Positions 1-64,000 of a stretch of DNA of 64,000 bases are shown in pieces; within the stretch, counting starts at the first letter, position 1, and every line of letters starts with the position of its first letter. The stretch is from Robertkochia aurantiaca (GTDB lineage Bacteria; Bacteroidota; Bacteroidia; Flavobacteriales; Flavobacteriaceae): the NCBI RefSeq assembly GCF_020166495.1, contig NZ_JAINZS010000004.1, positions 186,001-250,000 of the forward strand, given 5' to 3'. The position numbers and the translations under genes are program-made. The notes beneath the pieces were generated by a model. The model was given only the letters and a program-made list of their open reading frames with translations. It was not told where the DNA came from and did not search any database.

Positions 1-1159
1 CCACCCCGGCATCCTGAATGCTCAGCGGCACTTTTAAAGCCAGAGGAGCAAAAGCCATTGCCATTCTATGGTCGTTATACGTAGCTACGGAAACCCCGTT
101 TTGTATGTTACCTGATGGCTGAAGCATCAGTTCCTTATCGGTCACCTCTATCTGTGCTCCAAATTTTGACAACTCGGCTTTAAGCGCTTCTAACCTGTCG
201 GTTTCTTTGATCTTCAGGGTGTGTAACCCGGTTAACCGGCATCCTATTCCTAATCCGAAGCAGGTTACCGCTATCGTCTGGGCTATATCGGGAGCATTGG
301 AAAGATCCAGTTCCATATAATCTGTAACGGCTGCATCAGCAGACCTGCTAAGATGTAACCCATCTCCCTTGAAGCTGGTTTCCACACCAAAATGCCTGTA
401 AATCTCTGAAAGTACGCTGTCTCCCTGCAAACTGTCTTTTCTGTAGCTGCTAAGAGAAATCGATGCAGACTCAGAAAGGGCGGCAATACTGTAAAAATAA
501 GAGGCTGAGCTCCAGTCAGATTCCACAACAAGTGTTTGCTTTTCGACAGTGGTCTTCGGTTGCACCCGGATCAGATTGCCCTTAAACTCATAAGGTACCC
601 CGATGCGATCGAGCAATGACAAGGTCATTTTAATATAAGGAACAGAAGTAATCTTCCCCTTCAGCTCAAGCATAAGACCCTCCGGCAAAGAGGGCGCGAT
701 CAATAGTAGCGCCGATATGTACTGGCTGCTTACATCGGCCGGAATGGTAACCTTATTACCCTGCAATCTTTTGCCCTGAATAAGAAGTGGCGGATACCCC
801 TCTTCATTTTCATAACTAATATCCGCGCCAAGCTCGCGAAGTGCCTCCACCAATATCCCGATGGGCCTCTCAGTCATTCGTCTGGAACCTGTGAGCCGGA
901 TATTTCGTCCCGGCTGAGTGGCAAAATAAGCCGTAAGAAACCTCATAGCCGTTCCGGCATGATGAATGTCGATCTCTGATGCTGAGCTTTTCAGTCCCTT
1001 TTGCATGACCAACGCATCATCTGAATTAGAGATGTTCGCGATGGTTAACTGAGGGTAAAGTGCCTGCAGCAGTAAAAGTCTGTTGGTTTCGCTTTTTGAA
1101 CCGGTAATGGTAATATCTCCGTTTAAGCGGGATGTTCTGGCGCTTATATTGATGTTCAC
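1..1159 (-). CDS. aroA: 3-phosphoshikimate 1-carboxyvinyltransferase (EPSP synthase), 3' end outside window
   Basis: This enzyme joins shikimate 3-phosphate and PEP in the sixth step of the shikimate pathway. I translated the frame from a GTG at 1159, which is why an ATG-only search misses it. It opens with a short strand and then GSKSETNR (residues 20-27), the substrate-binding signature. It continues through AGTAMRF and a TGSRRMTERP segment, all typical of AroA. About 386 codons are inside the window and the gene runs off the edge, so roughly 20-25 C-terminal residues are probably missing. It lies downstream of the MazG-type gene, separated by a terminator hairpin, so it probably has its own promoter. 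It belongs to the same pathway as the pheA operon at 7-11 kb but is not part of it. Confidence 0.93.
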   Translation of the reverse strand, partial: MNINISARTSRLNGDITITGSKSETNRLLLLQALYPQLTIANISNSDDALVMQKGLKSSASEIDIHHAGTAMRFLTAYFATQPGRNIRLTGSRRMTERPIGILVEALRELGADISYENEEGYPPLLIQGKRLQGNKVTIPADVSSQYISALLLIAPSLPEGLMLELKGKITSVPYIKMTLSLLDRIGVPYEFKGNLIRVQPKTTVEKQTLVVESDWSSASYFYSIAALSESASISLSSYRKDSLQGDSVLSEIYRHFGVETSFKGDGLHLSRSADAAVTDYMELDLSNAPDIAQTIAVTCFGLGIGCRLTGLHTLKIKETDRLEALKAELSKFGAQIEVTDKELMLQPSGNIQNGVSVATYNDHRMAMAFAPLALKVPLSIQDAGV

Positions 1160-1177
1160 AGGAAAAATTTTAGGGAT

Positions 1178-1210
1178 AAAAGTAAAAAAGTATCCCGCAT
1201 TGCAGGATAC
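1178..1210 (-). terminator. Rho-independent terminator after the MazG-type gene
   Basis: Read on the minus strand, GTATCCTGC and GCGGGATAC form a 9-bp stem (one G-U) with a 3-nt loop, followed by TTTTTTACTTTT. It sits between the stop of the MazG-type gene and the GTG start of aroA. Confidence 0.85.
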
Positions 1211-1220
1211 CTCTTAACAC

Positions 1221-1547
1221 TTATTTCAGCTTTTCATTGTTGTGATGCCGGTCGTGATCACGTTTGGTCTTCAGTTCCATCTTCTTATCGAAAGAAGCCT
1301 GCAGGTCGACACCTGTCTGATTGGCCAGGCACAGAACCACAAAAACCACATCGGCCAGTTCCTCGCCAAGATCCTTGTTCTTATCGCTTTCCTTCTCACT
1401 CTGCTCTCCATACCTCCTGGCGATAATACGAGCCACTTCACCCACTTCTTCGGTGAGTTGTGCCATATTTGTCAGTTCATTAAAATATCGAACTCCGTGT
1501 TCCTGTATCCAGCTGTCAACAACCAGCTGTGCATTTTTTAAATCCAT
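1221..1547 (-). CDS. MazG-type nucleotide pyrophosphohydrolase
   Basis: A 108-residue all-alpha NTP pyrophosphohydrolase of the MazG/dUTPase-like superfamily, thought to hydrolyse (non-canonical) NTPs to NMP and PPi. The Mg-binding signature is visible as EEVGE (residues 33-37) and EELAD (62-66), the usual EExxE...ExxD pattern. The length fits the single-domain short form. The gene begins 4 bp after the stop of the DUF3857 gene upstream and ends at a strong terminator, so it looks like the last gene of that transcript. The substrate cannot be read from the sequence. Confidence 0.85.
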   Translation of the reverse strand: MDLKNAQLVVDSWIQEHGVRYFNELTNMAQLTEEVGEVARIIARRYGEQSEKESDKNKDLGEELADVVFVVLCLANQTGVDLQASFDKKMELKTKRDHDRHHNNEKLK

Positions 1548-1551
1548 CGTA

Positions 1552-3489
1552 TCATACCTTTACCAAAACGATCTTTTCGGTTTCCTTTTTTACCATCAGG
1601 TCAAAAAAGCTCCGTAAAGCCTCGTAATAATCTGCGGGCACAATATCGGTATTTATTTCTGAAGAAACCACCAATTGAATTCTGCTGCCATTCACTGCAA
1701 CATTGAAAGTAAACTTCCCCAGATTATCGGGAAGCAGAACAGCAGTAGATTCAGGAAGGTGTTCTATAGTGAAGTTTTCAGGGATATTTAGATTCACCAT
1801 TATACGAGTTATCTTTGGATACAGGAAATCGACCGGGAATTCTCTTTTTTCCAGTTTAAAGGGATTTTCATCTTCAGCAAAAAATAACATAGGAGATAAA
1901 AGCATCTTATTTCCACTAAATTCTGCTGTAGTTTCCTGGGTAAATTTGAAACTTTCTACCAATGGCATTTTATGATCTTCCATATTATCCCTGGAATATT
2001 CACCTATTAGAATACCTGAAAGTTTATTTTCCATTTCTTCCAAATAGAGATCTTCGCTTTTATTCAGATGATTTTGCCTGAACCTGTATGCTTCGTGGTG
2101 GGTCAGCTGTTGTCGCATCATACCTTCCAGGGAGCCGTCTTCCTTAAGATCCACCATTAATGTAACCATCTTTGCGGCTTGCTGCGGGGCGGAAAGGTCT
2201 ATATCAGCTGAGGTTCCGTCTTCCCTTACCAAACGTCCATTCCAGTTTAATGAACGCAAAGGCAAAACATTTGGCAGGGCGTGTTTATCAGTAGCATCGA
2301 GCAATATTGACTTACCGGGCAATTCGACGTGACAAATAACATAATTGAAACCATCTGTAGTTGGAAAAAGCGGAATCCCATGTGATTTGGTACTGGTGAG
2401 GACCGGATTTGCCTTGAGCCCGGCATGACGCAACATAGCGGTTAGCATCAAATTGATGTCGGCCACATTTCCGGTATTTTCTTTATAGGCCTTTCTTACC
2501 CCCAGGTCACACCAGTAGCCGAAATATTCATTCCAGGTCATCTTATCGCGAACAAAATTAAATATTCGACTGACTTTTTCTTCGGAAGTAGTTGCTCCCT
2601 GCAGTGCCCGGTTCAAATCTTCATTGAAATAGCCGTTTTTCTTCAATTCACTTCCAAATTCATCGTAGTCATAGATAGACTTAGTAACATCGTTCCATGT
2701 TTGGGAGTATGATTTGTAATATTTCCCAGGAATATTGACTATGTTCAGCTCATACATAGCTGCGGCCCGGTAGTTATTAATGTTATCAACAAAACTTTCG
2801 ACTTTCAGTGAAGGGATGTTCTCCCTGTCGTATTCATGAATATTAACATTCTGTCCTATACCAGCATTATATGCGCTGGTCTGGTTAGGAAAAATCCCTA
2901 AATAGCCCCTGTACTGGGGCTTAAACTGCATGAAATCCGGAGCGCTGAACCGGTAACTTAACTTATTTACCGGAATACCGAATTGAAAAGCAAAAGGGTT
3001 AATCCGGGTAATGAAATCAGAGCTGATTTTATATTTATATTCGATCACCGTACCTTCCTTTACCTCCGGCAAAGCGAATTTTACCTTCTTGAAATTCTTA
3101 TTATATTCTTCTGTGAAAACCTGATCCTTATCCAGCTTCATCTCTTTGAGATTCCCATCTTCTTCATTATATGAATAAGCTTTAAGGCCTCCTAACTTTT
3201 CAGCATCGTTCAAAAGAATAAGTTCAATAGTTGCATAATCAAACCCTTCCTTGGTGTATACTTTAAGACGATTATGCACCTCGGTATACTGTTGAATTCC
3301 CCCACCTACTGTAAGAAAATAAGTTTCCCTTTTTCTATAAAGCCAAGCTGCCTCTGCCTCAGGTTCTACCGGGTGTTGTTTTTCGCGGACTTCTTCAAGG
3401 GAAACTTTACCAAAATCAAAGTCTTGTGCCGAAAGAAATTGGCCAGGCACGAGGATAAATAAAACAATTGAAAAAAGAAGCTTGTTCAT
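1552..3489 (-). CDS. DUF3857/transglutaminase-like protein with degenerate catalytic site
   Basis: A 645-residue exported protein. An N-terminal signal peptide ends near SAQ (about residue 21), followed by a beta-rich DUF3857 region and a transglutaminase-like core (about 300-420). Compared with its neighbour at 3494-5422, the nucleophile position is Val342 (GNVADIN against GDCKGLT) and the His position is Tyr383. Only the Asp (in LLDATD) is kept, so transglutaminase or peptidase catalysis is unlikely. A non-catalytic binding or scaffold role in the periplasm is my inference. It begins 4 bp downstream of its paralogue's stop, which points to co-transcription and an old tandem duplication. Confidence 0.85.
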   Translation of the reverse strand: MNKLLFSIVLFILVPGQFLSAQDFDFGKVSLEEVREKQHPVEPEAEAAWLYRKRETYFLTVGGGIQQYTEVHNRLKVYTKEGFDYATIELILLNDAEKLGGLKAYSYNEEDGNLKEMKLDKDQVFTEEYNKNFKKVKFALPEVKEGTVIEYKYKISSDFITRINPFAFQFGIPVNKLSYRFSAPDFMQFKPQYRGYLGIFPNQTSAYNAGIGQNVNIHEYDRENIPSLKVESFVDNINNYRAAAMYELNIVNIPGKYYKSYSQTWNDVTKSIYDYDEFGSELKKNGYFNEDLNRALQGATTSEEKVSRIFNFVRDKMTWNEYFGYWCDLGVRKAYKENTGNVADINLMLTAMLRHAGLKANPVLTSTKSHGIPLFPTTDGFNYVICHVELPGKSILLDATDKHALPNVLPLRSLNWNGRLVREDGTSADIDLSAPQQAAKMVTLMVDLKEDGSLEGMMRQQLTHHEAYRFRQNHLNKSEDLYLEEMENKLSGILIGEYSRDNMEDHKMPLVESFKFTQETTAEFSGNKMLLSPMLFFAEDENPFKLEKREFPVDFLYPKITRIMVNLNIPENFTIEHLPESTAVLLPDNLGKFTFNVAVNGSRIQLVVSSEINTDIVPADYYEALRSFFDLMVKKETEKIVLVKV

Positions 3490-3493
3490 AATG

Positions 3494-5422
3494 TCAGGTT
3501 TTTGTGGTGGGTTTAAGCATGAGTTTCAGATTATCGTAGAGGGCGATCTTTTTGCGAAAGGCCCGATATTTTCCATAGTCTTCTTTCGGGTATTTACCCT
3601 TTTTGATGAACACTTTGCGCTTGAAGTCTATTTGCTGATCATCTACCATTTCGAAGTCCAGTTCGTAGGAACCGAATTTTCCCTCCAAACGCACCGGTTC
3701 GGGCAAAGCTTCGACACGATAGCCTTCAGGTATTGAGATTCTGACCACATCTTCATCTGAAAAACCGGTCTCTATCCAAAGGGGTAGTTTCCGGCTTCTG
3801 TAACGGGAAGGAACACGATCCAAACGATTAAAGGCATTCACTGAGAAAAAAAGATCGTCCCCTGAAGGTTTCACATAATTATCGGCAGAAAAGGAAACCG
3901 TTTCGGTGAATGAAATTTCAGACTTATCATTCTCAAAACATATACTTTTCAGCTGCAGATTATTCAGATCATCCCAATAGTTTTTATAGTATTTATGAAG
4001 TTGCTCTGCATCCTTGTCAGCCAAAAAATATCTGTCATCGTACTGAAGCCCGGTAGTTGTCATCACCAATTCTGCATGCATGACACCATTCGTATCAATC
4101 GTATAGCTACCACGGGTGATCTGACGGTTGTCATCGGCTCCGTATTTGGGCGTTTTCAGTATTTCTCCCCCGTCGGGCCTGATCACATGTACCTTCCGGT
4201 CATCTGTAAAGTCTCCGAGAAAATTAAACGGTAAGCGTTGAGAGGTACAATCTAACCAAAGAAGCTCATCCTGGTAAGGGATGGCAAGGATTACATGATT
4301 CCCCTGGGCAAGCGAGGCAAAATCATCATGAAAATCTACCCGGCTTTTTCCGGCCTGCACATGGGTGTAATATGCTTCAACACCAACTGCCCGAAGGAGT
4401 GCCATGGTATAGTTAGTCAGGCCTTTACAATCTCCGTATTTTACCTCATCGACCTCAATGGCCGCTATAGGCTGAAATCCACCAATACCAACCTGTACGC
4501 TTATATACCTGGTTTGTGACTGGACATATTCATAAATCAACCGGGCTTTTTCATATATATCATCAGTATGTGCAACGAGATCCTGCACCTCTTTGATAGT
4601 AGCTTCCGGAAGCTCCTGTCGTCCCCGCAACAATTCCTGTTGGAACCAAAGTCCAAGTTCCTTCCAGCTGGTCCCTTGACCCTGATAGCCTTCAAACGAA
4701 AATTGATCGACTGTCAGTTCTACTCTTGGTGAAAAATCATATATCGAGGGGGCCAGCTCTTCAGATCGGTATGCGGGAATATTCTTTACTGTAAAGGAAA
4801 GATAACCTTGGTCTTGCATTACCATGATCTCGTGTTCGTCAGTCTTCGACAAATGGTAAAGAGGATCGAAAACTTCCTTCGGATAATGAAGCTCCACACG
4901 GCTTTCCTGAACCGACTGATAAAAGCTGTTGATAAAATAAGTTGTTGGAATAGCTGCTGTATTCGGGGTTTTTACTTCATAATTCAGTTCGAAGGTGAAA
5001 GGATACTGAACAGGCGTGTAATCGAGAAAAAGAATCTTAGAGTCAGAATACAACGTACTTCCTGAAACGGCACTTCTTTCATTAAAATCTCCCTTACGAA
5101 ATTTCTCGATTCGGTTACCCCCCTGATCGTATACATAAGCTGACACGTCGCTAATGCTTCTGCTGTCATCAAAATAAATGTAAGGATCGAGCTGCCGCAA
5201 TCCGTCTTCGTTCATAATGGTTACAATACGTCTTTCAGAAATGGTCATCCGATCGATCTTTTCAAGCTGCACCAGTGTCTCCTGTAATCTGAGTACAACA
5301 TCGGCATCGATGGTCAGCTCGGAAGGTATCGTAGAAACCTTGTAATAATCAGCATTGTTTTGGGAAAAAAGGCCAAGGTGAATGCCAGAAAAGAAAATGA
5401 CAATCAGAAGAATTTTCTGCAT
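3494..5422 (-). CDS. DUF3857 and transglutaminase-core protein, catalytic triad intact
   Basis: A 642-residue exported protein with a signal peptide ending near LFSQ (about residue 20), an N-terminal DUF3857 region, then a transglutaminase/protease-like core. The triad is visible as Cys332 (YGDCKG), His376 (GNHVI) and Asp391 (LWLDCT). The C-terminal third is beta-rich. Proteins of this architecture are common in Bacteroidota, and their substrates are not known to me. It is first in a tandem pair with the degenerate copy downstream. A TATATTTA element near 5447 on the minus strand resembles a -7 promoter box. Confidence 0.87.
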   Translation of the reverse strand: MQKILLIVIFFSGIHLGLFSQNNADYYKVSTIPSELTIDADVVLRLQETLVQLEKIDRMTISERRIVTIMNEDGLRQLDPYIYFDDSRSISDVSAYVYDQGGNRIEKFRKGDFNERSAVSGSTLYSDSKILFLDYTPVQYPFTFELNYEVKTPNTAAIPTTYFINSFYQSVQESRVELHYPKEVFDPLYHLSKTDEHEIMVMQDQGYLSFTVKNIPAYRSEELAPSIYDFSPRVELTVDQFSFEGYQGQGTSWKELGLWFQQELLRGRQELPEATIKEVQDLVAHTDDIYEKARLIYEYVQSQTRYISVQVGIGGFQPIAAIEVDEVKYGDCKGLTNYTMALLRAVGVEAYYTHVQAGKSRVDFHDDFASLAQGNHVILAIPYQDELLWLDCTSQRLPFNFLGDFTDDRKVHVIRPDGGEILKTPKYGADDNRQITRGSYTIDTNGVMHAELVMTTTGLQYDDRYFLADKDAEQLHKYYKNYWDDLNNLQLKSICFENDKSEISFTETVSFSADNYVKPSGDDLFFSVNAFNRLDRVPSRYRSRKLPLWIETGFSDEDVVRISIPEGYRVEALPEPVRLEGKFGSYELDFEMVDDQQIDFKRKVFIKKGKYPKEDYGKYRAFRKKIALYDNLKLMLKPTTKT

Positions 5423-5498
5423 GAATAAGGGGTATTGGTCACGCAGTAAATATACTCTATCTTATTAAAAATGAAAGAAAATATGTATAAAATATTTC

Positions 5499-5951
5499 TT
5501 AATCCCTCCGTTTGGAATCGATAATAATGGTAACCGGGCCATCGTTAACAAGCGCAACCTTCATATCTGCCCCGAACTCCCCTCGACCTACCGGTTTCCC
5601 GTAGGCTGATGAGAGTTGATCCAGAAACTTTTCATAAAGAGGAACGGCGGTTTCAGGCTTTGCCGCCTTAATGTAAGAGGGGCGATTACCCTTTTTTGTA
5701 GAGGCATGAAGGGTAAACTGGCTGATCACCAGTAATTCCCCGGCGATCTGTTCGATATTCAGATTCATCACTCCTTCATGGTCATTGAAAATTCGCAGTC
5801 CCATGATCTTTTTCACCAACCAGTCGATATCTTCCCCGGTGTCGTCTTCCTCTATACCCAGTAAGACGAGCAAACCCTTTGTTATGGCATACCTTATTTC
5901 ATTGTCAATGGTAACGGAAGCTTCACTGACGCGTTGAATCACAATTCTCAT
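5499..5951 (-). CDS. dtd: D-aminoacyl-tRNA deacylase
   Basis: This enzyme removes D-amino acids (notably D-Tyr) from mischarged tRNA. The start chosen, at 5951, gives MRIVIQRVSEASV, the universal N-terminus of the family, and a 150-residue protein of normal length. An upstream in-frame ATG at 5981 would add ten residues unlike the family and overlap rsgA. The family motif SQFTLHA and the C-terminal NDGPVTI (the Gly-Pro motif region that enforces chirality) are both present. The frame starts 26 bp after the rsgA stop, so the two are probably co-transcribed. Confidence 0.95.
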   Translation of the reverse strand: MRIVIQRVSEASVTIDNEIRYAITKGLLVLLGIEEDDTGEDIDWLVKKIMGLRIFNDHEGVMNLNIEQIAGELLVISQFTLHASTKKGNRPSYIKAAKPETAVPLYEKFLDQLSSAYGKPVGRGEFGADMKVALVNDGPVTIIIDSKRRD

Positions 5952-5977
5952 TATAGCAGGTTTAAAGTTTGATGATG

Positions 5978-6928
5978 TCAATCTTCGCCATACATATCGG
6001 TACGATATGATTCTTCTTCACCTTCCAGCATTTGCAGATAGCTTTTATAACGGCTCCAGGCGATTTCCCCATTCTCCAGTGCATCTTTTACCGCGCACTT
6101 TGGTTCATCAACATGCAGGCAGTTATTAAATTTACATTCGCTTTTCAAGGCAAAGAATTCGGGAAAGTAGTCACCGATCTCCTCTTTTTCCATATTCACT
6201 ATTCCAAAGCCCTTGATACCCGGCGTGTCTATGATCCGGCCACCAAAATTCAGATCGAACATTTCAGCAAAGGTTGTCGTATGCTGTCCTTGTCTGTGCT
6301 GTTCTGAAATAGCCGCTGTTTTTAATTCCAGGTCAGGCTCCAGGGCATTGATCAGCGTGGACTTCCCTACACCTGAATGCCCGCTGAACATCGAAATTCT
6401 ATCTTTCATCTCCAATTTCACTTTCTCGATATTCATTCCGGTCTTCGCAGATATTCTGATACAATCGTAGCCTATTTTACGGTAAATCTCTTCGAGCCAG
6501 GCCACCTCTGCCAATGCCTCCTCGTCATAGGTATCTATCTTATTGAATAAAAGAACGGGGGTGATATCATAGGCCTCGGCCGTAACCAAAAACCGATCGA
6601 TAAAATCGGTATAGGTCTTAGGGTTGTCGATGGTCACTAATAAAAATGCCCGGTCTACATTAGCTGCGATAATATGTGTTCGTTTGGAAAGATTCACCGA
6701 TTTTCTGACCAGGTAATTCTTGCGGTCCCTGATCTCATTGATAACCCCAATGACCTCATCTCCGATCTCCTCCGTCTCAAATTCAACCACATCGCCCACC
6801 GACACCGGATTGGTGCTCTTTATGCCCTGAATTCTGAATTTTCCCTTGATCCGACAGGAGAAAATTTCGCCATCAGCGGTTTTTACGGTGTACCAACTTC
6901 CGGTAGATTTATATACGGTTCCTATCAT
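5978..6928 (-). CDS. rsgA: Ribosome small-subunit-dependent GTPase A
   Basis: A late 30S assembly GTPase that releases assembly factors from nearly mature small subunits. It shows the circularly permuted GTPase order: an N-terminal OB fold (1-70), then G4 NKID (129-132), G1 GHSGVGKS (183-190) and G3 DTPG (234-237). A C-terminal zinc motif follows, with ligands Cys265, Cys270, His272 and Cys278. The length of 316 residues is normal. It lies downstream of the aromatic operon but is separated from it by a terminator. A GGTTAA-AA-TTAACC dyad lies just upstream of the start (6953-6966). Confidence 0.96.
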   Translation of the reverse strand: MIGTVYKSTGSWYTVKTADGEIFSCRIKGKFRIQGIKSTNPVSVGDVVEFETEEIGDEVIGVINEIRDRKNYLVRKSVNLSKRTHIIAANVDRAFLLVTIDNPKTYTDFIDRFLVTAEAYDITPVLLFNKIDTYDEEALAEVAWLEEIYRKIGYDCIRISAKTGMNIEKVKLEMKDRISMFSGHSGVGKSTLINALEPDLELKTAAISEQHRQGQHTTTFAEMFDLNFGGRIIDTPGIKGFGIVNMEKEEIGDYFPEFFALKSECKFNNCLHVDEPKCAVKDALENGEIAWSRYKSYLQMLEGEEESYRTDMYGED

Positions 6929-6952
6929 TGAAGTTTCTAAATCATTAAAATC

Positions 6953-6966
6953 GGTTAAAATTAACC
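6953..6966. promoter_or_regulatory. Small inverted repeat upstream of rsgA
   Basis: GGTTAA and TTAACC are separated by 2 bp, about 25 bp upstream of the rsgA start. It could be an operator or chance in AT-rich DNA. Nothing else supports it. Confidence 0.25.
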
Positions 6967-7035
6967 AGATTCATTCGTTTTTCTTCCTATTCAGGGAAAT
7001 AATTGAGTTTGCCTTTCAAAAGACAGGAGAATTAA

Positions 7036-7061
7036 AATAAAAAAAGCGGCCGAAGCCGCCT
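7036..7061 (-). terminator. Rho-independent terminator of the aromatic amino-acid operon
   Basis: On the minus strand, GCGGC-TTCG-GCCGC (a GC stem closed by a stable TTCG tetraloop) is followed by seven T. It lies just after the stop of the DAHP synthase/chorismate mutase gene and before rsgA. Confidence 0.93.
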
Positions 7062-7066
7062 TGTAT

Positions 7067-8149
7067 TTAACCATTGATGATCTTTTCCTGGTGGTTGATC
7101 GATTCCTGGTGAATGGCTTTAAAGATCTTTAGAATAAACTCTTCGCTAAGGCCATGGTCTTCTCCTTCGAGTATCATTTTACCCAGGATCTCATTCCAAC
7201 GTTTAGACTGAAGTACAGCCACATTCCTGTTTTTCTTCAGCTGACCGATCTCATCGGCGATCTTCATACGTTTACCCAGGGTTTCGATAAGATTGTTATC
7301 GATCACATCGATCTGAGCCCTCATATTACCAAGTTTCGACTTGTACTCACTTTCTTCGTCGGTCTCCTTTCTGATCTTCAGGTCTTTCATGATCTGTACC
7401 AGCTTTTCAGGTGTCACCTGCTGAGCGGCATCACTCCAGGCATTATCAGGATCACAGTGAGTTTCAATCATGAGTCCGTCATAATTCAAATCCAGCGCTG
7501 TCTGAGAAACATCGAAGATCATATCTCTTTTTCCTGTGATATGCGAAGGATCGCAGATCAGTGGAAGATCCGGAAAACGATTCTGCAGCTCGATGGCGAT
7601 CTGCCATTCGGGAATATTCCTGTACTTGGTCTTCTCGTAGCTTGAAAACCCACGGTGAATCACTCCGAGCTTCGAAATGTCGCTTTTATATAATCTTTCT
7701 ATCCCACCCAACCAGAGCGAGAGATCCGGATTCACAGGATTTTTTAAAAGCACTACTTTATCGGTACCCTTCAGGGCATCAGCGATCTCCTGTACGATAA
7801 ACGGACTCACTGTAGAGCGGGCTCCGATCCATAACATATCGACATCGTGTTCCAGCGCCAGTTCCACATGAACCCGGTTGGCCACCTCGGTGGCTGTTTT
7901 AAGTCCTGTTTCCTTTTTTACCTGTTGCAGCCATTTCAGGCCTATGGCACCTACCCCTTCAAAATTTCCGGGACGTGTGCGGGGTTTCCAGATGCCCGCC
8001 CTGTAGTAGTTCACATCGGTGTCTTTCAGGCTTCTCGCAATATCGAGCACCTGGTCTTCGGTTTCGGCGCTGCAGGGACCTGCGATCACCAGCGGATGGT
8101 CGAGTTGGTGGTCATCTAACCAGGTTCTTAAAGCTTTGCTGTTTTCCAT
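7067..8149 (-). CDS. Bifunctional DAHP synthase / chorismate mutase
   Basis: This fusion catalyses the entry step of the shikimate pathway (PEP plus erythrose 4-phosphate to DAHP) and the branch-point step (chorismate to prephenate). Residues 1-265 are the Kdo8P/DAHP synthase (type I-beta) barrel, with GPCSAE at 24-29, KPRTRP near 55-60 and CDPSH near 199-203. Residues 274-350 are an AroQ-type helical chorismate mutase (LGNMRAQIDVIDNNLIETL). In related fusions the mutase domain also acts as the feedback sensor for prephenate/chorismate, which is known for the family and not shown here. It is the last gene of pheA-aminotransferase-tyrA-this gene. Confidence 0.95.
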   Translation of the reverse strand: MENSKALRTWLDDHQLDHPLVIAGPCSAETEDQVLDIARSLKDTDVNYYRAGIWKPRTRPGNFEGVGAIGLKWLQQVKKETGLKTATEVANRVHVELALEHDVDMLWIGARSTVSPFIVQEIADALKGTDKVVLLKNPVNPDLSLWLGGIERLYKSDISKLGVIHRGFSSYEKTKYRNIPEWQIAIELQNRFPDLPLICDPSHITGKRDMIFDVSQTALDLNYDGLMIETHCDPDNAWSDAAQQVTPEKLVQIMKDLKIRKETDEESEYKSKLGNMRAQIDVIDNNLIETLGKRMKIADEIGQLKKNRNVAVLQSKRWNEILGKMILEGEDHGLSEEFILKIFKAIHQESINHQEKIING

Positions 8150-8159
8150 AATACAAGTG

Positions 8160-9020
8160 TTAAGTCGTTTTTATTGTAATTCCGTTCAATATGTCTTTAA
8201 TACGATTGGTGTCTTCCATTTCCTGATAGATCGCCTCAAAATCATCTTCTTCCATCAGATCTCTGAACTGCCTGAGGTTATTGATATATTCATCAAGGGT
8301 CTCTATCACATTGGCCTTGTTTTGCTGAAAGATGGGAGCCCACATAGCCGGAGAACTCTTGGCCAGTCTCACCGTACTCTCAAAACCACTGCCGGCCATA
8401 TCGAATATATCCCGCTCGTTCTTTTCTTTCTCAATTACCGTCTTTCCCAGCATGAAAGAACTTATGTGCGATAGGTGAGACACATAGGCGATATGCTTGT
8501 CATGAGCACGCGGCTCCATGTAGCGTATTCGCATACCCAGTACTGAAAAGAGCTCAAGTGCTCGTTCCTGTAATTTAAAGGCCGTCTTTTCCACCTCACA
8601 GATAATATTGGTCTTTCCTTCATACAAGCCGTATATGGCCGCTCCGGGACCTGAAAACTCGGTTCCTGCTATAGGGTGAGTTGCCAGGAAGTTTCTCCGG
8701 CGTTCATGTCCGGAAACCAGGTCGCATATACCTGCTTTGGTCGAGCCGACATCGAATACCAGGCATTCGTCACCTATACGGTCGAGTATCTCGGGGATCA
8801 GCTCAAGAGCCGCGTTGACCGGAATGGCTACGATCACCATATCGGCATCCTCTAAATCCCCCATATCGCCAATGGCATCAATCAGCTGCCGGTCAAGTGC
8901 CTGAATCCCGTGCTCCGGATTCTTATCGATTCCGATCAGGCTCACATTTTTCAATCGCTGCCTGATATCCATGGCGAAAGAACCGCCTATCAGTCCTAAT
9001 CCTATCACACAAATCTTCAT
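8160..9020 (-). CDS. tyrA: Prephenate dehydrogenase
   Basis: Oxidatively decarboxylates prephenate to 4-hydroxyphenylpyruvate, the precursor of tyrosine. The N-terminal Rossmann motif GLGLIGGS (7-14) binds the dinucleotide, and THPIAGTEFSGP is the typical prephenate-binding segment. The 286-residue length is that of a stand-alone TyrA without mutase or ACT domain. The start overlaps the stop of the upstream aminotransferase by 4 bp (ATGA), and the DAHP synthase fusion follows 10 bp later, so the genes are translationally coupled. Confidence 0.94.
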   Translation of the reverse strand: MKICVIGLGLIGGSFAMDIRQRLKNVSLIGIDKNPEHGIQALDRQLIDAIGDMGDLEDADMVIVAIPVNAALELIPEILDRIGDECLVFDVGSTKAGICDLVSGHERRRNFLATHPIAGTEFSGPGAAIYGLYEGKTNIICEVEKTAFKLQERALELFSVLGMRIRYMEPRAHDKHIAYVSHLSHISSFMLGKTVIEKEKNERDIFDMAGSGFESTVRLAKSSPAMWAPIFQQNKANVIETLDEYINNLRQFRDLMEEDDFEAIYQEMEDTNRIKDILNGITIKTT

Positions 9021-10183
9021 ACGCCTACTTCCTTTTTGGTCAACCTTGATAATACTTCCCTGATCTTCCCCTCATCCACACAAAGCGAGAACCGGATATA
9101 CCCTTCTCCATTCTTTCCGAAAACCGTTCCCGGGGTGATGAATACAGAATGAGTGTAAAGAATATGATCGATATATTGCTCTGCCGGTACAGAACCTTCA
9201 GGAAGTTTTGCCCAGACAAACATACCTGTCGAATCCTGGTCATAAGTACATTTTAGTGTATCGGCTATCTGAAAAATAAGGTCCCTTCTCCGGGCATATA
9301 CCTCATTGATACTTTCATACCAGTGATCACTCAGCTCAAGAGCTTTCGCAGCCCCTTTCTGTATGCCATAGAACATTCCGCTATCCATGTTACTCTTGAT
9401 CTTAAGCACATCGCTGATATGTTCCTTACTGCCTAAAACAAAACCAACACGCCAGCCGGCCATGTTAAAGGTCTTGCTCAGTGAATTGAGCTCCAAAGCC
9501 ACCTCTCTGGCACCTTCAAACGCAAGTATGCTCAAGGGCTTGTCATTCAGCACAAAGCTATACGGATTATCATTGACCAGCAGGATATCATGTTCCTTCG
9601 CCAGGGCGATCAGTTCTTCGAACAGTTCTGCCGTAGCTGTAGCTCCGGTAGGCATGTGCGGATAGTTGAGCCACATCATCTTCACCTTTGAAAGATCACT
9701 TTTTCTAAGTGCCTCCAGATCGGGCAGCCAGCCGTTTTCCTGTTCCAGATCATAATACCTGGGAAGGGCTCCGACTATATTGGTAACCGAAGTATAGGTG
9801 GGGTATCCCGGATCAGGGATCAGCACTTCATCGCCCGGATTCAGAAAGGCAAGACTGATATGCATAATCCCTTCCTTACTTCCCATAAGGGGCAGAATCT
9901 CTCCGTTTTCATCAAGATCCACCCCAAAATGAGAACCATAGAAATCACGAACTCCCTGTCTGAGCTCAGGAATACCCTGATAACTCTGATACTGGTGGGC
10001 TCTGTCTTCCCTCACCGCTTCAATAAGGGTCTCAAGCACTTCAGGAGCAGGATCGAGATCGGGACTACCGATACCCATATTGATGACAGGCTTACCGCCG
10101 GCTATAAGTTCCCGCACCTCTTTCAATTTGGTGGAGAAGTAATACTCCTTCACTTGTTTCAATCTATCGGCTGCTTCCATCAT
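9017..10183 (-). CDS. Class I/II PLP aminotransferase, probably aromatic/prephenate-type
   Basis: A 388-residue fold-type I aminotransferase. The PLP lysine is Lys237 in SLSKTFNMAGWRVGF, and NYPHMPTGA (173-181) stands where most relatives read NYPNNPTGA. Its position between pheA and tyrA, with 4-bp overlaps on both sides, strongly suggests that it makes Phe and Tyr from their keto acids or transaminates prephenate. The substrate is inferred from context only. Two adjacent ATGs (10183, 10180) are possible starts, and the first overlaps the pheA stop. Confidence 0.9.
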   Translation of the reverse strand: MMEAADRLKQVKEYYFSTKLKEVRELIAGGKPVINMGIGSPDLDPAPEVLETLIEAVREDRAHQYQSYQGIPELRQGVRDFYGSHFGVDLDENGEILPLMGSKEGIMHISLAFLNPGDEVLIPDPGYPTYTSVTNIVGALPRYYDLEQENGWLPDLEALRKSDLSKVKMMWLNYPHMPTGATATAELFEELIALAKEHDILLVNDNPYSFVLNDKPLSILAFEGAREVALELNSLSKTFNMAGWRVGFVLGSKEHISDVLKIKSNMDSGMFYGIQKGAAKALELSDHWYESINEVYARRRDLIFQIADTLKCTYDQDSTGMFVWAKLPEGSVPAEQYIDHILYTHSVFITPGTVFGKNGEGYIRFSLCVDEGKIREVLSRLTKKEVGV

Positions 10184-11007
10184 AATTTTCCATTTATATA
10201 TTCTCCATGTATTTTAAAGTGCTCTGCCATGATCGACAGAACCGATTTTGCCTTCTGAAAATCGGCGTATTTATCGAAAGTGACATCTACAAAAAAAGCA
10301 TACTTCCAGGGGGTTTCTATTTTTGGAAGCGACTGTATCTTAGTAAGATTCAAATGGCAGTCACTCATCACGTTAAGCACGGTGGCCAGACTACCCCTTT
10401 TATGGTCCAGTTCGAATTTGAGGGACGCCTTATTTATCTGCGATTCAGGAATCACCGAATTTTTCTTTTGAACGATCACAAAACGGGTGGCGTTATTCTT
10501 GATGGTCTGAATCTCAGGCGCCAGGATGTCAAGGCCGAATATTTCAGCTGCCTTGTAACTCGCAATGGCCGCAATTCCCTTCAGGTTCTTATCACTGATA
10601 CGTCTTGCCACATCAGCTGTATCTGCATCTTCGATAAGTTTTATATGGTCGTATTGTCTCAGGAAGGCCTTACACTGCAGCAACGCCATGGGATGAGAAT
10701 ACACCTCTGAAATATCTTCTATCTGCTGACCCGGTAAGGCCATCAGGTTATGGTGTACGTTGATATAATGCTCGCCGACGATATGCAGATCATTGTCATC
10801 GATCAGCGCGTAATTGGGAATAATCGATCCGGCTATGGAGTTTTCTATAGCCATCACTCCTTTCTTTACGATTCTCTCGTTCAACTGGTCTACCAGATTG
10901 TCAAAAGACAGGCACTCCAGCAGTTCAATGGAGTCACCGAAATACTCTGATGCTGCCTGATGGTGAAAAGACCCTTTAATTCCCTGTATGGCGATTTTTT
11001 CGTTCAT
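10180..11007 (-). CDS. pheA: Prephenate dehydratase
   Basis: Converts prephenate to phenylpyruvate, the last committed step to Phe. The 275-residue protein has a periplasmic-binding-like catalytic region ending in NNATRFVIV (the conserved TRF), then an ACT domain (about 190-270). The ACT motifs that bind Phe in well-studied enzymes (GALV and ESRP) read GSLA and QSLP here, so allosteric inhibition may be altered. It is first in the operon. The ATG lies 6 bp downstream of the T-tract of a terminator hairpin, so transcription into the gene must pass an attenuator. Confidence 0.95.
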   Translation of the reverse strand: MNEKIAIQGIKGSFHHQAASEYFGDSIELLECLSFDNLVDQLNERIVKKGVMAIENSIAGSIIPNYALIDDNDLHIVGEHYINVHHNLMALPGQQIEDISEVYSHPMALLQCKAFLRQYDHIKLIEDADTADVARRISDKNLKGIAAIASYKAAEIFGLDILAPEIQTIKNNATRFVIVQKKNSVIPESQINKASLKFELDHKRGSLATVLNVMSDCHLNLTKIQSLPKIETPWKYAFFVDVTFDKYADFQKAKSVLSIMAEHFKIHGEYINGKL

Positions 11008-11013
11008 AAGTGT

Positions 11014-11042
11014 AAAAAAAAAGTCCCGATTTATATCGGGAC
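11014..11042 (-). terminator. Attenuator terminator in the pheA leader
   Basis: On the minus strand, GTCCCGAT-ATAA-ATCGGGAC is a perfect 8-bp stem with a 4-nt loop, followed by nine T. It stands immediately before the first gene of the operon and downstream of a leader peptide. That is the position of an attenuator, not of an ordinary 3' end. Confidence 0.93.
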
Positions 11043-11085
11043 CCTGTAATTCTTTTATAGTATATAATGAGCTATACCGGTCCCG
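11037..11085 (-). promoter_or_regulatory. Competing antiterminator pairing in the pheA leader
   Basis: The leader-peptide codons 22-24 contain CGGGACC (11079-11085, minus strand). It is exactly complementary to GGTCCCG (11037-11043), six bases of which form the 5' arm of the terminator stem. The two structures exclude each other. A ribosome stalled on the aromatic codons would leave CGGGACC free and favour this pairing; a ribosome reaching the stop would cover it and let the terminator form. The complementarity is seen directly; the mechanism is inferred from classical attenuators. Confidence 0.8.
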
Positions 11086-11149
11086 TTCCCCTTCTAAAAA
11101 AATAAAAGAAGAAATAATAAAGGTTCCAGATGTAGCTGTTTAAAATCAT
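11072..11149 (-). CDS. Aromatic leader peptide (Phe/Tyr attenuator)
   Basis: A 25-codon frame from ATG at 11149 to TAG at 11072, too short for most gene callers. Residues 11-18 read YYFFFYFF, eight aromatic codons in a row (TAT TAT TTC TTC TTT TAT TTT TTT). There is also a Tyr at 6 and a Trp at 8, so ten of 25 residues are aromatic. The tail is RRGTGPV. It lies between a Bacteroidota-type promoter and a perfect terminator upstream of genes making Phe and Tyr. Its function is to be translated, not to act as a protein: scarcity of Phe-tRNA or Tyr-tRNA would stall the ribosome on the run. The pattern parallels pheL of enterobacteria but has mixed Tyr/Phe specificity. Confidence 0.88.
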   Translation of the reverse strand: MILNSYIWNLYYFFFYFFRRGTGPV

Positions 11150-11173
11150 GTTTATTTTTGTACTAGCCGGGAA

Positions 11174-11203
11174 CTAAAGTAGGTATTATTTTTAAAATAC
11201 AAA
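11174..11203 (-). promoter_or_regulatory. Probable promoter of the leader-pheA operon
   Basis: On the minus strand, TTTG (11203-11200), an 18-bp spacer and TACTTTAG (11181-11174) approximate the Bacteroidota -33/-7 consensus TTTG/TAnnTTTG with one mismatch. Transcription would begin about 20 nt before the leader-peptide ATG. Confidence 0.6.
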
Positions 11204-11274
11204 CACCTGCGCATTTTTTTTAATAATTCTCGCATAATAAGGCGCCGAATTACAAGATTCAAAAAGAAAATCGT

Positions 11275-11298
11275 TTATTGTTGCACAATTGACAATAA
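11275..11298. promoter_or_regulatory. Dyad upstream of gldA
   Basis: TTATTGT and ACAATAA are perfect inverted repeats separated by 10 bp, 20 bp upstream of the gldA start. It is a possible operator in the divergent gldA/pheA region; no factor can be assigned. Confidence 0.3.
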
Positions 11299-11317
11299 CA
11301 AAAACTCATAAATAGCC

Positions 11318-12214
11318 ATGTCGATAACCGTTTCAGAACTCTATAAACTCTACGATAAACAAACCGCCCTGAACGGAGTCAGCTTTACATTGTCAAAAGG
11401 AGAGATCGCGGGATTCCTGGGACCCAACGGTGCCGGAAAATCCACCCTGATGAAAATCCTCACCACCTATATAAAACCTGATAAAGGTACCGCAACTGTA
11501 AATGGGTATGACATCTTTGAAAACCCCGCCAGGGTAAAGCGAAGTATCGGCTACCTTCCTGAGCACAATCCGCTCTATCCCGAAATGTACGTGCGGGAAT
11601 ACCTTGCTTTCAACTGTGACATTTATGGTATTTCAAAAAACCGCATCGACGAGGTCATTACTGAAACCGGATTGAGCCCTGAGGCTGACAAAAAGATATC
11701 GATGTTGTCTAAAGGGTATCGACAGCGTGTCGGGCTTGCTGCCGCCTTATTGCATGACCCGGAAGTACTCATACTCGATGAACCCACCACAGGTCTCGAC
11801 CCTGCTCAACTGATCGAAATCCGGTCACTGATCAAGCGCATCGGAAAAGAAAAAACCGTATTGCTGTCGACACACATCATGCAGGAAGTGGAAGCCATTT
11901 GTGACCGTGTCATTATGATCAAACAGGGAAACATTCTGGCTGATAAAAAGCTTTCCGCTTTAAGAGAAGACCAGGAACAGATCATTGAGGTCGAATTCGA
12001 TTACCGGGTTGAAGAGGTATTACTGCAGCAGTTACCATATGTAAAGCAGGTGAAAAACACAGTCGGCTTCGTTTATGAGATCACCTTTAAGACCGATACC
12101 GATATGCGGGCACAGGTATTCGACTTTGCTCATGACAACGGGCTTAAAACCCTTCAGTTAAACAAGAAAAACAAAAACCTGGAAAAACTCTTTCTTGAAT
12201 TGGTCAATGCTTAA
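11318..12214 (+). CDS. gldA: Gliding-motility ABC transporter ATPase GldA
   Basis: A 298-residue ABC ATPase with Walker A GPNGAGKS (35-42), signature LSKGYRQR (130-137) and Walker B LILDEP (151-156). The central IGYLPEHNPLYPEMYVREYL region and the total length match GldA of flavobacteria, the ATPase that partners GldF and GldG in the gliding apparatus. Those partners are not in this window, which is usual. The gene is divergent from the pheA leader, and its 3' end overlaps the convergent GIN-domain lipoprotein gene by 4 bp. Generic ABC-2-type ATPase is the fallback call. Confidence 0.85.
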   Translation: MSITVSELYKLYDKQTALNGVSFTLSKGEIAGFLGPNGAGKSTLMKILTTYIKPDKGTATVNGYDIFENPARVKRSIGYLPEHNPLYPEMYVREYLAFNCDIYGISKNRIDEVITETGLSPEADKKISMLSKGYRQRVGLAAALLHDPEVLILDEPTTGLDPAQLIEIRSLIKRIGKEKTVLLSTHIMQEVEAICDRVIMIKQGNILADKKLSALREDQEQIIEVEFDYRVEEVLLQQLPYVKQVKNTVGFVYEITFKTDTDMRAQVFDFAHDNGLKTLQLNKKNKNLEKLFLELVNA

Positions 12215-12969
12215 TCTGCATAGAGTAGCCGGCCCCGGTAATGCTCGGTGACATCAAGTGAATCAGGCCTGTTGTAAAGTATCAGATCGCCGGTACCATA
12301 CAGGTCGCCTTCCACCAAATTCAGAGGATTAACCAGTAAATCGTTACTTCCACGATGATAGATCAAAACATGCTCAGCCTCCAGCGAAGCGGCCTCTACC
12401 CTGCTGTTTCCGGCTGCGATGCCAATACTCAATACTCTGACTCTACCGCTCAGGTAGGCATTTGCCAGGCCGTTAAAGGTCATACGCAGGCGATCTGCCT
12501 CTATATCCAGATAAAACTCACCATTGGTCACCATATCGGGTTTCAGAAATCCTTCAGACAATAAATTCAGGTCTTGCAACTGCAACCTGCCTTCTGAACG
12601 GATGGCGAACTGAGTCGAACTTCTTATTTCGCGAAAATCAGGAGCCTGGATGAGAACTTCTGTGTTGCCGTAACTCCTGAACAGATTGCAGCCGTTGTTG
12701 TTGGAAACAATTAACTGTCCCTCCTTAACCTCCAGGGTAACATCGTCTATCAGGTTCTCTCCTGAGGTGATCACTGCTTTATACGACTCTCCCTGTCTTA
12801 CTACAGCTTTAACGCCTTCGTTAACCAAAATTCTGTCAAATGCCTGAAGAGCTACTTCACGGCTAACGATTTCTCCTGAGGTTTGCCAGCAATCACCGGC
12901 ATCCGGACTGTCACAACCCCAAAAAATAAGGGATATCACGATTAATACTATGATCTTTACATCTCTCAT
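12211..12969 (-). CDS. GIN-domain (DUF2807-like) lipoprotein
   Basis: A 252-residue protein with a lipoprotein signal peptide; the lipobox is IFWGC with Cys19, so the protein is probably anchored at the cell envelope. The rest is a repetitive beta pattern (FDRILVNEGVKAVVRQGES, then alternating hydrophobic strands) typical of the head GIN/DUF2807 beta-helix family in Bacteroidota. No catalytic motif is seen and the molecular role is unknown. Its ATG overlaps the stop of the PagL-like gene by 4 bp, so the two are coupled. Confidence 0.75.
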   Translation of the reverse strand: MRDVKIIVLIVISLIFWGCDSPDAGDCWQTSGEIVSREVALQAFDRILVNEGVKAVVRQGESYKAVITSGENLIDDVTLEVKEGQLIVSNNNGCNLFRSYGNTEVLIQAPDFREIRSSTQFAIRSEGRLQLQDLNLLSEGFLKPDMVTNGEFYLDIEADRLRMTFNGLANAYLSGRVRVLSIGIAAGNSRVEAASLEAEHVLIYHRGSNDLLVNPLNLVEGDLYGTGDLILYNRPDSLDVTEHYRGRLLYAD

Positions 12970-14060
12970 AAGCGGTATCCTATTCCAATTTCAACTGCCT
13001 CAGCCTTTGCCGCATGAGCCTTTAAGGTCAAAGACGTAAACCAATTCTTTCCGGGATAGAACTTCAACCCGGTTCTCAGATACATCCTTCCTTCAAACTC
13101 GACCGGATAATAGAGGTAATAGCCAACCTGGGCCAGCCAGGAGAGCCGGTTTATATATAACTCATGTCCGGCAAACACACCGACACGCTTATAATCTTCA
13201 TCACCGGTGATCTCGTCTTCAGGAAATGAAATGGCTCTGTAACGGATAAACTCCTTCAGGAAATTCGAAAAAAATATCTCAGAACCAAGGTGTACCCCAC
13301 TTTTTCTGTTGATTCGCTTGTCGGCATAAGCCGATAATATGTAGAAGGCATACTGTCCGCTGTCGATCACATCACTTTCATTCACCCCTGTTCTGAAAGC
13401 AAGGTTCAGGTGTATAGGCTCACTATATTTCAAACTCAGGCTGTCATTCCTGTACCTGTCAACCTCGCCGTCCAGATCGTAATTGACCCCCACATTCAAC
13501 AAAAGGGAATTGATACTGGTATTGGGTGCCTTCACATTGGCATTGCTGTAATGGATCAGGCTTATCCCGGCCTGGAGTCCGAAACGATCAAATATACGTT
13601 CCCGCTTATAGTTCAACATAAAGTAGGTGCTGCTCATCAGCCGGGTACCGAAAGCGATATTCCTGAAATTCTCAGCCTTATCGTAGGGCTCAGTGGTCAG
13701 GGCGAGTCCCTGCCCGATACGCATCATAAGGTTCCTGTTAAAAAAGTAGAAATTATAATGAGCGTACAGCGCGTAATTTTCTCCTAAAAACTCATTCTTC
13801 AGATCCTGGTAACTGAACGAAAATCCGTAGTCGGGATAGCCGTAGAGCTGCTCCCACTCCTTTTCACCATTGGTCTTCCGGTTCCAGCCGACGATCACAC
13901 CTTCGGGGTGATCGGTGATCAGGTGTAAAATATCATCGTTATGTCTTGCTATATTTCCTGTGAAATAGCTCACATCCAGAAAAGACGGAGGCATTTTCTC
14001 CTGGGCCGTTAACATGGCATTGAGAGACAACAGCAGGATCAGCAGGCAGGTTCTTTGCAT
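12966..14060 (-). CDS. PagL-like acyloxyacyl hydrolase / lipid A 3-O-deacylase
   Basis: A 364-residue outer-membrane beta-barrel with a signal peptide ending at about TAQ (20). The motif LIHYSNANV places His170 and Ser172 in the HxSN arrangement of the PagL catalytic pair, and the flanking FGLQAGISLIHYSNA is characteristic of the acyloxyacyl hydrolase family. It would trim acyl chains from lipid A. The C-terminus ends in a strand with a terminal hydrophobic residue (GIGYRL), as expected for BamA substrates. The second half is longer than in proteobacterial PagL, as is common in Bacteroidota. Activity is inferred. Confidence 0.78.
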   Translation of the reverse strand: MQRTCLLILLLSLNAMLTAQEKMPPSFLDVSYFTGNIARHNDDILHLITDHPEGVIVGWNRKTNGEKEWEQLYGYPDYGFSFSYQDLKNEFLGENYALYAHYNFYFFNRNLMMRIGQGLALTTEPYDKAENFRNIAFGTRLMSSTYFMLNYKRERIFDRFGLQAGISLIHYSNANVKAPNTSINSLLLNVGVNYDLDGEVDRYRNDSLSLKYSEPIHLNLAFRTGVNESDVIDSGQYAFYILSAYADKRINRKSGVHLGSEIFFSNFLKEFIRYRAISFPEDEITGDEDYKRVGVFAGHELYINRLSWLAQVGYYLYYPVEFEGRMYLRTGLKFYPGKNWFTSLTLKAHAAKAEAVEIGIGYRL

Positions 14061-14099
14061 TTCTGGAGCTTAGGATTGACCGCAAATGTAACCGAAATT

Positions 14100-15053
14100 T
14101 CAGAAAAGGGCTTTTGCGATCGCCTTAATGTTATCTGATTTACCCATGGAATAATAATGCAGGACGGGAACTCCGGCCTCCTTCAGTTCTCTTGACTGCT
14201 CGATGCACCACTCAACCCCCACCTGTCTTACCGCTTTGTTGTCTTTACAGTCATCAACAGCCTGCACCAGATTTTCAGGAAGATCGATCTTGAAAACCTG
14301 CGGAAGCAACTGCAGGTGTTTTTTCACCGCGATAGGCTTGATACCCGGAATGATCGGCACCCCGATACCGGCTTCCCTTGCTTTTTCCACGAATTCAAAA
14401 AATTTGCTGTTGTCAAAAAACATCTGGGTAACGATATAATCAGCGCCCTGATCAACCTTTAGCTTGAGCTTTTGTAGATCAAAGGCCAGGGAAGGTGCTT
14501 CCAGATGCTTCTCAGGATAACCGGCCACCCCGATACAAAAATCAGCCTTGCTTCCTGCCTCGACGGTTTCATGCAGGTACTGCCCGCAGCTCAGATCCCT
14601 GATCTGTTTCACCAGGTCTGAGGCGTAAGCGTGACCGCCCTCGGTCTTTTCAAAATACCGCTGATGTTTCATGGCATCTCCCCTCAAAGCCATTACGTTC
14701 TCTATACCGAGATAATGACAGTCGACCAATAAATATTCTGTCTCCTCACGGGTAAAGCCCCCGCACAAGACGTGGGGTATGGTATCGACATCGTACTTAT
14801 GCTTGATCGCAGCACAGATTCCAACCGTACCGGGTCGCATACGAGTGATCTTTCGCTCCAGCAGCCCCTCCTTTTCAATGTATATATATTCCTCTCTCGA
14901 AGTGGTTACATCGATAAAGGGCGGATTGAACTCCATCAGGGGATCAATATTGTTATAGAGCTCCTGGATGCTTTTTCCTTTTTTAGGAGGAATGATCTCA
15001 AATGAAAAGAGCGTATCACCCTTGGCTCTTTCTATGTGTTCGGTTACTTTCAT
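14100..15053 (-). CDS. metF: Methylenetetrahydrofolate reductase
   Basis: Reduces 5,10-methylene-THF to 5-methyl-THF, the methyl donor for MetH. The 317-residue FAD-dependent barrel has FSFEIIPPKKG at the N-terminus, with the catalytic-site Glu, and the later segments GGFTREETEYLL, ALRGD and DYIVTQMFFDN, all hallmarks of MetF. It starts 22 bp after the stop of the C-terminal metH gene and is the third gene of the SAM-riboswitch-controlled metH transcript, which matches its role in methyl supply. Confidence 0.96.
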   Translation of the reverse strand: MKVTEHIERAKGDTLFSFEIIPPKKGKSIQELYNNIDPLMEFNPPFIDVTTSREEYIYIEKEGLLERKITRMRPGTVGICAAIKHKYDVDTIPHVLCGGFTREETEYLLVDCHYLGIENVMALRGDAMKHQRYFEKTEGGHAYASDLVKQIRDLSCGQYLHETVEAGSKADFCIGVAGYPEKHLEAPSLAFDLQKLKLKVDQGADYIVTQMFFDNSKFFEFVEKAREAGIGVPIIPGIKPIAVKKHLQLLPQVFKIDLPENLVQAVDDCKDNKAVRQVGVEWCIEQSRELKEAGVPVLHYYSMGKSDNIKAIAKALF

Positions 15054-15075
15054 AGTAGTTAAAGTGTGGTTTGTG

Positions 15076-17760
15076 TTAATCTGCGAGTACAGGACTCAGC
15101 CATTTTCGTGCTTCCTCAGGGGATATTCCCCGACGTTCCGCATAGCTCAGCAACTGATCTTCCTTGATCTTTCCAAGACCGAAATACCTGCTCTGCGGGT
15201 GAGCGAAATAGTAGCCCGATACCGAAGCGGCGGGCCACATGGCCAGGCTTTCTGTAAGGGTCACTCCGATTCGTTTTTCCACCTCAAGCAATTTCCAGAT
15301 GGTCTTTTTTTCAAGGTGATCCGGGCAGGCCGGATAGCCGGGTGCAGGCCTGATTCCCTTATATGATTCTTTTATAAGCTCTTCATTGGTCAGCGCTTCC
15401 TTATCGGCATAGCCCCAGATCTCCTTTCTTACTCGTTCATGAAGGTACTCAGCAAAGGCTTCAGCCAATCTGTCGGCTATGGCCTTAACCATGATCGCAT
15501 TATAGTCATCGAGACGTTTTTCATAGGTTGATGCCAGCTCTTCCACCCCAAAACCGCTGGTGACACAGAAGAGTCCTATATAATCAGTCTTTCCGCTATC
15601 GCCGGGGGCGACAAAGTCTGCCAGCGCCATGTTCGGAGCACCCTTTGTCTTCTGAGATTGCTGCCTCAGGGTGATCAGCCTGGCAAGAGCCTCTCCGTTT
15701 TCATTAAAAACCTGGATATCGTCATCATCAATCTGGTTGGCCGGAAATATGCCTACCACTCCACGAGGCTGCAGAGACCCTGCTGCGATCAGCTGCTTTA
15801 ACATCGACTTTGCATCGGCATAGAGCGATGTGGCCTGTTCTCCCACCACCTCATCATCAAAGATCGCAGGAAACTTTCCGTGAAGATCCCATGACCTGAA
15901 AAAAGGCGTCCAGTCGATATAGTCCAAAAGATCATTGATCGAAACAGTCACTTCCTTTACTCCCGTAAATGCCGGTTTGGCAGGTTCAAATTCCTCCCAG
16001 TCCAGGGAGATCTTATTGGCTCTGGCCGTTTTCAGATCATGGAATTTCTTTTCGCGCGACCGGTTCAGGTATCCTTCCCGAAGTTTGGTGTACTCATCCT
16101 GGAGTGATTGTACATAAATCTCTCTTCCTGCCTCCTTCTGCAGCAGATTACCTGCTACCGTTACCGCCCTTGAAGCATCATTCACATGCACCAGCGGCCC
16201 GGTATATTCAGGAGCGATCTTCACCGCCGTATGCGCCCTTGAAGTAGTGGCTCCCCCGATCATAAGGGGAAATTTTAATTTTTTCCTTTCCATCTCTTTG
16301 GCCAGAAAGACCATCTCGTCGAGAGAAGGGGTGATCAGTCCGCTCAGGCCGATGATATCCACGTTTTCATCAACAGCTGTCTGAAGAATCTTCTCGGGGG
16401 GCACCATTACCCCCAGATCGATCACCTCATAATTATTGCAGCCCAGCACCACACTTACAATATTCTTACCGATATCGTGTACGTCTCCCTTAACGGTTGC
16501 CATCAAAACCTTTCCTGCGGAAGAATTTGTCTGATCTTTTTCAGCTTCGATATAAGGCAATAAATGCGCCACTGCCTTTTTCATCACCCTTGCAGATTTG
16601 ACCACCTGCGGAAGAAACATCTTTCCGCTTCCGAAAAGATCTCCCACCACATTCATACCTGTCATCAAAGGCCCTTCTATGACCTCAATGGGGCGGTCTG
16701 CCTGCACCCTGGCCTCCTCGACGTCGACAACAATAAATTCATCAATACCTTTGACCAGTGCATGAGTGATACGCTCCTGAAGTGGATCGTTTCTCCATTC
16801 AAGATTTGATCGACTGCTTGTTTTACCATTCCCTTTTACCTTCTCTGCATATTCCAGGAGTCTTTCTGTAGCATCATCACTCCGGTCAAGCAGAACATCT
16901 TCCACATAATTCAGTAATTCAGCAGGAATCTCATCATATACCTCAAGCATTTGCGGGTTCACGATCCCCATAGTCATACCATGCTGAATCCCGTGGTAAA
17001 GGAAGGCAGAATGCATAGCTTCACGAACCGTATTATTACCCCTGAACGAAAATGACACGTTACTCACCCCTCCGCTCACATGGGCGCAAGGAAGGTTTTC
17101 ACGTATCCATTTTGTGGCCTTGAAAAAGTCAACCGCATTACTACGGTGCTCTTCCATACCGGTAGCCACGGGAAAAACGTTCGGGTCAAAGATGATATCT
17201 TCAGCAGGAAAGTTTACCTTGTTCACCAACACCTCATACGATCTTTTACAGATCTCTATGCGTCTTTCATAGGTATCGGCCTGACCCTTCTCATCAAAGG
17301 CCATAACGATAACTGCAGCTCCATAACGCTTGATCTTCTTAGCCTGAGCGATAAAAACCTCTTCTCCTTCCTTCAGGCTGATGGAATTCACCACACCCTT
17401 TCCCTGGATTACTTTCAGACCCGCCTCAATGATCTCCCATTTCGAACTGTCGATCATCACCGGCACCCTGGCAATATCAGGTTCAGCGGCGATCAGGTTA
17501 AGAAAGGTTGTCATAGCTGCGACTCCGTCGATCATCCCCTCATCCATATTCACATCGATGATCTGGGCTCCTCCTTCGACCTGTGCCCTGGCTATTTCCA
17601 CAGCAGCTTCAAAATCGCCTTCCCTGATGAGATTGAGAAATTTTCTGGACCCTGTAACATTGGTTCGTTCGCCTATGTTCACAAAGTTCGTGTCGGCAGT
17701 GATCACCAGAGGCTCCAGTCCTGAGAGCATCAGGCTCCTATCACATAGTGCTTTCTTCAT
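15076..17760 (-). CDS. metH: Methionine synthase, C-terminal polypeptide (folate, B12 and activation domains)
   Basis: The 894-residue half of a split cobalamin-dependent methionine synthase. In order, it has a pterin-binding barrel (about 20-270, [14 protein letters not shown]), a helical cap, and a B12-binding Rossmann domain with DVHDIGKN, where His428 is the lower axial cobalt ligand. The C-terminal SAM-dependent reactivation domain (about 570-890) contains [12 protein letters not shown]. The homocysteine-binding half is the separate gene upstream, whose stop overlaps this start by 4 bp, so equimolar synthesis is likely. Together the two match one full-length MetH. Confidence 0.96.
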
Positions 17761-18758
17761 GCAGTCTGAGTAATTTTCCTGGGTTCGTATTGAGCTGCCA
17801 CCTCGGCAATTTTCCGAATGTGTTCAGGAGTCGTGCCGCAGCATCCTCCCACTATATTCACGATACCTTCTTTCAGGTATGATTCAAGCAGGTCTTGCAT
17901 GGCTTGCGGTGTTTGATCATACTCCCCAAAATGATTGGGCAGTCCGGCGTTAGGATAAGCAGAAACATAGAACCTGCTTTTCTGAGCAAGCCGCTTCACG
18001 TATGGCAGTAACTGATCTGCACCCAAGGCGCAGTTAAACCCTACGCTGAGAAGATCAATATGGGAAATGCTGATAAGAAAAGCTTCTGCTGTCTGACCTG
18101 AGAGTGTTCTTCCGGAAGCATCGGTGATAGTTCCACTCACCATGACGGGCACATCAACCTCCTTTTCTTCTTTCACCTCTTCTATGGCAAAAAGCGCTGC
18201 TTTGGCATTGAGGGTATCGAAAACCGTCTCTACCAAAAGGAGATCAACACCGCCATCGATAAGACCTGTCACCTGTTGCTTATAAGCTGCTTTCAGACGA
18301 TCGAAATCGATGGCCCTGAATCCCGGGTTATTCACGTCTGGCGACATACTGGCCGTTTTATTGGTGGGGCCCATAGCCCCTGCCACGAATCGCGGCCTCT
18401 GCGGATCAGCTTCGGTAAATTTTCGAGCTGCTTCTGCAGCAATGCGTGCAGAAGCGAGATTTATATCATAAACGGCTTCTTCCATTCCATAGTCGGCCAT
18501 ACCCACGGTGGTAGAAGAAAAAGTATTGGTCTCAATAATGTCTGCACCCGCTTCGAGGTATGCCTCGTGAATCTCACCGATCGCCTTGGGCTGCGTTAGC
18601 GAAAGCAGGTCGTTATTGCCTTGCTGCGGAAGGGGTGCATTCCTGAAAAGCCTTCCTCTGAAATCTTCCTCCTTAAATTTATAACGCTGTAACATAGTAC
18701 CCATCGCACCGTCAAGCACCAGGATTCTGCGGTCTAATTCCTCTCTGATATTCTTCAT
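17757..18758 (-). CDS. metH: Methionine synthase, N-terminal polypeptide (homocysteine S-methyltransferase domain)
   Basis: The zinc-dependent homocysteine barrel of MetH as a free protein of 333 residues. [11 protein letters not shown] near the N-terminus is the family signature. Zinc ligands are the Cys in VGFNCALG and the CysCys pair in [13 protein letters not shown] chose the ATG at 18758 because it gives a normal N-terminus and lies outside a hairpin; an in-frame ATG at 18791 would add eleven residues and sits inside that hairpin (18775-18804). Expression is controlled by the SAM-I riboswitch upstream. Confidence 0.93.
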
Positions 18759-18774
18759 ATTGTTTACGTTTCTC

Positions 18775-18804
18775 CGGTCGTACTGACGCATGCGAAAGCG
18801 ACCG
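18775..18804 (-). promoter_or_regulatory. Hairpin just before the metH start
   Basis: CGGTCG and CGACCG (6 bp) enclose an inner self-complementary CGCATGCG, giving a hairpin that ends 16 nt before the chosen ATG and masks an alternative ATG (18791). No T-tract follows, so it would act on translation or as part of the riboswitch expression platform, if at all. Confidence 0.45.
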
Positions 18805-18861
18805 TGAATTCTTTACACGATGGTGTTATCAGGCTAGAGGAAAAAGGGAAAAAGAGTAATC

Positions 18862-18958
18862 GTTATCTTTCCTTTTAGGGTAGAATGTAGCACCTTCTCT
18901 GAAGTCAGAGGGTTGCTAAGGTTTCAACGGGTCTAGTCCCTTCACCTTTCTTGATAAC
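18862..18958 (-). ncRNA. SAM-I (S-box) riboswitch upstream of metH-metF
   Basis: The minus-strand RNA has P1 GTTATC/GATAAC, the AAGAAAGGTG kink-turn side, ACCCGTTGAAACCTTAGC AACC, AAGGTGCTAC and ACCC, which are the conserved core of the S-box aptamer in the correct order over 97 nt. It binds SAM and lowers expression of methionine genes. Downstream, TGATAACAC (18811-18840 region) is a 9-bp perfect complement of the P1 5' strand with its flank (GTGTTATCA), longer than P1 itself, and may be the competing off-ligand partner. Confidence 0.96.
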
Positions 18959-18984
18959 ACGTAATAATGTAATGAACTTCGCTG

Positions 18985-19015
18985 CAAATATAAAGACTAT
19001 ATGTTTACCTGCAAA
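18985..19015 (-). promoter_or_regulatory. Promoter of the metH riboswitch transcript
   Basis: TTTG (19015-19012), a 19-bp spacer and TATATTTG (18992-18985) match the Bacteroidota sigma consensus exactly. Transcription would begin about 20-25 nt before the S-box. Confidence 0.8.
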
Positions 19016-19065
19016 TAACCACGGGATTTTCGCCATAGTAAGAAGCTGTCGCTCTTCAAAAGGGA

Positions 19066-20121
19066 TCATACCAGGGTTCTTACCACTTCTTTTTTCGCTT
19101 CTTTCTTACTTCCGTCAAAGCCCTGAATACCACCTACTGTGGTGTATTTCATCACGAAACGCTTATCGGGATACATATGCTTAAATGCGCTCTGGCAGGC
19201 AATAGCCGCTTCATGAAAACCGGAAAGAATAAGTTTCAGTTTACCGGGATAGGTATTGACATCTCCGACTGCATAGATACCGGGTCTGTTGGTAACATAA
19301 TCATAGGCATTATCAACCCTTATCGCATTTTTTTGGATCTCAAGCCCCCAATTGGCGATGGGGCCCAGCTTGGGTGAGAGACCGAAAAGCAATAACAGGT
19401 AATCGGTCTCCAGAGATATATGACCGTATTCCTTTTGAGATACCGTGATACTTTGAAGTTTTTCTGTACCCGCCAAAGCGGTGACTTCTGCAGGGGTGAT
19501 CACTGAAACCTTTCCGCTGCGGGCCAAACCGGCGACCTTATCAACAGAGTCGGCAGCGCCTCTGAATTCATTCCTTCTGTGCACCAGCGTGATCTCAGAT
19601 GCGATTTCCGCCAGCTCTATGGTCCAGTCGAGGGCAGAATCACCTCCACCGGCAACCACCACCTTTTTATCTCTGAATACCTCAGGATCCTTTACCATAT
19701 AGAGCACCCCTTTGCTCTCGAATTCCTCCAGCCTTTCGAGAACCGGCTTTCGGGGCTCAAACGAACCCAATCCTCCCGCTATGATCACCACTCTGGCATG
19801 ATGAGGGGTTCCACTGTCGGTAGTCACGATAAAACTCCCGTCTTCCTGTTCTGAAATGGTCTCTGCTCTTTCACCAAGGGTGAATCCGGGTTCAAAGGGT
19901 GCGATCTGCTTCATCAGGTTTTCGATGAGCTGCCCTGCCCTGACCTCAGGAAAACCCGGAATGTCATAGATCGGTTTTTTAGGGTATAATTCGGTACACT
20001 GGCCTCCGGGTTGAGGCAGAGCATCGATCAAATGGCATCTGAGGTTCAGAAGACCTGCCTCAAAAACGGTAAAAAGACCGGTCGGACCGGCACCGATGAT
20101 TAAAATATCTGTTTGTATCAT
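19066..20121 (-). CDS. Thioredoxin-reductase-like ferredoxin/flavodoxin NADP reductase
   Basis: A 351-residue FAD/NAD(P) oxidoreductase. The N-terminal FAD motif is IGAGPTGLFTVFEAG. PGGQCTELYP replaces the redox CxxC of thioredoxin reductases, and a second dinucleotide motif VVAGGGDSALDW and a C-terminal GDVNTYPGKLKL segment follow. This pattern is that of the TrxR-like ferredoxin-NADP reductases. It lies 5 bp after the siroheme gene and in line with sulfite reductase, so its likely job is to feed electrons from NADPH (via ferredoxin) to sulfite reduction. That role is inferred from context. Confidence 0.85.
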   Translation of the reverse strand: MIQTDILIIGAGPTGLFTVFEAGLLNLRCHLIDALPQPGGQCTELYPKKPIYDIPGFPEVRAGQLIENLMKQIAPFEPGFTLGERAETISEQEDGSFIVTTDSGTPHHARVVIIAGGLGSFEPRKPVLERLEEFESKGVLYMVKDPEVFRDKKVVVAGGGDSALDWTIELAEIASEITLVHRRNEFRGAADSVDKVAGLARSGKVSVITPAEVTALAGTEKLQSITVSQKEYGHISLETDYLLLLFGLSPKLGPIANWGLEIQKNAIRVDNAYDYVTNRPGIYAVGDVNTYPGKLKLILSGFHEAAIACQSAFKHMYPDKRFVMKYTTVGGIQGFDGSKKEAKKEVVRTLV

Positions 20122-20126
20122 AAAAA

Positions 20127-20702
20127 TTATTTAGCTGTTAAAGATTTGGTTATTCGGTTGAGTTCAGCAACACGAAAGGCAAAATCGGCTTTGAGGGTAT
20201 CGCGATATTCATGCAGGTTTCGAATTAGTTCGTCGATGTCATCGGGCAGTATCTGTTCGAAAAACTGCCGGAGCCTTTTGGCCACCGTTGGTGATTGTCC
20301 GTTAGTGGAAATCGCTATTTTAAGATTCCCCCTGGTCACGATACCTCCCATATAGAAATCGCATAAAGGGGGGTTATCGGCCACGTTAACCCATATACCA
20401 AGACGCCGGCAATCGTTGTACACCTTCTTATTTACCTCAGGTTGATCTGTGGTGGCGATCACCAGTTGCTTCTCCTTCAGGTATAATGGGTAATAATGGT
20501 CTCTGATGATCTTAAGATTGAATTTCCTGGCCCACTCAAGGGTCTCATCCCTGAACTCAGGTGCTACAAGGGTGATACGAGCCTGCGGACTGGATCGCAG
20601 TATGAACTGCAGTTTTTCAAGTGCTACGTTTCCCCCGCCAACGATGAGGGTTTCCATCTTGTCTAACTTCAGGAATACAGGGTAAAGCTGATTCTGTTTC
20701 AT
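20127..20702 (-). CDS. Precorrin-2 dehydrogenase / sirohydrochlorin ferrochelatase (Met8-like)
   Basis: Oxidises precorrin-2 with NAD and can insert iron to make siroheme. The 191-residue protein corresponds to the N-terminal part of CysG. An NAD-binding motif IVGGGNVALEK stands near residues 20-30, ATTDQPEVNKKVYNDC follows, and the NGQSPTVAKRLR segment carries the catalytic region. It overlaps the upstream methyltransferase gene by 4 bp. Siroheme is the cofactor of the sulfite reductase two genes upstream, so the genes form one functional unit. Confidence 0.92.
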   Translation of the reverse strand: MKQNQLYPVFLKLDKMETLIVGGGNVALEKLQFILRSSPQARITLVAPEFRDETLEWARKFNLKIIRDHYYPLYLKEKQLVIATTDQPEVNKKVYNDCRRLGIWVNVADNPPLCDFYMGGIVTRGNLKIAISTNGQSPTVAKRLRQFFEQILPDDIDELIRNLHEYRDTLKADFAFRVAELNRITKSLTAK

Positions 20703-21487
20703 CGCATATGAGTTTGTAGTTGTTGGTTTCTTATTTTTTCTTTCAGTGCTGTTATTTCGTGCCTGTGATTGACAACGTCTCCGATAACAATGACCGCCGG
20801 ATTGGCTATTTTCTCTTCCCTGACCATTTCAGGCATATATCTTACAGGCCCTGTAACTATACGTTCATCGGGCATGGTCCCGTTCTGAATGACCGCCATC
20901 GGGGTGCCTCCCCTTCCGCAGGCACAGAAAAGCTCACAGATATCATTCAGCCTGCTCATCCCCATCAGAATAACAACGGTGGCTGTGGAACGGGCAGCCA
21001 GTTGAATATCGGCAGAGAGTTCATGGTCCCGGGTTGTGCCTGTAATGACCCAAAAGCTCTCAGATACCTTTCGCTGCGTCATCGGAATGGATTGTAAGGC
21101 CGGGACGGAGAGAGCAGATGACAAGCCGGGTATCACTGTCACCGGTATCCCCCTTTCCTTCACATAGGTCATTTCTTCAGCTCCCCGACCGAAAACAAAA
21201 GGATCTCCACCCTTAAGCCTCACCACATGCCCGTGAGACTCAGCACGGCTTACCATCAATTCATTGATCTGATCCTGCTGATAGGCATAACAACCCTTGC
21301 GCTTACCCACGAAAATCAGTTCTGCTCCGCGGGGAACAAACCTCAGCAATTGCTTGTCTATCAAAGCATCATAAAGCACCACATCTGCAGTACCCAATGC
21401 CTTTAGCCCTTTGAGCGTTATCAGCTCAGGGTCTCCCGGTCCAGCCCCCAGCAGGGTTACCTTTGGTTGGTTGTTTAAAGCTTTCAT
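20699..21487 (-). CDS. cobA: Uroporphyrinogen-III C-methyltransferase
   Basis: A 262-residue SAM-dependent enzyme that makes precorrin-2 for siroheme. Motifs seen are VTLLGAGPGDPELITLKG at the N-terminus (SAM and substrate binding), VRLKGGDPFVFGRGAEE, and VIPGLSSALSVPA, all standard for SUMT. It overlaps sulfite reductase upstream and the Met8-like gene downstream by 4 bp each. It consumes two SAM per siroheme, tying the operon to methionine supply. Confidence 0.95.
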   Translation of the reverse strand: MKALNNQPKVTLLGAGPGDPELITLKGLKALGTADVVLYDALIDKQLLRFVPRGAELIFVGKRKGCYAYQQDQINELMVSRAESHGHVVRLKGGDPFVFGRGAEEMTYVKERGIPVTVIPGLSSALSVPALQSIPMTQRKVSESFWVITGTTRDHELSADIQLAARSTATVVILMGMSRLNDICELFCACGRGGTPMAVIQNGTMPDERIVTGPVRYMPEMVREEKIANPAVIVIGDVVNHRHEITALKEKIRNQQLQTHMR

Positions 21488-23580
21488 CGGGCTACCTGAT
21501 TTTTTCGAAAGGAATCTGCCCGGATATAGAAATCAAGAGCCGATTCGAAATAAGACCGGGCAAAGGCCTGATCAGGTTCATTTTCTCTTATGCGATAGAC
21601 GGTATCTTTAAACGATTCAGGGAATTCACTTTTATACTCAACAACAAAGTTTTGTTCAAAACCGTCGATGATCCCTGCATGAGTGTTGGTCTTTTCGCCG
21701 GCACCGGTCAGAAGTGCCTTGGCACTATTTACCAGGGCACTATATGAATAATATACTGCATCGGCCCAGCGGGTCTGTTCCAGCGCAGTTCTTGCATTGT
21801 CAAGCTTTTCTTCACTTTCGAAGAGCAGGGTTGCAACCAGGTCAATAACCACTCCTGCACATTCCCCTATACCTACCTCTTTGATGTAGTTTTCCCGGTG
21901 CCCCCAGTCGATCAGTTCATCAGGGCTCAGGTTCGTGATATCTGAAAGAGGTTTTAGCAATTGGTAGAAATATGACTGAGTACGGGTATCGTAATACTCA
22001 AGGAAATCTTCAAAGCCCTCTCCATGGGCTTTATAGTCATCTAAAAGCAACTTTAAGGCCTGCGGTCCTCGCTTTGAAGGTATCTTAATCACCTTATCGG
22101 CAAATCTTCCGCTACCCTTTCCTGTAACCCCTCCACCCAAAAGAATCTGCAATGCGGGAGCCACCTCTCCGGAAGGGGTTTTCACCGACATTCCCTGAAA
22201 CCCGATATGCGCCATATTGTGTTGTCCGCAGGCATTCATGCAGCCACTGATCTTAATGGTGAGGGATGTATCGGCCCTGAATTCGGGATATTCTTCATTC
22301 AGAACCCGCTCGAGCTCTGCTGCGATCCCGGTACTGTTCGCTATACCCAGGTTACAGGTATCGGTACCCGGACAAGCGGTTATATCATTGATGCGGTTGT
22401 AACCCACTTCTGCAAAACCCGCTTCAGACAATGCATGATAAAGAGCATACAAGCTGCGTGCAGGGATATGGCGAATGAGTATATCCTGCCTGAGGGTTAG
22501 GCGTAACTCTGCATCAGGAAAATAGTTCAATATTTCAGCCAGTTTACGTGCCTGGTCAGAACTGAAGTTCCCAAGCCGTACTTTGACTCCGACCGCATAA
22601 TAGCCCGGCTGTTTCTGCGAAAGAACATTATACGCGAACCACTGATCATAAACGGTGTCTCCCTTATGCGAATCAACGAGATCTTCCGCGCCTTCCGATT
22701 CTGGCAATGCTACTGCAAACGGTTCAGGGTCGATCTCATAACGCTTTTGCGACAGGGCCTTTTGCTCTTTATCTACAAGGGCAAGGAAGGCTTCGGTACC
22801 GATGTCCCTAAGCAGGAATTTCAGGCGGGCTTTCAGGCGTTTTGCACGCTCGCCATGGCGATCGAATATTCTCAGTACCGCTTCTGTAATGGGTATCAGC
22901 TCTTCTGCCGGAAGAAATTCATGTATCACATCGGCTTCCCGAGGCTGGGATCCGAGTCCGCCGCCCAACAAAACACGAAAACCTCTTCGCCCCCCGGTCA
23001 GTCTTGGGATGAATCCGAGATCATGAATGAAGGTCAGGGCCGTATCTCTGTCTGAAGATGAGAAAGCGATCTTGAACTTTCTGCCCATTTCCTGACAAAC
23101 GGGGTTTCTGAGAAAAAACCTGAATACAGCATCGGCATAGGGAGAAACGTCAAACACTTCCTCCGGATCGATACCTGCTTCCGGGCTGGCTGTCACATTC
23201 CGTACGGTGTTACCGCATGCCTCGCGAAGGGTTACATCATCCCTTTCCAACTCGGCCCATAATTCCGGAGTACGATCGAGTTCCACATGGTGAATCTGAA
23301 TATCCTGGCGGGTGGTAATATGCAAACGGCCGTTTGAATACCGGTCGGAAACATCGGCTATTCGTCGCAGCTGATTAAGGGTTAATCTGCCGAAAGGTAT
23401 TTTGATACGTATCATCTGTACCCCGGGTTGTCTTTGCCCATATACCCCTCTGGCCAGCCTGAGGCTCCTGAACCTTTCTTCGTCTATGGAACCCTCCTTG
23501 AAGAGACGAATCTTACGTTCGAGCTCAATGATATCTCTTTCCACCACCGGGTTTTCGAGCTCTGTTCTGAAACTTTTCAT
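21484..23580 (-). CDS. Siroheme sulfite reductase with C-terminal HEPN-like domain
   Basis: Reduces sulfite to sulfide, in a 698-residue protein. Residues 1-560 form two nitrite/sulfite reductase repeats. The 4Fe-4S/siroheme cysteines are in TACPGTDTC (about 402-408) and SGCMNACG (about 445-449). Residues 586-698 are not part of the reductase. They form a helical segment with WADAVYYSYSALVNSAKALL and KTNTHAGIIDGF, which resembles HEPN domains, but the R-x4-6-H RNase motif is not seen. I take sulfite over nitrite as substrate because of the neighbours. A terminator stands directly upstream, so expression may depend on read-through or a local promoter. Confidence 0.9.
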   Translation of the reverse strand: MKSFRTELENPVVERDIIELERKIRLFKEGSIDEERFRSLRLARGVYGQRQPGVQMIRIKIPFGRLTLNQLRRIADVSDRYSNGRLHITTRQDIQIHHVELDRTPELWAELERDDVTLREACGNTVRNVTASPEAGIDPEEVFDVSPYADAVFRFFLRNPVCQEMGRKFKIAFSSSDRDTALTFIHDLGFIPRLTGGRRGFRVLLGGGLGSQPREADVIHEFLPAEELIPITEAVLRIFDRHGERAKRLKARLKFLLRDIGTEAFLALVDKEQKALSQKRYEIDPEPFAVALPESEGAEDLVDSHKGDTVYDQWFAYNVLSQKQPGYYAVGVKVRLGNFSSDQARKLAEILNYFPDAELRLTLRQDILIRHIPARSLYALYHALSEAGFAEVGYNRINDITACPGTDTCNLGIANSTGIAAELERVLNEEYPEFRADTSLTIKISGCMNACGQHNMAHIGFQGMSVKTPSGEVAPALQILLGGGVTGKGSGRFADKVIKIPSKRGPQALKLLLDDYKAHGEGFEDFLEYYDTRTQSYFYQLLKPLSDITNLSPDELIDWGHRENYIKEVGIGECAGVVIDLVATLLFESEEKLDNARTALEQTRWADAVYYSYSALVNSAKALLTGAGEKTNTHAGIIDGFEQNFVVEYKSEFPESFKDTVYRIRENEPDQAFARSYFESALDFYIRADSFRKNQVAR

Positions 23581-23620
23581 AATTATCTACTTAATCTATA
23601 GGTTTATTGATTTTTAGGTT

Positions 23621-23646
23621 TTAAAAAAAGGTGCCGCAGCACCTTT
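23621..23646 (-). terminator. Terminator between metZ and sulfite reductase
   Basis: AAAGGTGC-TGCG-GCACCTTT on the minus strand, an 8-bp stem with 4-nt loop, runs into a T-rich tail (seven T including the stem end). It divides the SAM-regulated metX/thrA-metZ transcript from the sulfite reductase-siroheme genes. Confidence 0.88.
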
Positions 23647-23656
23647 CGGTTGGTAT

Positions 23657-24829
23657 TTAAACTGTTTCCAGCGCTTGTTTCAAGTCTGCGATAATATCTT
23701 CTGCCGCCTCAAGTCCGACTGATACACGAACCAGTCCGTCAGTGATACCGACCTCCAGCCGGTCTTCTTCAGACAACTTGCTGTGAGTGGTCGAGGCGGG
23801 ATGAGTAACTATGGTTCGGGTATCGCCCAGATTTGCAGAGAGGGAGCACATTTGAATGGCATTAAGAAATCTCCGACCGGCCTCAATACCTCCTTCGATC
23901 TCAAAAGCCACGACACTACCTCCCTTTTTCATCTGTTTCCTGGCGATCTCATAGCCGGGATGTGACTTCAGAAAGGGATATTTCACCTGTCTTACCCGCG
24001 GGTGTTCTTCCAGAAACCGGGCAGCTTCGAGGGCATTATCACAATGGCGATCGACTCGTACGGCCAGGGTTTCCAGACTCTTTGAAAGCACCCAGGCGTT
24101 GAAAGGAGAAAGGGCCGGGCCGGTATTTCTTGCAAACAGGTAGATCTCCCTGATCAGGTCTTCGCGGCCTACCGTCACACCGCCCAGCACCCTGCCCTGC
24201 CCGTCAATCAGTTTGGTGGCAGAGTGAATGACCAGGTCTGCTCCGAACTTAATCGGTTGTTGCAGATAAGGTGTGGCAAAGCAATTATCGACTATAAATA
24301 TCAGATCATGTTTTTTAGCCAGTGCCGACAAGGCTTCCAGGTCGAGAAGATCCACTCCCGGATTGGTCGGCGTTTCCACATAGAGGCAACGGGTTTCGGG
24401 TCTGATCAGGCTTTCAACCTTATCGGCCTCTTCCACCTTGAAATAGCTGGTTTCGATATTCCACTTCGGAAGAAACTTTGTAAACAGCGAATGGGTGGAA
24501 CCGAATACCGAACGACAGGATACTATATGATCCCCGCTGTTTAAAAGGGCTGCAAAGGTCGAAAATACCGCACCCATCCCGGTAGCAAAGGCATATCCGG
24601 ATTCAGCTCCCTCCATCTGGCAGATCTTCTGAACGAATTCAGATGTATTGGGATTGGTGAACCGGCTGTAAAGGTTGCGTTCCTTTTCCTCGGCAAAAGA
24701 AGCTCTCATATCTTCGGCATCTTCAAACACAAAACTTGATGTAAGGTATAAGGGAACAGAATGCTCCAGGTTTTCAGACCTGTCGATCTGAGTTCGAATA
24801 GCCAGGGTTTCAAAATTATCGTAGCTCAT
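23657..24829 (-). CDS. metZ: O-acyl-homoserine sulfhydrylase (Cys/Met metabolism PLP enzyme)
   Basis: A 390-residue gamma-family PLP enzyme that replaces the acyl group of O-acylhomoserine by sulfide to give homocysteine. The PLP lysine is in SATKLIDGQGRVLGG, and LYSRFTNPNTSEF and ETPTNPG are family signatures. DGQGRVLGG is typical of the MetZ group, often called O-succinylhomoserine sulfhydrylase. The fused MetX-like domain next door suggests O-acetylhomoserine may be the real donor. It starts 17 bp after the stop of the fusion gene and ends at a terminator. Confidence 0.9.
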   Translation of the reverse strand: MSYDNFETLAIRTQIDRSENLEHSVPLYLTSSFVFEDAEDMRASFAEEKERNLYSRFTNPNTSEFVQKICQMEGAESGYAFATGMGAVFSTFAALLNSGDHIVSCRSVFGSTHSLFTKFLPKWNIETSYFKVEEADKVESLIRPETRCLYVETPTNPGVDLLDLEALSALAKKHDLIFIVDNCFATPYLQQPIKFGADLVIHSATKLIDGQGRVLGGVTVGREDLIREIYLFARNTGPALSPFNAWVLSKSLETLAVRVDRHCDNALEAARFLEEHPRVRQVKYPFLKSHPGYEIARKQMKKGGSVVAFEIEGGIEAGRRFLNAIQMCSLSANLGDTRTIVTHPASTTHSKLSEEDRLEVGITDGLVRVSVGLEAAEDIIADLKQALETV

Positions 24830-24846
24830 ATAAGGTATCTTTTCTG

Positions 24847-27800
24847 TTAATTCTTTTCAGTGAGTTTGAGGATATCGCCAAACACCCCGCGGGCGGTTAC
24901 TTCTGCCCCTGCACCTGCTCCTTTAATAACTATGGGATGCTCTCCGTAAGATTCGGTATAGATCTCGAAAATCGAATCTGCACCTGTTACCCCTCCGAGA
25001 GAGCTTTGTGAAGGTACGCTTACCAGTTTCACTTCGAGTATTCCCTTTTCCTGCTGTAAATCTCCGTGAAGATCTCCCACGTATCTAAGCACGTGACCCG
25101 GCTCCTGCCCGGCGCGAAGCTCCTCATAGGTTTTATTAAAAACCTGCAGGTTTTCAAGAAAGTGCTCTTTTGCCCAATCACGGGCTTCTTCAGGCACCAG
25201 GTTTTGTATGTTCACATCTCCCATCTCGTTGCTCAGATCCAGTTCTCTGGCCAGAATAAGCAATTTCCTGGCTACATCAGCCCCGGAAAGATCTTCCCTT
25301 GGGTCTGGTTCAGTGTACCCCTTATCGATCGCTTCGGAGAGTACCGAGCTAAAGTCTTCATCGCCATTTGAAAAACGGTTAAAAAGAAAACTCAGGCTGC
25401 CCGAGAAGACCCCCCTGATACGGGTAATATTTTCCCCGGAAAGATGCAGCAGTCTTATAGTATCGATCAGAGGGAGGCCGGCACCCACATTGGTTTCATA
25501 GAGGTATCGCTTTTTGTTTTCCTCGAGGGTACTGCGCAGTGATTTATAAGCATCAAAGCCTATGGTATTGGCGATCTTATTGGATGACACAAGATCGAAA
25601 CCTGCTTTAATCAGCGTCTCGTAGGAGGTCACAAACTCTCTGCTGGCTGTATTATCAACTGCGATCAGGTTACCGAGATGGTTTTGCCTGGCAAAATCGA
25701 TGATCGACTCAACCGAGCTTTCCTGCTCGCTTCGGGAAACAGCATCCCGCCAGTTCTCATCTACTCCGTTCGCCTGCAGCAGCACCTTTTTTGAATTGGC
25801 TACCGCAAAAATATTAAGCCTGATGCGCTTGCGATTTTCAATATTATCTGCCGATCTCAGGATCTGATCTATCAGGGCTCCACCCACGGTGCCGTGACCG
25901 AAAACTGCAATGTTGATCGATTTTGAAACCCCGAAAATTTCACCATGAATCACGTTCAGTGCCTTGTGAAGATCAGCCTTATGAACGACCAGGCTGACAT
26001 TTTTACCTGTAACGGTATTATTGAACAGAACCGGCACTACTTTATTCCTGATCAGGGTAGTGTAAGGCTCATGAAAGTCGCTGAGGTCCTGACCGATGAT
26101 CGAGATCACCGAAACCTCATCGGTTACGGCAATGCGGTTGACATCACGGGCATAAAAGTCATTTTCGAACTCTCTTTCCAGTGCCACTACCGCATCGGTG
26201 GCTCTTGCTGCACTGACAACCAGACCGATACCCCGCTCAGAAGAACCCTGTGAGATGATACTCACGCTGATATCTTCTCTGCCCAGGGCTTTAAAAATAC
26301 GGGCATCTATACCTGCTTTCCCTAAAAGCCCCCGCCCCTCCAGGTTGATAAGGGCCACATCTTCGAGTACAGACAGGGATTTAATACCCTTCTTATCAGA
26401 TCCGGCGCTGATCAGCGTACCTTCATTATCGGGATTGAAGGTATTGAGAATTCGCAGGGGGATATTTTTTTCCAGGAGTGGAATAATGGTCTTGGCATGC
26501 AGAATGGTAGCCCCGAAATTAGCCAGCTCATTGGCTTCATTGAAGGAAAGCTCCCTGATACGTTTGGCCGCCGGCACCAATTCCGGATTGGCGGTAAAGA
26601 TTCCGTCAACATGCGTATAGTTCTGTAATTCTCCGGCATCGAGATAATTGGCCAGCAATGCGGCAGTATAGTTGCTTCCGTTACGACCCAGGGTGGTGGT
26701 TTCATTCTTTTCATTCGAACCGATAAAGCCGGTCAGAACATTTACGGTAGTACCGTTATAGGTTCGGAAATGTCTGAGTATATTCTCTTTTGATAATTTA
26801 TCGATAGGCTGGGCATCACCGAACTTTTCACTGGTCTTGATCAATTTTCTGGTGTCTGTAAAATGAGCATTCACCCCACTATTCTGCAGCAGTTTACTCA
26901 CGATAAGCCCTGAAAGCACCTCTCCCTGAGCCAACACTTCATCTTTTACCTTATCGCTGTAGTCGCCCAGCAATAACACCCCTTCGAAGAGCTCTTGCAG
27001 TTTATGGAACACCTCGCTGAGATCAGCATCGGGACATACGAGTTGCTGGTAGCTTTTGAAATTGCCAAAAAGCTCTTCGTATGGCTGCTTTGAAGCAGCA
27101 CGGTTCAGGATCTCCAGCAGTTCATCGGTAGCTGTATTCCTGGCTGAGACCACCACCGCCAGGCGTTCCCCAGAGTTGACCTTATCGCGTATAATTTTTA
27201 TGGCATTCTCTATTCCCGGTCCGTTAGCGAGGGAACGCCCTCCGAATTTCAGTACGATCATTTTGCGTTTTTTAGATTCAGGTGAAAAAATTTCTTCTAT
27301 GAGTTTGGTTAGTTGTTCTGTTTCTATCAGGAAGGCATCATGCCCGTGAACCGAAACGATCTCGCCGTATCCTACCTTATCACTTGAACGGGCGAGTTGC
27401 TTATAGGTTTCACGATTTTCTTCAGCCGTAAAGAAAAGGTCTGAATTCACCCCAATGATGTGAATATGGGCCCTGATGTTCTCCAACACCTGGAAAGCCT
27501 GATCGGTACCCCGGGTAATATCGATGGTCTTCAGCAACTGGTTCATCAGCCTGTAGGCCGAAACCTGGAAGCGTTCCTGTAATTTCTTCCCGTGATGCAG
27601 CAACCAGCTCTCCACGTTAAAGACCTGCAATTCTTCGTTGGTAGAACGGTGAAAACGCTCCTTGAAAGATTCCGGGGTCCGGTAACATAGCATGGCATGC
27701 ATGCGGGCATCATGCACCGGATCATTTGAATTGTTGAGAATTCGCTCCTGGATCTGACAGTTAGCGATCAGCCAGTCGGTCGATTTCCAGTCGGTAGCTA

Positions 27801-28248
27801 CCGGGATAAGATGTGAAGTAATATCAGGAGCCAGCGCAGCCATTTCCCAGGCTATACCGCCTCCCAGTGACCCTCCTATGATAGCATACAGCTTTTCGAC
27901 CCTGAGCAACTCCAGGCCCAACAGAAAAATACGCGCCATGTCTCTGGCGACGAATTCCTGGTACTCTTCGATCAAAAATCCGTCATAACCGTTGCCGGGA
28001 ATATTAAAAGCAAGAATGGTGTATGTATGGGTGTCGATGGCCTTTCCGGGACCTATGAGGGTATTCCACCAGCCATCTTTACCTGCCACTTCAGAGTTCC
28101 CGGTAAGGGCATGGTTCACCAGTACAACCGGGGCACTGCCGAGCTCGGGACCGAAGGTATGGTAGGAAAGTTCCATATCGGTTCGGTACCCGCTCAGGGT
28201 AGTAAAATCAGGTATATGCAGCCTTTTCAGTTTCATTTTAACATTCAA
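24847..28248 (-). CDS. Trifunctional MetX-aspartokinase-homoserine dehydrogenase fusion
   Basis: One 1133-residue frame. Residues 1-325 form an alpha/beta-hydrolase homoserine O-acyltransferase of the MetX family, with Ser127 in IGGSLGGG, Asp270 in NSDLFF and His303 in HGHDAF. Residue 330 begins aspartokinase (MIVLKFGGRSLANG), with its ACT region before about 770. Homoserine dehydrogenase runs from about 778 (INIAVFGHGTVGG) to the end. The protein thus joins steps 1, 3 and 4 of the aspartate-to-methionine route. The linker is only a few residues and the junction ATG could also be an internal start. The SAM-I riboswitch upstream and metZ downstream show that it is methionine-dedicated. Confidence 0.93.
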   Translation of the reverse strand: MNVKMKLKRLHIPDFTTLSGYRTDMELSYHTFGPELGSAPVVLVNHALTGNSEVAGKDGWWNTLIGPGKAIDTHTYTILAFNIPGNGYDGFLIEEYQEFVARDMARIFLLGLELLRVEKLYAIIGGSLGGGIAWEMAALAPDITSHLIPVATDWKSTDWLIANCQIQERILNNSNDPVHDARMHAMLCYRTPESFKERFHRSTNEELQVFNVESWLLHHGKKLQERFQVSAYRLMNQLLKTIDITRGTDQAFQVLENIRAHIHIIGVNSDLFFTAEENRETYKQLARSSDKVGYGEIVSVHGHDAFLIETEQLTKLIEEIFSPESKKRKMIVLKFGGRSLANGPGIENAIKIIRDKVNSGERLAVVVSARNTATDELLEILNRAASKQPYEELFGNFKSYQQLVCPDADLSEVFHKLQELFEGVLLLGDYSDKVKDEVLAQGEVLSGLIVSKLLQNSGVNAHFTDTRKLIKTSEKFGDAQPIDKLSKENILRHFRTYNGTTVNVLTGFIGSNEKNETTTLGRNGSNYTAALLANYLDAGELQNYTHVDGIFTANPELVPAAKRIRELSFNEANELANFGATILHAKTIIPLLEKNIPLRILNTFNPDNEGTLISAGSDKKGIKSLSVLEDVALINLEGRGLLGKAGIDARIFKALGREDISVSIISQGSSERGIGLVVSAARATDAVVALEREFENDFYARDVNRIAVTDEVSVISIIGQDLSDFHEPYTTLIRNKVVPVLFNNTVTGKNVSLVVHKADLHKALNVIHGEIFGVSKSINIAVFGHGTVGGALIDQILRSADNIENRKRIRLNIFAVANSKKVLLQANGVDENWRDAVSRSEQESSVESIIDFARQNHLGNLIAVDNTASREFVTSYETLIKAGFDLVSSNKIANTIGFDAYKSLRSTLEENKKRYLYETNVGAGLPLIDTIRLLHLSGENITRIRGVFSGSLSFLFNRFSNGDEDFSSVLSEAIDKGYTEPDPREDLSGADVARKLLILARELDLSNEMGDVNIQNLVPEEARDWAKEHFLENLQVFNKTYEELRAGQEPGHVLRYVGDLHGDLQQEKGILEVKLVSVPSQSSLGGVTGADSIFEIYTESYGEHPIVIKGAGAGAEVTARGVFGDILKLTEKN

Positions 28249-28357
28249 ATTACAAGCACGAAAAAGGCGTTGACAACACTGTGAAAAAAGTGATGTCGTT
28301 AATTGAAAATGTTAAAAAGAAAGGCTGATAGCCATTTTGAAAAAAATGGACAGGCAT

Positions 28358-28455
28358 GTTATCTATCCCTTTACGGGTAGAATGTAGCACCTTCTCTGCA
28401 GACAGAGGGTTGCTAAGGCTTCAACGGGTCTATTCCCTACACCTTTCTTGATAAC
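28358..28455 (-). ncRNA. SAM-I (S-box) riboswitch upstream of the metX-thrA fusion
   Basis: Second S-box of the window, 98 nt, with the same P1 (GTTATC/GATAAC) and core as the metH copy; variable positions differ, and the P3/P4 loops carry different bases (TCTGTCTGCAGA against TCTGACTTCAGA). Downstream are a CCATTTT/AAAATGG hairpin (28332-28349) and an overlapping GGCT-ATC-AGCC stem followed by TTTCTTTTT. These could be alternative structures of an expression platform. Confidence 0.96.
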
Positions 28456-28483
28456 AATTCAATAAGTGCCTGAACGTGGAAAT

Positions 28484-28516
28484 CAAAGATTCAGAAATAA
28501 TATCTGAATATCCAAA
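28484..28516 (-). promoter_or_regulatory. Probable promoter of the second SAM-I transcript
   Basis: TTTG (28516-28513), a 21-bp spacer and AATCTTTG (28491-28484) resemble the Bacteroidota promoter with one mismatch in the -7 box. It lies in the 80-bp gap between metK and the riboswitch. Confidence 0.55.
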
Positions 28517-28533
28517 TTATTTTCTCTAAGTTT

Positions 28534-29793
28534 TTATTTCAGATCGAAAGCAGCCTTCACCTGGTCTACATAATCCAGTTTCTCCCAGGTAAATAGCTCG
28601 ACCTCTTTCTCTACGCGTCCGCTGTATGGCGACTCAAAAACCTTCTTTACCATACGGGGCGCTTTCCCCATATGACCATAAGCAGCAGATTCCAGATAGA
28701 TTGGGTTTCTGAGCTTCAGGCGGGATTCTATGGCAAAGGGTCTCAGATCAAAGATCTGCTTCACTTTCTGTGAAATAGCTCCGTCGCTCAGGTCCACCTT
28801 AGAAGTGCCGTAGGTATTCACGTATACGGATGTAGGTTCAACCACCCCGATTGCATAGCTTAACTGCACCAGTATCTCATCGGCTACTCCTGCAGCCACC
28901 AGGTTCTTGGCAATATGACGGGCAGCATAGGCTGCACTGCGGTCTACCTTGCTCGGATCTTTTCCTGAGAAGGCACCACCACCGTGTGCTCCTTTCCCTC
29001 CGTAGGTATCAACAATGATCTTTCTTCCGGTCAGACCGGCATCTCCGTGCGGACCACCGATCACGAATTTACCGGTAGGATTGATGTGGTAAGTGATATC
29101 ATCGTTGAAGAGTTCCTGAACATATGCCGGTAAACGAAGCTTTACCCTGGGAATGAGGAAATCGTGTATATCTTTTTTGATCTGTTCCAGCATTCTGGTA
29201 TCATCTTTATCGAAAGGATCGTGCTGGGTAGAAATCACGATAGTATCGATACGCTGCGGAACATTCTCATCTGAATATTCGATGGTCACCTGGGCCTTGG
29301 CATCAGGCCTCAGGTAGGGCATATCTTTAGCCTCCTTTCTAAGTGCTGCCAGTTCCTGCAGGATCTTATGAGAAATATCCAGAGCCAATGGCATGAAATT
29401 CTCGGTTTCCCGGGTAGCATAGCCAAACATCATACCCTGGTCACCGGCACCCTGCTCTTCTTTATTCGCTCTGTCAACCCCCTGATTTATGTCCTGAGAT
29501 TGCTCATGTATCAAAGAAATTACGCCACAGGAGTCACCGCTGAACTGGTATTCTCCCTTGGTATACCCGATATTGTTGATCACCTCTCTGGCTATTGACT
29601 GTACATCCAGATAGGTATCGCTCTTGACCTCTCCGGCCAGAACGACCTGTCCGGTGGTTACGAGAGATTCACAGGCTACCTTACTTTCGGGGTCGAATGC
29701 CAGAAAATGATCCAACAACGCATCACTGATCTGATCAGCAATTTTATCGGGGTGTCCTTCACTCACCGATTCGGAGGTAAATAAATATGCCAT
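28534..29793 (-). CDS. metK: S-adenosylmethionine synthetase
   Basis: Makes SAM from methionine and ATP, in a 419-residue protein. Signatures are [20 protein letters not shown] at the N-terminus, the flexible [11 protein letters not shown] loop, and [16 protein letters not shown], the phosphate-binding region. Length is slightly over the usual 385-400. It stands alone between two regulated regions: the metX riboswitch transcript starts just downstream, and its own leader (29794 to about 29910) folds into a long hairpin that is not an S-box. No terminator hairpin was seen after its stop. Confidence 0.97.
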
Positions 29794-29821
29794 AAACGTT
29801 CTTTGCTATATTCGTGGAGGC

Positions 29822-29894
29822 GATTGACGAGACCCGTCTAAAGAAGTTTTCACTGCTTTAGCGCTTTTTTTACGAGGTGGCAATCAGTCAAATC
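29822..29894 (-). ncRNA. Structured metK leader RNA, candidate cis-regulatory element
   Basis: The minus-strand RNA folds into nested helices. P1 is GATTTGAC/GTCAATC with one bulged T (29887-29894 with 29822-29828). P2 is ACCTCGT/ACGGGT with one bulged T (29872-29878 with 29832-29837). P3 is CTAAAG/CTTTAG (29856-29861 with 29838-29843), and after a C/T mismatch AGT/ACT is closed by a GAAA tetraloop. An A-rich asymmetric bulge of ten nt lies 5' between P2 and P3. The metK ATG follows 28 nt after the element. It lacks the S-box core. No ligand or known family is assigned. Confidence 0.6.
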
Positions 29895-29913
29895 TGTCCT
29901 CAAATTTCGATTG

Positions 29914-29921
29914 CAAATGTA
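29914..29921 (-). promoter_or_regulatory. Promoter -7 element of metK
   Basis: TACATTTG matches TAnnTTTG exactly, 120 bp before the metK start and about 20 nt before the leader hairpin. No clear TTTG was found at -33. Confidence 0.6.
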
Positions 29922-30023
29922 CATAAATCTGGTAAAATGAAAAACAGCTACCGGGGAATTATTGCCGTCTTTCAGCCGATCTATAAAATAAGGTGCTGCC
30001 AGACCATTTTAACTTAAAAAGTG

Positions 30024-30054
30024 TTTCTGAAGCTGCCGATATCTTGTATATTTA
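30024..30054 (+). promoter_or_regulatory. Possible promoter of the deoxynucleoside kinase gene
   Basis: TTTC, a 19-bp spacer and TATATTTA are near-matches to both boxes of the Bacteroidota consensus, 43 bp before the ATG. The rest of the metK-kinase gap (29922-30023) shows nothing else. Confidence 0.4.
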
Positions 30055-30096
30055 TCTTCCCCTAGCTAATAATTTACTAACTAAAATTTCTTATCG

Positions 30097-30711
30097 ATGC
30101 ATGTCGCTATTGCAGGTAACATAGGTGCAGGAAAGACTACGCTCACACGTTTACTGGCCAAACACTTTTCATGGGAGCCTCATTTCGAAGATGTGGTAGA
30201 CAATCCGTATCTCGATGACTTCTACAACCAGATGGAACGCTGGAGCTTTAACCTGCAGATCTACTTCCTGAACACCCGTTTCAAACAGATACTGCAGATC
30301 AGGCAAAGCGGCAAGAACATCATACAGGACCGGACCATCTATGAAGATGCTTTTATTTTCGCGCCCAACCTTCACGCAATGGGCCTGATGACGAACCGGG
30401 ATTTTCAAAACTACATCTCCCTGTTCAATATGATGGAAGAGCTGGTACAATCTCCGGATCTTCTGATCTATCTGCGCAGTTCAATTCCCAACCTGGTCAA
30501 CCAGATACATAAACGAGGGAGGGACTATGAAAATTCTATTTCCATCGATTATCTAAGCCGCTTGAATGAGCGCTACGAAGCCTTTATTCACGAGTATGAT
30601 CGCGGCAAACTGCTGATCGTTGATGTAGACCGCTACAATTTTGTGGATTCACAGGAAGACCTCGGAGAGGTGATCAATAAGATCGACGCTGAATTGCACG
30701 GGTTGTTTTAG
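30097..30711 (+). CDS. Deoxynucleoside kinase
   Basis: A 204-residue salvage kinase that phosphorylates deoxynucleosides (deoxyadenosine/deoxyguanosine kinase family). Walker A is GNIGAGKT (7-14). FEDVVDNPYLDDFY binds substrate, DRTIYEDAFIF is the DRS/DRT catalytic motif, and RGRDYENSISIDYL the lid region. Length is typical. It is transcribed towards the convergent membrane pyrophosphatase gene. Its substrate preference cannot be read from the sequence. Confidence 0.92.
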   Translation: MHVAIAGNIGAGKTTLTRLLAKHFSWEPHFEDVVDNPYLDDFYNQMERWSFNLQIYFLNTRFKQILQIRQSGKNIIQDRTIYEDAFIFAPNLHAMGLMTNRDFQNYISLFNMMEELVQSPDLLIYLRSSIPNLVNQIHKRGRDYENSISIDYLSRLNERYEAFIHEYDRGKLLIVDVDRYNFVDSQEDLGEVINKIDAELHGLF

Positions 30712-30712
30712 A

Positions 30713-30780
30713 GGTTAAACGGTTATGCGGTGATACGGTTATGCAGTTATGCGGTTAAACGGTGATGCGGTGATACAGTT
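30713..30780. repeat. Period-8 tandem array, GGTTATGC-like
   Basis: Eight and a half copies of an 8-bp unit with variants GGTTAAAC, GGTTATGC, GGTGATAC, AGTTATGC and GGTGATGC, starting two bases after the kinase stop. It is degenerate but strictly in register. Confidence 0.85.
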
Positions 30781-30800
30781 TTCAGGAAAGGACCCCATGC

Positions 30801-30828
30801 ACCATTCACCATTCACCATTCACCATTC
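30801..30828. repeat. Period-7 tandem array, four perfect ACCATTC copies
   Basis: Four exact ACCATTC units. Read on the minus strand the unit is GAATGGT, related in composition to the other two arrays of this gap. Between this array and the next (30829-30940) I see nothing. Confidence 0.85.
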
Positions 30829-30940
30829 TCTAATACAATCCTTCCGCAATTATCTTCCCGATCAATCAGATAATGGGGGAGGTCAAAAGGTGAAAATGTT
30901 TTGGTAAGAAGATAGAATTAATTCCCCATACAACGCCTCA

Positions 30941-30998
30941 CCCCATACCCCCATCACTCCATACCTTCATACCTTCATACCTCCATACCCCCATCACC
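30941..30998. repeat. Period-8 tandem array, CTCCATAC-like
   Basis: Seven units of 8 bp (CCCCATAC, CCCCATCA, CTCCATAC, CTTCATAC and so on). On the minus strand they read GTATGRAG/TGATGGGG, so this array is roughly an inverted, diverged counterpart of the array at 30713. Confidence 0.82.
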
Positions 30999-31032
30999 AA
31001 AAAAAAAGCGACACCTTTCGGCATCGCTTTTT
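30999..31032 (-). terminator. Terminator of the membrane pyrophosphatase gene
   Basis: On the minus strand, AAAAAGCGATGCC-GAAA-GGTGTCGCTTTTT forms an 8-bp core stem with GAAA loop, extended by A/T pairs and ending in nine T. Confidence 0.9.
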
Positions 31033-31052
31033 ATATCAGGAGTAAAATATTC

Positions 31053-33404
31053 TTATTCCTTCATTTTTTCAACCTCAGCTTTTATTTCTGCCTCGGTTCC
31101 TTCGAGAGTCTTCTCATCGGTGATGGTTTCTCCGTTTTCGGTTCTGACCGTTTTGATCACCGCTGTGGTTTTTTCTCCTTCGGTTTCAGCTTTAATCTCA
31201 ACCATGATCTCCTTTTTGATCTCCTGGTCAGCAGCCATCATACTTTCTTCAGCACCATGACCACCGAGTATCGGTGCGATCACCAAACCTACCAGACAGG
31301 TAAGCTTGATCAGAATGTTCATCGATGGCCCTGAGGTATCCTTGAAAGGATCTCCCACTGTATCTCCGGTCACCGCAGCTTTATGTGCATCAGACCCCTT
31401 ATAGGTCATCACTCCGTTAATCTCGACACCTGCTTCGAAAGACTTCTTGGCATTGTCCCATGCACCACCGGCATTGTTCTGGAAAATAGCCCACATCACA
31501 CCCGATACACAGACTCCGGCCATATACCCTCCGAGAGGTTCAGCACCAAAGATCAGCCCCATCAATATCGGAGTGATGATAGTGATCAGTCCGGGTACCA
31601 ACATTTCTTTCAAGGCAGCCTTGGTGGAGATCTCAACACACTTTCCATACTCCGGGGTAGCCTTTCCTTCCATAATACCGGGTATTTCCCTGAACTGTCG
31701 GCGCACTTCCTGCACCATTTCCATTGCGGCTTTACCCACCGATTTCATGGCAAGAGCCGAGAACACAACCGGAATCATTCCTCCGACGAACAGTGCTGCC
31801 AAAACATCTGCCTTAAAAATATTGATCCCTTCAATTCCTGTAAAGGTCACATAGGCAGCAAACAATGCAAGCGCCGTAAGTGCCGCTGAGGCGATGGCAA
31901 AACCTTTCCCGACAGCAGCAGTAGTATTCCCTACTGAATCGAGTATATCTGTTCTTTCGCGAACTTCCTTAGGCAGTTCACTCATCTCTGCAACACCTCC
32001 TGCATTATCAGCAATCGGACCAAAGGCATCGATTGCCAATTGCATGGCAGTGGTAGCCATCATGGCCGAAGCAGCCAGAGCCACCCCGTAAAAACCTGCC
32101 AGGGCATACGATCCGTAAATGGCCGCTGCAAAGAGCAATACTGACCAAAAGGTCGATTTCATACCTACTGCAAGTCCGGCAATGATATTGGTAGCTGCTC
32201 CGGTTGAACTGTTTTGAACGATATCGAGTACCGGTTTTTTACCCAAACTGGTATAATAAGCCGTCACATACGAGATCAAAGCTCCCACGGCAAGACCGAT
32301 CAGTGTTGCATAGTATACATGTCTTGAAGGAATCGCTTTTGAGCCTTCTCCGAAAAAGTTCATCTGAAGCGTTTCCGGCAGCATCCAGTCAACAAGGAAC
32401 CAGATCGCAATAAGTGTAAACCCTATGGCCACCCAGTTACCGGTATCAAGAGCGCGCTGAACATGCGGTTCTTTAGCATCGTTATCTTTTATCTTTACCA
32501 GGAAGGTTCCGATGATCGAAGCCAGTATTCCGACTCCGGCAATCACCAGCGGAAGAATCACCGGCCCCATATTGTTGAACGGATCGGTAAACGGCCCGTC
32601 GATACTCATATCCCGTATCACGTAGTTTCCTAACACCATGGCAGCAAGAACGGTTGCCACATAAGATCCGAAGAGATCTGCTCCCATACCGGCCACATCT
32701 CCAACATTATCACCAACGTTATCGGCAATGGTAGCGGGGTTTCTCGGATCATCTTCAGGAATTCCTGCCTCTACCTTTCCGACCAGGTCAGCACCCACGT
32801 CGGCAGCTTTGGTATAGATACCTCCCCCTACACGAGCAAAGAGTGCAATCGATTCTGCTCCTAGCGAAAAACCTGCCAATGCCTCAAGCACAACAGTCAT
32901 CTCTTCATAGAAAGAACCACCCTGCCCTACGAACTGAGCAACAAAAAACATAAAGAACAAACTAAGCCCCAGCACGGCCAGTCCAGCTACCCCGAGCCCC
33001 ATTACGGTACCTCCGCCAAAAGACACTTTCAATGCCTGTGGCAGACTGGTTTTAGCCGCTTCTGCAGTTCTTGCGTTAGCTTCGGTAGCTATTCGCATAC
33101 CAATATTACCTGCCAGTGCCGAGAACACCGCCCCGAACACAAATGCCGGAACGATCATCCAGCTGGTGGTCTCAACCACGGTCGAAATACCAAACAGTGC
33201 CAGTGATGCAATCACTACGAAAATGAGCAGCAACCGGTACTCCGCATTCAGGAAAGCCAGCGCCCCTTCTTTAATACTTTTTGAAATCGACTGCATACGG
33301 TCATCCCCTGCAGCCTGCTTGCGAACCCAAACGGCCTTTACACCCATAAAAAAAAGGCCAAGAATGGCTAAGACTACGGGCAAGTAGATAATATTAGTTT
33401 CCAT
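31053..33404 (-). CDS. hppA: Membrane-bound ion-pumping pyrophosphatase
   Basis: Couples PPi hydrolysis to H+ or Na+ export across the inner membrane. The 783 residues form about 16 transmembrane helices, and [19 protein letters not shown] together with [15 protein letters not shown] gives the acidic PPi/Mg site. [10 protein letters not shown] carries Ala and Gly where K+-independent enzymes have Lys and Thr, so a K+-dependent enzyme is likely. H+ versus Na+ specificity is left open. After the last helix (ending near LGGHG) there is a charged tail of about 60 residues rich in Glu, Lys and Thr. The soluble pyrophosphatase gene lies directly upstream. Confidence 0.95.
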
Positions 33405-33458
33405 AAAATTGTTGATTGTTTAAGAAAATCCGGGTAAAAGTAAGAAAACAGCAACAAT

Positions 33459-33488
33459 AAAAAAAGCAATAACCGAGTGGTTATTGCT
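33459..33488 (-). terminator. Terminator of the soluble pyrophosphatase gene
   Basis: AGCAATAACC-ACTC-GGTTATTGCT is a perfect 10-bp stem followed by seven T on the minus strand. It separates ppa from hppA, which therefore needs its own promoter. Confidence 0.95.
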
Positions 33489-33523
33489 TCTGTTAAAATT
33501 CGGAAAATATGATAATCTGTATC

Positions 33524-34051
33524 TTATTTGATACTTACTTCGTTTGCCGGAACATCACTGTCTTTAAAGCGCTGAATACACTTCACGATAATGTCTTTAG
33601 CTTCCTTAAGATCACCCCAGCCACCGATAGCGACTTTCTTTTTCTCAAGGTCTTTATAGACCTGGAAGAAATGCTCTATCTCCATGATCAGGTGCGGGTT
33701 CAACTCATTAAGGTCATTGACCTTATTCCAGATAGGATCTGAAACAGGTACGCAAATCACTTTCTCATCGGGACCTTTTTCATCTTCCATATGGAACACC
33801 CCGATTGGCTTCACCTCCATCACACAACCCGGAAAGGTAGGTTCTGTTACCAGTACCAGCACATCAAGAGGGTCTCCGTCTAATGCAAGGGTCTCCGGAA
33901 TAAAACCGTAGTCTGCAGGGTACATCATCGAGGAAAAGATCATTCGGTCATAACGAATTTTTTTCAGCTCGAAATCGTATTCATATTTATTACGGCTCCC
34001 TTTAGGGATCTCAATCAACACATCAAAAGAAGTAATGTTCTCTGAACTCAT
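33524..34051 (-). CDS. ppa: Soluble inorganic pyrophosphatase
   Basis: A 175-residue family I cytosolic enzyme that hydrolyses PPi. EIPKGSRNKYEYD is the N-terminal substrate loop, YGFIPETLALDGDPLDVLVL contains the metal-binding aspartates, and DEKVICVP follows; all are canonical. Two pyrophosphatases, one soluble and one energy-conserving, thus stand next to each other but in separate transcripts. Confidence 0.96.
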   Translation of the reverse strand: MSSENITSFDVLIEIPKGSRNKYEYDFELKKIRYDRMIFSSMMYPADYGFIPETLALDGDPLDVLVLVTEPTFPGCVMEVKPIGVFHMEDEKGPDEKVICVPVSDPIWNKVNDLNELNPHLIMEIEHFFQVYKDLEKKKVAIGGWGDLKEAKDIIVKCIQRFKDSDVPANEVSIK

Positions 34052-34075
34052 TTTATCTCAATTTTTTAAAGGCTG

Positions 34076-34106
34076 CAAAATTAGCATTTCCCTTCCATTT
34101 AAACAA
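34076..34106 (-). promoter_or_regulatory. Promoter of ppa
   Basis: TTG (34106-34104), a 20-bp spacer and TAATTTTG (34083-34076) match TTTG/TAnnTTTG well, 25 bp before the ppa start. Confidence 0.7.
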
Positions 34107-34156
34107 CAATACCACAAAAGTACTCCAAATAAAGCAAGTGGCAGATTATCAAATAG

Positions 34157-36649
34157 TTAAAATGAAAATTCAAAAGCACCCGTGATTGAGAACGGACGAG
34201 CATCGGGAAGGTCAAGATAATTACCCCGGAAGTTAAAATCTATTCGGGCCAGTCGGAAAATATTCCCGATCCCGAACGAGTATTCGTAGTAAAGCTGATC
34301 TGTCGGAGCCCTGAGCACTCTTCCCCCCGGGGCATTCAGATCGATATTCTCCTGTGAAATCTCCCCCCAGACCGTTCGGAAACCTACGATTTCCCTCAGG
34401 TCAAGGTTCCTGATCCAAGGGATGCGTGAGAAGAGCCTCCCGTTGAAATTATGTTCGATCTGTCCGGACACATAGGTGTCGGTAACGAACTCGTAGAAGT
34501 TCAGGTTCGGATAGGTATTAAATATTGTGAAATAGGTCTGGTTTCCGGGTATCGGACTCAGAAGACTCAGCGGTACGGTACCAAAGATCTTTCCGGCCTC
34601 AAATGTGGTGATCGATCGCCCCAGTCCGCCAAGCTGCAAGGGCTGACGGTAATAAAACTGTAATTTTTTATAATCGAAATCACTTTCCAGCAGATTCTTA
34701 TAGCTGGCTGCATACCTGAAAATGATTCTCGGATATTCGTCGTTCACATCGTAGCGTTCCACCCCGTAACCGGTGGTTCTGCGCCCCGGGGTATACGCCA
34801 GGTTCATTTCGAACTCAAGCTGTTTAACCTGGTCAGAAATGCCTCCCGGAGCATCAGGGTCTACGTAATCAAGGTTAAAGTCATCGGGCAGCGCCGAACG
34901 AAGGGTACGGTAATTCGCGCCCCATTTGAAATTTAGATTCCGGGCAAAGTCATAAGAAATGGAAGCTGTGGTCAGGTTGATATCTGTCAGGGTATTATTG
35001 GCCCCGGCCGTAAAAATCGAGGAAGAGGCAAAGCTCCTTCCCAGCACATCACTGGTAGAGGTGAGACTGGCCCCCAGCTGTTCAATATCCCTGCGATTTC
35101 CCGCCGAAACCACCAGCCTCCTGGTCTTATCGAGCAGGATCTTACCCAGCACTCCGTATTTAAACCTTTTATCTTTAAAACCATAGGCTCCGTAGGCTTC
35201 CACCCGCCAAGGGTCATTAGGGCCAAAATAAGTTCTCCCGCCAAAGCGAACCCGTACTCCTTCAGCTTCATTAAAGCCAAAAGTCGAATAAATAGGTCCA
35301 TAGTCCAGATTCCATCGGTCAAGTTCGATATATCCCGAGGTCAGAATAGCACCAATATCATAAAGTCGTTTGAATTTCGGAACCTGCTTGAGAGTATCGA
35401 GCATCTGGTAGATACCTTTTTCATCTTCACTCAGACTCTCCAGACGGTTCTCTTCCCAGAAGTTTTCATCCCGCTGATATACCAGTTCATTGTACACATC
35501 TATTCCCTTATTATAAAAACTGGCCGGTTTTTCCTCATCGAACACATAATCACTGTAAATGGTCGTGCGTTTTCCGTAGAGACCTTTGGATTCTTCTTTC
35601 TTCCGCAGGGCAAAATCACTGAGCATATAATCTCTCTTCAGCACAAATACCGAATCGTTAAGCACATCGAACTCCTGTTCGATATAGATCTCTTTGACCC
35701 AGTTGATATTCGCACTCTTGGTCACCTGCATGTTGATCTCCTTGATCGCAAATGTGGTATCGTTCACCCAGAAATCACCCTTAAAGGTCAGCTCATTCTT
35801 CCGCCTTGGGTAGTAGATGATGTTATAGCACCACTTATCACCTATGTACGCGCTATCGTTCAGCACATAGTTATAGGTGTCGATACCCGTGCGGGAAAGC
35901 GGACTCACAAAACTCTTATCAAAGAATTTGAGGTAATTATTATAGATATCGTATTCAGCGTAAAGATCTCTTATAAATGCGATGATACTCTGATTGGTAC
36001 TGAACCCGGAGTTCTGATTCCCGATCATGATCTCCTTTTTCTTATCCAATTCATTGTCACCATACACCTGGTAAGCCGCCTCATTGATAAAGATGGGCAG
36101 GTAGGTTTTTCCTGTGACACGGGAAGTATCGACACGCTCGAAGATAAACTCCATGCCCTTAAAGATCATGCTGTTCATCATAGCGCTGTCTATGGTATTC
36201 AGATCAAACTCTACCTTCTCGTACTTATCGTACTGGTACTGCTTGAACATATTCACCCCATTGACGCGCTTTTTTTCCCATATCTTTCTGAGTATATCGA
36301 TGGCCGGGTTGTTCTTTTTGGGCTGCTTTCCGACATATAACACCACTTCTTCAAGCTCTTCGCCTTCGCTCAGAACGATATTCATATTATAGGTCACCCT
36401 TTTTTCAAGAACGATCTCCTGTGGTGAATATCCAAGCAGGGACACCTGCAGGGTATCATAACTCTTCTCAGATTCGAGGTAAAACCTTCCGTCGTCATTA
36501 GTGATCGTTCCCTCGGTCGAATTTTTAAAAAGCACGTTGGCAAAGGCGATGGGAACATCGTTTTGATCTACCACAATACCCCCCACCTTGGTTTGAGACC
36601 ATAAGCAGAATGAAGTCAGGAAAGCCAGTAGCAGAAGCAGGTTCTTCAT
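34157..36649 (-). CDS. DUF5686 outer-membrane protein with carboxypeptidase-like regulatory domain
   Basis: An 830-residue envelope protein. The signal peptide ends at LWSQ (about 19). A carboxypeptidase D regulatory-like beta sandwich (about 20-110, GGIVVDQNDVPIAFANVLF) is followed by the DUF5686 region and a C-terminal beta-barrel-like half ending in an aromatic residue (EFSF). This architecture resembles a TonB-dependent receptor without plug or TonB box and is common in Bacteroidota. Its function is unknown to me. It lies alone between ppa and pdhB, with a terminator just upstream. Confidence 0.85.
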   Translation of the reverse strand: MKNLLLLLAFLTSFCLWSQTKVGGIVVDQNDVPIAFANVLFKNSTEGTITNDDGRFYLESEKSYDTLQVSLLGYSPQEIVLEKRVTYNMNIVLSEGEELEEVVLYVGKQPKKNNPAIDILRKIWEKKRVNGVNMFKQYQYDKYEKVEFDLNTIDSAMMNSMIFKGMEFIFERVDTSRVTGKTYLPIFINEAAYQVYGDNELDKKKEIMIGNQNSGFSTNQSIIAFIRDLYAEYDIYNNYLKFFDKSFVSPLSRTGIDTYNYVLNDSAYIGDKWCYNIIYYPRRKNELTFKGDFWVNDTTFAIKEINMQVTKSANINWVKEIYIEQEFDVLNDSVFVLKRDYMLSDFALRKKEESKGLYGKRTTIYSDYVFDEEKPASFYNKGIDVYNELVYQRDENFWEENRLESLSEDEKGIYQMLDTLKQVPKFKRLYDIGAILTSGYIELDRWNLDYGPIYSTFGFNEAEGVRVRFGGRTYFGPNDPWRVEAYGAYGFKDKRFKYGVLGKILLDKTRRLVVSAGNRRDIEQLGASLTSTSDVLGRSFASSSIFTAGANNTLTDINLTTASISYDFARNLNFKWGANYRTLRSALPDDFNLDYVDPDAPGGISDQVKQLEFEMNLAYTPGRRTTGYGVERYDVNDEYPRIIFRYAASYKNLLESDFDYKKLQFYYRQPLQLGGLGRSITTFEAGKIFGTVPLSLLSPIPGNQTYFTIFNTYPNLNFYEFVTDTYVSGQIEHNFNGRLFSRIPWIRNLDLREIVGFRTVWGEISQENIDLNAPGGRVLRAPTDQLYYEYSFGIGNIFRLARIDFNFRGNYLDLPDARPFSITGAFEFSF

Positions 36650-36654
36650 AAATC

Positions 36655-36691
36655 AAAAAACTTCACCAGCCACGAATATAGCCAGTGAAGT
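36655..36691 (-). terminator. Terminator after pdhB
   Basis: ACTTCACTGGC and GCTGGTGAAGT form an 11-bp stem (two wobble pairs) around a 10-nt loop, then six T on the minus strand. Confidence 0.85.
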
Positions 36692-36715
36692 TCAGATAAC
36701 GTATTTATTTACAAT

Positions 36716-37693
36716 TTATTTATACAGCACTTTATGTACCGCTTTCTTTACATCTTCAGCGTTGGGTAACCACTCTTCGAGCAAGACCGGAGAATAAGGC
36801 GCAGGGGTATCTGCGGTATTCAGTTTTATAACCGGAGCATCGAGATAATCGAATGCCTGAACCTGAACCTGGTAAGTGATCTCGGTAGCCACATTTCCGA
36901 AAGGCCATGCTTCTTCGAGTATCACCAGGCGATTGGTCTTTTTCACAGACTTGATAATGGCTTCGTGATCCATAGGCCTTACCGTACGCAGATCGATAAT
37001 CTCGCAACTGATATTTTCCTTTTCAAGATCTTCGGCAGCCTTGTAAGCTTCTTTAATGATCTTTCCGAAGGAAACTATGGTCACATCGGTTCCTTCTCTT
37101 TTTATATCGGCAACTCCAAGTGGAATGGTGTATTCTTCTTCAGGAACCTCGCCCTTATCACCATACATTTGCTCTGACTCCATAAAGATCACCGGGTCAT
37201 CGTCACGAATGGCCGATTTTAATAAGCCTTTCGCATCATAAGGATTCGATGGCACCACTACTTTAAGACCGGGTGTGTTGGCAAACCAGCTCTCAAATGC
37301 CTGGGAGTGGGTGGCTGCGAGCTGACCTGCTGAGGCAGTAGGTCCGCGAAAAACAATAGGAATATTGAATTGACCACCACTCATCTGCCGCATTTTTGCG
37401 GCGTTGTTAATGATCTGATCGATACCTACCAGAGAGAAGTTAAACGTCATGAATTCGATAATGGGCCGGTTCCCATTCATGGCTGAACCCACACCGATTC
37501 CGGCAAAACCTAATTCAGAGATCGGGGTATCAAGTACTCTTTCAGGCCCGAATTCATCTAACATTCCTTTAGAAGCCTTGTAGGCACCATTGTACTCTGC
37601 CACTTCCTCACCCATGAGATAAACGGACTCGTCGCGACGCATCTCCTCGCTCATGGCCTCACGCACCGCCTCTCTAAACTGAATTGTTCTCAT
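36716..37693 (-). CDS. pdhB: Pyruvate dehydrogenase E1 component, beta subunit
   Basis: The 325-residue beta chain of the thiamine-dependent E1 heterotetramer that decarboxylates pyruvate. GEEVAEYNGAYKASKGM and DTPISELGFAGIGVGSA are typical of pyruvate E1-beta, as are the conserved FMTFNF and ATHSQAFESWFA segments. The alpha subunit and E2 are not in this window, a separation often seen in flavobacteria. Branched-chain keto-acid E1-beta is the alternative, but the sequence fits pyruvate E1 better. Confidence 0.93.
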   Translation of the reverse strand: MRTIQFREAVREAMSEEMRRDESVYLMGEEVAEYNGAYKASKGMLDEFGPERVLDTPISELGFAGIGVGSAMNGNRPIIEFMTFNFSLVGIDQIINNAAKMRQMSGGQFNIPIVFRGPTASAGQLAATHSQAFESWFANTPGLKVVVPSNPYDAKGLLKSAIRDDDPVIFMESEQMYGDKGEVPEEEYTIPLGVADIKREGTDVTIVSFGKIIKEAYKAAEDLEKENISCEIIDLRTVRPMDHEAIIKSVKKTNRLVILEEAWPFGNVATEITYQVQVQAFDYLDAPVIKLNTADTPAPYSPVLLEEWLPNAEDVKKAVHKVLYK

Positions 37694-37740
37694 TTATACT
37701 ATCGTTGATTATTTTTAAAATGCTGTTTAAAAAAGATTAA

Positions 37741-37748
37741 CAAAAATA
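37741..37748 (-). promoter_or_regulatory. Promoter -7 element of pdhB
   Basis: TATTTTTG matches TAnnTTTG on the minus strand, 48 bp before the pdhB ATG. The -33 box is unclear. Confidence 0.5.
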
Positions 37749-37789
37749 GTAATTCTAAAAGAACTTTATCAGCCATATCCGGACAAAAA

Positions 37790-37811
37790 TATATTATGCA
37801 TGCATAGTATA
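37790..37811. promoter_or_regulatory. Near-perfect 22-bp palindrome between pdhB and etfB
   Basis: The central 12 bp TATGCATGCATA is a perfect palindrome. It extends by TATA on each side with only one mismatched pair. It overlaps the etfB -7 box, so it is well placed for a repressor site. It could also be chance AT-rich symmetry. Confidence 0.45.
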
Positions 37812-37815
37812 TTTG
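37808..37815 (+). promoter_or_regulatory. Promoter -7 element of etfBA
   Basis: TATATTTG, an exact TAnnTTTG, lies 58 bp before the etfB start. Confidence 0.6.
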
Positions 37816-37873
37816 AGAATTTATCAGTATATTCGTAGCGCTTAATTGACTATCATAAAAAATAGCTGAAAAT

Positions 37874-38620
37874 ATGAAAATACTAGTGTGTATTAGCCAT
37901 GTTCCCGACACCACATCGAAAATCAACTTCACCGATGACAATTCGAAGTTTGATACTAATGGTGTGCAGTTCGTGATCAATCCAAACGATGAATTCGGCT
38001 TGACCCGGGCTATGTGGTTTAAAGAAAAGCAAGGAGCTACGGTTACCGTAGTAAATGTAGGAGAGGCTGACACCGAGCCCACCCTGAGAAAGGCTCTGGC
38101 CATCGGTGCCGATGAAGCGATCAGGGTAGATGCCAAACCCACCGACGGAATGTTTGTGGCCCGGCAGCTGGCGCGTGTTGCCAAAGAAGGCTCATATGAT
38201 CTGATCATAGCAGGAAGAGAATCTATCGATTATAACGGAGGAATGGTACCGGGTATGCTGGCCACCATGATCGACGCCAACTTCGTAAACACCTGTATAA
38301 GCCTGGAAGTAGAAGGCGATCAGGCTACGGCGGTAAGAGAGATCGACGGCGGAAAGGAAACCCTTAAAGCTTCACTTCCTTTGGTAATCGGAGGACAAAA
38401 AGGACTGGTTGAAGAGAGCGACCTGAAGATCCCGAACATGCGCGGTATCATGATGGCTCGTAAAAAACAACTCACCGTTATGGAGCCCGTGGAGGCGGAA
38501 GCTGCCACTGAATCGAAGAAATTCGAAAAGCCGGCTCCGAAAGGAGAAGTGACTCTTGTGTCACCGGATAACCTGGATAAGCTGATCGACCTGCTTCACA
38601 ACGAGGCAAAGGTGATATAA
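37874..38620 (+). CDS. etfB: Electron transfer flavoprotein, beta subunit
   Basis: A 248-residue AMP-binding subunit of the ETF heterodimer that carries electrons from acyl-CoA dehydrogenases to the respiratory chain. MKILVCISHVPDT at the N-terminus, INPNDEFGLTRA, and the recognition-loop region near LVIGGQKGLVEESDLKIPNMRGIMMARKK are diagnostic. It is followed 48 bp later by etfA, and the two surely form one operon. Confidence 0.96.
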   Translation: MKILVCISHVPDTTSKINFTDDNSKFDTNGVQFVINPNDEFGLTRAMWFKEKQGATVTVVNVGEADTEPTLRKALAIGADEAIRVDAKPTDGMFVARQLARVAKEGSYDLIIAGRESIDYNGGMVPGMLATMIDANFVNTCISLEVEGDQATAVREIDGGKETLKASLPLVIGGQKGLVEESDLKIPNMRGIMMARKKQLTVMEPVEAEAATESKKFEKPAPKGEVTLVSPDNLDKLIDLLHNEAKVI

Positions 38621-38668
38621 CACCTTTTCAGCATTTAGCTTTTATCAATTCATAAAACAAAGAAATCT

Positions 38669-39637
38669 ATGTCTGTTCTAGTATATACTGAAAACGAAAA
38701 CGGTAAATTCAAAAAACCCGCCTTTGAAACCGCTTCCTATGCACGTGGGCTTGCCGACATGCTGGGCACTACTGTGACCGCTGTGGCTGTAAATGCCGAA
38801 GGTGCAGAAGAGCTGGGCAAATACGGGGTTGACAAAGTACTTACCGTAAACGACGAAAAGCTGGAGAAGTTCAGCGCGAAAGGGTACGCAGAAGTGCTCT
38901 CTCAGGCTGCAGAAAAAGAAGGAAGCACCTTCATCATCGTAAGCTCCAGTGCCAATGCTAAATACATGGCGCCGGTTTTAGCGGTTAAAAGGTCTGCCGG
39001 GTATGCACCAAACGTGGTAGCCCTTCCTGAAAATGACGATACCCTTACCGTAAAGCGTACGGTGTTCACCAATAAAGCGTTTAATCATACCGCCATCACG
39101 ACCGAAAACAAAGTGATCGGGGTATCTAAAAACGCCTACGGCATCACAGAAAATGAAAAAGATGTTCAGCTGGAAAGCTTTGCCGTTACCCTTGGAGATG
39201 AACAATTCGGCGTTGAAGTCACAGAAGTCGATAAGGTAACCGGAAAGGTAACCATAGCCGATGCAGAGATCGTGGTATCAGGAGGTCGCGGGCTTAAAGG
39301 TCCCGAAAACTGGCACCTGGTGGAAAACCTGGCCGAAACGCTGGGAGCTGCCACGGCATGTTCCAAGCCGGTATCAGACCTGGGCTGGAGACCGCACAGC
39401 GAGCACGTTGGACAAACCGGAAAACCGGTCGCTTCCAACCTGTATATCGCTATCGGAATCTCAGGAGCCATTCAGCACCTGGCCGGTATCAATTCCTCCA
39501 AAGTAAAAGTAGTGATCAATAATGATCCGGAGGCTCCTTTCTTCAAGGCAGCCGACTACGGAGTGGTTGGAGACGCCTTTGAGATCGTGCCTGAGCTCAC
39601 CGAAAAATTGAAGGAATTTAAAGCGAATAACGCATAA
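38669..39637 (+). CDS. etfA: Electron transfer flavoprotein, alpha subunit
   Basis: The 322-residue FAD-binding partner of EtfB. The C-terminal FAD domain is clear: VSGGRGLKGPENW, then SKPVSDLGWRPHSEHVGQTG and IAIGISGAIQHLAGI. The operon ends in a strong terminator right after the stop. Confidence 0.96.
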   Translation: MSVLVYTENENGKFKKPAFETASYARGLADMLGTTVTAVAVNAEGAEELGKYGVDKVLTVNDEKLEKFSAKGYAEVLSQAAEKEGSTFIIVSSSANAKYMAPVLAVKRSAGYAPNVVALPENDDTLTVKRTVFTNKAFNHTAITTENKVIGVSKNAYGITENEKDVQLESFAVTLGDEQFGVEVTEVDKVTGKVTIADAEIVVSGGRGLKGPENWHLVENLAETLGAATACSKPVSDLGWRPHSEHVGQTGKPVASNLYIAIGISGAIQHLAGINSSKVKVVINNDPEAPFFKAADYGVVGDAFEIVPELTEKLKEFKANNA

Positions 39638-39662
39638 TTTTTGTTAAATTGTGCCCTGCGGG

Positions 39663-39717
39663 GGCTGTCTGAATATTGGCAAAATATCCCATTATTTAGA
39701 CAGCCTTTGTTATTTTT
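39663..39717 (+). terminator. Terminator of etfBA
   Basis: GGCTGTCTGAATA and TATTTAGACAGCC make a 13-bp stem (one G-U) around a 17-nt loop, followed by TTTGTTATTTTT. Confidence 0.85.
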
Positions 39718-39722
39718 GGCAT

Positions 39723-40343
39723 ATGAGCTTAGTAAAACTGAACATAAAAGGAATCTCTTACAGTCAGACACAAAACGGGGCATATGCCCTGATTTTGAAT
39801 GAGGTGGAAGGCGAAAGAAAATTACCGATCGTAATCGGTGCCTTTGAAGCACAATCTATCGCCATTGCCCTGGAAAAGGAGATCAAACCTCCCAGACCGC
39901 TTACCCACGACCTGTTCAAGAACTTTGCAGACCGGTTCGAGATCGTTGTCAAACAGGTCATTATACATAAATTGGTAGACGGAGTATTCTATTCCAGCAT
40001 CATTTGTGAGCGGGATAAGATCGAAGAGATCATCGATGCCCGAACCAGTGATGCCATCGCTCTGGCCCTGCGGTTCAACGCCCCTATTTTCACTTATAAG
40101 AACATTCTTGACAAAGCCGGAATTTACCTGAAGGTTTCTCCCAAGGAAAAGGAGGAGACCGAGGAAAGTATCATCGTTGATGAAGTTCTTGGCGGCGAAG
40201 ACAAACCATCAGGACCCAAGGAAAGCTACAAATCGTATTCTCTTCAGGAGCTGTACACCATGCTCGACGGAGCTGTCGCCAGTGAAGATTACGAGAAAGC
40301 AGCCAAAATCAGAGACGAGATTTCCAAGCGCGAAGAGAATTAA
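39723..40343 (+). CDS. Bifunctional-nuclease-domain protein with UVR motif
   Basis: A 206-residue protein. Residues 1-130 form the bifunctional nuclease (BFN/DUF151) domain (LPIVIGAFEAQSIAIALE, ARTSDAIALALRFNAPIF). Residues 170-206 form a UvrB/UvrC-type UVR motif (LYTMLDGAVASEDYEKAAKI). I use the ATG at 39723 because the upstream extension to 39651 would be encoded inside the etfA terminator and is unlike the family. The biochemical role in Bacteroidota is not established; RNase/DNase activity is known only for distant relatives. Confidence 0.88.
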   Translation: MSLVKLNIKGISYSQTQNGAYALILNEVEGERKLPIVIGAFEAQSIAIALEKEIKPPRPLTHDLFKNFADRFEIVVKQVIIHKLVDGVFYSSIICERDKIEEIIDARTSDAIALALRFNAPIFTYKNILDKAGIYLKVSPKEKEETEESIIVDEVLGGEDKPSGPKESYKSYSLQELYTMLDGAVASEDYEKAAKIRDEISKREEN

Positions 40344-40389
40344 GCTGTATCTCTGACATTTACAGGCCGTCTGAATCACTCTAATTATG

Positions 40390-40397
40390 TACTTTTG
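40390..40397 (+). promoter_or_regulatory. Promoter -7 element of the CNT transporter gene
   Basis: TACTTTTG is an exact TAnnTTTG. It includes the TTG at 40395 that a naive call would use as start, which argues for the downstream TTG at 40446. Confidence 0.55.
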
Positions 40398-40445
40398 CCC
40401 TTTATCGCCATAAAGCGGCATATTTATCAAGAAATTCGGATCAAC

Positions 40446-42122
40446 TTGAGAAAATTTGTAATACTTATCATCTTCCTGTCTGGGTTAGGTTTTGGCTTTT
40501 CACAGCAACTTGACAAAAAATGGCAGATCGAAGACCCGTCAGAAACCTCTCTTTCCTATCTCAATTTCGAAAATGGTGATTTCGACATTTTCAACCGAGA
40601 CAGCACCCGTATCAGCGAAGGACAATACATCTTCCAGAGCAACAACCTGATCCTGTTCTTCAACAGTGAGAAAGACAGTATTCTCAGACTAAAGGTAAAC
40701 CGGCTGAACGATTCAAGCCTGGTGCTTACCGACAGGGGAAAAACATTTAATTTCAAAGCGGTAAAGGGACAACAGCAAGCCCTGGTCTCTCAGCAGGAAT
40801 ACCAGGAGATCATTCCCAGTGAGGGGATATCCCTCTCGAGCATTCTCAGAGGCGCCCTCGGAATGTTTGTATTACTGCTAATCGCATGGTTGTTCAGCAG
40901 TAACCGGAAGGCGATCAACTGGAAAACAGTAGGTGTCGGCCTCAGCCTGCAGCTTCTGCTTGCCGTGGGGGTTCTTTTGGTGCCCTTCATTCAAAAATCA
41001 TTTGAATGGGTCGGAGGCATTTTTGTACTCATACTGGATTTTACCGCTGCCGGGAGCGAATTTCTGCTTGGGGGTATGATGAATGTGGAGACCTATGGCT
41101 TTATCTTTCTTTTCCAGGTATTACCCACCATTATATTCTTTTCAGCCCTGACCTCAGTGCTTTTCTACCTGGGGGTGATTCAGCGAATCGTCAGCGGACT
41201 TGCCTGGTTCCTGAGCAGCCTGCTTGGGATATCAGGAGCAGAGAGTCTTTCTGTAGCCGGAAACATCTTTCTGGGTCAGACCGAAGCACCGCTTATGATC
41301 AAGGCTTACCTTGAAAGAATGACCCGTTCTGAGATTCTTTTGGTCATGGTAGGCGGAATGGCTACCGTTGCCGGTGGTGTTCTGGCTGCCTATATCGGAT
41401 TTTTAGGGGGTGACGATCCTGAGCTGCGCCTTCAATTCGCCAAGCATTTGCTGGCTGCATCTGTTATGGCTGCTCCCGGAGCGATCGTCGTTTCAAAAAT
41501 GCTGTATCCGCAACAGGAGTCTGTGAATACCAATGTCGAAGTCTCCTCCGACCGTATCGGTTCCAACATACTGGATGCAATCGCCAACGGAACAACCGAA
41601 GGCCTCAGACTGGCTGCTAATGTAGGAGCTATGCTGCTGGTTTTTATCGCATTTATCGCCATGATCAATTATTTCCTGGGATGGGTAGGAGGATTTACAA
41701 ACCTTAACAACTGGCTGGCTGCGAATACTCCGTACACCCAGTTCTCGCTGGAGTCGGTACTGGGAACTGTTTTCGCTCCCCTGATGTGGCTGATCGGGGT
41801 AGCCAGAGAAGACATCATGTTGATGGGGCAGTTACTGGGTATCAAACTGGCCGCCTCTGAGTTCGTTGGATACGTACAGCTGGCCGATCTGAAAAACATC
41901 AGCAGCAGCACGCATTTCACCTATAACAAGTCGGTCATCATGGCCACCTATATGCTATGCGGATTTGCCAATTTCGCTTCCATAGGTATTCAGATCGGCG
42001 GAATCGGTTCACTGGCACCGGGTCAACGTAAAACCCTTTCTGAATTCGGAATGAAGGCAGTGATCGGAGGCTCACTGGCTTCACTGCTATCTGCCACCAT
42101 AGCAGGAATGATCATCGGATAA
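40446..42122 (+). CDS. CNT-family nucleoside transporter with N-terminal periplasmic domain
   Basis: A 558-residue protein from a TTG start. A signal sequence (RKFVILIIFLSGLGFGFSQ) is followed by a beta-rich domain of about 110 residues (WQIEDPSETSLSYLNFENG, a lipocalin-like pattern). Residue 130 onwards is a concentrative nucleoside transporter (NupC family), with the GNIFLGQTEAPLMIKAYL and FANFASIGIQIGGIG motifs of the Na+/nucleoside site. It imports nucleosides with Na+ or H+. The extracytoplasmic domain is not in classical NupC. No ATG gives a sensible N-terminus, and the start sits just after a promoter box. Confidence 0.85.
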   Translation: MRKFVILIIFLSGLGFGFSQQLDKKWQIEDPSETSLSYLNFENGDFDIFNRDSTRISEGQYIFQSNNLILFFNSEKDSILRLKVNRLNDSSLVLTDRGKTFNFKAVKGQQQALVSQQEYQEIIPSEGISLSSILRGALGMFVLLLIAWLFSSNRKAINWKTVGVGLSLQLLLAVGVLLVPFIQKSFEWVGGIFVLILDFTAAGSEFLLGGMMNVETYGFIFLFQVLPTIIFFSALTSVLFYLGVIQRIVSGLAWFLSSLLGISGAESLSVAGNIFLGQTEAPLMIKAYLERMTRSEILLVMVGGMATVAGGVLAAYIGFLGGDDPELRLQFAKHLLAASVMAAPGAIVVSKMLYPQQESVNTNVEVSSDRIGSNILDAIANGTTEGLRLAANVGAMLLVFIAFIAMINYFLGWVGGFTNLNNWLAANTPYTQFSLESVLGTVFAPLMWLIGVAREDIMLMGQLLGIKLAASEFVGYVQLADLKNISSSTHFTYNKSVIMATYMLCGFANFASIGIQIGGIGSLAPGQRKTLSEFGMKAVIGGSLASLLSATIAGMIIG

Positions 42123-42188
42123 GCCGTTAATAACCTATTGATAAAAAATCAATCTCAAACCGATCCCGGCAAAGCATATTTTATATTT

Positions 42189-42204
42189 TTAGCCACAAGG
42201 CTAA
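42189..42204. promoter_or_regulatory. Small hairpin in the thyA 5' region
   Basis: TTAGCC-ACAA-GGCTAA is a perfect 6-bp stem with 4-nt loop, 22 bp before the thyA ATG. There is no T-tract on the plus strand; its role, if any, is unclear. Confidence 0.35.
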
Positions 42205-42226
42205 TCTCTAAAAAGCCCGTATTCAT

Positions 42227-43051
42227 ATGAAGCAATATCACGACCTTCTGAAGCATGTATTGGAAAACGGCCACGAAAAATCAGATCGCACCGGCACAGG
42301 AACGCTGAGTGTTTTTGGGTACCAAATGCGTTTTGACCTGAGCGAGGGCTTTCCGCTGGTCACCACCAAAAAACTGCATCTCAAATCGATCATACATGAG
42401 TTACTATGGTTTCTCAAAGGCGACACCAACATCAAGTACCTGCAGGAGAACGGAGTTCGTATCTGGAATGAATGGGCTGATGAAAACGGAGACCTCGGTC
42501 CGGTGTACGGCCGCCAGTGGAGAAACTGGAACGACCAGGAGATCGACCAGATCAAGGAAGTGATCCACACCCTTAAAACCAACCCCGACAGTCGCCGGAT
42601 GCTGGTAACTGCCTGGAACCCGGGGGTACTGCCAGACACCAGTAAATCGTTTAGTGAAAACGTAGCCGAAAACAAGGCAGCACTTCCACCGTGTCATGCT
42701 TTTTTCCAATTCTATGTGGCAGATGGTAAACTATCCTGCCAGCTCTATCAGCGAAGTGCAGATATATTTTTAGGGGTGCCGTTCAATATTGCCTCCTATG
42801 CCCTGCTTACCATGATGATGGCGCAGGTTTGCGGGTATCAGCCAGGAGATTTTGTGCACACCTTCGGTGACGCTCACATCTATAATAACCACCTGGAACA
42901 AGTGCAACAGCAGCTATCACGGGAACCAAGACTCCTTCCGCAGATGAAACTCAATCCTGAGGTGAAAGATATATTCGGGTTTACATTTGAAGATTTCTCC
43001 CTGGAGAATTACGATCCGCATCCTCATATAAAAGCTCCTGTAGCCGTATAA
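42227..43051 (+). CDS. thyA: Thymidylate synthase
   Basis: Methylates dUMP to dTMP using methylene-THF, in a 274-residue protein. The nucleophile is Cys156 in [12 protein letters not shown], flanked by [13 protein letters not shown] and [20 protein letters not shown], all canonical. Compared with the shortest ThyA (264 residues) there is a small insertion near [13 protein letters not shown] before the catalytic Cys. folA, which regenerates the THF it oxidises, lies about 7.5 kb downstream. Confidence 0.97.
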
Positions 43052-43115
43052 CTCAACCACCGACCACCACTGGTGCCGTTTCGCTTATTTAATTACCTTT
43101 AGGGATACGCTGAAT

Positions 43116-43616
43116 ATGTCTGAGAAAGATCCATATCGTATCCCTGCGGCCACCCGCATCGGTCACGTACACCTGAAGGTTTCTGATCTTGAGAGGTCGC
43201 TCGAATTCTATTGCGGAATGCTGGGCTTCGAACTCATCACTACCTATGGCCGGGAGGCGGCCTTTATCAGCGCAGGTGACTATCATCACCATATTGGCCT
43301 GAACGTCTGGTACAGTAAAGACGGCAGTCCGCCACCCGCAAACAGCACCGGTCTTTTTCACACTGCCATCTGTTATCCTGAACGAAAGGATCTCGCTATT
43401 GCCTACAAACGGCTGCTCGACAGGAATTACCCTGTCACCGGCACTGCAGACCACGGGGTTTCTGAGGCTATTTATCTCAATGATCCCGACCGCAACGGTG
43501 TGGAACTCTACTGGGACCGACCCCGCTCTCATTGGCCGACCGATGAGAAAGGAGGTATCACCATGTACACTCATCCCCTGAATACGGCAGAACTTCTTGA
43601 AGAGTTAAGCAAGTGA
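43116..43616 (+). CDS. VOC-family (glyoxalase/extradiol dioxygenase fold) protein
   Basis: A 166-residue protein with two beta-alpha-beta-beta-beta modules. GHVHLKVSDLERSLEFYCGMLGFEL is the first module and GLFHTAICYPE the second. Likely metal ligands are His17 or His19, His82 and Glu130 (NGVELYWDRP). This is the catechol 2,3-dioxygenase-like branch, but the reaction is not predictable. Its stop overlaps the acetyltransferase gene downstream by 4 bp. Confidence 0.85.
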   Translation: MSEKDPYRIPAATRIGHVHLKVSDLERSLEFYCGMLGFELITTYGREAAFISAGDYHHHIGLNVWYSKDGSPPPANSTGLFHTAICYPERKDLAIAYKRLLDRNYPVTGTADHGVSEAIYLNDPDRNGVELYWDRPRSHWPTDEKGGITMYTHPLNTAELLEELSK

Positions 43617-44083
43617 TCTTTGAAAAAATACAGCTCTGGCATGCACCCGAACTCAGCAGGCTCACCAAAGCATCAAAGGCCTCCTGGGGTTATACCAAAA
43701 AAGAAATGCAATCGTGGAATGCAGCACTTACCATTACCCGGGAACACCTGATTACCCATGTTGGTTACCGCCTCCTATCGGCACGCATGCTGGTGGGCTA
43801 TTACACCTATTGCACTACAGACACCGGTATCAAGCTGGAAAATTTCTTCATCGATCCACGATGTATCAACCAGGGGTATGGCAAGGAAATGCTGACTCAT
43901 TTTTTGCAGCGGATCTCTGAATCTTCTGCCTCGAAAATATATCTTGAAGCAGACCCCCACGCAGAGAGCTTTTACCATAAGTTCGGTTTTAAAACCGTGG
44001 GATCAGTTCCTTCATCCATCCCAGGGAGAAGTCTTCCCATTATGGAACTCAAAATCGGTGAAATACCCAGGAAACTTACCTGA
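43613..44083 (+). CDS. GNAT-family N-acetyltransferase
   Basis: A 156-residue acetyltransferase. The acetyl-CoA loop is NQGYGKEMLTHFL (the Q/RxxGxG/A pattern), with the strand FFIDPRCI before it and KIYLEADPHAESFYHKFGFKTVG after it. The substrate is unknown. It is coupled to the VOC gene by a 4-bp overlap, and its 3' end overlaps the convergent nDsbD-like gene by 8 bp. Confidence 0.88.
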   Translation: MIFEKIQLWHAPELSRLTKASKASWGYTKKEMQSWNAALTITREHLITHVGYRLLSARMLVGYYTYCTTDTGIKLENFFIDPRCINQGYGKEMLTHFLQRISESSASKIYLEADPHAESFYHKFGFKTVGSVPSSIPGRSLPIMELKIGEIPRKLT

Positions 44084-44519
44084 GATCGACCTTCACCCCG
44101 AATTCAAGGGTTCTCGGGTAAAAACACTTTTTTTCATCACAGGCCTGATAAAAAAGTTGTCCGGGAATCAGCTTAACGCCTTCTTGCTGTGAACTGATCA
44201 AAATGGCTTTAAAGATCGCTTTGCCCGAATAAACCTGCAAGGAATCGGTACTTCCCTGCAGGAGTATGCGGTGCGGTTCCGGGAATTCCAGTTCTTCAAG
44301 TCGCACAGAGTTGGGGAGTTCCAGATGCAACTCGGTTTCCATGACATTTTCTTCACCCATTCCGGCAGCCTGAATATGAAATCCATCTGTGATATCAAAT
44401 TGCAGGGTAAGTACCAGGGTATCTCCTATTCTGCTAAGCTCACTTCCACAGAACTGAACCCATTGCCCCGCTGCCTCCAAAGAAAACAGCAAACTCACCC
44501 ATAAAATCAGATTTTTCAT
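44076..44519 (-). CDS. Stand-alone nDsbD-like (DsbD alpha-domain) protein
   Basis: A 147-residue exported protein with a signal peptide (about 1-18, LLFSLEAAGQ). The C-terminal half carries YQACDEKKCFYP, with Cys127 and Cys132. This is the pattern of the N-terminal periplasmic domain of DsbD, which passes electrons to periplasmic thiol proteins. The membrane and thioredoxin domains of DsbD are absent. Its ATG directly follows the stop of a TlpA-like gene (TAGATG), suggesting that the two work as a redox pair. Confidence 0.78.
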   Translation of the reverse strand: MKNLILWVSLLFSLEAAGQWVQFCGSELSRIGDTLVLTLQFDITDGFHIQAAGMGEENVMETELHLELPNSVRLEELEFPEPHRILLQGSTDSLQVYSGKAIFKAILISSQQEGVKLIPGQLFYQACDEKKCFYPRTLEFGVKVDLR

Positions 44520-45071
44520 CTAATTACTCGCAAGATGCTCATCAAGCTTTAAACGAAGTGTTACCAGCCTGGCATCAAAATTTCTCGAATCAAGCAACGA
44601 CATATACTTAATCATTCCTTCCCTGTCGACCAGAATGTTGGAGGCAAGCATCACCTCATCCCGGGCAAGGTCCGGCAATACTCCGGGAGGAGCGAATCGG
44701 GCTGCCACCTTCCCATCGCAATCAATAAGTACGGGAAAAGACAAATTATACTTTTCTTTCATGTTCGATCTGACCAATTCGCGCGATTCTTTCACATCGA
44801 TGAGCAAAACCTGAACCCCTTTGTCATGGTACTCGCGGTAAAGTTGCTCGAGATGAGGCGCCTCCGCATTACAAAAGGGACACCAGGTAGTAGCGATATG
44901 AATTACCACGTAATTGCCGCGAAAATCACTCAGGGAAATTTCATTCCCGTCAAGGTCTTTGAGGGTGAATTCGGGCGCTTTCATTTCACCCCCATCTACA
45001 CCGCTGTATTCCTGGGCTCCCAGCGGCACAAAAAAGAGAAAACAAAGTCCCAGCCATATGAGCTTTTTCAT
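44520..45071 (-). CDS. TlpA/ResA-like thiol-disulfide oxidoreductase
   Basis: A 183-residue exported thioredoxin-fold protein with signal peptide (about 1-20, FFVPLGAQ). APEFTLKDLDGNEISLSDFRG is the AhpC/TlpA entry segment and TTWCPFC the active site (Cys64, Cys67). The CPFC dipeptide is less reducing-type than CGPC. The cis-Pro region (ASNILVDREGMIKY) lacks an obvious cis-proline and reads SNI, close to peroxiredoxin/TlpA variants. It is first in a two-gene unit with the nDsbD-like gene. The 250 bp upstream (to egtB) show no other gene. Confidence 0.85.
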   Translation of the reverse strand: MKKLIWLGLCFLFFVPLGAQEYSGVDGGEMKAPEFTLKDLDGNEISLSDFRGNYVVIHIATTWCPFCNAEAPHLEQLYREYHDKGVQVLLIDVKESRELVRSNMKEKYNLSFPVLIDCDGKVAARFAPPGVLPDLARDEVMLASNILVDREGMIKYMSLLDSRNFDARLVTLRLKLDEHLASN

Positions 45072-45323
45072 AATTTATTGGTTTTTAGGTGTTTGTATCA
45101 TAAAATTACCAAATAAATCACTGTAAATGAGCATTTTAGACAATTAATCAAAAGATGAGTACGGTAAAAACTGCTTTAATAATCCCAGCTGTCAGGACTA
45201 AAAGCTGATCAGGAGGAAAGCCTCTGTAAGAAGCTCTTAAGGGGTTCTTTGACGTAATAAAATATCATCAGCAGACAAAGGCATTAACATTACAATTAAA
45301 ATCCTTATTTTTAAGAAGATAAG

Positions 45324-46496
45324 ATGAAGAATTGTATGATCGTAACCAATCAAATTGTTCGGGAGTTCCTCCAGACCAGGCAGGCCACTGACGAGATCTG
45401 TGCGCCCCTGAAATTCGAAGATTACGTGGTTCAACCCGTGGTTGATGTTTCTCCGCCTAAATGGCACCTGGGTCATACTACCTGGTTTTTCGAAGAGTTC
45501 GTACTTAAGAAGTTCAAACCGGGCTATGAAATATTCGATGAAGATTTCGCCTTTATTTTCAACAGCTATTATGAAACCGTTGGAAAAAGGGTCTTACGAC
45601 CCAACCGGGGCAATCTTACCCGCCCTTCGGTCGAGGAGGTTTATCGTTATCGGGATTATATCACCAATCAACTTTCAGAATTCCTGGAAGACAATCTCAC
45701 AGAAGAAGTCAAAAGAGTGGTAGAGATTGGCATGCATCATGAAAAACAACATCAGGAGCTTCTGATCACTGATATCAAATATATTCTGGGCAGCAATCCG
45801 CTTTTTCCGAAATACTCTGAAACCTTCGAGGAACATAAAATTGAAAAGCAGCGACAGAAGTGGGTGAAAATACCTGAGGGTGTCTATGAGATCGGTCACG
45901 TAACCCGGGGCTTCTGTTTCGACAATGAATTGGGCAGACATAAAGTATACCTGCATCCCTATAAGATCTCGAACAAATTGGTCACCAACGAGGAATATCT
46001 TGAATTCATGAATGCAGGAGGTTATAACGACTTCAACTACTGGCATGCTGAAGGCTGGGACTGGGTCAACACCAACCAGGTGAAAGCTCCTAAGTACTGG
46101 CATTTCATAGACGGAGAATGGCAGCATTATACCCTGAAAGGGCTCAAACCCATCGATCCTGAGGCCCCGCTTACTCATGTTTCCTATTACGAAGCCTTTG
46201 CTTTTGCCCAATGGAAAGAATTACGCCTGCCGACCGAATTTGAATGGGAGATAGCCCAGGATTATTTTGACTGGGGAAAACGCTGGGAGTGGACCGAAAG
46301 CGCCTATCTGCCATATCCCGGATTTAAAAAGGATACCGGAGCCTTAGGAGAATACAACGGAAAGTTCATGGTAAACCAAAAGGTTCTCAGGGGAAGTTCT
46401 GTAGCTACCTCTAAAAATCACAGCCGGTATACCTACAGGAATTTCTTTCATCCGCATCTGAGGTGGCAATATACGGGAATACGTCTGGCGAAATAA
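45324..46496 (+). CDS. egtB: Ergothioneine biosynthesis sulfoxide synthase EgtB
   Basis: A 390-residue non-heme iron enzyme that joins hercynine to a thiol (Cys or gamma-Glu-Cys) with O2. The N-terminal DinB-like helical domain carries the iron ligands His51 (PPKWHLGHTTWFFE), His139 and His143 (MHHEKQHQELL). The C-terminal half is an FGE-sulfatase fold with WEWTESAYLPYPGFK and the terminal RNFFHPHLRWQYTGIRLA, both EgtB hallmarks. EgtD, which makes hercynine, follows 32 bp later. The thiol substrate is not certain; no EgtA or EgtC gene is nearby. Confidence 0.92.
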   Translation: MKNCMIVTNQIVREFLQTRQATDEICAPLKFEDYVVQPVVDVSPPKWHLGHTTWFFEEFVLKKFKPGYEIFDEDFAFIFNSYYETVGKRVLRPNRGNLTRPSVEEVYRYRDYITNQLSEFLEDNLTEEVKRVVEIGMHHEKQHQELLITDIKYILGSNPLFPKYSETFEEHKIEKQRQKWVKIPEGVYEIGHVTRGFCFDNELGRHKVYLHPYKISNKLVTNEEYLEFMNAGGYNDFNYWHAEGWDWVNTNQVKAPKYWHFIDGEWQHYTLKGLKPIDPEAPLTHVSYYEAFAFAQWKELRLPTEFEWEIAQDYFDWGKRWEWTESAYLPYPGFKKDTGALGEYNGKFMVNQKVLRGSSVATSKNHSRYTYRNFFHPHLRWQYTGIRLAK

Positions 46497-46528
46497 ATAA
46501 CAATGAATTGAAATCAACCCGAACATTT

Positions 46529-47470
46529 ATGAGCACCCTGGAAGAAGATGTGTTCAGCGGACTGACCGCATATCCGAAAAAACTACCCTCTAAATATATC
46601 TACGATAAGACAGGCGATGAACTCTTTCAGAAGATCATGGACATGCCCGAGTATTATCTCACCAGAGCTGAATTCCAGATCCTGAAGAAACACAAGGAAA
46701 AGCTAAGCAAGGTATTTGATGCTTTTGGCGGATTCGACCTGATAGAACTTGGTGCAGGAGATGGTAAAAAGACTAAAATTCTTCTGAAGCACTTTATGGA
46801 GAAAGGGCTTGATTTTCATTACACCCCTATAGACATCAGCCAGAATGTGCTCGACTCTCTGAAAGCATCTTTAAAGGAAGAACTGCCGGGCTTGCAGGTT
46901 ACCAGCAGACAAGGGATGTACTTTAAAGTGTTGCAGGACCTTGCAGGCTACAACAAACGCCGTAAGATCATCATGGTTCTGGGCTCGAACATCGGGAACC
47001 TTATGCATAAAAAAGCTATTGATTTCCTGAAAAATATCAGAGACAGCATGGGAGAAGATGATCTGCTGTTTATGGGTTTCGATCAGAAGAAACATCCACA
47101 GGTGATCCTCGATGCCTATAATGACAACACAGGTATCACGGCAGCATTCAACAAGAATTTGCTTGTCAGGATCAACCGGGAACTCGACGCTGACTTTGAG
47201 CCTGATAATTTTTTGCACTGGGAAACCTATAACCCTGAGACAGGTACCGCAAAGAGTTTTCTGGTAGCAAAGGAACCAATGACGGTACAACTAAAGAAGA
47301 TCTCCCTCGAGGTGCATTTTAAGGCATGGGAAACCATACATACAGAAATATCTCAAAAGTACGATGATGACACCGTCAGGTGGCTGGCAGGGCAGTCTGA
47401 CCTGGTGATCACAGAAATTTTCGGTACTGACGACGAAGCCTACAAGAACTATATTTTTAAAAGAAGGTGA
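46529..47470 (+). CDS. egtD: L-histidine N-alpha-methyltransferase
   Basis: Trimethylates histidine to hercynine with three SAM. I use the ATG at 46529 (313 residues): an earlier start at 46463 would overlap egtB by 34 bp and add sequence unlike the family. SKYIYDKTGDELFQKIMDMPEYYLTR is the conserved N-terminal segment (shown here as its key stretch YDKTGDELF and PEYYLTRAE), ELGAGDGKKT the SAM-binding motif, and WETIHTEISQKY the C-terminal histidine-site motif. Its stop overlaps the DUF427 gene by 4 bp. Confidence 0.93.
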   Translation: MSTLEEDVFSGLTAYPKKLPSKYIYDKTGDELFQKIMDMPEYYLTRAEFQILKKHKEKLSKVFDAFGGFDLIELGAGDGKKTKILLKHFMEKGLDFHYTPIDISQNVLDSLKASLKEELPGLQVTSRQGMYFKVLQDLAGYNKRRKIIMVLGSNIGNLMHKKAIDFLKNIRDSMGEDDLLFMGFDQKKHPQVILDAYNDNTGITAAFNKNLLVRINRELDADFEPDNFLHWETYNPETGTAKSFLVAKEPMTVQLKKISLEVHFKAWETIHTEISQKYDDDTVRWLAGQSDLVITEIFGTDDEAYKNYIFKRR

Positions 47471-47757
47471 ACATGAAAGCAATTTGGAAAGACACAGTTA
47501 TCGCCGAAAGCGACCAGACCAAGGTAGTTGAAAACAATCACTATTTCCCCCCGGATTCAGTGAATGACACCTACCTCAAAGAAAGCGAAACCACCTCTAC
47601 CTGCCCCTGGAAAGGAAAGGCGTCGTACTACCATATCGAAGTTGATGGAGACATGAATAAAGATGCTGCCTGGTACTATCCGGAGCCAAAAGACGCAGCC
47701 AAAGAAATAAAAGACCACATTGCCTTTTGGAAAGGTGTCAAAATCACCTCGTCATGA
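47467..47757 (+). CDS. DUF427 domain protein
   Basis: A 96-residue single-domain protein. AIWKDTVIAESDQTKVVENN, then ETTSTCPWKGKASYYH and KDAAWYYPEPKDAAKEIKDH, are the conserved blocks of DUF427. The function is unknown. It is tightly coupled to egtD upstream (4-bp overlap) and the DUF5996-like gene downstream (4-bp overlap), so some link to the thiol-histidine pathway is possible but unproven. Confidence 0.88.
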   Translation: MNMKAIWKDTVIAESDQTKVVENNHYFPPDSVNDTYLKESETTSTCPWKGKASYYHIEVDGDMNKDAAWYYPEPKDAAKEIKDHIAFWKGVKITSS

Positions 47758-48533
47758 CTGAACAGATCAATGCCATACAGAGCAAATTTCATCACCTGGC
47801 TCAATTTCTGGCTAGCTTTAACAACAGTTTCCTGGAAAAAAAACCCGATGACAGCCAATCCAGTCTCTCCTGGTCAATAGCAGAAAGTGCATTATTCTCG
47901 AAATCGGTTGAAGGCGTACTGCTGGAACTGAACTATCCCGATATCATGATGCGTATGCATGGGGGAGATCGTACTCTGGAGGTAGATCTCCTGGGACTTG
48001 AAAAAAGCGGCATCGATGCCTGGTTACGTGAAAGCCTCAGTCAATTCTCACTGGATGCCGGGCGACTGAACCATGACAACGGTTATTCCCTGAATACAGA
48101 ATTCGATACCTTTATCAGTGTAGACAGCGATGAAGAAAAAATGATTTTACAACTGGTGGAAGAGCGCAATATCGCGCAGAAAGCGCTTCAGGAGATCGGC
48201 GAACACCTTTCGAATATGAAACATTCTCCGGTGAGGGTATGGCCGCATCACTTCGATACAGGAATGCTCTCATATGCGGAATCCGGAGATCATTCAAAAG
48301 GTCTGAGTATGGGATATACCATTGCAGACAACATTTACCATCTGCCCTATTTTTATGCCTCTTCGTTAGCAGATAAAGATGCGGAAAAAACAAAAGGGAT
48401 GCCGCCTCCGGGTGACGGGAAATGGGTCTCTTCAGATAATTGGAGAGGTGCAATACTCCCGACAGACAGTTCCTTCGACCTTACCGCCGTAAAGAATTTC
48501 TATCGGGAGTTTGCTGAGATTATCTCCGGTTAA
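47754..48533 (+). CDS. DUF5996-like protein
   Basis: A 259-residue cytoplasmic protein from the ATG at 47754, which overlaps the DUF427 stop in an ATGA arrangement. Landmarks are VRVWPHHFDTGMLSY near residue 165, YHLPYFYASSLAD, and WRGAILPTDSSF, which match the DUF5996 pattern as I remember it. No enzymatic motif is certain; the WPHHFD histidines could bind a metal. It is the last gene of the egtB-egtD-DUF427 unit. Confidence 0.7.
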   Translation: MTEQINAIQSKFHHLAQFLASFNNSFLEKKPDDSQSSLSWSIAESALFSKSVEGVLLELNYPDIMMRMHGGDRTLEVDLLGLEKSGIDAWLRESLSQFSLDAGRLNHDNGYSLNTEFDTFISVDSDEEKMILQLVEERNIAQKALQEIGEHLSNMKHSPVRVWPHHFDTGMLSYAESGDHSKGLSMGYTIADNIYHLPYFYASSLADKDAEKTKGMPPPGDGKWVSSDNWRGAILPTDSSFDLTAVKNFYREFAEIISG

Positions 48534-48539
48534 CGCTGA

Positions 48540-48836
48540 TTAAAGCGCCAGAACAGCATTTTCACTGCCGGCATAGTCATTCCAACGGAAACCATCTGCC
48601 TCAGATTCGTTGATATATTCTCCGTCAACGAGATATCTGAATTCGTAACTGTTATCTGCAGGCAGGTTGAAAGCTCCTTTGAAATTACCATTTTTAAGCT
48701 TTTTCAACATAGCTCCCTTCGGGTTCCAGTCATTGAAATCTCCTACAACTGCCACTTCATTGGCAGACTCTGCAGGTACAGTGAAGGTTACCTTACAAAC
48801 GGGTTTGCTTTTTAAATACTGTTTTGAAATTGCCAT
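48540..48836 (-). CDS. Small glycogen-binding (CBM48/isoamylase early-set) domain protein
   Basis: A 98-residue protein that is entirely one carbohydrate-binding module: VTFTVPAESANEVAVVGDFNDWN and AFNLPADNSYEFRYLVDGEY are the typical AMPK-beta/CBM48 strands. No enzymatic domain is attached. It may target a partner to glycogen-like polymers. It is convergent with the egt unit, 6 bp away. Confidence 0.88.
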   Translation of the reverse strand: MAISKQYLKSKPVCKVTFTVPAESANEVAVVGDFNDWNPKGAMLKKLKNGNFKGAFNLPADNSYEFRYLVDGEYINESEADGFRWNDYAGSENAVLAL

Positions 48837-48980
48837 GGGTAAAAGAATTTTTTATAGTTGTTGTTTGCAGACAAAAGAATGTATTAAAATCAACTTAAGC
48901 AACACACTATCAAATAATTACCGATTTCGTAAAATTCTCTTAACCCTTGGGAAATAATTACAATATCCATGGTGATAAAA

Positions 48981-50081
48981 TCAGAAATCGTCAACATAAC
49001 CGGCAAGTTCAGCCACAATTTCCACATCGTTCAGATGATTATAAAGGTGAAAACCTATACGTACCCGACCCTTTCTTACCGAGTAGGCTATATTGTGAGC
49101 ATCGAATCTTTGCCTGATCACCGCACTGTCTGGAAGGCTAAAGATAGTGCTGTGGCTCTTTCTGTGGGCGATACGGGGCTGCAGCAATCCACGTTCTGCA
49201 TAAAGTTTATGAGCATGCTCAGACAGCCGTTTTAATTTTTCTTCCCTTTTGGCTTCCGGGGTCTCATCCAGAAACCGCAGTGCCGCACCCAGGCTGCCTG
49301 CCGCCAGAGTATCAAGGTGACCCGGCTCAAAGTGATTGGTGAGGTGATTCTTCCCCTTTAGAAATGGTTCAGTTCGTGGCGGGAGCTGCAGACTCCAGGG
49401 ATATAACAAGGAATGCATACGGTCACTGAAACACATAAAACCATTGCCATAACCTGCCATGAGCCACTTATAACCGCTGGCCCCCAACACATCAATACCA
49501 CTATCAACAAAAGACAAGCTGTAAGTACCGCAGTATTGCGTACCATCTGCCACTATAATCAGGTCAGGAAATTCCTCTTTCAGTGTTTTCGTGAATTCAG
49601 GTCCCATTAACAAACCATCAGTATATTGCACCAAACTGAAAGCAAAAATATCGGGCTTGTGTCGATGCAGGTATTCCCTGATCAGGTCTTCCGGATCATT
49701 ATTGACCCTGGCCTTTACCAACGCTTTAAATCCCCCGGCTTCAAACGGCCAGTTCACCGACGGATAGTCATCTTCGAGCAGTAGCACCTTCATTCGTTTA
49801 TCCAGACCCCCGGTGAGCACTTTCATACCGAATGAAAAGTTGGGCAGAAGAACGACCCCTTTTGCGGGAGCATCAAAAAATGATGCCACTTCTCTACGTG
49901 TTTGTTCCAGCGGATCGGATTCCCGAAACACTTCGTCTCTACCGAATCTGTAAATACGCTCTTCATGAAATTCACGCCACTTTCTCACGGTATTGCTCAT
50001 TAAACCGTTGGAGGGTGTATCCAGGTAAACAGAGTGATCTGTAACAGAAAATTCAGATGAGGTAAAACGACTCTTTTCCAT
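48981..50081 (-). CDS. Class V aminotransferase / cysteine-desulfurase-like PLP enzyme
   Basis: A 366-residue fold-type I PLP protein. The PLP lysine lies in GIDVLGASGYKWLMAGYG, preceded by VADGTQYCGTYSL with the cofactor-binding Asp. It lacks the mobile Cys loop typical of IscS/SufS. EgtE, the C-S lyase that finishes ergothioneine, belongs to this superfamily, and the gene lies 450 bp from the egt genes on the other strand. I infer an EgtE-like role as a possibility; kynureninase-like or isopenicillin-epimerase-like enzymes are alternatives. Confidence 0.8.
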   Translation of the reverse strand: MEKSRFTSSEFSVTDHSVYLDTPSNGLMSNTVRKWREFHEERIYRFGRDEVFRESDPLEQTRREVASFFDAPAKGVVLLPNFSFGMKVLTGGLDKRMKVLLLEDDYPSVNWPFEAGGFKALVKARVNNDPEDLIREYLHRHKPDIFAFSLVQYTDGLLMGPEFTKTLKEEFPDLIIVADGTQYCGTYSLSFVDSGIDVLGASGYKWLMAGYGNGFMCFSDRMHSLLYPWSLQLPPRTEPFLKGKNHLTNHFEPGHLDTLAAGSLGAALRFLDETPEAKREEKLKRLSEHAHKLYAERGLLQPRIAHRKSHSTIFSLPDSAVIRQRFDAHNIAYSVRKGRVRIGFHLYNHLNDVEIVAELAGYVDDF

Positions 50082-50147
50082 GAGGTTATAAAGTACTTAA
50101 AATTATTTTTTTCAGCCTGCACTGCAAAACTTACAGGTATTAATTTT

Positions 50148-50155
50148 TAACTTTG
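50148..50155 (+). promoter_or_regulatory. Promoter -7 element of the 2TM-folA-kinase genes
   Basis: TAACTTTG is an exact TAnnTTTG, 28 bp before the 2TM gene. Confidence 0.55.
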
Positions 50156-50182
50156 TACGAAATCCCGTAACAGCCTGATGTC

Positions 50183-50569
50183 ATGAAAACCACCACCGAT
50201 CAATCGAATCTCAAAAGTCAGCATGAAATGCTTGAAAGGGCACAAGAGCGCATTAAAGACAAAAAAAGACTTTATTACCATTTCGTCATCTTTCTTGTCG
50301 GAAGTCTTTTTATGGTGGTTTTTAATAAAGTATTGAATTACGGCGAACAATATGACTGGTATTTCTGGGGAATATCGGCCTGGTTGTTCATCCTGCTGAT
50401 ACATGCCATCAATGTCTATATCACGCATCCTTTCCTGGGCAGGGAATGGGAAAGAATGCAACGGGAGAGACTCATCGAAATTCAACAAGAGAAGATAAAA
50501 AAGATCGAGGAAGAGGTAAAAAAAGACTATCCGCTTCCATCTGATAAAAAAGAAGATACCGGCCAATGA
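50183..50569 (+). CDS. 2TM-domain membrane protein
   Basis: A 128-residue protein with two transmembrane helices (about 33-50, FVIFLVGSLFMVVF, and 60-80, WGISAWLFILLIHAINVY). A helical N-terminal segment and a charged coiled-coil-like C-terminus (IQQEKIKKIEEEVKKD) flank them. It matches the Bacteroidota 2TM domain, sometimes linked to histidine kinases and here alone. Its stop overlaps folA by 4 bp. Function unknown. Confidence 0.82.
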   Translation: MKTTTDQSNLKSQHEMLERAQERIKDKKRLYYHFVIFLVGSLFMVVFNKVLNYGEQYDWYFWGISAWLFILLIHAINVYITHPFLGREWERMQRERLIEIQQEKIKKIEEEVKKDYPLPSDKKEDTGQ

Positions 50570-51051
50570 TAACGATGATTGCGGCAGCTGCCGAAAACAA
50601 TGCACTGGGAAAAGACAACGATCTGGTCTGGCACCTTCCTGAAGATTTTAAAAGATTTAAAAGGATCACCTCCGGGCATGCGATTATCATGGGTCGCAAA
50701 ACCTTTGAAAGCTTCCCGGGGCTGCTGCCTAACCGCAAGCATATCGTGATTACCCGCCAGGAGGGTTATGTCGCTGAAGGAGCCACTGTGGTCAATGACC
50801 TGGAGGAAGCTTTTAAAGTAGCTTCAGACGACCCTCAGCCCTTCGTTATAGGGGGTGGCGAAATTTATAAACTCGCGTTGCCTTACGCAGAAAAAATCGA
50901 ATTGACACGGGTACACGGTTCTTTCGATGCAGACGCCTATTTTCCGGAGATAGATCCTGATAATTGGGAATTGACAGCCAGCGAGTTTCACCCGAAAGAC
51001 GAGCGGCATAATTATGCATTTACCTATCTTACCTACCTCAGAAAGAGATAG
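50566..51051 (+). CDS. folA: Dihydrofolate reductase
   Basis: Regenerates THF from DHF with NADPH, in a 161-residue protein. MIAAAAENNALGKDNDLVWHLPEDFKRFK, IMGRKTFESFPGLLPNR, and FVIGGGEIYKLALPYAEKIELTR are canonical blocks. The catalytic acid is the Asp in EDFKRFK context (LPEDF). It is coupled to the 2TM gene upstream, and the kinase-like gene starts 5 bp later. Confidence 0.96.
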   Translation: MITMIAAAAENNALGKDNDLVWHLPEDFKRFKRITSGHAIIMGRKTFESFPGLLPNRKHIVITRQEGYVAEGATVVNDLEEAFKVASDDPQPFVIGGGEIYKLALPYAEKIELTRVHGSFDADAYFPEIDPDNWELTASEFHPKDERHNYAFTYLTYLRKR

Positions 51052-51056
51052 ATGTC

Positions 51057-51908
51057 ATGCAAAAACAGCTTATCGGGATCATCCAGAAAGCCCTTGATAC
51101 AGAAATCAGAGGCTATAAACCATTAAGCGGGGGAGATATCAACCAGGTCTACCTGCTTTCCCTGCCCCATGACAGGTCTGCAGTGGTCAAACTCAACGAC
51201 GCCTCCCGGTTTCCAGGGATGTTCAAGGCTGAAGCAAAAGGCCTGAAAGAGATCAGAAGAACGAACTCTTTCAGAGTGCCCGATGTGCTTACAGAAGGAA
51301 AAATTAACCAACAATCATACCTGGTGCTGGAATATATCTCAGAAGGTGGGAAGAAGGACGATTTCTGGGAAGAATTCGCTTTCAAACTTCAGAAAATGCA
51401 CCGGAAATCATCAGATCAGTTCGGATTAACTACAGACAATTATATAGGTAGTCTGCCTCAAAGCAACACCCGCCATCAAAAAGCTTCCTCATTCTACATC
51501 TCCGAGCGAATAGAGCCGCAGGTAAAAATGGCTCATGACCGTGGATTTTCTCTCAGGTTGAACGAATCCTTCTATGTTCGTTTGGAAAAATTGATTCCCG
51601 ATGAAAAACCTTCACTGGTGCATGGAGATCTCTGGGGAGGAAATCATATGACAGATGAAACAGGATCACCATGCCTGATCGATCCTGCAGTATCGTATGC
51701 CCCAAGGGAGATGGACCTGGCCATGATGCAACTCTTCGGAGGATTTTCATCTCAGGTCTACCAACATTACGAAGCGCTCTTTCCCCCGGAAGGGAACTGG
51801 CGGGAAAGAACAGATATCTGGCAGCTATACTACCTCCTGGTTCATTTAAATCTTTTCGGCGCATCATACCTAGGAAGCGTCAACTCGATAATTGCCAAAT
51901 ACTCTTAA
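51057..51908 (+). CDS. Fructosamine-kinase family protein
   Basis: A 283-residue aminoglycoside-phosphotransferase-like kinase. The N-lobe has SGGDINQVYLL and AVVKLND, the catalytic loop is LVHGDLWGGNHM, and the metal-binding motif is LIDPAVSYAPREMDLAM. The family phosphorylates ketosamines on glycated proteins, starting their deglycation. That is a family inference; the natural substrate in bacteria is often uncertain. Confidence 0.9.
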   Translation: MQKQLIGIIQKALDTEIRGYKPLSGGDINQVYLLSLPHDRSAVVKLNDASRFPGMFKAEAKGLKEIRRTNSFRVPDVLTEGKINQQSYLVLEYISEGGKKDDFWEEFAFKLQKMHRKSSDQFGLTTDNYIGSLPQSNTRHQKASSFYISERIEPQVKMAHDRGFSLRLNESFYVRLEKLIPDEKPSLVHGDLWGGNHMTDETGSPCLIDPAVSYAPREMDLAMMQLFGGFSSQVYQHYEALFPPEGNWRERTDIWQLYYLLVHLNLFGASYLGSVNSIIAKYS

Positions 51909-51966
51909 AACTTAATGTGTTCTATTTCAGTTATTTATGTTATTTTAAAGGGGTTGTTTGATTTTT

Positions 51967-52395
51967 ATGAAATTCGATCGCACATATCAGTTCACAGCCA
52001 TACTTTTATTTTTTCTCTTTCCGTTGTTTGCCCAGCAGGAAAGTGATGAGGAATGGATATTGATCGCCTCTAAAACCGTTTCCTATACAAATGAAGAAGA
52101 TGTGATCACCCTGAACGGGGCGGAAAAAGAGATCAGCAGGATCATGCTTAAGTGTATTCAGGGAAGCGTCTCGTTCAGAGGGTTTCGTGCAGAGATGGAA
52201 GACGGCGGTGAGAAAACCTACAAGACAACGGGAGCTTTGATCATTCCTGAAGGCGGAAGCAGTATGTCATACGACCTTCCGGGAAAAAGACAAAAGGTAA
52301 AGCGCATCATACTGGACTATGACGCAGGTGAAAAAACACCGGAATCAAGACGGGCAAAAATAGAGATATGGGGACAAAAATGGAAGACCGGTTAA
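51967..52395 (+). CDS. Exported protein, DUF2541-like, function unknown
   Basis: A 142-residue protein with a clear signal peptide (FTAILLFFLFPLFAQ, cut near residue 20). The mature part is a small beta protein: WILIASKTVSYTNEEDVITL, then KVKRIILDYDAGEK and IEIWGQKW. The pattern recalls DUF2541-type proteins, but I am not certain. I chose the ATG at 51967 over a TTG nine bases earlier. Its stop overlaps the convergent murI gene by 4 bp. Confidence 0.65.
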   Translation: MKFDRTYQFTAILLFFLFPLFAQQESDEEWILIASKTVSYTNEEDVITLNGAEKEISRIMLKCIQGSVSFRGFRAEMEDGGEKTYKTTGALIIPEGGSSMSYDLPGKRQKVKRIILDYDAGEKTPESRRAKIEIWGQKWKTG

Positions 52396-53186
52396 ACTGA
52401 GGTAACCACAAGTTGGGGATCTTCATGTCTTTCAAAACGCAATAGAAAGCGCTTCAGTAAAACTGGATCACCCGAAGTCAGGAAGCGATGAACCGGTTCA
52501 TTCGAAAGACCTGAAAGCAGATCGTACGATCGAAGCACGTTAAGGGTTTGACGGGCTACGGGCTTACCGCTATCAACAATGGTAATTCCTTCAGGCATGA
52601 TTCTTTTGATACGCTCAGTAAGCAAGGGATAGTGGGTACAACCCAATACTACATGATCTGCCCCTGAACGTATCATAGGCTGCAGATAACGATTCAACAA
52701 GAGGGTCATGGTATCGCTTTCGATCTGATCACTTTCGATAAGAGGAACGAGCCCGTCTCCATATTGCTGAATGATCTGTATATCTTTCAGGTAGGTCCTG
52801 GCGGTTTTACTGAATAGCGAACTCGCCAGCGTACCCCGGGTCGCCAACACACCAATGGTTCCTGATCTGGACTGAAGCCCGGCGGGTTTAATGGCAGGTT
52901 CTATCCCGATGAACGGCACAGAAAACTCAGCTCTGAGTTCTTCAATAGCGTTGGTGGTAGCTGTATTACAGGCGACCACAATGAGCTTACAGCCCAAATC
53001 CATCAACCTTCTGGTATTGGCCCTGCTCAACTCAAGTATAGCCTCGGGAGACCGCTCTCCGTAAGGCGCATTTGCGCTGTCGGCCAGGTAAATGGTCGAT
53101 TCGAACGGCAACAACTCATTGATCTCTTTCCAAATGGTGAGTCCGCCGATGCCTGAATCAAATACACCTATGGGATTCGGGTTCAT
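52392..53186 (-). CDS. murI: Glutamate racemase
   Basis: A 264-residue cofactor-independent racemase that supplies D-Glu for peptidoglycan. The two catalytic cysteines are in VVACNTATTNAI and VLGCTHYPLL, and IGVFDSGIGGLT and NAPYGERS are the N-terminal and substrate motifs. It is downstream of the ompH/bamA block but cut off from it by a strong terminator. Confidence 0.96.
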   Translation of the reverse strand: MNPNPIGVFDSGIGGLTIWKEINELLPFESTIYLADSANAPYGERSPEAILELSRANTRRLMDLGCKLIVVACNTATTNAIEELRAEFSVPFIGIEPAIKPAGLQSRSGTIGVLATRGTLASSLFSKTARTYLKDIQIIQQYGDGLVPLIESDQIESDTMTLLLNRYLQPMIRSGADHVVLGCTHYPLLTERIKRIMPEGITIVDSGKPVARQTLNVLRSYDLLSGLSNEPVHRFLTSGDPVLLKRFLLRFERHEDPQLVVTSV

Positions 53187-53192
53187 ATTTCT

Positions 53193-53229
53193 AAAAATAA
53201 AAAAACCGGCTGAGATACAGCCGGTTTTT
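53193..53229 (-). terminator. Terminator of the ompH gene next to murI
   Basis: AAAAACCGGCTG and CAGCCGGTTTTT form a perfect 12-bp stem with a 5-nt loop; seven T follow on the minus strand (53205-53199). Confidence 0.95.
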
Positions 53230-53249
53230 CAAAAGGATACTAAAATTTA

Positions 53250-53759
53250 TTAGAATCCAAGTTCCTTTTTCACATCGTCAGTGATATCTTTTCCGTCTGC
53301 AAGAATCACACCTGAACCAGCAGATGCATCCAGCACATAGTCAAAGCCCTGAGCACGACCTACTTTTTGAATAGCATCGTTAGCCTTTTGAAGGATTGGT
53401 TCCATCAGCTCAAGCTTCTTTTTATTGATCTCTTGTCTTGCCTGTTGCTCGGCCTGCATGATATTTTGTTCCATACTGGCCAGCTCCTGCATTCTCTTTG
53501 TGTTTTCTTCCTGAGACTGAGCATTGGCTTCGTTTTTGTAAAGCTGCGACTTGTTTTGCAGTTCCTGATAAGTAGTTCTGATATCAGCCTCATAAGTCTT
53601 ACCCAATTTCTCAAGCTCTGCCTGAGCTGCTTTCATTTCGGGCATTTCGGTCAACAGTTTTTGAACATCGATATGGGCTACTTTGCTCTGGGCACTGGCA
53701 AAGCTCACGGTTCCTACTGCAAGGACAACTGCAATTACTAATGTCTTTAAGTGTTTCAT
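53250..53759 (-). CDS. OmpH/Skp-family periplasmic chaperone
   Basis: A 169-residue exported protein with a signal peptide ending at FASA (about 23). VAHIDVQKLLTEMPEM begins the small beta body, followed by a long helical-hairpin segment rich in Gln, Glu and Lys, then the closing strand (AQGFDYVLDASAGSGVIL). Skp-type trimers hold unfolded outer-membrane proteins for the BAM machine. It is the second of two ompH genes downstream of bamA. Confidence 0.92.
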   Translation of the reverse strand: MKHLKTLVIAVVLAVGTVSFASAQSKVAHIDVQKLLTEMPEMKAAQAELEKLGKTYEADIRTTYQELQNKSQLYKNEANAQSQEENTKRMQELASMEQNIMQAEQQARQEINKKKLELMEPILQKANDAIQKVGRAQGFDYVLDASAGSGVILADGKDITDDVKKELGF

Positions 53760-53802
53760 GGTGTTCTAAATTTCTAAAATTGAATTACGTATTATCGGTT
53801 TA

Positions 53803-54636
53803 TTAAATAAGACTACCCGTATTGGTAGTGTCTTTTTCTTTCTCATTTCGCTCAGCTTCCCGAGCCTTACGCCGCTTCTCTCTTTCTTCAAGCAGTTTTC
53901 TGCGTCGCTCTTCGTAGGCCTTTTTTCGGGCTTCTATTTCTTTCAGCTTTTCCTGTCTTTTCTCTTCCAGGGCTTCTTCTCTGTCGATCTTCTTCTGCTC
54001 ATACTCATCCTGTTTCGCCTTGAGATCAGGATCGAGTTCTTTGATCACTTCGAGGGCTTCATTAGGCTTCCCTTCTTCCTCGTTCCGCTTGCGGTTGATA
54101 TCAATACTGCGAAGTACCTGGTCGCTCACATCGAATCTTCGATCTGAATACAGCATAACCACGTCGGCAGATTTATCAAAAATAAAATCGTAACGCTTGG
54201 CTGCAGCCAGTTCCTGTACTGCGATAAAGACTTGGTCCTGTATCGGTTTGACAAGTTGACCACGTTGCCTTACAAGATCTCCCTGCGGACCAAAACGATC
54301 CTGTTGATAATCGAGCATCTCAGCCTCCAGGGCATCGATTTCCGCTTTGCGTTCTTCGACCAACTCAGTGGTGAGCAGAACCTTTTCAGCGTTCAGATCA
54401 GCGCGCATTTGTTTGATCGCCTGCTGCTGTTCATCGATCTCTTCCTTCCAGCGTTGTGCCTTCTTCTCCAGCAATTCGTTTGCCATCTGATATTCATCAA
54501 CGTTCTGAAGAATGTATTCCATATCGACATATCCGATCCTCACACTCCTCTGAGTCTGGGCCTGTGCCACAAGCATGGAGAAGCCGAAAAGCACCGTAAA
54601 AAGAACCTTATGTCGTATGTTTTTTTTCGTTACCAT
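53803..54636 (-). CDS. OmpH/Skp-family protein with long charged C-terminal helix
   Basis: A 277-residue exported protein from the ATG at 54636 (54639 is equally possible). The earlier in-frame ATG at 54675 would lie upstream of a perfect -7 promoter box and would destroy the signal peptide. The signal peptide ends at VAQAQ (about 27); the Skp-like body starts with RIGYVDMEYIL. The last 75 residues are an extremely charged helix (Glu, Lys, Arg), which the shorter ompH neighbour lacks. It follows bamA. Confidence 0.9.
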   Translation of the reverse strand: MVTKKNIRHKVLFTVLFGFSMLVAQAQTQRSVRIGYVDMEYILQNVDEYQMANELLEKKAQRWKEEIDEQQQAIKQMRADLNAEKVLLTTELVEERKAEIDALEAEMLDYQQDRFGPQGDLVRQRGQLVKPIQDQVFIAVQELAAAKRYDFIFDKSADVVMLYSDRRFDVSDQVLRSIDINRKRNEEEGKPNEALEVIKELDPDLKAKQDEYEQKKIDREEALEEKRQEKLKEIEARKKAYEERRRKLLEEREKRRKAREAERNEKEKDTTNTGSLI

Positions 54637-54652
54637 CATCGCGGTATTTGCA

Positions 54653-54683
54653 CAAATGTAAACAGCTCTAAACAATTAACAAC
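54653..54683 (-). promoter_or_regulatory. Promoter of the ompH pair
   Basis: GTTG (54683-54680), a 19-bp spacer and TACATTTG (54660-54653) lie 14 bp before the ATG, between bamA and ompH. The genes could also be read from the bamA transcript. Confidence 0.65.
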
Positions 54684-54716
54684 GATCATGTATAGAAAAT
54701 ATCGTGCCAAAACGGT

Positions 54717-57266
54717 TTAAAATTGTTGTCCGATGATAAAGTGAGTTTGCCATCCGCTTGGTTGTGTATCGCCGGGAATGTTGTCGAAACCGTACCCGAA
54801 ATCAATACCGAGCAAACCAAAGGCAGGCATGAAGATTCTCACACCCAGACCGGCTGAACGCTTAAGGTCGAATGGGTTATAATCTTCGAATCCATCAAAT
54901 GAAGCTCCACCTTCCAGGAAGGTCAGCGCAAAGATAGACGCGGTTGGTTTCAGGGTGATCGGATACCTTAATTCAAGGGAGAACTTATTGTAAACCGTTG
55001 CCCCCAATCGTCCTGAAAGGGAGTTATTGGGATATCCTCTTAACTGAATATTCTCACGACCATCGAGGGTAAAGTTTCCAAGACCGTCACCTCCGAGGAA
55101 GAAACGCTCTAACGGAATCACACCTCTGTCCTGATTGTATGCACCAAGGAAACCAAATTCTCCAAGGCTTTTTAACACCAGGTCATCCACAATTCTGGTA
55201 TACCAGGTTCCGCTGAACTTGATCTTGTAAAATTCGAGCCATTTAAATCTTTCCTGCCCGATCTTTTCTTCATCAGGAACGGGCTCTCCCTGTAAATTCA
55301 GACGCTGAAAATCCGGATCATCTTCCAGGCCGGCATAATCAACACCGTTGAACCATGAATAAGGTGGTGTGACCTTAGCACTGATCGACCACAATGAACC
55401 CCTTGTAGGGAAGATCGGGTTTACGGCAGTGTTGTTTCGCGTAAGTGCCACGGTATATGAAAGGTTTCTCGAATATCCGTTCGGGAACGGAAACAGACCT
55501 ATGTCGTAATTCTGGAAATCGTAATTCTGAAAACTCAGAGCGTGAGAGAGCTGAAAGCTGTCGTCAGGCCAACGCAATCTTTTTGCCAGACCCAGTGTAA
55601 TACCTGTGATCACAAAGCGCTGATCCCGGTCGGCTTCTCCTGTTATAGGGTTAAATCGGAACTGCAGGGTACGTGAAAGTGAGGTTGAGAACTGAACCGG
55701 TTTTTTACCTCCCAGCCAGGGCTCAGAAAAAGAGAAACTATAGGTCTGGAAAAAACGGCTGGCTTGCAACCTTAATGAAAGTCTTTGTCCGTCTCCCATA
55801 GGAACCGGCTTATAAGCTTCCCCGTTAAAGAGGTCTTTAATGGCAAAGTTACTGAACGAAAGCCCCAGGGTACCGATAAAGCCACCCCCGCCGTAACCAC
55901 CTTGCAGCTCTATCTGAGAGGAACCTTTTTCCTCTACATTATACTGCAGATCAACCGTACCGGTTTGTGGGTTCGGATTCTGAATATCAGGCGTAATGGT
56001 CTCAGGATCGAAGAACCCAAGTTGTCCAAGTTCCCTGATACTTCTCACAATACGGTCTTTAGAATAGAGCTGACCGGGTCTCGTACGCAGTTCCCTGTAG
56101 ATAACGTGGTCATTGGTCTTATCATTTCCAACCACTCGCACGTTATTCAGATACGCTTCTTTACCTTCAATGATGCGAATTTCAAAGTCTATGGTGTCAT
56201 TCTGAGCAGAGGTCTCCACCACGTTGATCTGCGAAAAGAGGTAACCGTTGTTCTGGTAGAGGTTGTTGATGGTTTCTGCATCGGGCTTGGTATTGTCTTC
56301 AATACGTTTTGCCAGCAGTACCCCATTATAGGTGTCTCCTTTATTTATCCCGAGGAAGCCTTTAAGAGCCTCATCGCTGTATGCAGAGTTACCCACAAAA
56401 TCGATATCTCCGAAATAATAGCGGTCTCCTTCTTCGATATTAATGTCAAGACTGATCGAATTATCGTCATTATAAATGATACTGTCACTCAAAACACGGG
56501 CATCGCGGTATCCGTTCTCCTTATAGGTATCGATCAGTGCACTGAGGTCTGTTTCGTAATCTTCCGGGATGAATTTGGATTTTTTCCAGAAGCGACCGAA
56601 GAATTTCTCCTTGGTATTCTTCATGGATTTCTTCAGCTTCCGGTCTGAAAGCTTTTCATTCCCTATGAAATCGATCTCATCGATCTTAACCTTCTCTCCC
56701 AGGTCTATATTCACCACCATTTTCACGGCGTTGGCCTCGGTGGTATCGGGTATGGTATTGATATTAACCTTGGTATTCAGGTATCCCTTCTTCTTGTACT
56801 TATTGACCAGGTAGTTACGGGTATTGGCCAGAAAGCCTTCGGTCACCTTTTTCCCTTTTTTGATATCGGCTTCAGTGAGCAGGTCTTCCACCTTTCGCTC
56901 TTTGATTCCGTTTATCTTAACATCAGACAAATTCGGAAGTTCCTGAATGGAAAGTTCCAGAAATACCTTGTCACCCTGTATATCTGTGATGTAGAATTCT
57001 ATATCGCTGAACAACTGAAGACCCCAAAGCTTGCTGATCACGTCGCTGATCTCTTGTCCGGGAATGGTGATTTCCTGTCCGACACGAAGTCCCGTATAGG
57101 TAACTACGGTTTGTTCGTTAAAACTTTTAAGTCCGGTGACTTCCAAACCTCCAAGTATGTATTCTTTTCCCTGGTCATAAGTGGTTTCCTGGGCAAAGGT
57201 TTGGGTTGAGGTAATCAGAAAGCATAGTAGTAGTAAATAAAATACACCCAAATATCGGTTAAGCAT
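54717..57266 (-). CDS. bamA: Outer-membrane protein assembly factor BamA
   Basis: Inserts beta-barrel proteins into the outer membrane. From the ATG at 57266 it has 849 residues with a signal peptide ending at TFAQ. Five POTRA repeats follow (about 30-420), then the 16-strand barrel with the conserved IQLRGYP loop motif and a C-terminal aromatic (IIGQQF). The upstream in-frame ATG at 57302 lies inside uppS and is unlike a signal peptide, so I reject it. It starts 8 bp after the uppS stop; uppS-bamA is a conserved flavobacterial pair. Confidence 0.95.
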   Translation of the reverse strand: MLNRYLGVFYLLLLCFLITSTQTFAQETTYDQGKEYILGGLEVTGLKSFNEQTVVTYTGLRVGQEITIPGQEISDVISKLWGLQLFSDIEFYITDIQGDKVFLELSIQELPNLSDVKINGIKERKVEDLLTEADIKKGKKVTEGFLANTRNYLVNKYKKKGYLNTKVNINTIPDTTEANAVKMVVNIDLGEKVKIDEIDFIGNEKLSDRKLKKSMKNTKEKFFGRFWKKSKFIPEDYETDLSALIDTYKENGYRDARVLSDSIIYNDDNSISLDINIEEGDRYYFGDIDFVGNSAYSDEALKGFLGINKGDTYNGVLLAKRIEDNTKPDAETINNLYQNNGYLFSQINVVETSAQNDTIDFEIRIIEGKEAYLNNVRVVGNDKTNDHVIYRELRTRPGQLYSKDRIVRSIRELGQLGFFDPETITPDIQNPNPQTGTVDLQYNVEEKGSSQIELQGGYGGGGFIGTLGLSFSNFAIKDLFNGEAYKPVPMGDGQRLSLRLQASRFFQTYSFSFSEPWLGGKKPVQFSTSLSRTLQFRFNPITGEADRDQRFVITGITLGLAKRLRWPDDSFQLSHALSFQNYDFQNYDIGLFPFPNGYSRNLSYTVALTRNNTAVNPIFPTRGSLWSISAKVTPPYSWFNGVDYAGLEDDPDFQRLNLQGEPVPDEEKIGQERFKWLEFYKIKFSGTWYTRIVDDLVLKSLGEFGFLGAYNQDRGVIPLERFFLGGDGLGNFTLDGRENIQLRGYPNNSLSGRLGATVYNKFSLELRYPITLKPTASIFALTFLEGGASFDGFEDYNPFDLKRSAGLGVRIFMPAFGLLGIDFGYGFDNIPGDTQPSGWQTHFIIGQQF

Positions 57267-57273
57267 GATATTC

Positions 57274-58014
57274 TTAGTTAAGTTGTTCGCTTGTTTTTCC
57301 AAATCTGCGTTCTCTGTTTTGATAATTCTCTATAGCCTGAAAGAGATGTTCCTTCTTAAAGTCAGGCCACAGAACTTCAGTAAAATACAGCTCGGCATAA
57401 GCGATCTGCCATAACAAAAAGTTACTTATTCGATGTTCACCACTGGTACGTATCAGTAGGTCGACATCGGGCAGATCATGGGTATAAAGATGTTTATTAA
57501 TAACCGTATCATCGATATCATCGAGAGACATTAGGTTATTTTTAACTTTAGAGGCCAGCTGTTTTACGGCATTTTTTATCTCTTCCCTTGAACCATAGCT
57601 CAGGGCAAGAGTAAGCGTCATACGCTTGTTATTTCTTGTTTTTTGAATGACCTCGAGAAGTTCCTGATGAGCTTTTTCCGGGAGGGCGTCTAATTTGCCT
57701 ATTGCATTCAGACGAATGTCGTTGTCAACAAGGGTGTGCAGTTCCTTCCGAAGGGAAGACACCAGGAGCTTCATAAGGGTATCGACCTCCAGTTTAGGGC
57801 GCTTCCAGTTCTCGGTAGAGAAGGCATAAAGCGTCAGGTTTTCGATACCGATCTCAGCACTGGCCTCTACCACCTCCCGCACCGACTTGGTGCCGTTCTC
57901 ATGGCCGAAAATGCGCAGTTTACCCTTACTCTTGGCCCAGCGGCCGTTGCCATCCATAATGATCGCAATGTGTTTGGGTAAATTTTCCTTGTTAATCAGT
58001 TTCTCATTCATCAT
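57274..58014 (-). CDS. uppS: Isoprenyl (undecaprenyl pyrophosphate) transferase
   Basis: A 246-residue cis-prenyltransferase that makes the C55 lipid carrier for cell-wall synthesis. IAIIMDGNGRWAK carries the catalytic Asp; TLYAFSTENWKRP, and LLIRTSGEHRISNFLLWQ with YTEL-like FTEVLWPDF, are the other conserved regions. It is 4 bp downstream of the DUF6089 gene. Confidence 0.95.
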   Translation of the reverse strand: MMNEKLINKENLPKHIAIIMDGNGRWAKSKGKLRIFGHENGTKSVREVVEASAEIGIENLTLYAFSTENWKRPKLEVDTLMKLLVSSLRKELHTLVDNDIRLNAIGKLDALPEKAHQELLEVIQKTRNNKRMTLTLALSYGSREEIKNAVKQLASKVKNNLMSLDDIDDTVINKHLYTHDLPDVDLLIRTSGEHRISNFLLWQIAYAELYFTEVLWPDFKKEHLFQAIENYQNRERRFGKTSEQLN

Positions 58015-58017
58015 TCG

Positions 58018-58707
58018 TCAATCAAAGCAGTAATAACATGGCTTCTTACCAAAGGTGTAGGTCAGGGTCACCCCGGTAAATACGAACCAGTCATCACTAA
58101 AACTATTTCCAAACCTCACAGGATTTATTCCCACATCCTGTGTACCCGGATCACTCCCATCGAGATTATTGGTGAAGGTATACCTGGCACCAATCTCTCC
58201 TCCGAGAACAAAACGCGTTCCGATTTTCCCTTTCACACCCAGGGCCATCGGGATCGCAAATGTACTTTTATTTCTATTATGCTCGGCTGTATTGCCTTCA
58301 AAATAGAGATCGTTGTAGCGCACATAAGAAACCCCACCATAGATATAAGGAGTAACCGGATTACTGAAGTCATGAAGATTAAATTCTACAAAATTAAACT
58401 CCATTCCAACCGACACCTCCAGCAGGTCGTTCTCAAAGCTAAAGTCACGCTGTTGCCGGGCAGAGTTCTCTGAATCGGCATCATCTGACTGTAACTGCGT
58501 ATAGATTACGCTGAGCCTGTAAGAGTAGCGGTTGCTGAGATTCCATTTTGCCAGGCCACCAATGGCCACACTGTTCGGGTTTATATAAGTGGTCGGACCG
58601 ACATCACCGATATAGTTACTACCCCCTGCAAACGCACCTATTTCATAGGTTTGGGCAGAGGCGAAGCAGGTTAAGAACAGTAGTATGGCAAAAAGTTTGA
58701 TTCTCAT
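58018..58707 (-). CDS. DUF6089 outer-membrane beta-barrel protein
   Basis: A 229-residue exported protein from the ATG at 58707, with a signal peptide ending at FASAQ. EIGAFAGGSNYIGDVGP opens an eight-strand-like barrel, and the C-terminus is KKPCYYCFD, with two Cys. The family is typical of Bacteroidota at this location. The alternative start six codons upstream is a TTG within the promoter box, so it is rejected. Function unknown. Confidence 0.85.
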   Translation of the reverse strand: MRIKLFAILLFLTCFASAQTYEIGAFAGGSNYIGDVGPTTYINPNSVAIGGLAKWNLSNRYSYRLSVIYTQLQSDDADSENSARQQRDFSFENDLLEVSVGMEFNFVEFNLHDFSNPVTPYIYGGVSYVRYNDLYFEGNTAEHNRNKSTFAIPMALGVKGKIGTRFVLGGEIGARYTFTNNLDGSDPGTQDVGINPVRFGNSFSDDWFVFTGVTLTYTFGKKPCYYCFD

Positions 58708-58722
58708 ACACTTCAAAGTTTG

Positions 58723-58730
58723 CAAATATA
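58723..58730 (-). promoter_or_regulatory. Promoter -7 element of DUF6089-uppS-bamA
   Basis: TATATTTG, an exact TAnnTTTG, lies 16 bp before the DUF6089 ATG, giving a nearly leaderless transcript. An ATTG about 21 bp upstream could be the -33 box. Confidence 0.65.
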
Positions 58731-58825
58731 TACATTATGATATTCTAAAGGCAATATCATATTGACGAATCTGCTAGTTAAACAATTATTGTGAGATTTT
58801 ATTGTATTTTTTGAGATGATTCCGA

Positions 58826-59710
58826 TCAATTACGCCGATCTTCTCCCCAAAGAAGCTTATTTCTCAGGGTTTTCAGGAAACTTTGGTCTTCCAGGTCGAC
58901 CATTTTTACTGTAAAGGGTGCCTTCTCAATAAAAATTTCGGTAGTATTTGACAGTGTAGCGATACGGCTGTCGAGAGACACCAGGTAATTTTCCTCCCTG
59001 CCGCTTACCTTAAGACGAATCTTGGTATTATCGGGTATAACCAGCGGACGGGCGTTCAGGTTATGAGGCGCGATGGGTGTCAACACAAAAGCATCGGTAC
59101 TCGGCGTGATCACCGGTCCGTTGCAACTCAACGAATAGCCGGTAGAACCCGTAGGCGTTGAAACGATCAACCCGTCTGCCCAGTACGAGGTCAGGTACTC
59201 CCCGTCAAGCCATGTAGCCACAGTGATCATCGAAGTGGTATTCTTTCTGCTTATCGCAACCTCATTGAGGGCAAAATTAACCTCAGCCTGATCCTCTATA
59301 CCGGGATCTGTGGTAATCTGCAGCAATGCACGGCGTTTGACCCTGAATTCTCCTTTACTGATCACCTCTACCGTTTTTTTGATATCTTCTTTCTGAACCG
59401 TGGCCAAAAAGCCGAGTCGCCCTGTGTTGATACCCAGTATCGGGATATCCAGGTCTCTTACATATAATATGGTTCTGAGTATGGTACCGTCGCCCCCGAC
59501 ACTGAAAAAAAGATCATACGAATTGTCAAGATCAGAAAAGTCTGAGAAGGTCTGGTAGGTATCAGCGATATCGAAATGATCGCGAAGTATTTCGAGATAA
59601 CCCTTTTCAATATGAACGGTCGCATCGATGTTGCGAAGCTCGTCGAGGAGATTCAAAACACACTCTGTCTTATCTTCACGGTAATACTGACCGTAAATAC
59701 CTATCTTCAA
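58826..59710 (-). CDS. nadK: NAD kinase
   Basis: Phosphorylates NAD to NADP. It has 294 residues with the SVGGDGTILRT motif (GGDG with the catalytic Asp), GINTGRLGFLA, and STPTGSTGYSLSCNGP, all diagnostic. It lies between the CBS-domain protein and DUF6089, as in many flavobacteria. Confidence 0.96.
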   Translation of the reverse strand: MKIGIYGQYYREDKTECVLNLLDELRNIDATVHIEKGYLEILRDHFDIADTYQTFSDFSDLDNSYDLFFSVGGDGTILRTILYVRDLDIPILGINTGRLGFLATVQKEDIKKTVEVISKGEFRVKRRALLQITTDPGIEDQAEVNFALNEVAISRKNTTSMITVATWLDGEYLTSYWADGLIVSTPTGSTGYSLSCNGPVITPSTDAFVLTPIAPHNLNARPLVIPDNTKIRLKVSGREENYLVSLDSRIATLSNTTEIFIEKAPFTVKMVDLEDQSFLKTLRNKLLWGEDRRN

Positions 59711-59808
59711 AATGAAAGAGATTTAATAGTTCTACATCACAATGTTCGGACATAAAAAGCAATTAGCCAACCAAAAATCATGTAAAGCAACCCAAAGACC
59801 CGGGAACA

Positions 59809-60465
59809 TCATATATCCAAATAGCGCCTCAGGTAATCTGAACGCTGTCTCAGGCTCTCGATATAGCGATCATCTTCAGCTTCAGAAATAACCTGGTAAT
59901 TATATCTTCTGAAAGTTTGCAGGATCTCATTAAGTCCTGAGGAGGCAATTTTCAGGGTTACCTGTACCCTGTCGTTTTCGAGATCTGAAATGAACGCCCC
60001 CAAAAGGCGACCGTCATTGCTCTCAACTATTTGGGCGATCTCGCTGAAGCTGTAATCAGCCTTTCCTTTTTCAATCACCAGCACGCCTCCTGATTCATTT
60101 AAAAAAGGAGTATCTTTAAATATCCCCACAATATCCACCAGGTCATAAAAGCCCAGATAATTCCCATCGCTGTCAAGCACAGGCATGACATTGGCATTAT
60201 TACGGGCAAAGGCCTCCAGCACGTCGACCCACAAGGTCTTTTCTGTCACAAAGAAAAGATCGAGTGCGTACAGGTAATCGCTTACCCTTTTGTCAGGATC
60301 AAAAGCCTGCATATCCTCCTCTGAAATATTACCCAGCAACTTGTTTTCTTCAACCACCGGAATGTGGGAGTTGGTACAGGAAGAAAACATCCCTGCAATC
60401 ATCTTGATGGGATAATTGGGTAATACGGGCAGCACATCGTTATTGATATAAGACCTGATCTCCAT
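59809..60465 (-). CDS. CBS-domain pair protein
   Basis: A 218-residue cytoplasmic protein. Residues 1-135 form two CBS motifs (IPVVEENKLLGNISEEDMQ and VMPVLDSDGNYLGFYDLVDI). Residues 145-218 form an ACT-like alpha/beta segment. It probably binds adenine nucleotides as a sensor. No target is evident, though it is divergent from pdxJ and upstream of nadK. Confidence 0.88.
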   Translation of the reverse strand: MEIRSYINNDVLPVLPNYPIKMIAGMFSSCTNSHIPVVEENKLLGNISEEDMQAFDPDKRVSDYLYALDLFFVTEKTLWVDVLEAFARNNANVMPVLDSDGNYLGFYDLVDIVGIFKDTPFLNESGGVLVIEKGKADYSFSEIAQIVESNDGRLLGAFISDLENDRVQVTLKIASSGLNEILQTFRRYNYQVISEAEDDRYIESLRQRSDYLRRYLDI

Positions 60466-60527
60466 GACTCTGTTATTCTACCGGCAAATTAATCATTTCC
60501 ACAGACATTCGGGCGGTCAATCCTTTG

Positions 60528-60535
60528 TATTTTTG
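60528..60535 (+). promoter_or_regulatory. Promoter -7 element of pdxJ
   Basis: TATTTTTG, an exact TAnnTTTG, lies 18 bp before the pdxJ ATG. Confidence 0.6.
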
Positions 60536-60553
60536 TGCTAAAACATAAGAACA

Positions 60554-61270
60554 ATGACCAAGCTAAGTGTAAATATCAATAAAATAGCCACTCTGAGAAA
60601 TTCGAGAGGCGGTGATATCCCCAACGTAGTGAAAGCCGCTGTTGACATACAGAATTTCGGAGCCCAGGGAATCACCATCCACCCCAGGCCCGACGAACGA
60701 CACATTCGTTACCAAGACGCAAGAGACCTGAAAACAGTGGTTCACACAGAGTTCAACATCGAAGGCAACCCTATCAAATCATTTAAAGAACTCGTACTTC
60801 AGGTGGTTCCCACCCAGGTAACACTGGTGCCTGATGCTGAGGATGCCATCACCTCTAATGCCGGATGGAACACCGTAAAACACCGCGATTATCTTACCGA
60901 TATTATCAGAACCTTTAAAGAGGCCGGCATTCGTACTTCGATCTTCGTTGACCCCGACCCCGACATGGTCGAAGCAGCAGTGGAGACCGGAACCGACCGG
61001 GTGGAGCTCTATACGGAATCATATGCGGTCGATTTTGCCAAAGGAGAAAAAGAAAAAGGCATAGCTCCCTTTGTCAAAGCTGCCGAAAAGGCCCGGGAAG
61101 TGGGCATCGGACTCAATGCCGGGCATGATCTTAACCTGAAGAACCTGAAATATTTTAAAGAAAATATTCCCGGCCTGCTGGAGGTATCTATCGGGCATGC
61201 TCTTATTTCCGAATCGCTTTACCTGGGTCTGGAGAACGTGGTTCAAATGTATCTGGAACGATTAAAATAA
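60554..61270 (+). CDS. pdxJ: Pyridoxine 5'-phosphate synthase
   Basis: Condenses 3-amino-2-oxopropyl phosphate with DXP to pyridoxine 5'-phosphate, the last ring-forming step of the DXP-dependent route to PLP. The 238-residue barrel shows KLSVNINKIATLRN, ITIHPRPDERHI, and VGIGLNAGHDLNLKNL, all characteristic. The alpha/beta hydrolase starts 4 bp after its stop. Several PLP enzymes of this window depend on its product. Confidence 0.96.
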   Translation: MTKLSVNINKIATLRNSRGGDIPNVVKAAVDIQNFGAQGITIHPRPDERHIRYQDARDLKTVVHTEFNIEGNPIKSFKELVLQVVPTQVTLVPDAEDAITSNAGWNTVKHRDYLTDIIRTFKEAGIRTSIFVDPDPDMVEAAVETGTDRVELYTESYAVDFAKGEKEKGIAPFVKAAEKAREVGIGLNAGHDLNLKNLKYFKENIPGLLEVSIGHALISESLYLGLENVVQMYLERLK

Positions 61271-61274
61271 ACAC

Positions 61275-62045
61275 ATGCAAGTACTACATTCTAAAATACT
61301 CGGAAAAGGGGAACCCCTTATCATTTTACATGGTTTTCTGGGAATGTCAGACAACTGGAAAACCTTGGGAAGCAGTTATGCAGAAAACGGCTTCGAAGTG
61401 CATCTGCTCGATCAGAGAAATCACGGAAGAAGTTTTCACAGCAAGGAATTTGACTACGACCTGATGGTAAAAGACCTGAAAGCTTACATGGATGAAAACT
61501 CCATTGAGAAGGCATCCCTGATCGGGCATTCCATGGGTGGAAAAACGGCCATGTTCTTTGCCTGTCAGCATCCTGAAAGAACAGAAAAATTACTGGTAGC
61601 CGATATTGCCCCCAGAGCTTATGAACCTCATCACCAACATATTTTCAAAGGCCTGCAGTCGATCGACCTGAACAAGATTTCATCGCGAAACGAGGCGTCC
61701 TCTGCTTTGGAAAAACATATAAAAGAATGGGGAATTCGCCAGTTTCTACTCAAAAACCTCTACCGAAAGGGCAAAGATGAATACGGCTTCCGGTTCAACC
61801 TGCCGGTTCTGGCTTCCAGCCAGGAAGATATCGGGCAAGCGCTTCCGGAGAATCATCGGTTCAGCGGCCCCACCCTTTTCCTTAAAGGAGATCGCTCTGA
61901 TTATATAACTGAGAAGGATCATAAAGATATCAGTTCCCATTTTCCGGAATCAGACATAAAAAGCATTGAAGGAGCAGGCCATTGGCTTCATGCTGAAAAA
62001 CCGGATGAATTTTTTGAACTTTCGTCAGCCTTTCTTAAAAGCTGA
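61275..62045 (+). CDS. Alpha/beta-fold hydrolase (YbfF-like)
   Basis: A 256-residue esterase-type hydrolase. HGFLGMSDNWKTLG is the oxyanion region, LLDQRNHGRSFHS follows, the nucleophile is the Ser in SLIGHSMGGKTAM, and the catalytic His is in IEGAGHWLHAEKP. It is cytoplasmic and resembles E. coli YbfF. The substrate is unknown. It is coupled to pdxJ. Confidence 0.9.
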   Translation: MQVLHSKILGKGEPLIILHGFLGMSDNWKTLGSSYAENGFEVHLLDQRNHGRSFHSKEFDYDLMVKDLKAYMDENSIEKASLIGHSMGGKTAMFFACQHPERTEKLLVADIAPRAYEPHHQHIFKGLQSIDLNKISSRNEASSALEKHIKEWGIRQFLLKNLYRKGKDEYGFRFNLPVLASSQEDIGQALPENHRFSGPTLFLKGDRSDYITEKDHKDISSHFPESDIKSIEGAGHWLHAEKPDEFFELSSAFLKS

Positions 62046-62089
62046 CCTCCAGCGAAATCAGGCCTGCCGCCTGTTAAATTGGTAATTTC

Positions 62090-62121
62090 GTTGCATAATC
62101 ATTAAATAATTGTGACTTTTG
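62090..62121 (+). promoter_or_regulatory. Possible promoter of the FadL-type gene
   Basis: GTTG, a 20-bp spacer and GACTTTTG approximate the consensus, 30 bp before the ATG at 62151. Confidence 0.5.
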
Positions 62122-62150
62122 GGCACCTTAAAAATTCAAAATCAAAAAGC

Positions 62151-63398
62151 ATGAAGAAATTCCTTACAGGAGCAGTCATATTTTTGCTTATGTCTGCTGC
62201 TGCCTATGCAGGAGGATACCGTATTGCACTTCAAGGCCAAAAGCAATTGGCTATGGGGCATACCGGTGTCGCAGTGATCAACAGTTCTGAACTGGCCTTT
62301 TTCAACCCGGCCGGACTCACTTTTCTGGAAGACTCTTTCACTTCGAGTGTGGGGATGAACCTGGTTTATTCAAACATTGTATTTCAAAACGAAAGATACG
62401 GATGGTACACCGAGTCTGAAAGCCCGGTTTCTACCCCGTTCAACGCCTATGCCTCATTTAAAATAAACGAATGGGCAAGCGTCGGAATGGCTGTTTACAC
62501 GCCCTATGGCTCAAGTGTTGAGTACCCTACCAACTGGGAAGGTTCTCACCTGATCAATGAGATCAGCCTCGCGGCCATCTTTTTTCAGCCTACCCTGTCT
62601 GTCAAGTTAACCGATAAGTTGAGTATCGGAGGGGGGGCTATACTGGTAAGCGGAAGTGTCGATTTTACAAGAAATCTTGACCGTAGCACCACCAATGTGG
62701 AAGGAGAACGACTTGGAGTGAATATCAACCAAAGCGGAATTACTGCCTGGGGTTATAATCTGGGACTGATGTTCAGACCCACCACAGCATTCACTCTTGG
62801 CGTTAACTACCGCTCAGAGATCATCGTCGATGCTGAAGAGGGTGAAGCCGACTTCAGAAACATTCCTTCGAATCTGCAAGGACAGTTCTCAGACGGAACC
62901 TTCAACGCCAGCCTGCCGCTTCCGGCTGAGCTGACCTTTGGAGCCTCATACCAGGTAAACGAAAAGTGGTTGCTGGCTGTAGATATCAACCGGGTATTCT
63001 GGGATGTTTACCAGAGCCTCGATGTGGAATTCAGCAACGGTCTGGTTTCAGAAAATCCGAGGAACTATAAGAATTCAACCAGCTATCGTTTCGGTATGCA
63101 ATACAAGGCCAATGAGCGTTTCACTCTCAGAGGCGGGTATTATTTCGACGAGTCACCGATCCAAAGCCGGTACTTCGCTCCTGAAACACCCAGAAATGAT
63201 TCGAACAACTTTACAGGAGGACTCACCTTTAACCTGAGCGAACACTTCGCTATCGACGCTTCTTTCCTTTACATTCACTTTGATGAGGTTAACGAATCGT
63301 ACGATTTTTATCAGGAAAACGGACAAAATGTTTCCTTCGGGGGAACTTATAAGAACAATGCATTTATCCCCGGACTGGGAGTAACTTACAGACTCTAA
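62151..63398 (+). CDS. FadL/OmpP1-family outer-membrane transporter
   Basis: A 415-residue outer-membrane barrel for hydrophobic compounds such as long-chain fatty acids. The ATG at 62151 gives a clean signal peptide (KKFLTGAVIFLLMSAAAYA). An earlier GTG at 62112 overlaps the probable promoter. GYRIALQGQKQLAMGHTG and SELAFFNPAGLTFL are the FadL N-terminal hatch motifs (the NPA of the family), and the protein ends FIPGLGVTYRL. It is followed 12 bp later by a lipoprotein of the SGNH family. Confidence 0.92.
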   Translation: MKKFLTGAVIFLLMSAAAYAGGYRIALQGQKQLAMGHTGVAVINSSELAFFNPAGLTFLEDSFTSSVGMNLVYSNIVFQNERYGWYTESESPVSTPFNAYASFKINEWASVGMAVYTPYGSSVEYPTNWEGSHLINEISLAAIFFQPTLSVKLTDKLSIGGGAILVSGSVDFTRNLDRSTTNVEGERLGVNINQSGITAWGYNLGLMFRPTTAFTLGVNYRSEIIVDAEEGEADFRNIPSNLQGQFSDGTFNASLPLPAELTFGASYQVNEKWLLAVDINRVFWDVYQSLDVEFSNGLVSENPRNYKNSTSYRFGMQYKANERFTLRGGYYFDESPIQSRYFAPETPRNDSNNFTGGLTFNLSEHFAIDASFLYIHFDEVNESYDFYQENGQNVSFGGTYKNNAFIPGLGVTYRL

Positions 63399-63409
63399 AA
63401 AAGATATTC

Positions 63410-64000
63410 ATGAGAAGATCATTATATATACCATTACTGGCAGGATTATTCGCAGCCTGCCAGCCCGAATTCAACGACCCTGTTAACGAAGAAGGATTCT
63501 ACAGCAGCGGAGAAGCTGATCTGACCACTTACGTGGCCCTGGGTAACTCACTGACTGCCGGGTTCGCCGACGGAGCATTGTACAGAGACGCGCAAATAAA
63601 TTCATATCCGAACATCATCGCCCAACAGTTCTCTCTCGCAGGAGGAGGTGCTTTTACCCAGCCACTAGTGAATGATAACACGGGAGGACTTCTGGCAAAC
63701 GGACAAACGATCAGCAGTCCGAGACTGGTGCTGAACTTTAACGAAAACGGATCTCCCGTTCCCGTTACCCTCGATGCAGAACCGACAACAGACATCACCA
63801 ATGTACTGGAAGGCCCCTTCAACAACATGGGTGTACCCGGTGCTAAAAGCTACCACCTGCTGGCCAACGGGTATGGTAATCTCGGAAATTTCCCGACTGC
63901 AGCCAATCCCTATTTCATTCGTATGGCATCGTCACCCGATGCCAGCATTCTCGAAGATGCGGTAGCTCAAGACCCTAGTTTTTTCAGCCTCTGGATCGGA
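63410..64000 (+). CDS. SGNH/GDSL-hydrolase-like lipoprotein, 3' end outside window
   Basis: The first 197 codons of a lipoprotein. The lipobox is LFAAC with Cys17. TYVALGNSLTAGFADGALY matches block I of SGNH hydrolases, with the catalytic Ser in GNSLTAG. The rest of the catalytic blocks (Gly, Asn, and Asp/His) would lie beyond the window or are only partly visible (FNNMGVPGAKSYHLL). It is in an operon with the FadL-type transporter, a pairing that suggests lipid or ester processing at the outer membrane. That function is inferred. Confidence 0.82.
   Translation, partial: MRRSLYIPLLAGLFAACQPEFNDPVNEEGFYSSGEADLTTYVALGNSLTAGFADGALYRDAQINSYPNIIAQQFSLAGGGAFTQPLVNDNTGGLLANGQTISSPRLVLNFNENGSPVPVTLDAEPTTDITNVLEGPFNNMGVPGAKSYHLLANGYGNLGNFPTAANPYFIRMASSPDASILEDAVAQDPSFFSLWIG

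Follow-up and report, generated by a model that had tools for sequence, protein, structure and literature searches.

A candidate leader-peptide attenuator with mixed Phe and Tyr codons upstream of pheA in Bacteroidia

The region upstream of pheA in the 64-kb stretch of Robertkochia aurantiaca DNA analysed here (the window) most probably carries a classical ribosome-mediated transcription attenuator, a reading to which sequence comparison and a folding model lead us to give a probability of about 0.93. It combines an open reading frame (ORF) rich in codons for the amino acids of the pathway, an intrinsic terminator, a mutually exclusive antiterminator that covaries between genera, and a stall geometry that fits in the window and in 45 of 49 leaders. 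In the proposed mechanism, RNA polymerase would start about 20 nt before the leader ATG, with transcription expected to begin near 11169, and a trailing ribosome would translate the 25-codon leader. When charged tRNA-Phe or tRNA-Tyr (perhaps also tRNA-Trp) is scarce, the ribosome would stall at the aromatic codons with its leading edge just short of CGGGACC, leaving this strand free for GGTCCCG. The pairing of the two would remove the 5' arm of the terminator, and polymerase would read into the pheA-aminotransferase-tyrA-DAHP synthase genes. With charged tRNAs at hand, the ribosome would reach the stop codon, which ends 14 nt past the CGGGACC start, and would cover CGGGACC, so that the terminator forms. 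We infer on these grounds that ribosomes stall at the leader and that read-through occurs in vivo.

The leader region and its operon

A sequence-only reading of this DNA had proposed a 25-codon frame with the run YYFFFYFF, a nine-T terminator 6 bp before pheA and a complementarity between CGGGACC and the terminator; sequence inspection located every one of these parts on the minus strand upstream of pheA (Table 1). The region is bounded by pheA and by a divergent ORF (11318, +) in which features of an ABC-transporter ATPase were recognized by eye. Downstream, pheA and the genes for an aminotransferase, TyrA and a DAHP synthase-chorismate mutase fusion form one close-packed run through which both end products are made, and Pfam confirmed the gene content that had been named from the sequence.

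Table 1 Features of the leader region and the downstream operon in the window
Feature	Position	Strand	Basis or remark
-33 promoter element TTTG	11203-11200	-	Sequence; TTTG or similar here in many relatives, uncounted
-7 promoter box TACTTTAG	11181-11174	-	18 nt spacer from TTTG; one mismatch to TAnnTTTG
Leader peptide ORF MILNSYIWNLYYFFFYFFRRGTGPV, 25 codons	11149 (ATG) to TAG 11074-11072	-	
Segment 1, 5' side of predicted 1:2 helix, within codons 5-10	11122..11136	-	
Tyr6, further aromatic upstream of octet	11134-11132	-	
Trp8, further aromatic upstream of octet	11128-11126	-	
Control codons 11-18, Tyr Tyr Phe Phe Phe Tyr Phe Phe (YYFFFYFF)	11119-11096	-	
Antiterminator strand CGGGACC (segment 2), codons 22-24	11085-11079	-	
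3' side of predicted 1:2 helix	11071..11084	-	Overlaps antiterminator strand and leader stop codon
GGTCCCG in terminator 5' arm (segment 3)	11043-11037	-	Partner of CGGGACC
Intrinsic terminator	11014..11045	-	Stem 11045-11035 / 11030-11020, loop ATAA, 8-bp core stem
Terminator run of nine T	11022-11014	-	Six bases before pheA ATG at 11007
pheA, prephenate dehydratase	11007-10180	-	Pfam PDT; ACT domain match below Pfam's cut-off
Aminotransferase class I/II	9017..10183	-	Pfam
tyrA, prephenate dehydrogenase	8160..9020	-	Pfam PDH_N and PDH_C
DAHP synthase fused to chorismate mutase type II	7067..8149	-	Pfam

Eight consecutive Phe/Tyr codons (TWY x8) occur only twice in the 3.43-Mb genome when both strands are searched, and the leader is the sole ATG frame of 8-60 aa in the 64-kb window with at least eight aromatic residues in ten. 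The other TWY x8 occurrence (L208) was dropped as a leader, being antisense to a 96-aa ORF. A frame at 58260 (+) with seven aromatic residues in ten was likewise set aside; it lies antisense within a 235-aa ORF.

The promoter-like boxes suggested for the region are of Bacteroidetes type: the putative promoter matches the -7 box of Bacteroidetes, and a scan for sigma-70 hexamers returned two matches in the region, neither of them at the leader promoter and not in excess of the 2.8 seen in shuffles. TAnnTT[AT]G was present at most 60 nt ahead of the leader ATG in 38 of 42 leaders, as compared with 3 of 42 when the sequence was reversed. As candidate promoter elements, these boxes fit the sigma-A -7 consensus, which the accessible text of one study gives as TAnnTTTG (PMC9723704).

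The RNA of positions 11160-11005 folds 5.1 sd better than its own shuffles (z -5.1). Such a structured region would also be expected if a riboswitch or T-box drove the terminator and the ORF were incidental, and SAM riboswitches do occur elsewhere in the window; however, none matched at the leader at the gathering threshold, a permissive scan found no T-box (RF00230), and what is conserved is codon content in a single frame. We therefore regard such an element as very improbable. The window as a whole gave no match at the gathering threshold to the T-box or to Bacteroid-trp RNA (RF01692). Among 51 leaders, aromatic content averages 7.7 of 10 in the ORF frame as compared with 2.2 and 2.6 in the other frames, and the frame averaging 2.6 carries stops in 30 of the 51.

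Several other regulatory elements were observed in the same genome. Three riboswitches lie in the window, two of the SAM (S box) class and one SAM-II (18860-18960, 28356-28457, 29848-29907 (-)), and two of the three, of different classes, are no more than 1.5 kb apart. The riboswitch at 18860-18960 precedes ORFs 17757-18791 and 15076-17760, which by eye resemble a split methionine synthase. Upstream of a hisG domain match (L204), a histidine leader, MRNNNVHHHHIHYSAQAR, is followed by a GC stem and a T run, and upstream of a chorismate-binding, trpE-like gene (L206) a short ORF, MKVTILNNWWWSNLRLTS, is followed by a stem and a T run just before the gene; at both loci the stem and T run were recognized by eye. 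Judged by this arrangement, the two loci are likely a his and a trp attenuator of the source genome.

Conservation of the leader and its pairing

A leader was scored when an ATG-start frame upstream of pheA held at least five aromatic residues in ten. A pheA match was found in 45 of 60 genomes, the source genome included, which leaves 44 pheA-bearing relatives. An aromatic-rich leader precedes pheA in 39 of these (32 of 34 same-family and 7 of 10 same-order relatives), with at least six aromatic residues in ten in 38. Comparison of the regions upstream of pheA thus bears out the expectation that the frame, the aromatic run and the terminator would be conserved in relatives. A further 80 named loci, mostly from Flavobacterium and with at least two repeating genomes of the 60-genome set, gave a leader in 79; one locus (L067) has only 37 nt upstream, so the presence of a leader there cannot be judged, and another (L110) has no terminator by the scan rule. 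In a sample of the class, 28 of 109 genomes match PF00800, 24 of them in other orders, and a leader was present in 17 of these 24 (15 with at least six aromatic residues in ten). The seven others include at least one genome (G360) with all four operon genes. Outside the class, where the 29 loci examined had the best Pfam domain scores and hence are no random sample, none reaches six aromatic residues in ten, one (L139) reaches five and the rest have at most four; scanning from the Pfam domain and from the open-frame start gave the same outcome.

Among the relatives without a leader, three (G027, G040 and G053) have no operon gene other than pheA in the stretch examined, and a fourth (G047) lacks the leader despite having pheA, tyrA and DAHP synthase. 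Another (G017; locus L185, pheA at 2249) has the full operon and no leader, and direct repeats of ~110 nt were seen by eye upstream. Judged from this distribution, much of the class Bacteroidia appears to have inherited the leader from a common ancestor.

Tandem arrangements were observed as well. A distant same-order genome (G059; L184, 650-1080) carries, ahead of pheA, two leader/terminator units in tandem that lack Tyr codons, and its operon has no tyrA in the stretch examined. In a genome of another order (G130; L202, pheA at 714), two tandem Phe/Tyr leaders lie upstream of pheA, each followed by a stem that by eye is terminator-like.

By the strict rule, 49 of 51 leaders have a terminator, and the remaining two (L171 and L172) fold an imperfect stem before the T run. 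The strands of the predicted 2:3 pairing differ between genera and yet pair with each other, as in CGGGAC/GTCCCG, CGAGAC/GTCTCG, AGGACT/AGTCCT, AAGGCT/AGCCTT, GAGCGGTC/GACCGCTC and GGCAGGA/TCCTGCC. We compared each antiterminator strand with its own terminator arm and with swapped partners in 49 of 53 loci, after dropping two without a leader and two, L172 among them, without a terminator by the strict rule. As antiterminator strand we took whichever segment of a 32-nt stretch paired best, and the swapped-partner control picks in the same way. The pairing score was 17.51 with the own partner and 12.84 with swapped partners (sd 0.40, maximum 14.49), and none of 20000 swaps reached the own score. 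The same held for the 30 loci of Flavobacteriaceae alone (17.65 against 13.63; 0/20000) and for the 19 loci outside that family (17.29 against 12.87; 0/20000). The compensatory changes in the CGGGACC pairing that had been suggested as a check are accordingly present across genera. Among the 49 partners, the own arm ranks first or ties for first in just 14 of 49 loci (median rank 2), because related genera have these sequences in common. In the ten closest relatives the 2:3 pairing is nearly uniform and shows no covariation signal.

In the same ten close relatives, 93.6% of the cells of the predicted 1:2 helix are paired and 7 cells changed on both sides. Its covariation is 0.301, as compared with 0.185 after shuffling and no more than 0.079 for slid versions; this is supportive only, because the alignment itself had served to derive the structure. 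In five leaders (L011, L016, L019, L022 and L024) we also observed a U-G wobble in the terminator stem where the antiterminator of the same leader offers an A; this difference between wobble and Watson-Crick pairing may tune the balance of terminator and antiterminator.

The pattern of conservation also bears on whether the ORF simply encodes a small functional peptide, for example a membrane peptide, next to an ordinary terminator. An aromatic-rich peptide could indeed associate with the membrane, and the aromatic character of this one has been conserved; however, the sequence outside the aromatic cluster largely turns over between genera while the pairing with the terminator is kept, and this pairing involves the last codons of the peptide or the bases after them. 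In addition, the T run in the window ends just six bases before pheA, which places the terminator inside the pheA transcript. Taken together, these points make a functional peptide highly unlikely.

Ribosome position and the amino acids sensed

The distance from the last aromatic codon to the antiterminator strand is narrowly distributed (median 11 nt, 10th-90th percentile 8-12), and 11 nt is about the reach of a stalled ribosome. We folded the leaders with a ribosome footprint masked, which took in the 18 nt before the A-site codon and 12 nt counted from its first base (values of our own choosing); L172 was excluded here too. For the window leader, the modelled probability of the 2:3 pairing, P(2:3), which is raised by the best-of-32-nt choice of the strand, is 0.99 with the A site at codons 1 to 18, 0.62 at codon 19 and 0.00 from codon 20. 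Across 49 leaders the mean P is 0.92 on the aromatic codons and then 0.55, 0.09 and 0.01 one to three codons later, and 45 of the 49 switch as expected in the model, with 2:3 paired on the aromatic codons and lost three codons past the last; no switch is seen in the model for the other four (L026, L160, L161 and L166). Once the stop codon occupies the A site, 2:3 is predicted to stay off in 43 of 49 leaders and not in the remaining 6. The leader of a same-genus relative (L004) has a weak antiterminator, with a modelled P of about 0.2. Both the narrow spacing and the footprint model thus bear out the earlier remark that the parts stand in the order and spacing of a classical attenuator. For the window leader without any ribosome, 2:3 still forms in the model with P 0.99. 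The E. coli trp attenuator differs in this respect, in that termination takes the place of 2:3 pairing when no ribosome is present.

The 51 leaders, from about 50 genera, contain 260 Phe, 173 Tyr and 28 Trp codons. One locus per genus was intended, and the number of genera is approximate because two loci (L172 and L180) share a genus and two others (L043 and L037) lack a genus number; of the G130 tandem leaders, the upstream copy entered these counts and the downstream copy the swapped-partner test. Phe codons are present in 51, Tyr codons in 50 and Trp codons in 27 of the 51 leaders. Tyr makes up 40% of the Phe and Tyr codons in leaders and 44% in the window's long ORFs; Tyr has thus not been purged, and the leader seems to accept either codon in place of the other. 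The operon behind the lone Tyr-free leader (L124) has no tyrA in the stretch examined; the operons of G016, G061 and G285 likewise have none in the stretch examined, yet their leaders retain Tyr codons.

Phe and Tyr codons both sit where a stall antiterminates in the folding model, and we infer that a shortage of Phe and a shortage of Tyr would each open the attenuator. The attenuator may then act as a gate that opens when any one of the charged tRNAs for Phe, Tyr (and possibly Trp) runs short, acting on the common first enzyme and on both branches, ancestral to Bacteroidia, kept through the turnover of the pairing sequences and doubled in tandem in two distant lineages, one of them Tyr-free. 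We put this fuller picture forward tentatively, at somewhat under even odds. It is also conceivable, if rather unlikely, that the same attenuator is effectively a sensor of Phe, opened by Phe limitation only, with Tyr codons tolerated as filler, since a single change separates TAY from TTY. Phe codons do exceed Tyr codons, and one of the 51 leaders lacks Tyr altogether; moreover, the Phe-Tyr-Phe leader aroR of C. glutamicum is reported, in the accessible part of its description, to respond to Phe and not to Tyr (PMC11802643), so a mixed Phe-Tyr leader need not respond to Tyr. On the other hand, Tyr occurs in nearly every leader at a share close to that in long ORFs, its codons sit where a stall leaves the antiterminator free, and the operon yields both end products, all of which argue for a response to both amino acids. 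With its mixture of Phe and Tyr codons, this leader allows a direct test of whether two amino acids can be read by a single leader.

Comparison with known systems

The diverse leaders across the orders of Bacteroidia and the matched pairing changes in about 50 genera suggest that this mechanism governs a central pathway there, and the collection of leaders constitutes a ready data set. In its accessible portion, a 2010 survey recorded no demonstrated leader-peptide system beyond Proteobacteria and Actinobacteria and put forward candidates from Firmicutes (PMC2965389). We found no description of a mixed Phe/Tyr pheA leader in Bacteroidetes in the open-licence literature, which was the scope of our search, and an earlier prediction of a pheA attenuator may exist in subscription journals. 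Lopatovskaya 2010 and Vitreschak 2004 are said to be earlier work on attenuation.

The closest analogue by gene is the E. coli pheL attenuator (RF01859, Phe_leader), in which a leader with control codons and a terminator switch likewise precede the prephenate dehydratase gene. The E. coli leader has Phe codons but lacks those for Tyr, and a single gene follows it, whereas the leader described here mixes Phe and Tyr, often with Trp in its relatives, and stands before a four-gene operon. Phe_leader was the best among the 17 Rfam matches listed, at 26.8 bits against a cut-off of 55. The E. coli pheA attenuator is controlled by charged tRNA-Phe, as stated in the accessible part of the aroR description, and aroR itself resembles the present leader in placing Phe-Tyr-Phe upstream of the aroF DAHP synthase operon (PMC11802643). 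It belongs to another phylum, and its Phe-Tyr-Phe stands against ten aromatic codons here. In the accessible text on Bacteroid-trp RNA (RF01692), this is, like the present leader, a cis-regulatory RNA candidate of Bacteroidetes (PMC2864571). Going by its name, we take it to concern the trp operon.

The nearest precedent comes from F. psychrophilum, in the same family. The accessible text of that study describes a structured 5' element upstream of the same gene, pheA, present in other Flavobacteriaceae genera and without an Rfam hit, and reports structured 5' regions, together with strong clues that leader peptides attenuate amino-acid operons (PMC9723704). This account anticipates the core of our finding, as far as its accessible text goes, and the overlap may be larger in the remainder of the paper. 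What is added here to that text is the leader sequence, its codon content, the antiterminator and a range beyond the family. Taken together, the mechanism is a known one, and the putative pheA leader is partly anticipated by earlier work and well supported by sequence comparison.
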